In this document: positions 1 to 36,889 of the stretch, in pieces
Numbering within the stretch: the stretch's first letter is position 1
Layout: each line of letters opens with the position of its first letter
NCBI GenBank assembly: GCA_030693415.1
Contig: JAUYAR010000154.1
Location: 1-36,889, forward strand
Source of the DNA: Candidatus Cloacimonadaceae bacterium
GTDB taxonomy: Bacteria > Cloacimonadota > Cloacimonadia > Cloacimonadales > Cloacimonadaceae
Reading direction: 5' to 3'
Length of the DNA: 36,889 nucleotides
Made by a program: the position numbers and the translations under genes
Notes under the pieces: model-generated
Database searches by the model: none
Told to the model about the DNA's origin: nothing
The model's input: the letters and a program-made list of their open reading frames with translations, nothing else

Positions 1-261
1 TTGCGGGGGTTATTCCGACATCAACTCTGGCTGAAACTGGTGGCGCTGGGCATCAATCTGAAAAGAATCTACGAATACTGCCTCAAAACGGTCAAAAAAC
101 AGGGTAAATCTGCTTTTATATCTTTGTCTCATATTTTCGCGCTGCTTATTGCCACTTTGGTTGCGATTATTGTAGTTATTCAGGCTCATTTTGAAATGCT
201 GTTGCCCAAACTGGCAACTACTAACCCAAACTCGCAGGCAGAGCAAATTCATAAAAATTGA
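1..261 (+). CDS. C-terminal end of a probable transposase (partial)
   Basis: The frame is open from the first base of the window to a stop at 259-261, so the gene begins outside the window. The first about 25 residues (RGLFRHQLWLKLVALGINLK and following) resemble the C-terminal segment of DDE transposases of the IS1182/IS5 type, which often end in an RGL...NLKR block. The remaining about 50 residues are a hydrophobic, low-information tail. The leading TTG is only the window edge, not a start. Recognition rests on one short motif, and a non-transposase membrane protein tail cannot be excluded. Confidence 0.4.
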   Translation: MRGLFRHQLWLKLVALGINLKRIYEYCLKTVKKQGKSAFISLSHIFALLIATLVAIIVVIQAHFEMLLPKLATTNPNSQAEQIHKN

Positions 262-609
262 GTTTTTTCCTGGGAGTCGTATTAAAGTAGGTCAGCCGCA
301 CTGGCGAAAGAAGACAAACTGAATTCCGTCTGAAAACAGAACTAAATACTAATGAAAACAGGCGGGATTCCTGATGCCCCATTGGTTTTATAAACCAACA
401 TAATGAGTAGAGTTTAAATCAAGCCATGTTAGTTAAAAAGCGATTGATTGTCGCAAAGAAATTAAGGCATTACCTGCATTTGTTGGCTCTTATACATATG
501 TTAATTTGATATGCCATGAAATCTTAGCCACAGTCGCCCTCGACTGTCGGTGCGACCTCTTGCTCGAGGCGATTGAAGTTGCGTTTATGACATTGCAATG
601 TGGAAAGGG
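262..609. other. Gene-free region with small inverted repeats
   Basis: No convincing gene is seen. Positions 382-398 form a perfect small hairpin (TTGGTTT TAT AAACCAA). Positions 534-572 hold an imperfect inverted repeat (TCGCCCTCGA ... TCGAGGCGA). Neither is followed by a T-run, so a terminator is not supported. The region separates the transposase remnant from the 3' end of the thyX-like gene and may include the end of the insertion sequence. Confidence 0.4.
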
Positions 610-2028
610 TTAGCTTACTGTGTTGAAATCACTTTTGCCCATCAGAAAACGGGTCGCGTAGGGAGCGTGGGTTTTGACCAGATGGATGATCTCGTCGGAG
701 ATTTGGCGGATCTCCCATTGGGCGTGTTCATCCGAGCGCAGGCGGCAAAAATGATAGATCTCGCGTAGGTTCATGCGGGCATGGACAAGAGCGCTTTCGG
801 CGTTCAGAACCGTGTAGGGGGCGAGGTGGGAAAGGTTCGTGGGCAGTGTTTTGCGGAAGTCTGATACCGCTTTGAACAAACTTTGCCAGATTTTCTCTCT
901 GCCGATGGACAATATCCCTTCCGGGAAGATGAGACGCGATGAAAGATGCGCTGCGGAGCCTTGACCCTGGCTGCGGTATTTGAGCATGGTGGCGCTACGA
1001 TGACGCTTAAATTGTCCCCAACAGCATTCGGACATCGGGATCTGAAATGCAAACTCCGCGTTTTCAAAGGCGCGGGGCATTTTGTGCCAGGCTTTGATAC
1101 CTTGAAAGACATGCTCCCAAAGCCGGGATTTTTCTTCAACGGCGATATTTTCCAAGTGATTCAGAGCAGCCGGAAAATCGCAATATCCCTGTTCGAAGAA
1201 AAGTCCTGCAAGGATCATGTCATCGGCGTTTTGGGGTGCCGAGACGAGAGCTATGCGGTCGGGCATTTGGAAGATATTGTTCGGAAAATGGGGGAGAGCG
1301 GTCTCAGGGAGGCGGGAATTGAAATCATCCGCTTGGGTGTATCTGAGCAAAGACGGAGCGATGGAGCTTACAGAAGCGAAGATCAGTCCGTGCAGTTGGC
1401 GGGCTTCCATTTCCTCTCTGGCGCCGAGTCTGCGCAAAAGCGTTTCGATGCTGCGGGCGTTGATGGTGGCGCCCATCTGGGTTTTGGTGGAAAGCGGCAA
1501 GATATATCGCGCGTCCTCTTTTGCCTTGCCTTCGAGTTCGCGGGGTTTCAGATCAGGAAAATCCTTGTCATAAAGCTCCAACAGCTTGTCCATCGATAGT
1601 TTATATTCATTGAACAGCTCATCACAGAGCCGGATATAACGATCCCTGATCGCTGGAAATTCGTTTAACTCTTCCGGGATAACGTAGTCATGGTCAAAAG
1701 TGACGTAGCGTTGGGATTTTTCGGTGAAGGAAGCATAGCGGGAGCGTTGAACGACTTCCGTCAAATGTCTTGAAATGCCGATCAGATCGAGATTGAAGAC
1801 CGCATGCTCCGCGACAGAGGCGTGACCCATTTCAAAGATGATGTTTTGATTTGATTTTCTCGCTTTACCGATCTCGCCCAAAGCCTCTTTGCGCAGTTCG
1901 GAAACGGTCTTTGAGCTTCTGCTGATACGGGCGTAGGCAGCGGATATCACTTCCGGGCTGCGGTTTGCCGCGGCGATTTTTTCCAAGAGGGAGCTATCGA
2001 TATTATAGCCGGCGACGAGAACTTTCAT
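610..2028 (-). CDS. thyX: Tandem-domain ThyX-like flavin-dependent thymidylate synthase
   Basis: ThyX makes dTMP from dUMP using methylene-tetrahydrofolate, FAD and NAD(P)H. This 472-residue protein is about twice the usual ThyX length (220-250) and looks like two ThyX folds in series. The first copy has RSRYASFTEKSQRY (residues 95-108), close to the RHRxxSxNExSxRY signature but with His replaced by Ser, followed by NARSIETLLRRL. The second has RHRSATMLKYRSQ (342-354), which keeps RHR but loses the second half, followed by a typical LREIYHFCRLRSDEHAQWEIR-like segment. AAAGG precedes the ATG at a normal distance, and the gene starts 8 bp after the deoC stop. It is last in the long minus-strand run. 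The family call is firm. Whether one or both domains are active is unknown. Confidence 0.85.
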   Translation of the reverse strand: MKVLVAGYNIDSSLLEKIAAANRSPEVISAAYARISRSSKTVSELRKEALGEIGKARKSNQNIIFEMGHASVAEHAVFNLDLIGISRHLTEVVQRSRYASFTEKSQRYVTFDHDYVIPEELNEFPAIRDRYIRLCDELFNEYKLSMDKLLELYDKDFPDLKPRELEGKAKEDARYILPLSTKTQMGATINARSIETLLRRLGAREEMEARQLHGLIFASVSSIAPSLLRYTQADDFNSRLPETALPHFPNNIFQMPDRIALVSAPQNADDMILAGLFFEQGYCDFPAALNHLENIAVEEKSRLWEHVFQGIKAWHKMPRAFENAEFAFQIPMSECCWGQFKRHRSATMLKYRSQGQGSAAHLSSRLIFPEGILSIGREKIWQSLFKAVSDFRKTLPTNLSHLAPYTVLNAESALVHARMNLREIYHFCRLRSDEHAQWEIRQISDEIIHLVKTHAPYATRFLMGKSDFNTVS

Positions 2029-2036
2029 TTAGCCTT

Positions 2037-2810
2037 TCAAACCAGAGCGGAAACGCTGCTGGCACCAATGCGGTTTGCTCCGGCGGCGATCATTGCCAGA
2101 GCCGTTTCGCGGGTGCGGATACCTCCCGAAGCTTTCACTCCGATCTTGGGACCGACGACCTTTCTCATCAGAGCGACATTTTCGACGGTCGCTCCGGCGG
2201 TGCCGAATCCGGTGGATGTTTTCACAAATTCCGCTCCGGCTTTTTTGGCATAGAGACAGGAAACGATGAGCTCCTCCTCACTGAGAAAACAGGTTTCCAG
2301 AATCACTTTGAGCAGAACATTTTGTTTGCGGCAGGCAGTGGAGACCGCTTTGACAGTTTCGTAGGATTGCAAGGGTTTGCCGCTCATGACGGCGCTGAGG
2401 TTTTGCACCATGTCCAATTCCTCGATCCCGCAGGCAATGGCAGCTTTTGCTTCGCCAAGAACGGCTTCCCTGCATCCCGCTCCGAGAGGGAAATTGATCA
2501 CGGTGCAGGATTTGACCGCGTTTGAAAGACGAAGCTGGATCAGGTGGCTGAAATAGGAATTGACGCAGACGGAGGCGCATTTGTGATCATTGGCGATGTC
2601 GCAAAGGGCAAAGACCTCTTCCTTAGTGGCGTCGGCTTTGAGGATTGTGGCGTCAATGATGCTTTCGATGCCACTTTCGGGATCAAAAAGCTGATCTGGC
2701 TCTTCTGCACGGCAGACAGCGCATCCGAGACAGATATTGTGTGCTCCGCCGCATTTGCAGGCTTCGTTTTTAACAAAGAGTTTACAGGCGATGGTTTCGA
2801 TCTTATTCAT
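2037..2810 (-). CDS. deoC: Deoxyribose-phosphate aldolase with Cys-rich N-terminus
   Basis: DeoC cleaves 2-deoxyribose-5-phosphate to glyceraldehyde-3-phosphate and acetaldehyde in deoxynucleoside catabolism. Family landmarks are present: ELDMVQN (Asp133), LLKVILET (168 region), the Schiff-base Lys197 in EFVKTSTGFG, the relay Lys226 in VKASGGIRT, and RIGASS near the end. The class I TIM-barrel core occupies about residues 45-257. Residues 1-40 form an extra N-terminal segment with CKCGGAHNICLGCAVC (Cys18, 20, 27, 30, 33), which could bind metal. The start is supported by GGAG six bases upstream of the ATG. It overlaps the rlmN stop by 8 bp, so translational coupling is likely. Confidence 0.93.
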   Translation of the reverse strand: MNKIETIACKLFVKNEACKCGGAHNICLGCAVCRAEEPDQLFDPESGIESIIDATILKADATKEEVFALCDIANDHKCASVCVNSYFSHLIQLRLSNAVKSCTVINFPLGAGCREAVLGEAKAAIACGIEELDMVQNLSAVMSGKPLQSYETVKAVSTACRKQNVLLKVILETCFLSEEELIVSCLYAKKAGAEFVKTSTGFGTAGATVENVALMRKVVGPKIGVKASGGIRTRETALAMIAAGANRIGASSVSALV

Positions 2811-3849
2811 GTATTTCTCCGGTTAAAGATGTTTTGGCAAGCGCTAATTGTCCGCAGGCGCCCATGATGTCCGCGCCTTTGCTTTTGCGCAGAGTGACAG
2901 CTTGAGGGATGCTCATCGCGGCGGTCATGAAAGTCTCGATCTGAGCCTTTCCGGGAGCTTCGAAGGGGAGGTTTGGCACAGGATTATAGGGGATGAAATT
3001 GATCTTGCAGGAAAGATCACCAGCGAAGCGGCGCAGGGCTTTGATATCGGTGCTGCTCATGTTCACTCCGGGGATCAGGATATATTCGATCGTGATGCGA
3101 AAAGGGCTTTTTTGTTGATAATAGAGCAGCGCGTTTTTAAGTTGGGCGAGGGGATATTTGAGGTTGATCGGCATGATCTGATCGCGCACTGCGTCGATGG
3201 CGGAATTGAGCGAAACGGCAAGTTTCGTCCTGATCCCGCTATCGGCGAGTTTGATGATGCCGGGCACGATGCCGCAGGTGGAAATTGTGGTGCGTCGCGG
3301 ACTGAAGGCAAGGCTCTGAATGTGCTGAATGAGTTTGATCGCATCCAGCACATTCTGCAGATTGTCAAGCGGCTCGCCCATGCCCATCAACACGAGATTG
3401 GTGATGCGACCGGGCAGTGCTTTTTCTGCCGCGATGAGGATCTGCTGTACCATCTCGTGAGTTTCCAGATTACGCTTTAGCCCCATCCCGCCGGTAGCAC
3501 AGAACATGCATGCTCTGGCACAGCCGACCTGAGAGGAGAAACAAAGCGTCTGTTTTTTCGCTTCCGGCATCAGCACCATTTCGATCAAAGCGTTGTCGCG
3601 CATTTTGAGACGGAATTTACGGCTGCCGTCATGCGAGGTTTGCACATGATCGATCTCCGGCATAGCCATGTCCAAGGATTGTTTCACGAAAGCCTTGAAA
3701 TCGGCGGGCAGATCCGTCATTTTGTCGATGTCGTGAACCTGCCTTTGATAGATCCATTTGAGTAGTTGGCGAGACCGGTAGGCGGGAAAGCCGGCGTTTA
3801 AAATAGCGCACAGTTTTTCCGGTAGAATGCCATAGATGCTGTCTAACAT
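2803..3849 (-). CDS. rlmN: Dual-specificity rRNA/tRNA adenine-C2 methyltransferase RlmN
   Basis: This radical-SAM enzyme methylates C2 of A2503 in 23S rRNA and A37 of some tRNAs. The 348-residue length is normal. The [4Fe-4S] motif CARACMFC gives Cys110, Cys114 and Cys117. The two redox-active cysteines of the family are also present: Cys103 (TLCFSSQ) and Cys332 (ADIMGACGQLA). LMGMGEPLDN is the SAM-binding signature. The gene starts inside the end of the upstream PSP1-protein gene (7 bp overlap) and overlaps deoC downstream, so it appears to rely on coupled translation; only a weak ribosome-binding site is visible. Confidence 0.96.
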   Translation of the reverse strand: MLDSIYGILPEKLCAILNAGFPAYRSRQLLKWIYQRQVHDIDKMTDLPADFKAFVKQSLDMAMPEIDHVQTSHDGSRKFRLKMRDNALIEMVLMPEAKKQTLCFSSQVGCARACMFCATGGMGLKRNLETHEMVQQILIAAEKALPGRITNLVLMGMGEPLDNLQNVLDAIKLIQHIQSLAFSPRRTTISTCGIVPGIIKLADSGIRTKLAVSLNSAIDAVRDQIMPINLKYPLAQLKNALLYYQQKSPFRITIEYILIPGVNMSSTDIKALRRFAGDLSCKINFIPYNPVPNLPFEAPGKAQIETFMTAAMSIPQAVTLRKSKGADIMGACGQLALAKTSLTGEIHE

Positions 3850-4682
3850 GGCTCTATGCTTGGCTCGCTGATCGTTTCGAGTTTGCGGAAGCTCTCCAGA
3901 TCGATCTCCATCAGCACCTGGTCTTCATCTGTGAGGTGCACTTTCTTGTTCAGAACGTCGATCTTATAGACAAACATCTTCTTTCCATTGCAGCTCACGC
4001 AGGTGCCCGGGATCGGGAAATCGAGAGCTTCCTCCACATAAAAATCTTCCTCGAAATTGAGGCAGCAAAGCAACCTGCCACAGGGACCGGAGATTTTGGA
4101 GAGATTACCGGCAAGGTTTTGATCCTTTGCCATCTTGATGGTTACCTGGTTAAAACGTTTGAGGAAGCTGCCGCAACAATATTGGATGCCGCACATCCCA
4201 AAGCCGCCGAGGCGCTTGGCTTCGTCGCGTCCGGTGGTTTGATGCAGTTCGATGCGGGTCTTGAAGACGTTTGCCAGCTCGCGCACAAAGACGCGGAAAT
4301 CGATGCGTCCGTCGGCGGTGAAAAAGAAGGTGAGTTTGTTGCTGTCAAATTGGTAGATGGTTTCGATCAGCTTCATATCAAAGGAATAGCGGTGCAAAAT
4401 ATCCATGAAGGTTTTGGCGGCTTTCTCCTCTTCAAAATGGATGTTGTGCAGCTTTTCGATGTCGTCCTCAGTGGCGATTCGCTTGATCGTCTGCACTTTG
4501 GCATTCTGCACCTGAGCATGAATCTCCTCGCTGTTGATGGCAAGATGTATCACTTGGGCAATGTCGTCCCCGCGCTCCACTTCCACGATGATGAGATCTT
4601 CCGGGTTGATGGACAGATTTGGATTATTTTGGTAGTATCCCAGGCGTCCGGTGCGGAATTCTACTTCTATATAGTCTTGCAT
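3843..4682 (-). CDS. PSP1-domain protein, RicT (YaaT)-like
   Basis: This 279-residue soluble protein carries the PSP1 domain of the RicT/YaaT family. The diagnostic central block is present with paired cysteines: CGIQYCC (Cys164, 169, 170) and CGRLLCC (Cys201, 206, 207). In Bacillus, RicT is part of the RicAFT complex that binds Fe-S clusters and affects RNase Y-dependent mRNA maturation. No RicA or RicF partner is in the window, so the role here is inferred. A strong AAGGAG precedes the ATG. It sits between the GlmU-like gene and rlmN. Confidence 0.9.
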   Translation of the reverse strand: MQDYIEVEFRTGRLGYYQNNPNLSINPEDLIIVEVERGDDIAQVIHLAINSEEIHAQVQNAKVQTIKRIATEDDIEKLHNIHFEEEKAAKTFMDILHRYSFDMKLIETIYQFDSNKLTFFFTADGRIDFRVFVRELANVFKTRIELHQTTGRDEAKRLGGFGMCGIQYCCGSFLKRFNQVTIKMAKDQNLAGNLSKISGPCGRLLCCLNFEEDFYVEEALDFPIPGTCVSCNGKKMFVYKIDVLNKKVHLTDEDQVLMEIDLESFRKLETISEPSIEPC

Positions 4683-4691
4683 TATAGCTCC

Positions 4692-5891
4692 TTAGGTGTT
4701 TTCAGAGATGTGTTTCAGCAGCTTGATTTCAGGAGAGCTGAGCTCAAGTCCTCGGCGCTGTTTCACCAGTTTTGCCGTATCGCAAATAGCATCAAAACGA
4801 TATGATACCAGGTTTCCGGCTTCTCCCCAGGAAAAATCCGGGATGAAACCGCTAATCAGATTTGCTCCATAGAGATTTGCTCCGATGCCGATGACGCAGC
4901 CGGTGTTGATGCTGCAATTGATGCCCAGCTTGACGTGGTCGGCAATGATCGAGCCCAGAAACATGCTGCCGCTGTCGATCATGCAATTTTCGCGATAGGA
5001 ATGAAACGCCACGTTTTTGTAGGTGTTTTTCAGGTCGCTGTTATTGGTGTCGGCGCCGATATTGACCCATTCGCCCACAAAGGCGTGCCCCAGAAAGCCG
5101 TCGTGCTGCTTGTTGCTAAAAGCTTGGAAGATAGAGCATTCCACCTCACCGCCAACCTTGCAGACCGCTCCAATCGAGGTGCCGCCATAAATCTTGGCGC
5201 CGATTTTGATCAGGCTCTTTTTGCCGATGTAGCAAGGACCCATGATCACAGCATTGGACATCACGCATGCGTCTTCATCGATCACGATCGGTCCGTCCGA
5301 AGCATCCAAAACCACTCCCGGTTTAAGGCTGACGTTTTCCCCGATCCAGACATTGTAGGGATTGAGCACGGTCACGCCAGGCTCTGTTTCAAAGGAATTG
5401 TCCTTATCATAAAAGAATAGCTCAAAATCCTCTTTGATCAACCGGGGGTTGTCAAGAATGATTTGAGCAAGGTTTTGATAGAGGTCAAGATCGCATTCGC
5501 TGCAGCGAACACCACGTTCTTGAAGCTCTTCGATCGTGGGAAGTTGAGCGAAGATACCCGAAGTCCGAAAGGCGACGATGCTATCCTCGCGGATCAACGC
5601 CTGCTGCGGCTGTAGGGTTTTTATCTCAGCGTATGCTTTTTCGCAGGGGATCAATCTGGAGTTCACCAATAACGAATCGCTTTCAGAGGCTTGATTGACC
5701 TGCCAATCTGGATGCCGATGGAGATAGACCTCAAGCAAAGAATGATCTATCCACACTGCCTGGTCTTCGTCCCCGAAAACGTTTTGCAGCCGCTGCCGCA
5801 GCTTGAGGATACCGCAACGGATATCGGATACACTCCTCGTGAGAGTGATCGGATGAAAGGCATCGGACAAATGGTCGTCAAAAACTATCAT
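4692..5891 (-). CDS. GlmU-like sugar-phosphate nucleotidyl/acetyltransferase (alternative form)
   Basis: This 399-residue protein matches the alternative GlmU-like family found in Bacteroidetes and relatives. It starts MIVFDDHLSDAFHPITLTRS, which resembles that family's reduced nucleotidyltransferase N-terminus. The second half (about 170-370) is a left-handed beta-helix of hexapeptide repeats (for example ASDGPIVID, IGAKIYGGTSIGAV, LGINCSINTGCVIGIG). The expected product is UDP-GlcNAc or a related nucleotide sugar for wall or envelope synthesis. AAAGGAG lies upstream, and the ATGA overlap with the glycosyltransferase stop implies coupling. The exact substrate is not determinable from sequence. 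Confidence 0.85.
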   Translation of the reverse strand: MIVFDDHLSDAFHPITLTRSVSDIRCGILKLRQRLQNVFGDEDQAVWIDHSLLEVYLHRHPDWQVNQASESDSLLVNSRLIPCEKAYAEIKTLQPQQALIREDSIVAFRTSGIFAQLPTIEELQERGVRCSECDLDLYQNLAQIILDNPRLIKEDFELFFYDKDNSFETEPGVTVLNPYNVWIGENVSLKPGVVLDASDGPIVIDEDACVMSNAVIMGPCYIGKKSLIKIGAKIYGGTSIGAVCKVGGEVECSIFQAFSNKQHDGFLGHAFVGEWVNIGADTNNSDLKNTYKNVAFHSYRENCMIDSGSMFLGSIIADHVKLGINCSINTGCVIGIGANLYGANLISGFIPDFSWGEAGNLVSYRFDAICDTAKLVKQRRGLELSSPEIKLLKHISENT

Positions 5892-7042
5892 TGCGATACT
5901 CCTTTATAGGGTCTTTTCCCGTGCCAGACAAAGAGATTGAACTGCCCGAGCACCATGGTGAAGACCAAAAAGAAGGTCTGAATGATCAGCCACAGTGGGT
6001 AGAAGCGCAGCATTCTTGCTGACACGTTGAAGTGGCTTCGCGCATAAGAAATAAATATGTGTTCGATGCACACCCGCAACGCGAAGATGATTAGCGCTAG
6101 TTTCCATGAAAAGATCAGCATAACCAGCGCACCCCAATACATGAAAGCCATCGTGAGCAGGATGAAAAAGAATTCCGGATTGAACTTAAGCTGATATTTC
6201 ATATTTGAAGCCCAGCGTGAGCGTTGGTTGACGAGCTGGTGCCAGGACTTCACCGGCAAGGTATTCACGAAACTGCGTTTGTCAAAATTGAAGATGATCC
6301 TGTGACCTTGTCTGCGCATCAGTTGCATCAGGTTGACGTCGTCTCCTGAGATCAGATGGCGGATCTTGTCAAAGCCGCCCACAGCATCGAAAGCGGCTCT
6401 AGTATAAGCAAGATTTTGCCCAATGCAAGCCCAGCTTTTACCAAGCGTGTATCCTCCGCCTAACACCATATAGGTGCCGGCGAAATCAAAATGCTCGTAT
6501 TTGTGCAGGATCGATGCCTCGCCCCAGTTCTTCAACAGCGTGCTGGAATATCCCGCCACCATGGAGACTCCGGGTACGAAAGCTTCCACCATCGTGCTGA
6601 TCCAGGTGAGAGGAACGATGCAATCGGCATCCGTGGTGAGGATGATCTCGCCATGAGAAGCTTTGATTGCTTGTTCCATCGCTTGCTTTTTTGGGGAAAT
6701 CACATTGTCTCTGCCAAGGATTCTCATATAGTTGATGGGGATACCCATATTTTGATACCGATTGATCACGGTTTCTGTGTCGTCCTCGGAATCGTCATCC
6801 GCGATGATGATCTCATAGAGCTCTTTTTGATAATCCTGATTGATTAAAGTAGTCATCAGCGTAGCGAGGTTTTTTGCTTCGTTGCGGCTGACTACAATCA
6901 CGGAGACGGTTTTTTTCCGATTGTTGATTTGGGGACGATAATCCCGATAGCCGCGATAGAAACGGATGACGAAGAGGATGTAGGTCACAAAGCCTGAACA
7001 GATCAGCGCGGAGACAATGAGAAAAGCGTATTTTATCATCAC
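5888..7042 (-). CDS. Membrane GT2-family processive glycosyltransferase
   Basis: A 384-residue integral membrane glycosyltransferase. A transmembrane helix lies at about residues 5-27. The GT-A domain has SVIVVSRNEAKN, the acidic ADDDSEDD (81-88), the metal-binding DAD (138-140), GDD (233-235) and QRSRW (273-277, the QxxRW motif of processive synthases). Two or three more helices follow from about 290 to 370. It probably polymerises or extends a cell-surface or lipid-linked glycan, and it sits next to the nucleotide-sugar gene and a peptidoglycan synthase. The sugar is unknown. The start has two consecutive ATG codons (7042 and 7039) with no strong ribosome-binding site. Confidence 0.88.
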   Translation of the reverse strand: MMIKYAFLIVSALICSGFVTYILFVIRFYRGYRDYRPQINNRKKTVSVIVVSRNEAKNLATLMTTLINQDYQKELYEIIIADDDSEDDTETVINRYQNMGIPINYMRILGRDNVISPKKQAMEQAIKASHGEIILTTDADCIVPLTWISTMVEAFVPGVSMVAGYSSTLLKNWGEASILHKYEHFDFAGTYMVLGGGYTLGKSWACIGQNLAYTRAAFDAVGGFDKIRHLISGDDVNLMQLMRRQGHRIIFNFDKRSFVNTLPVKSWHQLVNQRSRWASNMKYQLKFNPEFFFILLTMAFMYWGALVMLIFSWKLALIIFALRVCIEHIFISYARSHFNVSARMLRFYPLWLIIQTFFLVFTMVLGQFNLFVWHGKRPYKGVSQ

Positions 7043-7057
7043 AATCGGCAGAGATGC

Positions 7058-9124
7058 CTACTCCTGTTCCATTCTATCCTGATAGCCCCAGCGGGTGGGG
7101 GAGAAATTGAATTGCAGAGTATCCTGAACCGCGGGTGGGATGTTGTTTTCGATGAATACTTCCTCGATGCCACCGCTGGAAACGGTGAATCCTGTTCTGG
7201 GACTGATAAAGCGCTTGACGATTTTGTCCGGAACATTGAAAAGATAGCGTTTGTCTTCGATACTCGGATATCTGCCGTTGTTATCCAAGCGCAGAGCCTG
7301 GCTCATGATCCTGCCCCAGACATGGGAGGCTTGGGCTTTACCGGTGAAAAGTTTGCTGTTGTCAAATCCGGTCCAGATGCCGAGAGTGAAAGCTTTATTG
7401 TACCCGATAAACCAGGAGTCATAGTTGTTTGACGAAGTTCCGGTCTTTCCGGCGGACTGATACTGATAGCCGCTGCGAGAAGCGGCACCGGTGCCTGATT
7501 TGACGACGCTTTCCATCATGCTGGTCATGATATATGCCACCTCTGGAGAACAGACGCGATATTTCTGTCCGGCACTGCGTTCCAGAATCCGACCCTTGGT
7601 GTCTTCCACTTTGATGATGAAGATCGGCGAGACACGCATTCCTTCATTCGGGAAGGTCGTGAATCCGGAGATCAGATCGATTGGAGCTACTTCATAGGAT
7701 CCCAGGGCGCTGGTATAGTCATCAGCGGTTCGGTTCAAGCCAAAATGCTTGAAGGAGTCGTTGATTGTATCCAGACCGATATCCAAAGCACATTTGACCG
7801 CCCACACGTTGTAGGAATGCTGCAAAGCCACCCGCATTCTGGTGTAGCCGTGATACTCGCGGTTGGCGTTTTGCGGACTCCAGCGGTTAGGTCCTGTTCC
7901 CAGGGAGATGGGAGTGTCGTTGATGATTGTGGCGGGCGTGTAACCCTTTTCCACCGCGAGAGTATAATAAACCGGTTTGATGGAAGAGCCAGGCTGCCGT
8001 TTTGCCTGGGTCATACGGTTAAATTTGCTGTGCTCAAAATTTCTGCCTCCGATGATGGTGCGCACATATCCGGTGTTGTTTTCTATCAGTAAGAGTCCAC
8101 CTTGGATATACTTGGTGTCAATGTCAAAGGCGCCTTTGGGAACCTGATCATAGCGGTTGCGGTGTCCGCCGCTGTTTTCAACTCCTCTGAGATATTGATT
8201 GAACACGGAGTCTGCATAGGAAGTGAGCTCAGGGTCAAGAGTAGTATAGATCCTCAAGCCGCCTTCAAACAGTTTTTCGGTGCCATACTTCCTTTCCAGA
8301 TAAGTGCGTATATGCTCGATAAAATAGTCCGAGGCAAAGCGCCGCATGGCTCCGGTTTGTGGTTTGACGGGTGTGGCAATGGCTTCTTCATACTCCGCTT
8401 CGCTGATTTTTTGGGCTTTGTACATGCGCCCGATCACAAAGTCCCGACGCTGCTTGGCGCGCTCCGGATTTTTGATCGGGTTGTAATAGTTGGGACGCTG
8501 GATCATACCAACGAGCATCGCGGATTCCGCGATGCTGAGATCGCGGGCATGCTTGTTGAAATAATACAATGCTGCAGTTTCCACCCCATGCACCTGCCCG
8601 CCCCAGAATATCTTGTTGAAATATATTTCGAGAATCTCGTCCTTGCTGAAGTTTGCCTCGATGCGGATGGCAAGCACGATCTCCTTCATCTTGCGGGAGA
8701 CCACTTTGTCCAAAGTAAGGAACATATTTCTCGCCATCTGCTGCGTGATCGTGCTCGCGCCTTGTGAAAAATCCATCGTCTTGACATCGACAATGAGCGC
8801 GCGGAAATTACTGATCAGATCGACCCCATAGTGGCTGTAGAAACGCTTGTCTTCCGTTACCAAAAGAGCGTCCACGAGATGGGGCGGGAGCTCGCGGAGA
8901 GAAACGAGCTTGCGCTTTTCAAACGCGAAAAGATAGATCATTTTGCCATTGCGGTCATAGACTTCGCTGCCGGTGCGCAAGGTGAAATTGCGCAGCTCGC
9001 TGGTCGGCGGCAGATCATCGCGGTAAAACCAAAAGGCGCCTAGGAATACGCCTAGGAATACGCATCCCGCTATCGCCAGGTATTTAATCACCCGTACCGC
9101 CGTTTCTTTTTGTCTATCTGTCAT
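7058..9124 (-). CDS. Class A penicillin-binding protein (PBP1A type)
   Basis: This bifunctional peptidoglycan synthase has 688 residues. It has a short cytoplasmic start, a transmembrane anchor at about 12-33, and a GT51 glycosyltransferase domain with catalytic Glu91 in EDKRFYSHYG and the QGASTITQQMARN motif. The transpeptidase domain follows, with SSIK (380-383, nucleophile Ser380), SYN (437-439) and KTGTS (560-564). It makes and cross-links glycan strands at the periplasmic face. The gene overlaps the upstream HepI/Gx-type gene by 11 bp and precedes the GT2 gene by 15 bp. No PASTA or other C-terminal add-on is seen. Confidence 0.96.
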   Translation of the reverse strand: MTDRQKETAVRVIKYLAIAGCVFLGVFLGAFWFYRDDLPPTSELRNFTLRTGSEVYDRNGKMIYLFAFEKRKLVSLRELPPHLVDALLVTEDKRFYSHYGVDLISNFRALIVDVKTMDFSQGASTITQQMARNMFLTLDKVVSRKMKEIVLAIRIEANFSKDEILEIYFNKIFWGGQVHGVETAALYYFNKHARDLSIAESAMLVGMIQRPNYYNPIKNPERAKQRRDFVIGRMYKAQKISEAEYEEAIATPVKPQTGAMRRFASDYFIEHIRTYLERKYGTEKLFEGGLRIYTTLDPELTSYADSVFNQYLRGVENSGGHRNRYDQVPKGAFDIDTKYIQGGLLLIENNTGYVRTIIGGRNFEHSKFNRMTQAKRQPGSSIKPVYYTLAVEKGYTPATIINDTPISLGTGPNRWSPQNANREYHGYTRMRVALQHSYNVWAVKCALDIGLDTINDSFKHFGLNRTADDYTSALGSYEVAPIDLISGFTTFPNEGMRVSPIFIIKVEDTKGRILERSAGQKYRVCSPEVAYIMTSMMESVVKSGTGAASRSGYQYQSAGKTGTSSNNYDSWFIGYNKAFTLGIWTGFDNSKLFTGKAQASHVWGRIMSQALRLDNNGRYPSIEDKRYLFNVPDKIVKRFISPRTGFTVSSGGIEEVFIENNIPPAVQDTLQFNFSPTRWGYQDRMEQE

Positions 9125-9647
9125 TATTTATCAGCCTTGAATCCTTTAATTTGTCGCTAACGACCAGCATGATATACGCGATCGCCATTCCGCTGAGCAT
9201 ACCTATCAAAATGAGCATTGGTGTCAATAGAAAAACTGCGGTATCGGGAAAAATCAACCATTTGACCAAGATGAGCTGCCCCAAATTGTGCGCCACCGCT
9301 CCGGCGATGCTGATCCCAAAAACGCCAAAGCCCAGCCTGGATTTGTGGGTTAGATACATCACCACGACGGCACATATACCTCCGCCCAACGAAAGCAAGG
9401 TCGCCGGGCTCAATAAAGTGAGGGTGACCGCACCTCCCAAAATAGTTTTTACGATGTTCACGATGATTGCCGAAAGTGGTTGATTTTGCATGATCAGATA
9501 GAGAATGACGATGTTTGAAAGACCGATCCTGATGAATGGAAGCGGAAACATGCGCATAACCAGACTTTCAACGATGTGCAAAGAAGCTGCCGTTGCGGTC
9601 AGATATGCCAATAATACCAATGGTTTATGCGTCTTCATGTCGCTCAT
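9114..9647 (-). CDS. Gx transporter / HepI-like small membrane protein
   Basis: The protein has 177 residues with about five hydrophobic helices (for example 8-28, 40-55, 70-105, 115-135 and 140-165). The MRMFPLPFIRIGLSNIVILY segment is characteristic of the Gx-transporter family, which is often annotated as heptaprenyl diphosphate synthase component I. Despite that name its biochemical role is not settled; vitamin-transporter-like S components have a similar fold. It overlaps the preceding ATPase gene by 4 bp (ATGA) and the PBP gene by 11 bp, so it is clearly part of the operon. The family is reasonably sure, the function is not. Confidence 0.75.
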   Translation of the reverse strand: MSDMKTHKPLVLLAYLTATAASLHIVESLVMRMFPLPFIRIGLSNIVILYLIMQNQPLSAIIVNIVKTILGGAVTLTLLSPATLLSLGGGICAVVVMYLTHKSRLGFGVFGISIAGAVAHNLGQLILVKWLIFPDTAVFLLTPMLILIGMLSGMAIAYIMLVVSDKLKDSRLINNDR

Positions 9648-10348
9648 GAATTCATAAACTGCCTCAGCAGCTCATCATTGTTTTGTATTAGTTCATCGAT
9701 GCCGCCAAAGAAAAGCTGCCTGCCGGATTCGAGGAAAAGCACTCTGTCTCCGATTACCTTCAGATTCCTGATTTCATGCGTGATCGTGATCGTGGTGGCA
9801 CGGCTGGATTCGATGATCATCGTGATGTAATACAGCACTTCCTTAGCGGTGATGGGATCGAGCCCGGAAAGCGGTTCGTCAAAAATGATGTAATCCGGGT
9901 CATAGACGAGGGCGCGGGCGATCCCCACCCGTTTTCTCATCCCGCCGCTAAGCTCAGCAGGATATTTATCCAGAACATCGGGAAGCCCTACGATCTCGAG
10001 TGAGGACTTTACTTTGTTGAAGACGGCGTCAAAGTCCTTTTCCCCTCTTTCATACAAAGGCAGAGCCACGTTTTGAAAGACGGTGAAGGAATCCAGGAGT
10101 GCGGCATTTTGAAACACCATGGCAAAATTGTGCTGATGTATAGGTCTCGTGAAGATGTCGATGCCGTCGATGATGACTTTGCCTGATTCCGGTATATTCA
10201 TGCCCATCAGTGTTTTAATCAGGACGGTTTTGCTGGAACCGCTACGCCCCAGGATGATCAGGTTGCTGCCGGTCTCGAGGAGGAAATTGATGTCCTGCAA
10301 GACCTTGGCTTCGCCAAAGCTGAGGCTCAGACCGCTAACTTCGATCAT
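9644..10348 (-). CDS. ABC ATPase, MlaF-like (phospholipid/toluene-tolerance type)
   Basis: This is a 234-residue ABC ATPase. It has a Walker A at about 34-41 (GRSGSSKT), a Q-loop (FQNAALLDSFTVFQN), the signature LSGGMRKRV, Walker B with catalytic Glu (YIIFDEPLSGLDP) and the switch His (TITHEI). The SGGMRKR form and the 'AALLDSFTVFQNVA' segment point to the MlaF group, which powers lipid transport between membranes. The Walker A has Ser where the third glycine normally stands. No MlaE permease or MlaD substrate-binding gene is adjacent. It overlaps the VanZ-like gene by 14 bp. Confidence 0.85.
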   Translation of the reverse strand: MIEVSGLSLSFGEAKVLQDINFLLETGSNLIILGRSGSSKTVLIKTLMGMNIPESGKVIIDGIDIFTRPIHQHNFAMVFQNAALLDSFTVFQNVALPLYERGEKDFDAVFNKVKSSLEIVGLPDVLDKYPAELSGGMRKRVGIARALVYDPDYIIFDEPLSGLDPITAKEVLYYITMIIESSRATTITITHEIRNLKVIGDRVLFLESGRQLFFGGIDELIQNNDELLRQFMNS

Positions 10349-10700
10349 GCTTCCTCAGATAGATAAACATGCCGCTCAAAAGACCGATGCTGTTGGCGAT
10401 AAAATCATAGACGGATACCGACCGCCCGGGTATGTAGTATTGATGGTATTCATCCAAACCGGCGCTAACAAGCATCGCCAGATAGATCAACAGCGCGTAT
10501 TTCTTGCTCAAGCTGTAGTTTGAGAATACTCTGTTGACCATCAGCGCCAAAATGAAATAGACGCTGATGTGCATCAGTTTGTCGATGCTGATGATCTTGA
10601 CCGATGGGATATCTTCAGCAGGTATCGAGGAGACTGTCCAGATACCGGCATACCACAAAATTGCGAGGATCAGGGATAGTCTTTTGCCGGGTTTGATCAT
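10335..10700 (-). CDS. VanZ-like family membrane protein
   Basis: A 121-residue protein with about four hydrophobic helices. The family hallmarks are visible: DKLMHISVYFILALMVNR in the second helix region and DEYHQYYIPGRSVSVYDFIA before the last helix. VanZ was first linked to teicoplanin resistance, but most members have no known function; an envelope role is only suggested by the neighbours. Its ATG overlaps the stop of the upstream DUF3108 gene by one base (TGATG). Confidence 0.82.
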   Translation of the reverse strand: MIKPGKRLSLILAILWYAGIWTVSSIPAEDIPSVKIISIDKLMHISVYFILALMVNRVFSNYSLSKKYALLIYLAMLVSAGLDEYHQYYIPGRSVSVYDFIANSIGLLSGMFIYLRKHDRS

Positions 10701-11428
10701 CAGGGTCTGATCTCCTTGATCTCCCAGCTCGCGGATAGAGCGTTTTTACGCACCACTGATCTCATGGCGATGCCATCGTCAGAAATCCACAGACTCACGC
10801 GGCTGGCTTTGTTGAGCACGTTGTGGGTCACCATGTCCACATATTGCATTTTCTCGTCGCACAAGGGTTCAAACTGAACTTTGTAGAGCCGGCAGGAATA
10901 GTTGCCCAGGGCGGTCTTGATCGTTTCCCTACCGTGATAGCTCAAACTTGCCTTCCAGAGAGTCCCATTGCCGTCGATGACATAATCTCCCGCTCTCGCT
11001 TTGCCAAATCCCACCATAGTCATAAAACTAAAGAAGTCCCTCGTATCGGACGTAATATCATAGGAATAGCTCTTACGGGGGTTGCGGTGATTCATCCCGG
11101 CGCGTTTGTTTTTATGATCGTAGGTGACCGTCACGGTATCATCGACCTTTTTTTGATCGATCTCCCGCACGTAGGTCTGCGGCAGATAAGCGCCATTAAA
11201 ATCAATGCGGTAGCAATTGTTGATTTCTGGGAACAAGGCATTGGTGATCAGGGACTTGGTCTGAACGGCGACAAAATTCTGTTGTGGATCACTGTTGATG
11301 CTGATGGTGGCGATGTTTAGCCCGAAAGACCGGATATTGTATTCGATCGTAAGAGCCTGTGCCGCTGTGGCGAAAGCAAGCCATAACGATATCAGGATCA
11401 ATGCGATAAGTTGTTTAGACCGGAACAA
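10700..11428 (-). CDS. Exported DUF3108-type protein
   Basis: The mature region begins ALTIEYNIRSFGLNIATISI, matching the start of DUF3108 proteins, which are periplasmic or outer-membrane-associated and of unknown function. The frame stays open up to a start at 11506, but that would overlap the CBS-protein gene by 92 bp and place 26 non-signal-like residues before the hydrophobic stretch. I therefore prefer the TTG at 11426-11428. It gives MFRSKQLIALILISLWLAFA followed by a cleavable signal end at about TAAQA, with a 14 bp overlap. The 242-residue length is usual for the family. The start remains a judgement. Confidence 0.78.
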   Translation of the reverse strand: MFRSKQLIALILISLWLAFATAAQALTIEYNIRSFGLNIATISINSDPQQNFVAVQTKSLITNALFPEINNCYRIDFNGAYLPQTYVREIDQKKVDDTVTVTYDHKNKRAGMNHRNPRKSYSYDITSDTRDFFSFMTMVGFGKARAGDYVIDGNGTLWKASLSYHGRETIKTALGNYSCRLYKVQFEPLCDEKMQYVDMVTHNVLNKASRVSLWISDDGIAMRSVVRKNALSASWEIKEIRP

Positions 11429-12686
11429 TGCGGCTTGCCTGCACCAGCTTGATGCTTCGTTCGTCGCTTTCAAGGATGACAAACTCGATAAACCCTTCAT
11501 AGACATAGCTTTCTCCCACTATGGGAACGTGGTTGAATTGTGCCAGGAGAAATTGAGCGAGGTTGTCATATTCTTCGGGATTGATGTCGGTGGAAAACTC
11601 ATGATTGAATTGGCGAATATTATAGACTCCGCTCACCATGTAGGTGTTTTCGTCTTTTTTGACGATCTCGGGGATCTCGTCATGGTCATATTCATCGCGA
11701 ATCTCGCCAACGAGCTCTTCCAAAATGTCTTCCAGAGAGATGATCCCGGAGGTTCCACCATATTCATCCACCACCACCGCCACCTGAACTTTTCTGGTTT
11801 TGAACTGATTCAGCAGCGTCTGGATCTTCATGTTTTCGGTCACAAACCAAGCGGGACGCATAATCTCGGAGATACTGGTCTTTTCGGGATGGAGCAGGAT
11901 GTCTTTGACATAGACGATACCGATGATGTCGTCTATGGTATCGCGATACACGGGGATGCGGGAATAGCCGCTTTCCACGATCAGATCGCGCAGCTCTTCC
12001 ATATTTTGATTGACCTCGATAGCGGTGATTTTGACTCGCGGGACATAGATCTCCTTGATCTCGGCTTCGCGAAAGCGAAACAAACCCACCAACATCTGTT
12101 TTTCATGATCTTCGAGATTGTGGTGAGAGCTTTCACTTTGGATAAGATTGTGAAACTCTTCGGACGTAAATTGCTGTGCCATGTGTAGATCAACCATTTG
12201 TTTGCGCGTGATCAGCAGGCTGAATTTTTCAAAGATAAACACCAATGGAAAAAGCAGATATTGGATCAACTGCATCGGCAGGGAGGATAGGTATGCAAAA
12301 ACGTTCGCCTTCGCCAGAGCCACGAGCTTGGGCATGATCTCGCCAAAGATCATGATCGTGAGCGTGGTGAGCAGAATCTGCACAAACACTGCGGAGGAGA
12401 TTGTCCAACCATGCTGTTCGGCAATCCCAATCGCTAAAAGCGTCGCAAAAGAGGAGATCGCCATATTCACGAAAGTGTTTCCCAAAAGCAGAGTGATCAA
12501 CAACCGGCGCGGACGCTTGAGCAGATAGAGAATCCGGCGCGAGCCGGCTGTTCCGCTGTTTTCGATTTTCTTCAAATAGATCCGCGGCAGAGAAAAGAAA
12601 GCCGTCTCCGATCCGGAAAAATAGGCAGATAGCAGAATCAAGGGAATGATTATATACGCTGAGGCGTCATCCACTTGTGTCTTCAC
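11415..12686 (-). CDS. CNNM/CorC (HlyC)-type membrane protein with CBS pair
   Basis: The 423 residues are arranged as a DUF21/CNNM membrane domain (about 1-170, beginning YIIIPLILLSAYFSGSETAF), a CBS pair (about 195-320, with VPRVKITAIEVNQNMEEL and SGYSRIPVYRDTIDDIIGIV), and a CorC_HlyC transporter-associated domain (about 335-420, ending with ERSIKLVQAS). Such proteins are associated with magnesium or other divalent cation efflux. The older 'hemolysin' label is misleading. The start overlaps ybeY by 20 bp, an arrangement often seen with ybeY. Confidence 0.92.
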   Translation of the reverse strand: MKTQVDDASAYIIIPLILLSAYFSGSETAFFSLPRIYLKKIENSGTAGSRRILYLLKRPRRLLITLLLGNTFVNMAISSFATLLAIGIAEQHGWTISSAVFVQILLTTLTIMIFGEIMPKLVALAKANVFAYLSSLPMQLIQYLLFPLVFIFEKFSLLITRKQMVDLHMAQQFTSEEFHNLIQSESSHHNLEDHEKQMLVGLFRFREAEIKEIYVPRVKITAIEVNQNMEELRDLIVESGYSRIPVYRDTIDDIIGIVYVKDILLHPEKTSISEIMRPAWFVTENMKIQTLLNQFKTRKVQVAVVVDEYGGTSGIISLEDILEELVGEIRDEYDHDEIPEIVKKDENTYMVSGVYNIRQFNHEFSTDINPEEYDNLAQFLLAQFNHVPIVGESYVYEGFIEFVILESDERSIKLVQASRIVPV

Positions 12687-13128
12687 CCCGCAATTTGTTT
12701 TGGTAGTGCAATTCTTTTTCTTTCATTATTTTCCTGTCTGTTTCCCTAATGTGATCATAACCGCATAAATGGAGCAAACCGTGGATGTAAACCTCCATAA
12801 GTTCGGCATTTAAGCTGTTTGTTCCCTTTTGTCTGTCTATCTGATTTATGTCAATGATTAAATCACACAGCCGATATATATGCTCGCGCCCATCAGCCAT
12901 TAAAGGCATTTGAGCTGAGACAAAGCTGAGGATGTCCGTGGTGCCCTTGACGCCGCGATAGACACTATTGTGCTTTCGCATCAGTTCTTCGGTGCAGATC
13001 AAAATACCGATCTCAAAGCGGATGCTTGGCATTTCGCTTGCACAGATCAGTGCCGCCACGGATTCAAACATCGTTTCGTCGATTTCGCGGTCGCTCTCGT
13101 TTTTGATGTTGATGCTGAGATCACTCAC
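12667..13128 (-). CDS. ybeY: Endoribonuclease / rRNA maturation factor YbeY
   Basis: YbeY is a single-strand endoribonuclease needed for 16S rRNA 3'-end maturation and ribosome quality control. The zinc-binding HGLLHLCGYDH motif (His116, His120, His126) and the conserved TDILSF (64-69) are present, and the 153-residue length is normal. The start is a GTG whose last two bases form part of the upstream TGA (GTGA overlap of 4 bp); no in-frame ATG lies before residue 20. The order PgpH, YbeY, CorC-type protein is common across bacteria and supports the call. Confidence 0.95.
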   Translation of the reverse strand: MSDLSINIKNESDREIDETMFESVAALICASEMPSIRFEIGILICTEELMRKHNSVYRGVKGTTDILSFVSAQMPLMADGREHIYRLCDLIIDINQIDRQKGTNSLNAELMEVYIHGLLHLCGYDHIRETDRKIMKEKELHYQNKLRGEDTSG

Positions 13129-15227
13129 GTTATCTTTTCTTCCGGATAGTCCAGGCGTTTGCGATAGATGCTTTCCAAGGCAGGGATCATTGAGTGTTTG
13201 ACGAGATTGAGTTCTTTGATGGAGATCGGCGCTTCATCGAGCTCTCCTTCGCGGATGAGGCGATGGATTGAATCGTCGATGACTTTGATGATGCTTAGTT
13301 CAGGTTCGTTCTTCTTGGCGTTGGTAGTGGATTCCACGATGTCCGCGAGCATCACCAATACCGCTTCCTTGCTTTGAGGGCGGGGTCCTTGGTAGGTATA
13401 AAGCTCCGGGTCGAAACGCTCCTGGTTCTTTTCCGCTTGATCGAGAAAATAGCGGATCTTGCTGGTACCGTGGTGTTGCATGATGATATCGATCACCGGT
13501 TGTGGGATATGGTATTTATTTGCCAGGGTAACACCTTCACGCACATGGTTTTTGATCATTTTGGCGCTTTCCGCGGGGCCCCACTGTTGGTGTTGAAGGC
13601 TCGAGTCCTCGTTGTTTTCGCTGAATATCTCGGAGTTTATGATCTTGCCGATATCGTGATAGTAGCTACCCACTCTTGCGAGCAGTGCATTGGCGCCGAT
13701 CGCTTCGGCAGCTCGTTCCGCAATATTACCCACCAAAAGAGAATGATGATAGGTGCCCACCGCTGAATTGGCAAGCTTTTTCAATAGCGGGTGGTTGAAA
13801 TCCAATAGCTCCAAAAGGGTCTGTTTCGTCGCCCGGTTCCATTTACGCTCGTAATACTTGATCACCACAATAATCCCCAATGCTGAAATGATCGAGGAGA
13901 TTGTTCCATAGCCCACGTTTCGCACCGTCATTAGGAGCGGATCGCTTTTGTAGAGCGAGATGGCGATATTACTGACCGCGGTCGCAACAAAGAGATAGAA
14001 CCAGACGGTGAAATACTCGTGAAACAAGTTTCGCCGGTGCAGCAAAATCATCGTGCTCAGGGTTGCTATGATGAGCACGAGCGGAGCAAAAGGTTCCCAA
14101 TTGATGAAAGAACTGATCAGAAACATACCGCAAATGCTGTAAAACACTCCAAACTGAAGATTGATCAGGATCGCCGCGGAAATGCCAAACAAGGCGAAGG
14201 GGATGAGGATGCTGCTGAAACCAAGGAAGTAGTTATTTGCCGTGGCAAGCATGATCAGAAGGACGAAGCCAAAGTTGATGGGCAGCGAACCCGCGTCGTG
14301 AATATCTTCCTTGGCGATTTGTATCACGAAATAGTGGTTTGCCAATAGCAATATGATCATGACGAAAACGAGCATACCCATAGACTGGATCAACTGTTTC
14401 CATGGGGATTTGCTGATATCCCGGGCGCGATATGCTTTCATTAGTGATTGGATCTTGGTTATGTCGTTCTCCGAGATGCGTGCGTTTTTGCGGATAATAA
14501 TTTCATTTTGCAGGACTTCTCCTTCCCGGGGTGTGATCTCACTGAGACGCAATTGAGAGATGTCCTTAAGCTTTTCTTCGTTGACGATCAGGTTTGGTTT
14601 GATCAGGCTGCCGGATATCTCATCGGCAAATTGCTTTGAGGTTCTGTCTTTGAAATTGGCGATGAAATTCTGCCTTGCGATATCTATGCGCAAAAACTTG
14701 GAGAGCCGCTCAGATCTTACCGTCTCGCCGGAGGAAATCAATACCGTGTCGGATGTGCTATTCTCATGGATTCCGACGCTATAGATGTTCTTGAGGGTTT
14801 CGCGGATTTCGGTATAAATCCTGTCGCGTTGCTCCGCGTTTTTCAGGATAGACAGGGATTCTCCGCTGATCTCGAATCCCGCTTTACGAATATTATCCAT
14901 AAGCGCAACGGGGTCTTCTTCGTGCTTATATGCTGCCCCAAACAAGGCGTCCAGGTTTGCATAGGCATCAAAGAGCACCTGGTCGGCGAGATAATAGGGT
15001 TTCGAGATCGATGCCAAAGCAGCTTCACGCTCGATCTGAAGCTGTTCTTCGGATTTTTCGATCTGAAAATAAAAGGGCGCGATCAGATCAAAATCCGCCA
15101 CTTGCCCGGCGCGTACATGATACTCCGGGAAGTAGAACTTGCCCACGGCAAATATCTGATACAACGCCACAATGCAAAGTGCCGTTATGATGCTGATAAA
15201 TATATGTTTAGATCTCATGTGCTTCAT
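13125..15227 (-). CDS. 7TM-HD phosphohydrolase, PgpH-type
   Basis: This 700-residue protein has an N-terminal helix (about 8-28), a 7TMR-HDED extracytoplasmic domain (about 40-270), a seven-helix membrane region (about 285-460) and a cytoplasmic HD domain (about 480-640) with YHHSLLVGN and the metal motif YYHDIGK. PgpH homologues hydrolyse cyclic di-AMP, controlling osmotic and envelope physiology; the same substrate is inferred here. The upstream gene order with ybeY is conserved. No Shine-Dalgarno is visible before the ATG at 15227. A second in-frame ATG is at 15218, with a TTGACA hexamer (minus strand, 15252-15247) upstream. Confidence 0.93.
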   Translation of the reverse strand: MKHMRSKHIFISIITALCIVALYQIFAVGKFYFPEYHVRAGQVADFDLIAPFYFQIEKSEEQLQIEREAALASISKPYYLADQVLFDAYANLDALFGAAYKHEEDPVALMDNIRKAGFEISGESLSILKNAEQRDRIYTEIRETLKNIYSVGIHENSTSDTVLISSGETVRSERLSKFLRIDIARQNFIANFKDRTSKQFADEISGSLIKPNLIVNEEKLKDISQLRLSEITPREGEVLQNEIIIRKNARISENDITKIQSLMKAYRARDISKSPWKQLIQSMGMLVFVMIILLLANHYFVIQIAKEDIHDAGSLPINFGFVLLIMLATANNYFLGFSSILIPFALFGISAAILINLQFGVFYSICGMFLISSFINWEPFAPLVLIIATLSTMILLHRRNLFHEYFTVWFYLFVATAVSNIAISLYKSDPLLMTVRNVGYGTISSIISALGIIVVIKYYERKWNRATKQTLLELLDFNHPLLKKLANSAVGTYHHSLLVGNIAERAAEAIGANALLARVGSYYHDIGKIINSEIFSENNEDSSLQHQQWGPAESAKMIKNHVREGVTLANKYHIPQPVIDIIMQHHGTSKIRYFLDQAEKNQERFDPELYTYQGPRPQSKEAVLVMLADIVESTTNAKKNEPELSIIKVIDDSIHRLIREGELDEAPISIKELNLVKHSMIPALESIYRKRLDYPEEKIT

Positions 15228-15265
15228 TTATGCGAAGCGCAGTAATTGTCAAGTGCGATGTTCCA

Positions 15266-15294
15266 TGTAGCGCAGGATGCCGATCCTGCGGAGG
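15266..15294. repeat. Isolated half-copy of repeat module B
   Basis: TGTAGCGCAGGATGCCGATC and the following CTGCGGAGG match one arm of the module B repeats seen elsewhere in the window. Positions 15271-15290 form a perfect hairpin (CGCAGGAT GCCG ATCCTGCG). It sits between radA and the PgpH gene. There is no second arm, so this is a solo or decayed copy. Confidence 0.7.
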
Positions 15295-15355
15295 AAAAAC
15301 CCTATCAACCGAAACCATCTCCTGACAAAAAACCCATCACAGTTCCAAGTCCTAC

Positions 15356-16693
15356 CTATTGAAACAGACTGTAAAGCGCTTTCACGTCCTTGAACTTGAT
15401 CACTTTGGATCGGTGCTTGGTCTTGGCATAGGCGGAGATGTAGATCCTATCGTAGCCGAGCTTGACGGCTTCGTTGACGCGGGCTTCGATCTGTGAAACG
15501 GGGCGGATCTCTCCATTGAGACCGACTTCGCCGATGAATACCGAATTTGGTGGCAGGGGGGTGTCTTTAAGGCTGGATATGATTGCTGCAAGAATTGCAA
15601 GATCAAGGCTCGGATCGGCACTGCGGATTCCACCTGCGAGGTTCACGAAGACGTCGCTGTTGCGAAGATAGAGCGGCAGATTCTTTTCCAGTATCGCCAG
15701 CAGGATTGCCAGTTTTTTCTGTTCCAAACCGACGACGACGCGCTGGGGCGTGCCATAGTTAGAACCAGTGGCAATGGTTTGCACTTCCACGATGAAGGAT
15801 CTGCTGCCTTCGACGATGCAGCCGATGGAAGTGCCGTTGTGGATCGTTTCGTTGCTCAGAAAGATGTGGTTTGGATTGGGAACTTGGACGAGCCCGAGAT
15901 TCGTCATCTCGAAGATGCCGATCTCATTAGTGGAGCCGAAACGGTTTTTGACCGCACGCAGGATCTTGTAATGACCGCGCAGCTCCCCTTCAAAATAAAG
16001 AACGGTATCGACCATGTGTTCGATGATCTTTGGTCCGGCGACGATGCCTTCTTTGGTAACGTGTCCAACGAGAAAGATGGGCAGATTCATCGTTTTTGCC
16101 ACACGCATGAGCCGGTTGCAGCTTTCGCGGAGCTGGGTGATGCTGCCTGGGATGGAATCCATGGAGGCGATGCTGATCGATTGGATGGAATCGACGATTA
16201 ATATATCGGGGGGATTTTCTTCCACAACTTCGATGATCTGTTCGGTGCTGTTGGTGCAAAGTAGCCAGATGTTTTCGCTGGAGACACCCAGACGTGTGCT
16301 GCGCAGTCGGATTTGTTCCATGCTTTCTTCACCGGAGGCATAGAGGATTTTTTTCTGTTTTTCGCCCAACCACTGGGAAATCTGCAACATCAGGGTGGAT
16401 TTGCCGATGCCGGGCTCTCCGCCAATCAGGATGAGCATGCCGGAAACGATGCCACCTCCGATGACAAGGTCAAATTCGTCGATCCCGGTCGCCAGTCTTT
16501 GGACTTCGGTATATTTCAAGTCGACTATGCGTTGGGGCGGATTCTTTCGCGATTCAACGCTCGCCGCTTTACCCGCTTTTCCAGTGGTACGGGTGCTCTC
16601 TTTGAGAGTGCTCCAGCTCCCGCAGGAAGGGCATTTGCCGCTCCACTTGCTCGTTTCGAATCCGCAATCGCTACAAAAAAATACTATTGGCAT
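15356..16693 (-). CDS. radA: DNA repair protein RadA
   Basis: RadA (Sms) is a RecA-family ATPase that promotes branch migration in recombination. It starts with a C4 zinc finger (CSDCGFETSKWSGKCPSCGSW in two CxxC pairs), followed by Walker A GGEPGIGKS, Walker B ILIVDSIQS, the RadA-specific KNRFGSTNE motif, and a C-terminal Lon-like domain. A GTG two codons earlier (16699) is possible. I chose the ATG at 16691-16693 because GAGG lies five bases upstream; this gives 445 residues. It is divergent from the glutaredoxin operon, with about 187 bp between. Confidence 0.96.
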   Translation of the reverse strand: MPIVFFCSDCGFETSKWSGKCPSCGSWSTLKESTRTTGKAGKAASVESRKNPPQRIVDLKYTEVQRLATGIDEFDLVIGGGIVSGMLILIGGEPGIGKSTLMLQISQWLGEKQKKILYASGEESMEQIRLRSTRLGVSSENIWLLCTNSTEQIIEVVEENPPDILIVDSIQSISIASMDSIPGSITQLRESCNRLMRVAKTMNLPIFLVGHVTKEGIVAGPKIIEHMVDTVLYFEGELRGHYKILRAVKNRFGSTNEIGIFEMTNLGLVQVPNPNHIFLSNETIHNGTSIGCIVEGSRSFIVEVQTIATGSNYGTPQRVVVGLEQKKLAILLAILEKNLPLYLRNSDVFVNLAGGIRSADPSLDLAILAAIISSLKDTPLPPNSVFIGEVGLNGEIRPVSQIEARVNEAVKLGYDRIYISAYAKTKHRSKVIKFKDVKALYSLFQ

Positions 16694-16830
16694 CGCCACC
16701 TCGCTTTAGATTTTTTTCACATGAATAGCAAAGCGGTTTTTATGGCAAGCACAATTTTCGTTAGGTTATTGTCTTGTTTAAAAACTGCCACGCAGTTTAG
16801 TGCGATTCAACATAATTTTCAAAAAAAGTT

Positions 16831-16859
16831 TTGGCATCTTACAACAGTTGTATTATTAT
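16831..16859 (+). promoter_or_regulatory. Promoter with embedded MarR/OhrR-like palindromic operator
   Basis: TTGGCA (16831-16836) and TATTAT (16854-16859) are separated by exactly 17 bp, a good sigma70-type promoter 22 bp upstream of the glutaredoxin ATG. The spacer contains the perfect 13-bp palindrome TACAACAGTTGTA (16840-16852). Its outer halves TACAA...TTGTA resemble known OhrR operators. A MarR-family gene is second in the operon, so autorepression by occlusion of RNA polymerase is a reasonable inference. The site is seen directly; the regulator assignment is inferred. Confidence 0.7.
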
Positions 16860-16880
16860 ATCGAAAGAGGTGGAACTTAT

Positions 16881-17123
16881 ATGAAACTAAGTATAATAGT
16901 TTTTGGGACTCCGACCTGTTCCTGGTGCAGGAAAGTAAAAGACTTTCTTCAAGCGAAGGGTCATAGTTTCAAATATATAGATGTGTCTGTAGATGGCAAG
17001 GGATTGCGAGACATGGTGCGCAAGTCGGGACAACAGGGTGTCCCACAGCTTTGGATTAACAACGTCGCAGTAGTGGGGTTTGATCGGGTAAAGATCGAAC
17101 AGTTATTAAACGAAAGAAATTAA
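16881..17123 (+). CDS. Glutaredoxin-like protein
   Basis: An 80-residue thioredoxin-fold protein with the dithiol motif CSWC (Cys13, Cys16) after IIVFGTPT, and the cis-proline GVPQLWI (Pro55). Size and motif fit small glutaredoxins or NrdH-type redoxins. The frame is open further upstream to 16800, but GAAAGAGG lies a few bases before the ATG at 16881 and the promoter lies inside the longer frame, which fixes this start. It is first in a four-gene redox operon with a MarR regulator, an OsmC-like protein and a thioredoxin-fold lipoprotein. Its reductant (glutathione or thioredoxin reductase) is unknown. Confidence 0.9.
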   Translation: MKLSIIVFGTPTCSWCRKVKDFLQAKGHSFKYIDVSVDGKGLRDMVRKSGQQGVPQLWINNVAVVGFDRVKIEQLLNERN

Positions 17124-17141
17124 TTAGACAGGAGAAAAAAA

Positions 17142-17597
17142 ATGAACACTAACGCCGAGAAATTTCACAACCTGATTACGCGTCTGCAAGTTGTGCTGAG
17201 CGAAATCGATTATGCCCAAAAGGCTTGTCTGCAAGCCGGAAAAATGGAGTGCCAACTCCTAAACCATCTTTATCTGGTCAAAACCCCGGTGAACATGAAT
17301 GAGCTGGCAAGAGTGCTGGGAGTTTCCCATAGCCGGGTCACCCGCATCATGGACAACCTGGTCAGCAAGAAACTCGTAACCCGTCGTCCTTCGGAAGAAG
17401 ATCGTCGCTGCTGGTTTGCCATTATATCGGACAAGGGCAAAAAACTCGCGGAAAACAGCCAGCAAACCGTTGTGGATCAACAAAAGAAGATCCTCGCCAA
17501 GATACCGGAAAAAGATGTGGATGAAGTCTATAACGCCTTGAAAAAGTACGTCGAACGCTATGAGGATGTGCTCAAAGCGACTTACGTGGAATATTGA
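17142..17597 (+). CDS. MarR-family transcriptional regulator
   Basis: The 151 residues have the MarR winged-helix layout: an N-terminal dimerisation helix, helix-turn-helix MNELARVLGVSHSRVTRIMD (about 52-71), wing with SEEDRRCWFAI (84-94, the DRR hallmark), and C-terminal dimerisation helices. Cys29, Cys37 and Cys90 are candidate redox-sensing thiols; Cys29 lies near the N-terminus, broadly where OhrR proteins carry their reactive cysteine. AGGAG lies upstream. The adjacent OsmC-like gene and the operator-like palindrome before the operon suggest a peroxide or electrophile-sensing autorepressor. The inducer is not known. Confidence 0.88.
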   Translation: MNTNAEKFHNLITRLQVVLSEIDYAQKACLQAGKMECQLLNHLYLVKTPVNMNELARVLGVSHSRVTRIMDNLVSKKLVTRRPSEEDRRCWFAIISDKGKKLAENSQQTVVDQQKKILAKIPEKDVDEVYNALKKYVERYEDVLKATYVEY

Positions 17598-18028
17598 TGT
17601 CAAGTAAAATTACGACCACCTGGGTCGATAACATGACCTTTGATGCGGAGATATCCGGTTACCACATTCTCATGGATGCCGATCCTGAGTGGGGTGGAGA
17701 AGACCGGGGAACGCGTCCCAAACCTTTGCTACTGGCTGCCCTGAGCGGTTGTTCCGGATTGGACGCGGTATCTATTCTTAAAAAAATGCAGATCACTAAC
17801 TATCAATTTCACATGGATTTGGAGGCGGATTCCACCAGCGAACACCCCATCGTCTATCACACGATTCGTTTCAACTTCTATTTTGAAGGGGATAACCTGC
17901 CCGCGGATAAGATTGTGAAAGCAGTCAAGCTTTCAACCGAGCGATATTGCGGGGTGATGGCAATGCTGCAAAAAGCCGCCAATATCACGATTAAGATATT
18001 CATCAACAACAACGAGGTGGAACAATAA
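17597..18028 (+). CDS. OsmC/Ohr-family peroxide reductase-like protein
   Basis: A 143-residue OsmC-fold protein. The two catalytic cysteines of the family are visible in their usual settings: Cys52 in LSGCSGLDAVSILKKM and Cys118 in TERYCGVMAML. OsmC and Ohr enzymes reduce organic hydroperoxides with lipoyl or thiol reductants; this sequence is closer to the YhfA-like OsmC subgroup. The ATG at 17597 overlaps the marR stop (TGATG), which indicates coupling. A TTG three bases earlier is less likely. It is probably a cytoplasmic effector controlled by the neighbouring regulator. Confidence 0.88.
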   Translation: MSSKITTTWVDNMTFDAEISGYHILMDADPEWGGEDRGTRPKPLLLAALSGCSGLDAVSILKKMQITNYQFHMDLEADSTSEHPIVYHTIRFNFYFEGDNLPADKIVKAVKLSTERYCGVMAMLQKAANITIKIFINNNEVEQ

Positions 18029-18552
18029 TGAAACTCAACATAATCATCATAATGGTTTCTCTGATCGCGGTTTTGGGATGCACTCCCGCACAAACACCGC
18101 AAGAGAATGCCGCCCCTGTAGTTAATGAACAGGAAGTCACACCGTCCTTTGAAGAAGCGATGTCTTCCTACCAAAGCGGTACATGGATCACGGATTGGGA
18201 TCAAGCCCTGGCTGCCTCCAAAGAACTGGGACGTCCGGTGCTAATCGATTTCACCGGCTCCGATTGGTGTGGATGGTGCATCAAGCTCAAAGGCGAAGTG
18301 TTTTCAAAACCGGCGTTTATTGAGTATGCCAAGGATAATCTGATCTTGCTGATGATTGATTTTCCCCGTAAAAGGAAGCTTCCCGTCGAACAGCAAACCG
18401 CAAACCAGAAACTGGCGGAGAAGTTTGAAGTTGAAGGATTCCCCACCATCGTTTTAGTAAACGAAACCGGCAAGGAAATCAAACGCACAGGATATCAACC
18501 CGGAGGACCAGAAAAATACATCGATCATATCAAATCCTTGCTACCCAAGTAA
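18028..18552 (+). CDS. Thioredoxin-fold lipoprotein
   Basis: This 174-residue protein is exported and lipid-anchored: MKLNIIIIMVSLIAVLGC is a type II signal with lipobox Cys18. After a linker, a thioredoxin fold carries DWCGWC (Cys81, Cys84) and the cis-Pro segment GFPTIVLV. It resembles DUF255/thioredoxin_7 proteins such as those acting on envelope disulfides. Its ATG overlaps the OsmC stop by one base (TAATG). It is the last gene before a strong terminator and puts a periplasmic thiol activity under the same control as the cytoplasmic redox genes. Its substrate is unknown. Confidence 0.88.
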   Translation: MKLNIIIIMVSLIAVLGCTPAQTPQENAAPVVNEQEVTPSFEEAMSSYQSGTWITDWDQALAASKELGRPVLIDFTGSDWCGWCIKLKGEVFSKPAFIEYAKDNLILLMIDFPRKRKLPVEQQTANQKLAEKFEVEGFPTIVLVNETGKEIKRTGYQPGGPEKYIDHIKSLLPK

Positions 18553-18577
18553 ATATAACACCATTTAGGTAGTCTGA

Positions 18578-18628
18578 ACCACTGAGACATGGCGCTGTAT
18601 TTGTGCCGTGGCTCGGTGGTTTTTTTTT
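18578..18628 (+). terminator. Rho-independent terminator of the redox operon
   Basis: A long stem is formed by ACCACTGAG-a-CATGGC and GCCGTG-g-CTCGGTGGT with an 11-nt loop, followed at once by eight or more T residues. It begins 26 bp after the lipoprotein stop. It is the clearest terminator in the window and defines the 3' end of the four-gene operon. Confidence 0.88.
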
Positions 18629-18768
18629 GCTCAAAAACAGAGATGCGCAGAGGGAGATGGAAATAAGATGTATTCCTTGAGATAAACAGATAGTCTTGCC
18701 TTACTTCTGAAATTGCTCTTTCCGGAGAATTCCGCTAATTACCATAATTATCATTGCCTTATGCGATT

Positions 18769-18972
18769 CCGCAGGATCGGCAAGCTACGCGTCCACCTTA
18801 GCAATACGGAGTCAATACGGACTTAGTCCGTAATGAGTCCGTATTGACTCCGTAATGCAAAGGGGGAGAATCGGAATTTCGCACACTGTGTAGCGCAGCA
18901 TGCCGATGCTGTGGAAACGATGGTTATGTTTGATGGTTTTTTTCCTCCGCAGCAGTGGCATGCTGCGCTACA
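18769..18972. repeat. Composite palindromic repeat, copy 1
   Basis: Three parts are seen. First, a short B' arm at 18769-18791 (CCGCAGGATCGGCAAGCTACG). Second, module A at 18803-18856, with 21-bp arms (one mismatch) built on TACGGAGTCAATACGGACT and an inner alternative hairpin TACGGACT-T-AGTCCGTA. Third, full module B at 18889-18972, with perfect 16-bp arms TGTAGCGCAGCATGCC and GGCATGCTGCGCTACA around 52 bp. AAGGGGGAG joins A to B. The right arm of B overlaps the 3' end of the VOC-protein gene. Confidence 0.85.
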
Positions 18973-19388
18973 GGGATTCCTTTCCACCCCTTCCCCCCCT
19001 CCGCAGTGATCTCTACTTTGATCCGATCAGGATCTTCAAAGAAAACAGCATAAGATTCATCGCCACCTGCGTGGGGATGCCGGTCTTCATAGAGGATCGT
19101 GGTGTTTTTGGCGCGGAGTTCAATGGTGATCTCATCTACGAAATCCCGCGAGCTTCCACGAAATGCGAGATGGTTCAAACCAGTGCGGCAGCGATGATAG
19201 GCAGGCTCTTGAAAACGTTCTTCCGTCTGGACGAACACGATGTAGCAATCCTCCAATATATAGCTGATGCCGTCATCCCATTGTTGGTGAACGTGATAGC
19301 CCAGACGCCCCAACAGCCAGCCCCAGAAATCCGTGCTTTTTGCCAGGTCGCGGACATAGATCTCCACGTGGTGCAGTTTTCCTTTCAT
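18924..19388 (-). CDS. VOC/glyoxalase-fold protein
   Basis: About 154 residues with the vicinal-oxygen-chelate fold: LHHVEIYVRDLAKSTDFWGW at the start, GLNHLAFR in the middle and YAVFFEDPDRIKVEI near the end give metal-ligand-like His and Glu positions (His after LH, His in LNHLAF, Glu in KVEI). Members include glyoxalase I, fosfomycin-resistance enzymes and dioxygenases; the substrate here is unknown. I chose ATG 19386-19388 because GGAG lies nine bases upstream; a GTG two codons earlier is possible. The last about 14 residues (AQHATAAEEKNHQT) and the stop are encoded by repeat module B. Confidence 0.85.
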   Translation of the reverse strand: MKGKLHHVEIYVRDLAKSTDFWGWLLGRLGYHVHQQWDDGISYILEDCYIVFVQTEERFQEPAYHRCRTGLNHLAFRGSSRDFVDEITIELRAKNTTILYEDRHPHAGGDESYAVFFEDPDRIKVEITAEGGKGWKGIPVAQHATAAEEKNHQT

Positions 19389-19460
19389 GATCACTTTCTC
19401 CTATATTGCAAAAATCGCTGGAAGAACGAACCCCCGGCGATGTATCTCATTGAATGATTA

Positions 19461-21605
19461 TCACTTTGTGTAGCGTTGGATGACTTCTAACACTTCGGGA
19501 AGGTCCATGCCGATGGATTTGAGGTGTTCGACGGTTGGAAAGCCATCCGGAGTCCAGCCTTTTCTTCGATAGACGCTGTCCACAAGCTGGCGGTATTGGT
19601 CTTCGCGATGCTCACGCATGATCGCCATTTTCTCCGAAGTGGATTTACCGGTGGGATCGATGCCGATCTTTTCAGTTAGTTGCTTGTCATAGCGTTCTTG
19701 ACGGGAGAGATATTCTTCCTCGGTGACCGGTCCGACTGCGCGGTAGGGAGGCATATCATCGATGCGTCTGCCGCCGCCCATGCGCATACAAAAGACCTTT
19801 TGGAAGTTATAGACTCGCTCGGATTGCCGAATTAGTTCATGTTTGTCCAGCGGCTTTCCGGTAATCGCTTTGTAGATGTCCACATAGTTTTGGACGTGTT
19901 CGGGAACCTTGGCTGGTTCGTCCGTTTCGGCATTATTGGCTGGTTCGATGTCGTTCCAGGGGAGTTTGCAAAGACCCTGCAAGCCAAACCAGGTGCGGAA
20001 CATGGGGAAATAATGCAGTGCCTCGGCTTTGTCCTCAAAAGTGGGAATGCGGTTATTGACCATATCCATGAAGATCAGCCAGGCTTCGTCGTGTTGCGGA
20101 CCCTTGAGCGCGAGTGTGTATCCGCCCTGTTGCGCCAGAGATTCTTTGCTCATATATTGGGAATATTCCAGCCCCTTGGCTTCCATGCCGATGTCCTGCA
20201 AGAGTTTGGGATCAGCGCCATACTGGTCTGCAAAGATGGCTTTCATGCGACGCACGCCCAAGCCCACGATCTTGCCAAATCCTTCTCCGCGAGCCATTTG
20301 ATGGATGATCTCAAACGTTGCCTCGGCATTTCCCCAAGTCAGATCAAGACCGCCGGTCTTCTCTTTGTCCAGAATGCCGTATTCATAGCATTCCATGCAG
20401 AAGGCGACACTGGTGCCAAAGGAAATCGTATCAATACCGTAGGTGTCGCAATAGAAATTGAGCTCGACCACGTCCTTGGGATCCCAGATGCAGAGGTTTG
20501 ATCCACAGCCCGCCGCGGTTTCATATTCAGGTCCGTCCACGCAAACAGGCTGTCCTTTATATGGTCCGCTACGGGGCAAAAATCCGTCCACAGCTTTGCA
20601 GCATGAGAGCGAGCAGCCATACCAGCAACCGTCAGCCATGCCTTGAGTGAAGAGCTTTTTAAACTCCCAGGAGGCGAGGGTAATGGCTTCGGGCTTTTGC
20701 CCATATTTGAAATTGCGGATGGGGAGGAGGTCATAGTCGTTCATGATCTCCATCAGGTGGGCAGTGCCGATCTCGCGCATGTGGCATTGAGTCGCGTCCC
20801 CGGCTTCGATCTCTTTATGGAGCTTGAGACCTGTCTTTTGCAGCGTCTCCAGATCAACGGAGTTGTTTGTATCTACTTTGAGTCCGGAATATTTTACCAC
20901 GAGGGCTTTGATCTTTTTATCACGGAAGACTCTTCCAGTGCCACCACGCCCGGCTTGTTTGAGCCGTGCGACCTTGCGGCGTTTGTCCCAGAAAGAGAAA
21001 TTTAGACAGGTGATGAGAGCAGAGTTTGCGGCTTCGCCGGAAGACACGACGGAGACGAACTGAAACTTATCGGGACCTTCGGCAAATTCCTCGATCAAAC
21101 GCTCGGCAAAAATGTGGCTGTTTATTTCCTGATCATCGGCGGAGAGTATCTTGACGACACCTTTGTCGCCGTCGATATAGACGATCACTTCCTCGTCTGA
21201 TTTGCCTTGAAGCTCAAGTGCATCAAAACCTGAAAACTTTGTGTAAGGACCAAAATGTCCGCCGACGTTGCAATCAACTGGAATTCCGGTGAGTGGAGAA
21301 ATCGTTGTGACGATGGATTTTCCGCTTCCAGGATAGCTGGTGTTTCCGCAAAGCGGACCGAAAGCGATGCAGAGTTCATTTTCCGGGCTGTCCCACTTGG
21401 TGTCGTCTTTGACCCCATGCCACATCAGATACAAGTCAAAACCCTTGCCACCGACGAATTTGTCGATCATCAGGTCGGTCACTGGTTTTTCTTTGATAAC
21501 TCTGTCGCCAAGGTTGATATAAAGGCTACGGCGATTATAGCCTTTTTCGATTGGTTTGAGGGCATAGCTGAATTCTGCCAGGACTTTGCGCATTTTATGT
21601 TCCAT
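19461..21605 (-). CDS. Aldehyde:ferredoxin oxidoreductase-family protein
   Basis: This 714-residue AOR-family enzyme uses a tungsto- or molybdopterin cofactor and an Fe-S cluster to oxidise aldehydes (or reduce acids) with ferredoxin. Family signs: FDALELQGKSDEEVIVYIDG (128-147), AGRGGTGRVFRDKKIKALVV (218-237) and the Cys group in GCWYGCSLSCCK (Cys327, 331, 335, 336). The first spacing is CxxxC, not the classical CxxC. The frame is open upstream to 21707, but that overlaps the ferredoxin gene; AAGGAG before the ATG at 21603-21605 fixes the start. It lies 13 bp after the ferredoxin gene, its likely electron partner. The substrate is unknown; BamB-like or YdhV-like roles are alternatives. Confidence 0.88.
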   Translation of the reverse strand: MEHKMRKVLAEFSYALKPIEKGYNRRSLYINLGDRVIKEKPVTDLMIDKFVGGKGFDLYLMWHGVKDDTKWDSPENELCIAFGPLCGNTSYPGSGKSIVTTISPLTGIPVDCNVGGHFGPYTKFSGFDALELQGKSDEEVIVYIDGDKGVVKILSADDQEINSHIFAERLIEEFAEGPDKFQFVSVVSSGEAANSALITCLNFSFWDKRRKVARLKQAGRGGTGRVFRDKKIKALVVKYSGLKVDTNNSVDLETLQKTGLKLHKEIEAGDATQCHMREIGTAHLMEIMNDYDLLPIRNFKYGQKPEAITLASWEFKKLFTQGMADGCWYGCSLSCCKAVDGFLPRSGPYKGQPVCVDGPEYETAAGCGSNLCIWDPKDVVELNFYCDTYGIDTISFGTSVAFCMECYEYGILDKEKTGGLDLTWGNAEATFEIIHQMARGEGFGKIVGLGVRRMKAIFADQYGADPKLLQDIGMEAKGLEYSQYMSKESLAQQGGYTLALKGPQHDEAWLIFMDMVNNRIPTFEDKAEALHYFPMFRTWFGLQGLCKLPWNDIEPANNAETDEPAKVPEHVQNYVDIYKAITGKPLDKHELIRQSERVYNFQKVFCMRMGGGRRIDDMPPYRAVGPVTEEEYLSRQERYDKQLTEKIGIDPTGKSTSEKMAIMREHREDQYRQLVDSVYRRKGWTPDGFPTVEHLKSIGMDLPEVLEVIQRYTK

Positions 21606-21618
21606 TTTCCATATCTCC

Positions 21619-22005
21619 TTATTCTTGAACGATCCGGATTGCCTCAACCGGGCAGGATTTTGTGCAAACACCGCAAGCGATGCACTTGAAAGGATGCATA
21701 CCTCCATGGTAAGTTTGCATCGAGCCGGTCGGACAAATGGCGACGCACATATAGCAACCGATACAGAGCTTTTTGGTTACCATCACCACCCCTTGAGGCG
21801 TGATCGTGAGAGCCAGCGTCGGGCAAGCTGCGACACAGGTTTCGCATTGGTTGCAAACGTTCATTTCGGGCAGCTTGGCAGTCTCCGTGATGCGGATACA
21901 GGATCGCTCAGGATCGTCTATCCTGAAGTACAGATTCGCGCACGCGCTTTCGCAGACGTGGCAGGCAATGCACTTATCCGGATATGTCTTCAGCACTTTT
22001 TTCAT
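21619..22005 (-). CDS. Polyferredoxin with four [4Fe-4S] motifs
   Basis: The 128 residues hold four ferredoxin cysteine sets: CIACHVCESACA, CNQCETCVAACP, CIGCYMCVAICP and CIACGVCTKSCP, enough for four [4Fe-4S] clusters. There is no signal peptide, so it is cytoplasmic. A good ribosome-binding site (TAGGAG) precedes the ATG, and the AOR gene follows 13 bp after the stop. The pairing resembles the Fe-S subunits that accompany WOR5-, YdhV- or BamB-type enzymes. It should shuttle electrons for the AOR-family enzyme; the final acceptor is not in the window. Confidence 0.93.
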   Translation of the reverse strand: MKKVLKTYPDKCIACHVCESACANLYFRIDDPERSCIRITETAKLPEMNVCNQCETCVAACPTLALTITPQGVVMVTKKLCIGCYMCVAICPTGSMQTYHGGMHPFKCIACGVCTKSCPVEAIRIVQE

Positions 22006-22076
22006 TACCTTCTCCTAATTGAGGATATTATGATGATGTCAGGATTTTTAGGCACTGCGAAACAGTCAACCAAATT

Positions 22077-24080
22077 TTAGAATCTGATTCCCAGAGAAGT
22101 GCCCGCGTGAAAATTGACTGGCTCAAGATCAAAGAAGGCTTCCGTCACGTTCCACAGGGTATTATATTGACCGTAGGCGGCAAGGGAGATGTATTTGTTG
22201 ATATTGGAAACCAGGTAGACAGCTCCGTTCAACTCGTCAATATGCAGGATGTTGAATCCGATTTCACTTTTCCGATAGGCATAGTCCACTACTGCCGTGA
22301 GATGGGCATAACGCAATCCTACCAAGTTGAGACGCATATCAGCGCTTAGTTTGGTGGTCTTGACGACGCTATTATGATTGTAGTCCTTTGTTTCATTATA
22401 GACATAATCAAAGTCAAAGCCCACCACGCTGCCTACGTTTTTGTGCAGGAGAGCGGCAAATTCGACCATGTTGGTATTCACAGATTGGTAAGTGTTCATA
22501 TCGCCGAAAAAGGTGTAATCTTGCCTCATGGCGTCCAAACGAGCCCCCAAAAGGTATGCGTCCTCGTGCACAAAAATCAGCGGTCGGTTGGCAGGAGCGA
22601 GCCCTTCGAGATAATTTGGCATCCGGTATCCGGAGATGATATCCGAGACATACAAATACGAACGAAATCTCCATTTGGGATTCCAGTCCGTGTCGTAGCG
22701 AGTAAAATTGGCTTCGGTCAAGCCGGTGGGTGCAAAGTCAAAATAATCCACTGTTTCTTCCGGGTTGAAGAGAAAACTTCCCCCTACATCGAGCCTCTGA
22801 GTAGTTGATTTGACCGCCTTGGCAAAACTTAGAGTATAGTCTTGGAAACTTGTGGCCCAGTATCTCTGTAGCCAGAGTGGGTAATCAAGCGTGCGCGTTC
22901 GTTTATAGGTGTTGCGGTTGATGCTGAAAAAGAGACGCAACTTTTCGCGATCTGGCAAACCGGCGCCAAAAGACATTTGCGTGAGATAATAGTCGTTTGT
23001 CCGATATTTATCTTCTCCAAAGATGAGGACTTTGTCGATGGCTTTGATCACTTTGCTTTCGCTTTCGATGCCAAAATATCCCAGTTTTACACGGGCGAAA
23101 TTGGAGGAGGCAAACTGAAAGCGGATGTCATTATCATGAGTAGCGGTGACCATGAACTCATTAGTGCTGAAGGCATTGAGATAATTGGTTAGCTTGAAAT
23201 CGGAATCGTTTCTCTTGGAGTAAAACTCTAAACCGCTATAGGTGCCGGATACATCTTTTGGGGTCTTACTATTGCTCTTGTTCAGGTCTTTAGTGTTGTT
23301 GATTGTTTGATTGGTTGAATAGTCCGTGGTTTCCGGGATCTGTGTTGAAACCGCGTAGCTGCCGTCGTTGAGCATGAATCCCATTTCCATGCTGGAGTGA
23401 TACCATGGATTTTGAGCGCCGTCAGTGGCGATACCAACGTCCTTGACTATCTTGGCAGCCATCTCATTCAAGCTTAATCCGGCAGAAATCATATTGCGGC
23501 ACAAGATGCTGCAAAATATACTGTTAGTTCCGCCACCATCGATTGCGATCGCGTCCGCTGCCGCACTATACATGACAAAGCTGTTCTTGCGGACTGGCTT
23601 GGATTCCGCCAGTCCTATTCTGGGGGCGGACGAAGTAGCAAAAGAGTTTCTCCGGCAGACGTCGAGGATGATTATATTCACTTTCGCTTTGGCAAGTTCC
23701 TTGTCCAGCCTGGCCAGGGGAACGCTAAAATAGCGGACGTCATCGGCGTCTTTGTATTCAAAGCCGACCGGCAGCAAGTAAGTTTCACCGTCCACCTGTG
23801 CGCAGTGACCGCTGTAGTACAGAATTGTTTCATCGAGGGAAGTGATGGTAGAGACAAAACGGTTGAAGACGTCTTGAAATGACTTATGGTCAAGGTTGGT
23901 TTCATGGATCACTTGGAAACCAAGCTCCCGCAATGTGGCACTCACCAGTGCTGCATCGGCATTCGGGTAATGAAGTTCGCTCACGCCATAACGATCGTTA
24001 GAGATCACCAAAGCCTTGCGGCTTGCAAAGGTAAATGCCAATAAAGACAGCAATATCAATGAAAACGCTACTTTTTTCAT
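22077..24080 (-). CDS. Secreted caspase-like (peptidase C14) domain fused to a probable outer-membrane beta-barrel
   Basis: This 667-residue protein starts at the ATG preceded by GGAGG (24078-24080). A signal peptide (MKKVAFSLILLSLLAFTFAS) leads into a caspase/metacaspase p20-like domain: RKALVISNDRY, LYYSGHCAQ with catalytic His92, IIILDVCRRN with catalytic Cys142, and YSAAADAIAIDGGGTNSIFC (171-190). The usual Gly after His92 is Cys93. A linker rich in Thr, Asn and Ser (about 245-285) follows. Residues about 290-667 are rich in alternating aromatic/polar strands and end in Phe (AGTSLGIRF), as many outer-membrane barrels do. No known family was recognised for the C-terminal part. The caspase call is firm; the barrel is an inference from strand pattern and terminal Phe. 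Confidence 0.82.
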   Translation of the reverse strand: MKKVAFSLILLSLLAFTFASRKALVISNDRYGVSELHYPNADAALVSATLRELGFQVIHETNLDHKSFQDVFNRFVSTITSLDETILYYSGHCAQVDGETYLLPVGFEYKDADDVRYFSVPLARLDKELAKAKVNIIILDVCRRNSFATSSAPRIGLAESKPVRKNSFVMYSAAADAIAIDGGGTNSIFCSILCRNMISAGLSLNEMAAKIVKDVGIATDGAQNPWYHSSMEMGFMLNDGSYAVSTQIPETTDYSTNQTINNTKDLNKSNSKTPKDVSGTYSGLEFYSKRNDSDFKLTNYLNAFSTNEFMVTATHDNDIRFQFASSNFARVKLGYFGIESESKVIKAIDKVLIFGEDKYRTNDYYLTQMSFGAGLPDREKLRLFFSINRNTYKRTRTLDYPLWLQRYWATSFQDYTLSFAKAVKSTTQRLDVGGSFLFNPEETVDYFDFAPTGLTEANFTRYDTDWNPKWRFRSYLYVSDIISGYRMPNYLEGLAPANRPLIFVHEDAYLLGARLDAMRQDYTFFGDMNTYQSVNTNMVEFAALLHKNVGSVVGFDFDYVYNETKDYNHNSVVKTTKLSADMRLNLVGLRYAHLTAVVDYAYRKSEIGFNILHIDELNGAVYLVSNINKYISLAAYGQYNTLWNVTEAFFDLEPVNFHAGTSLGIRF

Positions 24081-24177
24081 TTCCACCTCCAAGAAGTTTT
24101 GCCACAATGTTTAGTGCGGATATTCCTGTCAATCAAATTCTGTGAGGGGCAAAAAGGTAAGAGCTGTTAGACGAAAC

Positions 24178-26082
24178 TCAGATAATGGAAAGTTCTTGTT
24201 TGATACTGCGGATCAGAGATTCTGTGTCCAGGCCCGCCCAGTGGTAAAGGTCGTCTGCGGTGCCGGAATTGGGATAACTGCGCACTCCGATCTTGACCAG
24301 TTTGGCGCAGATGCGCTCTTCCGCCAATCTGTCTGCGATGATTGATCCCAAGCCGCTGTGGACGTTGTGGTCTTCGATACTGAAGATGGTCCCGGTCTTG
24401 GCGGCAAAATCGAGAATCTCGCGATCGATCGCGAGCGGACAGGAAATATATATAAGCTGGAGATAGATACCCTCTTCGCGAAGGCTGTCAACAGCTTTGA
24501 GCGCGTTTCCGGCAGGAGTTCCGCATACGATCACGCAACCGTCGTTTCCGAGACGTAGGACGTCCGCCATGCCATAATCGAAGGTATAGTCCATTTTATA
24601 GAAGAGCCCGTCTTCATCGTTTTTCAGGATTGACAATTTGCTGCGGCCCATGGTCACAAAATAGTTGCCCGGTTTGTTGATCAGCCAGCGGATGATGCGA
24701 TCGGTGTGATTCGGATCGGCGGGGCAGATGAGCCTGAAATTATAGAGATTGCGCGTCAGACCAATGTAATCGATGCACTGATGCGTCTTTCCGTCTTCGC
24801 CGACGTCGAGTCCCACGTGGGTGACCACGACCTTGAGATTGGCATGGTTTATGTCATTGAGCCGCTGCATATTGTAAACCTCGTCGATGCCAAACATACC
24901 AAAGTCCGACCAAAAGGTCTGAATCCCACAAGCGGAAAGGGAACCCGCAGCAACGGATGTGTGGTGTTCCATGATCCCGCTTTGGATAAAATTATCGGGA
25001 TGATTTTTGGCAAATTCTCCGGTTTTCACGCTGGCGGCGAGGTCGCAATCAAACACGGCGATAGGTGTTGAGCTGTCTATATTGATCATGCCGAGATCGG
25101 CAATGGCATTTCCCCAGGCGCTACGATTGTCCGTGTCCTTGTCATAAACGATTGGTTGACCGGATTTGAGATCGCCTTTCAATGCAAAATGATTTCCATT
25201 TACTTTGGTTTTGGGAGGTTTAAATTCTTTTCTGGCTTTGCGATAGTCCTTGATCCGATTGGGGACACCAAGGATATTGAGCGCCTCCTCAAGTTGCTCT
25301 TCGTCCAACGCGGAACCGTGATATTTCGCCATGTTTTCCATGAAAGGTACCGCTTTGCCCATCACTGTGTGCGCCAGGATCATCACCGGAGTTTCGGCAT
25401 CTTCGGCTGCTTCTAACGCACCGGAGATAAGACCAAAATCATGTCCGTTGATTTCCAACACATACCAACCGTCGGATTCCCAGTTTGAGCGAATGTGCTG
25501 GGGCATCACCTCATGGATGGAGCCGCTGATCTGCAATTGGTTGTAATCCACAATCGCAGTAAGATTATTGAGCTTAAATTTGGCGGCAAATCGTCTTGCC
25601 TCGCTGATCTGACCCTTTTGCTGTTCGCCATCGCCCATGATGCAATAAACTCTATAGGGAGTAGCGTTTATCCTGCTTGCCAAAGCCATTCCGGCGGCAG
25701 CGGAAAGTCCCTGTCCCAGGTTTCCGGTTGACCATTCCACCCCCGGAACCTCGCGTTCGATATGTCCCTCAAAGATGCTGCCTAAAAGGCGAAACTGCGA
25801 CACGGCATCGTCCAGTTCAAAATATCCGTTCAAACCCAAAGCTGAATAGACTGCTGGAGAGAGGTGCCCATTGCTGATCACGATACGATCACGATCCGGC
25901 ATCTGCGGATTCTTGGGATCATGTTTGATGTGTTTGTATAGAGAAAGCATAAAATCTATGGCGGACATCGATCCGCCGGGATGACCAGAACCAGCCAGGG
26001 TGGTCATTGTCAGTATCGCTGCGCGGGCGATTTTGGCTTGATTGAGCAATTCGTTTTGCATTTCGTTGTCGATCTTGGTCAT
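24178..26082 (-). CDS. tkt: Transketolase
   Basis: This 634-residue, full-length transketolase transfers two-carbon ketol units in the non-oxidative pentose phosphate pathway, using ThDP and a divalent metal. Landmarks: GSGHPGGS (31-38), the ThDP-metal motif GDGEQQKGQISEA, NQLQISG, the Pyr-domain GIMEHHTSVAAGSLSACGI with catalytic Glu, and the C-terminal domain to ELSII. It is a fused single chain, unlike the split archaeal form. I chose ATG 26080-26082 because GAGGAA lies just upstream; an earlier in-frame start at 26139 would run into the hairpin before the gene. Confidence 0.95.
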   Translation of the reverse strand: MTKIDNEMQNELLNQAKIARAAILTMTTLAGSGHPGGSMSAIDFMLSLYKHIKHDPKNPQMPDRDRIVISNGHLSPAVYSALGLNGYFELDDAVSQFRLLGSIFEGHIEREVPGVEWSTGNLGQGLSAAAGMALASRINATPYRVYCIMGDGEQQKGQISEARRFAAKFKLNNLTAIVDYNQLQISGSIHEVMPQHIRSNWESDGWYVLEINGHDFGLISGALEAAEDAETPVMILAHTVMGKAVPFMENMAKYHGSALDEEQLEEALNILGVPNRIKDYRKARKEFKPPKTKVNGNHFALKGDLKSGQPIVYDKDTDNRSAWGNAIADLGMINIDSSTPIAVFDCDLAASVKTGEFAKNHPDNFIQSGIMEHHTSVAAGSLSACGIQTFWSDFGMFGIDEVYNMQRLNDINHANLKVVVTHVGLDVGEDGKTHQCIDYIGLTRNLYNFRLICPADPNHTDRIIRWLINKPGNYFVTMGRSKLSILKNDEDGLFYKMDYTFDYGMADVLRLGNDGCVIVCGTPAGNALKAVDSLREEGIYLQLIYISCPLAIDREILDFAAKTGTIFSIEDHNVHSGLGSIIADRLAEERICAKLVKIGVRSYPNSGTADDLYHWAGLDTESLIRSIKQELSII

Positions 26083-26117
26083 GATTTCCTCACAAAATAG
26101 TCGCTGTAAATAAGTGT

Positions 26118-26149
26118 CCCCTCCACGTTGCAGCAGCAACGTGAAGGGG
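26118..26149 (-). promoter_or_regulatory. Strong hairpin between tRNA-Ala and transketolase
   Basis: CCCCTCCACGTTGC-AGCA-GCAACGTGAAGGGG forms a 14-bp stem with one mismatch and a 4-nt loop. On the minus strand it lies nine bases after the tRNA-Ala CCA end and about 36 bp before the transketolase start. It is followed by ACACTTATTT rather than a T-run, so it may be a weak terminator, a processing signal or an mRNA 5' stabiliser. Confidence 0.6.
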
Positions 26150-26157
26150 CTCTAAAT

Positions 26158-26233
26158 TGGTGGAGCATAGCGGGATCGAACCGCTGACCTCATGACTGCC
26201 AGTCATGCGCTCTCCCAGCTGAGCTAATGCCCC
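26158..26233 (-). tRNA. tRNA-Ala (anticodon GGC)
   Basis: The reverse complement folds as a complete 76-nt cloverleaf: acceptor GGGGCAT paired with ATGCTCC, D-arm AGCTCAGCTGGGAGAGC, anticodon stem CATGA/TCATG with loop CTGGCAG (anticodon GGC), T-loop GGTTCGATCC, discriminator A and encoded CCA. A TTGACA hexamer lies about 50 bp upstream on the same strand (26287-26282). Confidence 0.97.
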
Positions 26234-26501
26234 AAGTCGTGATTGACTTTGATTGAGCCACTCTCAAAATCGCGCTTTATTTGTCAAGCAGAAATATGCG
26301 AGCGATGCCGTAATTATTATACAATGAGAGGATAAGATATTGGATGGTGGAATCTTATCTGATCTCTACACTGCAGATCTTACCTCAAATGCACCTGCCC
26401 ATCACCATATCATCCGCTCGTTTGTCCCCCGCGCAAACAAAAAGAATCACTCAGCAACTTAGTAAGAGACGCGTAGCTTGATTTTAAGGCTGGGTTGTGG
26501 T
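26234..26501. other. Gene-free region upstream of tRNA-Ala
   Basis: I see no gene and no strong palindrome. The only candidate signal is TTGACA at 26287-26282 (minus strand), without a good -10 partner. This stretch also follows the 3' end of the small lipoprotein gene. Confidence 0.4.
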
Positions 26502-26990
26502 TCAGATTCCATCTTCAAGGACTCTTTCCAACATGATTTTCAGTTCCTGATAAAAGAGATTCGGGTTATCATTTCGGGTGGCGGAAGTGATCACTTTGAC
26601 GTCTTCGCGTTTCCACTTCCACTTGGGATTGCCAGCGCTGACGATGAAGATCGTGTTTTTCTTATCCCCCTTTTTGGCAATATCCTTCATGCCGTGATTG
26701 AGCAACAGCCCGGCTTTGACCTGTTCCATCACGAGTAATGCGGCATAGTCGCGGTCTTGGATATCCTTAAAGTTCTTGATAGAAATCACTTCGACGTTGA
26801 AATCATCGGCAAAATCTGCGTCGATTTGCTTGATGATTCCACGCTTGTAATTGCTATCCGCACCCTTGAGAATTCCGATAAGGATAGTCTCTTTGGTGGG
26901 ATCGCTATGCCTGGCGGGATAGTCAAAACTCTGCTTTGAGCAAGCCCCCGCCAGCATCAATATGCTCATTACAGCCAAGACGAATTTCAT
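26502..26990 (-). CDS. Small lipoprotein of unknown function
   Basis: The frame encodes a 162-residue protein if started at the ATG at 26988-26990; a start four codons earlier would add MGCP before the signal. MKFVLAVMSILMLAGACSKQ is a type II signal peptide with lipobox Cys17. The mature part is alpha/beta-like (ETILIGILKGADSNYKRGII, NTIFIVSAGNPKWKWKRED) with a possible Rossmann-like or periplasmic-binding half, but no family was recognised. It stands alone between tRNA-Ala and a repeat region. A GGGGTG stretch upstream is a weak ribosome-binding site. Confidence 0.72.
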   Translation of the reverse strand: MKFVLAVMSILMLAGACSKQSFDYPARHSDPTKETILIGILKGADSNYKRGIIKQIDADFADDFNVEVISIKNFKDIQDRDYAALLVMEQVKAGLLLNHGMKDIAKKGDKKNTIFIVSAGNPKWKWKREDVKVITSATRNDNPNLFYQELKIMLERVLEDGI

Positions 26991-27174
26991 TGGACACCCC
27001 ATGGTATTTTAATAACGAACTGTAAAATCCAGGTGCTGATAATGGTCAAGTAAATTATTTGTGTCAGTATGTGCGATTTTTAGAGACTGTTCAAAATCTC
27101 CAACGATACTTCCCTATATTTGTAGGTTTCATCGAGAAATAGTGGTCTGAGGATAGTCGGTTATTATTTTCGCA

Positions 27175-27405
27175 GTAGCGCAGGATGCCGATCCTGCGAG
27201 GGGAAAAACCATTCAAACAGTACCTCGTTTCCGCAGCATCGGGACATGCTGCGCTACATAAAATCTTCCCCCTTTGCATTACGGAATCAATACGGAGTCA
27301 ATACGGACTAAGTCCGTATTGACTCCGTAATGCTAAGGAGGAAGCGCAGCAAGCCGATGCTGCTGAGAAACATGCAATGAGTTAGCCAGCAAAGAGTTAA
27401 CTTAC
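27175..27405. repeat. Composite palindromic repeat, copy 2
   Basis: Module B spans 27175-27257 (left arm GTAGCGCAGGATGCCGATCC..., right arm CGCAGCATCGGGACATGCTG...). Module A at 27291-27329 is a perfect palindrome of 19-bp arms (TACGGAGTCAATACGGACT) around one A, with an extra ATTACGGAATCAA unit on its left. A B' arm follows at 27343-27367 (GCGCAGCAAGCCGATGCTGC), then 15-bp tandem units AATGAGTTAGCCAGC and AAAGAGTTAACTTAC (27376-27405). Orientation is inverted relative to copies 1 and 3. Positions 27003-27174 and 27406-27599 hold no gene I can support. Confidence 0.85.
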
Positions 27406-27599
27406 AATGCAGTAGTTTTGGCTTGGATAAGATATCTCCGGTCTTTAGGTTACAAAAGCCAACCAAGGAATAGTTGAACAGTCTCATTTTTATCCTTTAC
27501 CAAGAATATGCGGGTCAGAGCGTGCAAACTGGATTTCTGCGGTGGCTTGCGATATTTGCGCTTGACAAGAAAGGGTGTCTGTTTTCCTTGACCCGACAG

Positions 27600-27677
<78 letters not shown>

Positions 27678-27693
27678 GATTTTTCATAGTTGT

Positions 27694-27769
27694 GGGCGCT
27701 TAGCTCAGTTGGCAGAGCGCTTGCTTTACACGCAAGATGTCGGGGGTTCAAATCCCTTAGCGCCCACCA
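27694..27769 (+). tRNA. tRNA-Val (anticodon TAC)
   Basis: A 76-nt cloverleaf: acceptor GGGCGCT with AGCGCCC, D-arm AGCTCAGTTGGCAGAGC, anticodon stem CTTGC/GCAAG with loop TTTACAC (anticodon TAC), T-arm GGGGGTTCAAATCCCTT, discriminator A and encoded CCA. The epimerase gene begins 31 bp downstream on the same strand with no terminator between. Confidence 0.97.
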
Positions 27770-27800
27770 CTCAAACTTTTAAAAATGAACTAACGGATGG

Positions 27801-28775
27801 ATGATGAAAATAGCCGTCACCGGAGCCAACGGATTCCTCGGAAGCAACATTGCAAACTATTTCCTTGATCAAGGTCATGAGATTTGCGCGTTGATGCGTA
27901 TGCAAGGGGATGCGGCTCTTATTGATCCCCGCGTTTCCATTGTCAAAATAGACTACGATGATCACCAGGCTTTACAAACTGCTTTTGCGGATCGCGATAT
28001 CGTGATCCACAATGCCGGAAAGACGCGCACCCTCACTTTCAATCAAATGATCGAGGCCAACGTCACCACTACGCGCGCCGTGCTAAATGCCGTCAACGCC
28101 TGTCCCGGAATCAAGCAATTCATTTTTATCAGCTCCCAATCGGCTTCGCGTCCATCTTTGAGCGGAGAATTGATTACTGAAACCGATCTGCCCGCGCCGG
28201 TCACCTGGTATGGAAGATCCAAGTTATTGGCGGAGAGAATGATCCAGACACATTGCGCTATCGCATGGACGATCATTCGTCCGGTTCCGGTTTACGGGGG
28301 GGGAGACCGTGATTTTCTCAAATTGTTCAAGGCTCTCAAGAATGGAATTGACCTTCAAATCGGCTTTAAGGAGCGCGGTGTAAACATGATCTATATGACT
28401 GAACTGTTAGACTTTGTCAATCTCTGCATCGATAATCCCAAGGCGTTTCGCGAGATATTTTTCGCCTCTGACGGCAAGGTCTATCACCAGTCCCAAATAT
28501 CTACCTACATTGCTCATATAATGAAGATTGAAACCATACGCATTCCGCTTCCCGATCCTCTGGCAAAGGCGATCTTCCACGTCGGAGAGATTTTGAGCCG
28601 TGTTCGGAGAAAGCCAACTGTGGTTGGTGTGCAAAAAATGAAGGAAGTGATGGCGCCAAATTGGACTTGCAGCATCGACAAAGCAAAGCGCCTGCTTGGC
28701 TGGGAACCCATTCCACGCCTGAAAGAAAACCTCTTGGAAACTTATCAATGGTATCAAAAACACGGCTGGCTCTGA
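27801..28775 (+). CDS. NAD-dependent epimerase/dehydratase (extended SDR)
   Basis: A 324-residue extended SDR. It has the Rossmann motif TGANGFLG (7-14), the IHNAGKTR segment, active-site Ser at about 111-112 (FISSQSAS), Tyr137 and Lys141 in WYGRSKLLAE, and RPVPVYGGGD. The C-terminus has PRLKENLLETYQWYQKHGWL, typical of sugar-nucleotide epimerases or dihydroflavonol-reductase-like members. The substrate cannot be told. There are two start codons in a row (27801, 27804). The end overlaps the following outer-membrane-protein gene by 28 bp, so the two are probably translated from one message. Confidence 0.88.
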   Translation: MMKIAVTGANGFLGSNIANYFLDQGHEICALMRMQGDAALIDPRVSIVKIDYDDHQALQTAFADRDIVIHNAGKTRTLTFNQMIEANVTTTRAVLNAVNACPGIKQFIFISSQSASRPSLSGELITETDLPAPVTWYGRSKLLAERMIQTHCAIAWTIIRPVPVYGGGDRDFLKLFKALKNGIDLQIGFKERGVNMIYMTELLDFVNLCIDNPKAFREIFFASDGKVYHQSQISTYIAHIMKIETIRIPLPDPLAKAIFHVGEILSRVRRKPTVVGVQKMKEVMAPNWTCSIDKAKRLLGWEPIPRLKENLLETYQWYQKHGWL

Positions 28776-30694
28776 TCCTTCTGCTTGTCTGCCTTGGGAC
28801 GCAGGTTCTTCTTGCGCAAGGTGATGTCGCGCCTCTGATCTTACGTGACTTTGTATTGAATGTCCCCTCCGGCTGGGAAAAAAACTATGAGCCCGCCGAA
28901 TTGGTCTTCGTGGGCGAGCTTGATACAGAGGGCAGGATAATTTTGATCAGCATCTTCGATGAGAAACAGGAGCTGAGAGCCTTATTGGAGCGAGGGTTGG
29001 CTGTTTTTCAACTCAAGGATAAGAACTTACCGACAGGAGTGAGACGTTTCATTGTCTCTTTGAAACAGGAAACCCCCGCTCCAATGTTCGCAAGTGAAAT
29101 CAAACCAAGGGAGACACCGGTTTCGACAGATCCGCTTAAAAAACGCATCGACATCTGGATCAAATCCCAAAGAGACGCGTTTGACCTTTTTTCCCCCCGC
29201 CAAATTGGTGAAAGTCCCTTTTCCAAGCCATGCTATGCCTATCGCGGGTTCTTTATGCACAGCGGTTTGAATAACATCGACCGGCAAACCCGGCGTCTGG
29301 GCTTCACGCATCCAGCCACGCTTTTCTCCTCCACGCTTTATGACTCATATTATCAGGCATTCTATACACAAAACGAGACCGGTAACTATGAAAACCGCGT
29401 CTATCCGTTTCACATCGCTTTGACCGATCTGCAAACCGGACTGGGGGATTATGACCACCGTTTCGCACGCGGATCATTTGCCAAGAACGAGCTTTTTGGT
29501 GTGCCGGGGTTCTTTTACACGCTTGGATTTATGGCGCAAAACGGATGGTGGGAACAGCAAAACTCCGCTCAATCTTCGATGAAACACTATCTTTCGGTTC
29601 CCATAGTCAAATCCATCAGGCTGGAAACCGAATATGCCGATTTTTCCCGTGGCGTTTCCATGATCCAATTGCTACCCGCTTATTGGCGGAGCGCGCTTTT
29701 TTCCGTCGATCACAACTATGAGCATATCTATGCGGCTCTGCGCAATCCGATCATCGATATCGAAGTTTTGCGCATCAACGAAGTGGCGAAATCCAACATC
29801 TTTCATACCAATCTGAAACTGAACAGCACGCAAATCAAAGCCGGAAGAGCATTTAACCTATTTGGAAATCAATTCTCGATGGGTTATGAACATCTGGAAA
29901 GCAAGCGCAACTTTGATGCGGTGGCGGATTTTGAGGACAAACTCCAGGTCGCTTTCGATCGCAGCCAAAAAAACTTCAACGCCAGGCTGAAAGCGGAACT
30001 CAATGACTATGAGAGCTATCTGCTGGACGCAGAGCTTTCCACCGCTTTGGGCTTTTTTCTTTTTGGATTGGAAGGATTCTATAACTTGGATAAAAGAGAG
30101 CCTCTTTATAGCACGGCAGATATCTACACTCCTGGGGAGACCAGGCAACTCGCGTCCAAAAGCCTAAAAAGCGAATTGGTTGGGGCGATGTCCTATGCCG
30201 GCATATCCGGGCTTGTAATCGAGGGCGCTTTTGGACAAAGATCGGCCATCCAATCGGAAGGACTGACCGATGACACAATCAGTGCGGAATATCCTTTCCT
30301 ATATGGCTCAGCGACACTCAAATTAAGCAAGAGAATTGGCAACTATCTGCTTGATCTGAAACAAGATACGAGGTGGCAGGAGGAAATCGATATCCTGCGT
30401 GAACATCCGCAATGGCAATCCCAAAACTCTCTGATTCTCACTCGCGAACTGCCATATAACAATGCCATCTTCGCCGGCGTGGGGGTTTTGGGGCATTCGG
30501 ATTTTCGGAGTATGGAATCTGCTATGTTCAAAGTGGAAGCAAGCGCGGCAGTGGATCTTTGGGCTGGTGTGCGGATCACGAATCTTTTTGAAATCAGCTT
30601 TGCCTTGAAAAACATCGGCGATGCCGACATCTATGGAGTTTATCCAATTCCAGCATCCATGCACGCTTCGATCCGTTGGTTCTATCTGAACTGA
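28748..30694 (+). CDS. Predicted outer-membrane protein of unknown family
   Basis: I place the start at the ATG at 28748, because it gives a clean signal peptide (MVSKTRLALILLLVCLGTQV then LLAQ); the longer frame from 28661 adds 29 residues that shadow the epimerase. The 648-residue product has a small N-terminal domain (about 25-110: GDVAPLILRDFVLNVPSGW, a psbP/DUF-like fold is possible) and a long region of alternating amphipathic strands (about 190-648), ending HASIRWFYLN. This resembles a TonB-dependent or porin-type barrel without a recognisable plug. No family name was recognised; the barrel is inferred. Confidence 0.72.
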   Translation: MVSKTRLALILLLVCLGTQVLLAQGDVAPLILRDFVLNVPSGWEKNYEPAELVFVGELDTEGRIILISIFDEKQELRALLERGLAVFQLKDKNLPTGVRRFIVSLKQETPAPMFASEIKPRETPVSTDPLKKRIDIWIKSQRDAFDLFSPRQIGESPFSKPCYAYRGFFMHSGLNNIDRQTRRLGFTHPATLFSSTLYDSYYQAFYTQNETGNYENRVYPFHIALTDLQTGLGDYDHRFARGSFAKNELFGVPGFFYTLGFMAQNGWWEQQNSAQSSMKHYLSVPIVKSIRLETEYADFSRGVSMIQLLPAYWRSALFSVDHNYEHIYAALRNPIIDIEVLRINEVAKSNIFHTNLKLNSTQIKAGRAFNLFGNQFSMGYEHLESKRNFDAVADFEDKLQVAFDRSQKNFNARLKAELNDYESYLLDAELSTALGFFLFGLEGFYNLDKREPLYSTADIYTPGETRQLASKSLKSELVGAMSYAGISGLVIEGAFGQRSAIQSEGLTDDTISAEYPFLYGSATLKLSKRIGNYLLDLKQDTRWQEEIDILREHPQWQSQNSLILTRELPYNNAIFAGVGVLGHSDFRSMESAMFKVEASAAVDLWAGVRITNLFEISFALKNIGDADIYGVYPIPASMHASIRWFYLN

Positions 30695-30737
30695 GCTAAA
30701 GACAGAGCAGAGCTTGTCCTTGAACCTTTCGGGGAAT

Positions 30738-30806
30738 CCCGATCCTGCTGCGCAAAAACATCTCCAGTTAGATCATCGTTTTCGCAGCAATGGCATGCTG
30801 CGCTAC
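30738..30806. repeat. Repeat module B, isolated copy
   Basis: Left arm around 30738-30753 (CCCGATCCTGCTGCGC) and right arm at 30783-30806 (CGCAGCAATGGCATGCTGCG...). The right arm is nearly identical to the right arm of copy 1. The element lies between the convergent outer-membrane-protein gene and the ABC exporter gene. There is no module A here. Confidence 0.7.
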
Positions 30807-30820
30807 AAGATAAGGGGAGC

Positions 30821-32581
30821 CTAACTTTCCCTGAGGTGTTCGTGCAGGAAGTCGTGGTATTCCTTGTTGCTAAACACCAATTCCTCATGCGTGCCTTTGT
30901 GGCAGAACCCATTGTAATCGATGAAAAGCACCTGATCCACATAACGCAAGGTCGAAAGCCGGTGTGAGATCACCACTGCAGCGATACCCGGATAATTGGC
31001 ATTGATCTGTTGCCAGAGCTTTTCCTCGTTTTCGGCGTCCAGACTTGCGGTAATATCATCCAGAATAAGCAATTGAGGTTGTTTGATCAGTGCACGGGCG
31101 ATGGTAATCCTTTGTTTCTGACCTCCGGAAACGCCCAAACCGCGCTGTCCGACAAGAGTTTCGTCCTGATTGGGGAAAGCTGCGATCTCAGCTTCGAGCT
31201 GGGAGGTTTTGACCGCTTTGGAGTATTCAAACACGTCAGTTACATCCAGCGTGAAGCCGATGTTTTCACGAATGGTTCCGCTAAAGAGAACCGGCTCCTG
31301 AGGCACGTAGGCAACGATGTCCCTCAGGCTGGTAAGATCGATGCTTTGGTAGTCTATATCATTGATAAAGAGATGTCCCTGAGTAGGTTGAATCAATCCC
31401 ATGATCAGGTTCGCGATCGTGGATTTTCCTGCACCGGTGGCGCCAAGGATAAGCAGCTTTTCACCTTTATCAAGGGTGAAGTCGCAATCGCTGATGACCT
31501 CTTCATTCTTGCCTGGATAGGAACATCCCACTTTGTTAAAGCGAAGATGGTCAAAGCCTTCCACCTTTCTGATCCCTGCCGACGATTGGTTGAAAGTAGG
31601 GAAGTCCTTCATTTCTTCGAGGCGGTCGATATTGACAAACGCCTGCCTGCCGGAAACAAATAGCTGCGGGAGATCTAATAGCGGATAGATAATCATGCTC
31701 AAGTAGCTGTAGAACAGGAAGAAAGTGCCAGCAGTGATATGTCCCTTCACTGCCATATATCCGCCAAAAAGGATCACTCCCACCAGCGCAATATAATCGA
31801 TGTACTCATAGATCAGATGCAGGATGGCGTTCAGTTTCACCACGCTCATTTCGGTCTTGAAACGCTTTGCCAGCGCGACGTCGAAAAAGCGGTTATACTT
31901 CTCTTCGCTCACGAAAGCCTTGACGATGCGTATGCCGGAAAAGCTCATTTCGAGCTGACTGTTGATGGCGCTGATCGCTTGTTGATTGCGCTCAAAATTC
32001 TTATACAGGCGATCCGAGGTAAAATAGAAAACCACCATCATCAGCGGTAGCGGAGCGATCGAAAGTAGGGTCAGACGCGGATTGATGCTAAACATCACAA
32101 TGAGGCTAAAGAGGATCAGACTGAATGAATTGACCGCGCGAAAGATCCCAGAGCAGAGAAACCAACTGATCTTGGGAAAATCGCTGAGATCGTCCGTGAG
32201 CCTTGTGACAACGTCGCCGGTGCGGTATTTCTGGAAAAAAGTGAAGTCCTTTTGAGTGACGAACCTGAAATAGAATATGCGCAGCCGATGCTCGAAACGA
32301 ACGTTCATCCAACCTCTCAAAGCTGGATAGAAACCGGTCACAAGCTGCGCGATCCCGATGGCAAGGAAGAGCATGATCACGCGGTTCACGGCAGCCATTT
32401 GATCACCACGCAATTCAGGGACGAGAGTGGTCGTCCTTTGCAGGATGTCGATCAGCTTTCTGAAAACAATCGGATAGGCGATGGAAACCGCGGAACTGCC
32501 AAGCGTGAAGACAAGCATGAGCAAAACGAACCCCTTTTGCGTCATCCATTGCCTAAACACCCATTTGAGGTTCTTATTCAA
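30821..32581 (-). CDS. ABC exporter half-transporter, subunit 2 (TMD-NBD)
   Basis: About 586 residues: a six-helix exporter membrane domain (about 15-310) and an NBD with Walker A GATGAGKST, signature GVSGGQKQRI (canonical), Walker B LLILDDITASLD and switch His in VISHRLSTL. The catalytic Glu after Walker B is Asp, as in the degenerate site of heterodimeric exporters. I chose the TTG at 32579-32581 because AAGGAG lies seven bases upstream. It overlaps the upstream ABC gene by 8 bp; the longer frame from 32614 would overlap by 41 bp. The pair should act as one heterodimer. The cargo is unknown (drug, lipid or peptide). Confidence 0.92.
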   Translation of the reverse strand: MNKNLKWVFRQWMTQKGFVLLMLVFTLGSSAVSIAYPIVFRKLIDILQRTTTLVPELRGDQMAAVNRVIMLFLAIGIAQLVTGFYPALRGWMNVRFEHRLRIFYFRFVTQKDFTFFQKYRTGDVVTRLTDDLSDFPKISWFLCSGIFRAVNSFSLILFSLIVMFSINPRLTLLSIAPLPLMMVVFYFTSDRLYKNFERNQQAISAINSQLEMSFSGIRIVKAFVSEEKYNRFFDVALAKRFKTEMSVVKLNAILHLIYEYIDYIALVGVILFGGYMAVKGHITAGTFFLFYSYLSMIIYPLLDLPQLFVSGRQAFVNIDRLEEMKDFPTFNQSSAGIRKVEGFDHLRFNKVGCSYPGKNEEVISDCDFTLDKGEKLLILGATGAGKSTIANLIMGLIQPTQGHLFINDIDYQSIDLTSLRDIVAYVPQEPVLFSGTIRENIGFTLDVTDVFEYSKAVKTSQLEAEIAAFPNQDETLVGQRGLGVSGGQKQRITIARALIKQPQLLILDDITASLDAENEEKLWQQINANYPGIAAVVISHRLSTLRYVDQVLFIDYNGFCHKGTHEELVFSNKEYHDFLHEHLRES

Positions 32582-34337
32582 CCCGATTCTCCTTGCCAAG
32601 CATTTGCAGCTCAACCAGTTTGCGATACTCCATTGAAGAAAGCATCATAGCTTGGTGCGTACCGCGATCGATAATCTCGCCTTCGCTGAAAAAGAGTATC
32701 TCGTCGGCATCCAAAACCGAAGTGAGACGATGCGCCACCACGACCGCCGTAGCGTTTGCAAAGACCTTGTGCATGGTGCGTTGGATCTTGGCTTCGGTCT
32801 GCGGATCGATGGAAGCTGTGGCTTCGTCCATCACGATCAGTTCGGCGTCGAAAGCCAGCGCTCGGGCAAAGCTGATCAGTTGTTTCTCGCCCTGTGAGAT
32901 GTTTTGTCCGCGTTCCGCGAGTTCGGTATGCAGTCCGTTGCCCTGGTTGCGGATAAAGTCGTCCATTTGCACGATGTTGATCGCTTCTTTGACTTTGGCT
33001 TCGGGAACAAGATCGTTATAGACTCTCACGTTTTCAAGGATGCTGCCCGGAAAGAGGAAAATATCCTGCAAAATTAGCCCGACCTTTTTGCGCCAGGCTC
33101 TGAAATCAGTTTCAGAGAGCGGAGTTCCGTCCACGAGAATTCTTCCCTTTTGGATGGGATAGAAGCCGCAGAGCAGGCTCACGGTGGTCGTCTTGCCACT
33201 GCCAGAAGCGCCTACCAGAGCAATCTTTCCACCTTTGGGGATGCAAAAGGAGACGTCTTTCAAAACCCATTCTTCGTCATTGTAGGCAAACCACACGTTT
33301 TCAAAAACGATCTCTTTTTCAAAGGAAGGAACGATCCTGCCGGTGAAAAGCTCATCCTCAGTCTCCAGTTCCGTCAGCTCCAATATGCGTTTCAGGGAAA
33401 CAAAGGAACGTTGGATCTGCATCACGTTTTCGGATATGTGCAGCAGCGGCCAGATCATGCGATAGATGTATTGGATAAAGACGATCAAAGTGCCGATGGT
33501 CACCGCTCCGCTAATGATCTTTGGCGCGGAAAGCTTGATCACGACAACGATGAAGAGCACGTTGAAGATAAACATAAAAATGCTCTGAGAGCCATATTCC
33601 AAAAAGGAAGTGCGTCTTTCCAGCTTCATCTTGGCAGCCGAACAGCGCTCCAGATCAATGATGATCTTGTCCTGACGGTTCAAAGCCTGGATGATGGGCA
33701 TGCCCTGAACGTAATCCGTAATCTTTGCGGTTATATCCGCGTAGCGCTCACGTATCTGCTTATAGAACTTTGAGATATATCGGATCAGATAATAGTATAA
33801 AACGATAGTGGCGATCACCGCAGGCAATATGAAGATCGTGATCCGCCACTCGCGCAAAAAGAGTACGATAAATACGCCAAAGAAGAAGATCACGTTGCCG
33901 ATTATGCGGATGGAAAGCTCTGAAAACAGTACCTTTACGCGCTCGCTGTCGCTTTCAACGCGGGCAATCAATTCTCCCACCGGTTTGCGGTTGAACCACT
34001 GGATCGGCAGCTTGAGCAGATGGCTGAAGACTTTGGCTTTGAAATTGGTGATGACTTTGATTCCGAGCCGCGACAATAGCACGACCTGGAGATAGGAAAG
34101 CAAGCCCGATACGAGCACCACACCCATGAACAGGAAACCATAGTTGAACATCTGGTTCACGTTTCCCGAAGGGATGCTCTTGTCCACGATCATCGCCAGG
34201 ATCAGCGGATCCACGAGCTGCAACGCCGAGGTCAACAACATGGCAAAGAGCCCGAAATAAAGCAATCCCCTGTCCTTTTTCACGTATGGATAAAGGAGCC
34301 GCAGGTAATATGCGAAGTTCTGTTTTGGTTCGGACAT
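32574..34337 (-). CDS. ABC exporter half-transporter, subunit 1 (TMD-NBD)
   Basis: About 587 residues with a six-helix membrane domain (about 20-310) and an NBD: Walker A GASGSGKTT, Q-loop LILQDIFLFPGS, degenerate signature NISQGEKQL (instead of LSGGQ), Walker B LIVMDEATASID with catalytic Glu, and VVVAHRLTSV. GGAGAAAA lies just upstream of ATG 34335-34337; the frame is open to 34394 but that passes through hairpins. With the downstream partner it forms one consensus ATP site (its own Walker B with the partner's SGGQ) and one degenerate site, the pattern of TM287/288 or BmrCD-type exporters. Confidence 0.92.
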   Translation of the reverse strand: MSEPKQNFAYYLRLLYPYVKKDRGLLYFGLFAMLLTSALQLVDPLILAMIVDKSIPSGNVNQMFNYGFLFMGVVLVSGLLSYLQVVLLSRLGIKVITNFKAKVFSHLLKLPIQWFNRKPVGELIARVESDSERVKVLFSELSIRIIGNVIFFFGVFIVLFLREWRITIFILPAVIATIVLYYYLIRYISKFYKQIRERYADITAKITDYVQGMPIIQALNRQDKIIIDLERCSAAKMKLERRTSFLEYGSQSIFMFIFNVLFIVVVIKLSAPKIISGAVTIGTLIVFIQYIYRMIWPLLHISENVMQIQRSFVSLKRILELTELETEDELFTGRIVPSFEKEIVFENVWFAYNDEEWVLKDVSFCIPKGGKIALVGASGSGKTTTVSLLCGFYPIQKGRILVDGTPLSETDFRAWRKKVGLILQDIFLFPGSILENVRVYNDLVPEAKVKEAINIVQMDDFIRNQGNGLHTELAERGQNISQGEKQLISFARALAFDAELIVMDEATASIDPQTEAKIQRTMHKVFANATAVVVAHRLTSVLDADEILFFSEGEIIDRGTHQAMMLSSMEYRKLVELQMLGKENRVE

Positions 34338-34362
34338 TTTTCTCCAAATGAAGGGCTTGGGG

Positions 34363-34420
34363 GTGGGGAATTCCGATTCCCCACAGCTTGGCAAACCAAA
34401 GCCGAATCGGAGTTCGGCTT
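34363..34420 (-). promoter_or_regulatory. Two hairpins in the leader of the ABC exporter genes
   Basis: GTGGGGAAT-TCCG-ATTCCCCAC (34363-34384) is a perfect 9-bp stem, and AAGCCGAA-TCGGAG-TTCGGCTT (34399-34420) a perfect 8-bp stem. They lie between tRNA-Pro(CGG) and the ribosome-binding site of the first ABC gene. No T-run follows either in the minus direction, so they look like leader structures or a small repeat rather than a terminator. Confidence 0.5.
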
Positions 34421-34484
34421 CCCAATGCGCAAATTCGGCATCTCTTTAGGCTTGCCGACACACTGTATGCTGTCAAAAAAACAA

Positions 34485-34562
<78 letters not shown>

Positions 34563-34605
34563 ACCGTGTTTGTTCAAACTTTGATGAGCCGTCTTTCTGT
34601 CAAGC

Positions 34606-36018
34606 TTATTCTTTGCTGATCGCTTTCAGAAGACGCTCTGCTTCCTCGGAAGTGATCTTTCCCGCTTCCAGCATTTCGAGGATTTTGATGCGGCTGCGCT
34701 CATTGACCAAGTCTTTTTCCTTGTCGCTCAGATCGCCGCCCAGATAGGGTTTGATCAAGGGTGAATCAAAGACCTTTTTGAAATAGTTCTTAAACATATC
34801 CTTTTCACCGTGGAAATGTTCCTGTAGCCGCTCTTTTTTAAATTCCGACGCCACCTTTTCCTTGAAGACTTTGATAATCTCCTGAAAACTCTCGCCGATC
34901 TCTTTACTAATCTTATCGACGTTGGAGACGACCTTGTCCTTGGTCTCATAGACATCAAATCCACTCACGGTTTCTTTCAACTTGCCGATGGCATCGATGA
35001 TCGTGCTTTGGATCTTTTCTTCGTCAATGGATTTCACCGTCTTTTCAACGTAGGCACTGATGTTTTCCATCAATTTCATCACTTTTTCCTTGTCTTGGTC
35101 GGACATGGTGATGTTGATGCCATCCTTTAGCTGTGCGAGTTTCATCATCAGAAAGCTGAGGTTCATGTGTCCGTCCGAGCTCAGTTTGATCATGCCGTTT
35201 TCGGTAATGATCTCGATCTTGGTGTCTCCAGTTCCGCGGATCATGTGGAAACTGTCGTCATCGCGGGTGATTTGGATGTCGATCTTGCTCTTCAACGTTC
35301 CGAGCGCGGTTTTGGCATTTAGCTCAAAGTCAAAGTCTTCCGGCAGAACCAGATGCACGATTCCGTTTTCGTTTTCAAAACGGAAGTTTCCGCCTTCGAC
35401 GGGTAAGGTCTCATAATAGATGACTCCGTTTTCGTTCTCGATCTCCACTGCTTTGAAGCAAGCGGCACGTAGTTTAACGGGGCCGTTTTCGGATTTGATG
35501 ATGATTTGATCTCCGCTCATTGCTTCCGCGGAAAGGGGTCCGTTTTCCAGTTCGATATCCAAATCACCTTCGCAGTTATGCAATTTGACCGGACCGTTTT
35601 CACTTTCGATCTTCTTCTTGCCGTGGCAGTTATTGATCATCACCGGTCCGTTTTCGTTGCTGATCTCTAGATCAACGTCCAGGTTTTGAACGCTCAAGGG
35701 AAGGTTGTCGGTTTCCACGCTCAGTTTCACTCCCTTGGGGATCATCAGGCTGATCGAGGATTTCCCCAGGCTGAAAAACCCCTGTTCGAGCTCGGAAAGC
35801 TCATCTAATTCGATCTTGAGCTCGGTTTCATTGAATGAGGCGCTGACGTATTCCTCAAAGTCAAAATCTTCGGCGGGATCGACGAGATACAGATCTCCGG
35901 TTAGTTCCACTTTGTCCGTTTCGGACGGCAGGATCGAAAGCGGTGCCAGATAATTTCGGATCATCACTTTCTCGATGCCCACATAGTTGAATACGTGTCT
36001 GAGTTTCATGGCTTTCAT
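34606..36018 (-). CDS. DUF4097-like ENG-repeat protein with C-terminal SHOCT-like helix
   Basis: A 470-residue protein without a signal peptide or clear transmembrane helix. Residues about 105-280 form a beta-helix-like region with regularly spaced ENG motifs at 122, 140, 158, 177, 196, 217 and 273, most spaced 18-21 residues, as in DUF4097 (putative adhesin/YvlB-like) proteins. A charged, coiled helical region follows (about 290-430). The end RIKILEMLEAGKITSEEAER is a SHOCT/YvlB-like motif. Its ATG overlaps the DUF2089 regulator stop (ATGA), with AAGGAG six bases upstream. The function is unknown; the regulator pairing suggests an envelope-stress or sensing module. Confidence 0.8.
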   Translation of the reverse strand: MKAMKLRHVFNYVGIEKVMIRNYLAPLSILPSETDKVELTGDLYLVDPAEDFDFEEYVSASFNETELKIELDELSELEQGFFSLGKSSISLMIPKGVKLSVETDNLPLSVQNLDVDLEISNENGPVMINNCHGKKKIESENGPVKLHNCEGDLDIELENGPLSAEAMSGDQIIIKSENGPVKLRAACFKAVEIENENGVIYYETLPVEGGNFRFENENGIVHLVLPEDFDFELNAKTALGTLKSKIDIQITRDDDSFHMIRGTGDTKIEIITENGMIKLSSDGHMNLSFLMMKLAQLKDGINITMSDQDKEKVMKLMENISAYVEKTVKSIDEEKIQSTIIDAIGKLKETVSGFDVYETKDKVVSNVDKISKEIGESFQEIIKVFKEKVASEFKKERLQEHFHGEKDMFKNYFKKVFDSPLIKPYLGGDLSDKEKDLVNERSRIKILEMLEAGKITSEEAERLLKAISKE

Positions 36019-36374
36019 TGTTTTCTCCTTGTTTCTATCATTGCGATTGCGTCCTCCACCTTGATGAAACCTTCCTCAAGGTCGCATAGTATATCTTCGT
36101 ATCCGGTGGAGGCGGGGTTGTTTTTTCCAATGCGGCGGATGATCTCCACCAGTCTGTTTTTGACGGTTGGGTAGGAAATTTTCAGGCGCTTTTCCATCTC
36201 TTTGATGTTGCCCTGAACCAGGATAAATGTCTTCACGAACTCAAGCTGCTCAGGCCTCAAAAGCTCGGGCCAACCACGCTCAAATTCGCCATTATAGGAC
36301 ACAGCGCAAGCCCGGCAGTGATATTCCTTCACGACCAAAGCACCGTGACACAACGGACAATTTAAAATATCCAT
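36015..36374 (-). CDS. DUF2089-family zinc-ribbon/HTH regulator
   Basis: About 119 residues: an N-terminal zinc ribbon (CPLCHG and CRAC, two CxxC pairs) and a helix-turn-helix region (EFVKTFILVQGNIKEMEKRL, ISYPTVKNRLVEIIRRIG), with a C-terminal segment DLEEGFIKVEDAIAMIE that echoes the SHOCT-like end of the neighbour. This layout is DUF2089. Two ATGs are available at 36380 and 36374; I prefer 36374 because AAGGAG directly abuts the first and is six bases from the second. It overlaps the DUF4097-like gene by 4 bp. It likely regulates its own operon. Confidence 0.87.
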   Translation of the reverse strand: MDILNCPLCHGALVVKEYHCRACAVSYNGEFERGWPELLRPEQLEFVKTFILVQGNIKEMEKRLKISYPTVKNRLVEIIRRIGKNNPASTGYEDILCDLEEGFIKVEDAIAMIETRRKQ

Positions 36375-36380
36375 ATTCAT

Positions 36381-36610
36381 CTCCTTGACATTTTCAATGC
36401 CATGATTGAATATCTTAAGAATCTGTCAAGAGAAATCTTCAGAATATCAAGATTACAAGATTTGATCTCGACAATGCAGCGATTAGCTGCAAGCGGTGCA
36501 GTTCTCAACTCTTCAAACAAGTTCCCTGCTCATGCCTGCATTAAGTCATTTTTTGGCTGTCAAAGTCTGGAGTTGGCAGACAGGTTACCAAAGCCAAAAA
36601 CTAACACATA
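36381..36610. other. Gene-free region upstream of the DUF2089 operon
   Basis: No credible gene. A TTGACA hexamer on the minus strand (36429-36424) could be the -35 box for the DUF2089 operon, but no good -10 is visible. A GGTTACCAAAGCCAA segment near 36583-36597 resembles GGTTACAAAAGCCAA beside repeat copy 2 (27448-27462), suggesting that the repeat extends into this region. Confidence 0.4.
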
Positions 36611-36745
36611 GCAGGCTAACTCATTACAGGCTAAGTCATTGCAGCATTCTACGCAGGATCGGCATCCTGCCCTGCCTCCTTAGCAATACGGAATCAATAC
36701 GGACTTAGTCCGTAATGAGTCCGTATTGATTCCGTATTGCTAAGG
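36611..36745. repeat. Composite palindromic repeat, copy 3
   Basis: It starts with two 15-bp tandem units, GCAGGCTAACTCATT (36611-36625) and ACAGGCTAAGTCATT (36626-36640). A B' arm with hairpin GCAGGAT-CGGC-ATCCTGC follows (36653-36670), then module A (36678-36745), whose two 28-bp arms are perfectly complementary around a 12-nt loop. The layout mirrors copy 2. On the right it ends in AAGGGGGAAGA exactly where the IS element begins, and no module B follows. Confidence 0.87.
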
Positions 36746-36752
36746 GGGAAGA

Positions 36753-36889
36753 TGTCCCGTCCTAAAAAAGTTGACACCAAATCAACTTCTAAGGAGAAGA
36801 GAAAATGAAAGAAAAGAAGCCCGTAAATCGTTATAGCATGGCTTTTAAAATGCGTGTTATTGAGGATGTCGAAAACGGTCTGATTTGCG
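36753..36889 (+). mobile_element. Left end of an insertion sequence (IS3-like), cut by window edge
   Basis: The sequence TGTCCCGTCCTAAAAAAGTT (from 36753) begins with TG, as IS3-family ends do, immediately after the repeat. A hairpin AAGTTGA/TCAACTT (36768-36788) and an AAGGAG then precede the transposase start. The right end lies outside the window, so the terminal inverted repeat and target duplication cannot be checked here. Confidence 0.6.
36805..36889 (+). CDS. Transposase OrfA N-terminus (partial)
   Basis: From ATG 36805 the 28 visible residues MKEKKPVNRYSMAFKMRVIE and DVENGLIC match the start of helix-turn-helix OrfA proteins of IS3-family elements (pattern YSxxFKxxVIEExExG). AAGGAG lies upstream with good spacing. 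The gene runs off the window, so OrfB and frameshifting cannot be seen. Confidence 0.7.
   Translation, partial: MKEKKPVNRYSMAFKMRVIEDVENGLIC

Follow-up and report, generated by a model that had tools for sequence, protein, structure and literature searches.

The window, i.e., the whole stretch of 36,889 nucleotides analysed here (contig JAUYAR010000154.1 of assembly GCA_030693415.1, Candidatus Cloacimonadaceae bacterium), contains a gene encoding an exported caspase-like domain linked to a probable outer-membrane barrel, which is preceded by a transketolase gene and followed by the genes of a ferredoxin and of an aldehyde:ferredoxin oxidoreductase (AOR) family protein (Table 1). The first-pass annotation of this DNA, which gave no strand for the gene, had described a signal peptide, a His92/Cys142 dyad located in the motifs YYSGHCAQ and DVCRRN, and a terminal Phe residue, and all these features are recovered by translation and alignment. 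The 667 codons of the gene are open when read on the minus strand; across the same positions, the plus strand is interrupted by many stops. By eye, the signal peptide is predicted to be cleaved between MKKVAFSLILLSLLAFTFA and S, and the mature chain opens with the first caspase strand, as it does in the related proteins, while the C-terminus of the protein reads ...GTSLGIRF. A chance open reading frame is ruled out by the score of the caspase profile together with the occurrence of five full-length relatives.

Table 1. Coordinates of the caspase-barrel gene, its domains and key residues, and its conserved neighbours in the window.
Feature	Position	Strand	Basis
Whole gene, caspase-barrel fusion, 667 aa + stop	22077..24080	-	Translation; PF00656
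GGAGG ribosome-binding motif, 5 bases 5' of ATG	24086..24090	-	Sequence
Signal peptide, residues 1-20 (approximate)	24021..24080	-	Sequence; similar junction ahead of (R/Q)KALV in relatives
Caspase domain, residues 21-231	23388..24020	-	PF00656 E=4.2e-29; Foldseek to MALT1/caspases E=7e-12
Asp42 (= MALT1 Asp365, S1 pocket)	23955..23957	-	Alignment to MALT1; Asp in 46/46 relatives
His92, catalytic-dyad His	23805..23807	-	Alignment with relatives
Cys93 (= MALT1 Gly416)	23802..23804	-	Gly or Ala in every other aligned relative
Asp140 (= MALT1 Asp462, S1 pocket)	23661..23663	-	Alignment to MALT1 and relatives
Cys142, catalytic-dyad Cys	23655..23657	-	Alignment with relatives
Linker, residues 232-304, mainly low-confidence	23169..23387	-	AlphaFold pLDDT mostly 22-38
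Probable 16-strand outer-membrane barrel, residues 305-667	22080..23168	-	Model strands; indel pattern; weak Foldseek (relative's barrel)
Transketolase, neighbour on the upstream side, also kept in related loci	24178..26082	-	PF00456; synteny
Multi-4Fe-4S ferredoxin, neighbour on the downstream side, also kept in related loci	21619..22005	-	Fer4; synteny
AOR family protein, next downstream	19461..21650	-	PF02730/PF01314; synteny

The caspase-like nature of the N-terminal domain, already recognized in the first-pass annotation, is far beyond chance, with a PF00656 match of 102 bits for a cut-off of 21.4 that covers positions 2-227 of the 233 positions of the profile. The nearest solved structure is that of the MALT1 paracaspase, by sequence (E=1.5e-6) as well as by fold, and the Foldseek search performed with the model of the domain, which is of modest confidence, retrieves MALT1 and caspases at the E-value listed in Table 1. 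His92 and Cys142 are aligned in register with the catalytic dyad of the relatives. In MALT1, Asp365 and Asp462 shape the S1 pocket for arginine, and Gly416 contacts an inhibitor in the S1 site (PMC4357240). The site of Asp42 is occupied by Asp in all of the aligned relatives, and that of Asp140 by either Asp or Glu (46/46). On the basis of its sequence, the N-terminal domain is predicted to be of the paracaspase type, cutting after Arg or Lys residues. The Cys residue next to the catalytic His, which had been pointed out as odd, is indeed found in the window protein only, the 46 aligned relatives having Gly (36) or Ala (10) at position 93. Together with Val141 and Arg144, it forms a set of three residues near the active site that are unique to the window protein (Gly93Cys, Ala141Val, Asp/Asn144Arg). 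However, Cys93 need not be fatal, since Ala is tolerated at this position.

A structure prediction of the full chain had been proposed as a check of the C-terminal barrel. The AlphaFold model, built from a four-sequence alignment with a mean pLDDT of 56, displays 16 strands between residues 305 and 666. A similar model of the barrel from the relative L052 (four-sequence alignment, pLDDT 54) consists of 15 strands followed by an unmodelled C-terminal stretch, and its top Foldseek matches, which are weak (E from 0.005), all correspond to outer-membrane or mitochondrial barrels or complexes, the barrels matched being OmpG, porins, LptD, FapF and SAM. Along the alignment of nine relatives, which share 20-54% identity, length differences of up to 12 residues affect seven of the eight odd-to-even connections, whereas the seven even-to-odd connections keep an identical length in every sequence. 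The probability that all seven length-varying connections fall by chance on alternate positions is 0.0012, for a test in which the register of the strands is taken from the model and the gaps are those placed by MAFFT, both derived from the same sequences. This result depends very little on how confident the models are, which by themselves would not be persuasive. Such one-sided indels point to a barrel with variable outside loops, tight inside turns and both termini in the periplasm. In addition, the alternation of polarity along the strands exceeds that of shuffled sequences (4/2000 reach the observed level), and the last residue is aromatic. No Pfam family matches the C-terminal half above the cut-off; the OMP_b-brl matches are marginal and PF13505 appears, below threshold, in two of the ten members only, even though a match to a curated family is helpful rather than required for calling a barrel. 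Taken as a pattern of the sequences, these features support the fused barrel proposed in the first-pass annotation as probable: residues 305-667 probably form a 16-strand outer-membrane barrel, the closure of which we infer, and the caspase domain would most likely be located on the periplasmic side.

The same two-part architecture, for which a search among homologues had also been proposed, was found in five additional genomes belonging to the same family (L005-L009), and the barrel profile was detected in 12 of the 125 genomes of the phylum, all belonging to one family. For the six fusions, the caspase and barrel alignments independently yield one unrooted topology. Since the trees are identical, both halves were inherited together, and the sequences of the six caspase-barrel proteins likely derive from a single fusion event. 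In a tree of 47 caspase domains, the six fusions share one clade (100/97) with four single-domain pseudocaspases. A strict clade of fused forms is not rejected (p=0.12) and a single clade of barrel-alone rows is weakly rejected (p=0.039), the latter result favouring an early fusion with at least two subsequent losses. As read from these sequences, the simplest history would thus consist of an old fusion followed by the loss, at least twice, of the caspase half; the opposite direction, from barrel alone to fused, seems less likely. The placement of the barrel-only row of G043 is unsure because of its long branch. The standalone barrels retain a signal peptide and one of them (L054) also retains the motif found in the linker of the fusions.

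Depending on the genome, the caspase half occurs in quite different conditions. The fusions L006-L009 possess canonical caspase motifs, and their identity amounts to 52-79% for the caspase versus 23-54% for the barrel. The caspase being conserved beyond the barrel in these intact members, it was under selection. In contrast, the caspase half of the window shares only 36-40% identity with the intact members, and the nearest relative of the window protein, its sister L005, no longer has either catalytic residue, with Ile and Ser in their place. The caspase-to-barrel branch ratio reaches 0.75 for the window, compared to 0.19-0.54 for the intact lineages and 1.15 for L005, and proportional branch lengths are rejected by a likelihood-ratio test (2dlnL=48.9, 8 d.f., p=7e-8). 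At the sequence level, the caspase half of the window has thus sped up relative to its barrel. Because of its three unique residues and of the loss of the dyad in L005, the window copy may be inactive. The protein would be an ancestrally active protease, with an uncertain activity in this species.

In most of the relatives, the gene adjoins the transketolase and/or the ferredoxin-AOR pair. A fusion is similarly inserted between transketolase and AOR in L052, where one additional gene separates it from the transketolase, and in L099 (G031), and a barrel alone in L054. The ferredoxin-AOR side is retained in L053 (fusion) and in L034 and L036 (barrel alone), and the transketolase side in L119 (fusion) and in L104, L121 and L123 (barrel alone, incomplete in the last two); both L052 and L053 are relatives with intact motifs. 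Elsewhere, the same slot is occupied by a dyad-less fusion or by a barrel alone. Since the transketolase-ferredoxin-AOR trio occurs without any intervening gene in many other genomes and some of the fusions are located away from AOR, a conserved operon function with transketolase and AOR was rejected. A defence system was rejected as well, because the window protein matches none of the anti-phage caspase systems of PADLOC and its neighbours are metabolic.

Some other genes of these loci deserve a mention. In G039, a different gene of 223 aa with a lipoprotein-like start (L117:2064-2732) fills the slot between transketolase and ferredoxin that is taken by the barrel in relatives. In genus g3 (L119:447-4632, L120:2516-6707), the genes after the fusion encode two membrane-anchored proteins and, by eye, an MBOAT-like membrane protein, suggesting a surface polysaccharide acylation cluster. 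Farther along the window (28661-30694, plus strand), an open reading frame of 677 aa without Pfam match adjoins an epimerase-like gene, and look-alikes of it recur in L101, L113 and L114.

With respect to the phylum, PF00656 occurs in 57 of the 125 genomes, and nearly all of the Cloacimonadota caspases examined open with a signal-peptide-like stretch, many of them being fused to an FGE-sulfatase domain. A survey of 671 prokaryotic caspase homologues published in 2012 had listed 71 domain types, FGE-sulfatase being one of the most frequent, and had reported that some of the proteins likely possess a signal peptide and that 84% keep the dyad intact (PMC3501461), so that exported prokaryotic caspases had already been inferred. 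The setting, considered unusual in the first-pass annotation, is thus unusual for its barrel partner, whereas exported caspases as such are not unusual in Cloacimonadota. Text searches of the literature, with incomplete coverage, found no description of a caspase fused to an outer-membrane barrel. A second fusion of this kind, however, occurs in another family of the phylum (L023:1408-2895), where a caspase is linked to a PF13568/TDE1717-like outer-membrane barrel (PF13568 E=5e-12). This barrel has no detectable similarity to that of the window and its caspase belongs to a different branch of the tree, which argues for an independent fusion; a relative of the L023 barrel stands alone in G108, from the same genus.

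Many genomes of the family, including that of the window (L002:1501-2295 in C50; L026-L033 in others), contain an exported single-domain type of about 265 aa, whose catalytic Cys is lost (Ala/Ser), sometimes along with the His, and which most often ends in GGGS(L/Y)S(W/F). This pseudocaspase type arose more than once, since its members fall into two separate groups of the tree. In G003, four exported caspase genes are gathered within 12 kb (L038:1373-13250), and in one of them (L038:11820-13250, minus strand) the catalytic His is replaced by Gly.

According to the reading we consider rather probable, the protein is a barrel-tethered periplasmic protease of the paracaspase type, ancestrally active and of uncertain activity in this species. 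Once the protein is exported by Sec, its last 360 residues would fold as a 16-strand barrel, leaving the caspase domain hanging on a 70-residue linker at the periplasmic face. Ancestrally, this periplasmic cysteine protease mounted on a channel-like barrel would have acted on proteins close to the inner surface of the outer membrane. The invariable component would be the barrel, to which the protease is added as an accessory that some relatives have disabled and others lack. In this species, where the dyad and the pocket acids are kept under an apparently weakened constraint, activity would be possible, perhaps reduced or altered.

A reading that shares this architecture but differs on the activity in this species assumes that the caspase half has already become a pseudo-enzyme here, either binding a partner or nearing deletion as a passenger, and that only the barrel matters. 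The accelerated caspase branch, the three unique substitutions, the Ile/Ser replacement in L005 and the relatives devoid of a caspase domain make it a serious contender, somewhat short of an even chance; still, the reading frame is intact, and an unconstrained decay over such a long branch would hardly have spared His92, Cys142, Asp42 and Asp140 altogether. It is rather unlikely that the caspase passes through the barrel, like an autotransporter passenger, to digest outside proteins at the cell surface. The succession of signal peptide, passenger, linker and C-terminal barrel ending in Phe is that of type V systems, but the protein has no Autotransporter (PF03797) match, 16 strands instead of 12, a long low-confidence linker instead of a pore helix, and a globular passenger devoid of β-helix, and the indel pattern fits an ordinary periplasmic N-terminus, though compatible with threading. 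Finally, the low confidence of the model and the lack of a Pfam family above cut-off would suit a soluble β-rich domain, adhesin or similar, within a periplasmic or secreted protein. Such a domain seems very improbable, taking into account the absence of length change in the seven even-to-odd connections across 20-54% identity, the amphipathic alternation with its aromatic C-terminal residue, and top Foldseek matches made only of membrane barrels.

Few functions have been assigned to the caspase homologues of bacteria. The barrel-tethered protease favoured here allows the cell compartment of a bacterial caspase to be predicted from sequence, and a single locus offers a graded natural series, from active-looking and doubtful forms to forms with the dyad lost or the domain absent. 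This series separates the role of the barrel from that of the protease and provides a ready test of the function of a membrane-tethered bacterial caspase. More tentatively, outer-membrane-tethered periplasmic caspases may form a class that originated on two or more occasions within Cloacimonadota, each time with an unrelated barrel. The protease would gate or trim either the barrel or the cargo of the latter, and several lineages would be in the course of inactivating and deleting it at a single syntenic locus.

Among the known systems, peptidase family C14 (PF00656), which comprises the caspase homologues, metacaspases and orthocaspases, shares with the window protein the caspase fold, according to both profile and Foldseek, and the His/Cys dyad. 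The S1 acids corresponding to Asp365 and Asp462 are shared with the MALT1 paracaspase, whose Glu500 has no equivalent in the alignment. Unlike these proteins, the window protein is exported, fused to a barrel and has a Cys residue after the catalytic His. The type Va autotransporter proteases, mostly serine protease passengers on β-helix stalks with a 12-strand PF03797 barrel, resemble it by the association of an N-terminal enzyme with a C-terminal barrel. The exported caspase-FGE-sulfatases (PF00656+PF03781) common in Cloacimonadota, an architecture noted in PMC3501461, exhibit the same junction between signal peptide and caspase and belong to the same caspase family, but their partner is an FGE-sulfatase instead of a barrel and they occupy other branches of the caspase tree. 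The L023 caspase-PF13568 protein similarly combines an exported caspase with an outer-membrane barrel, and differs by its dissimilar barrel and its caspase branch. PorU, an outer-membrane sortase (PMC8545088), is likewise a cysteine protease of the clan CD type found at the outer membrane, but it belongs to family C25, is delivered by type IX secretion and carries no fused barrel.
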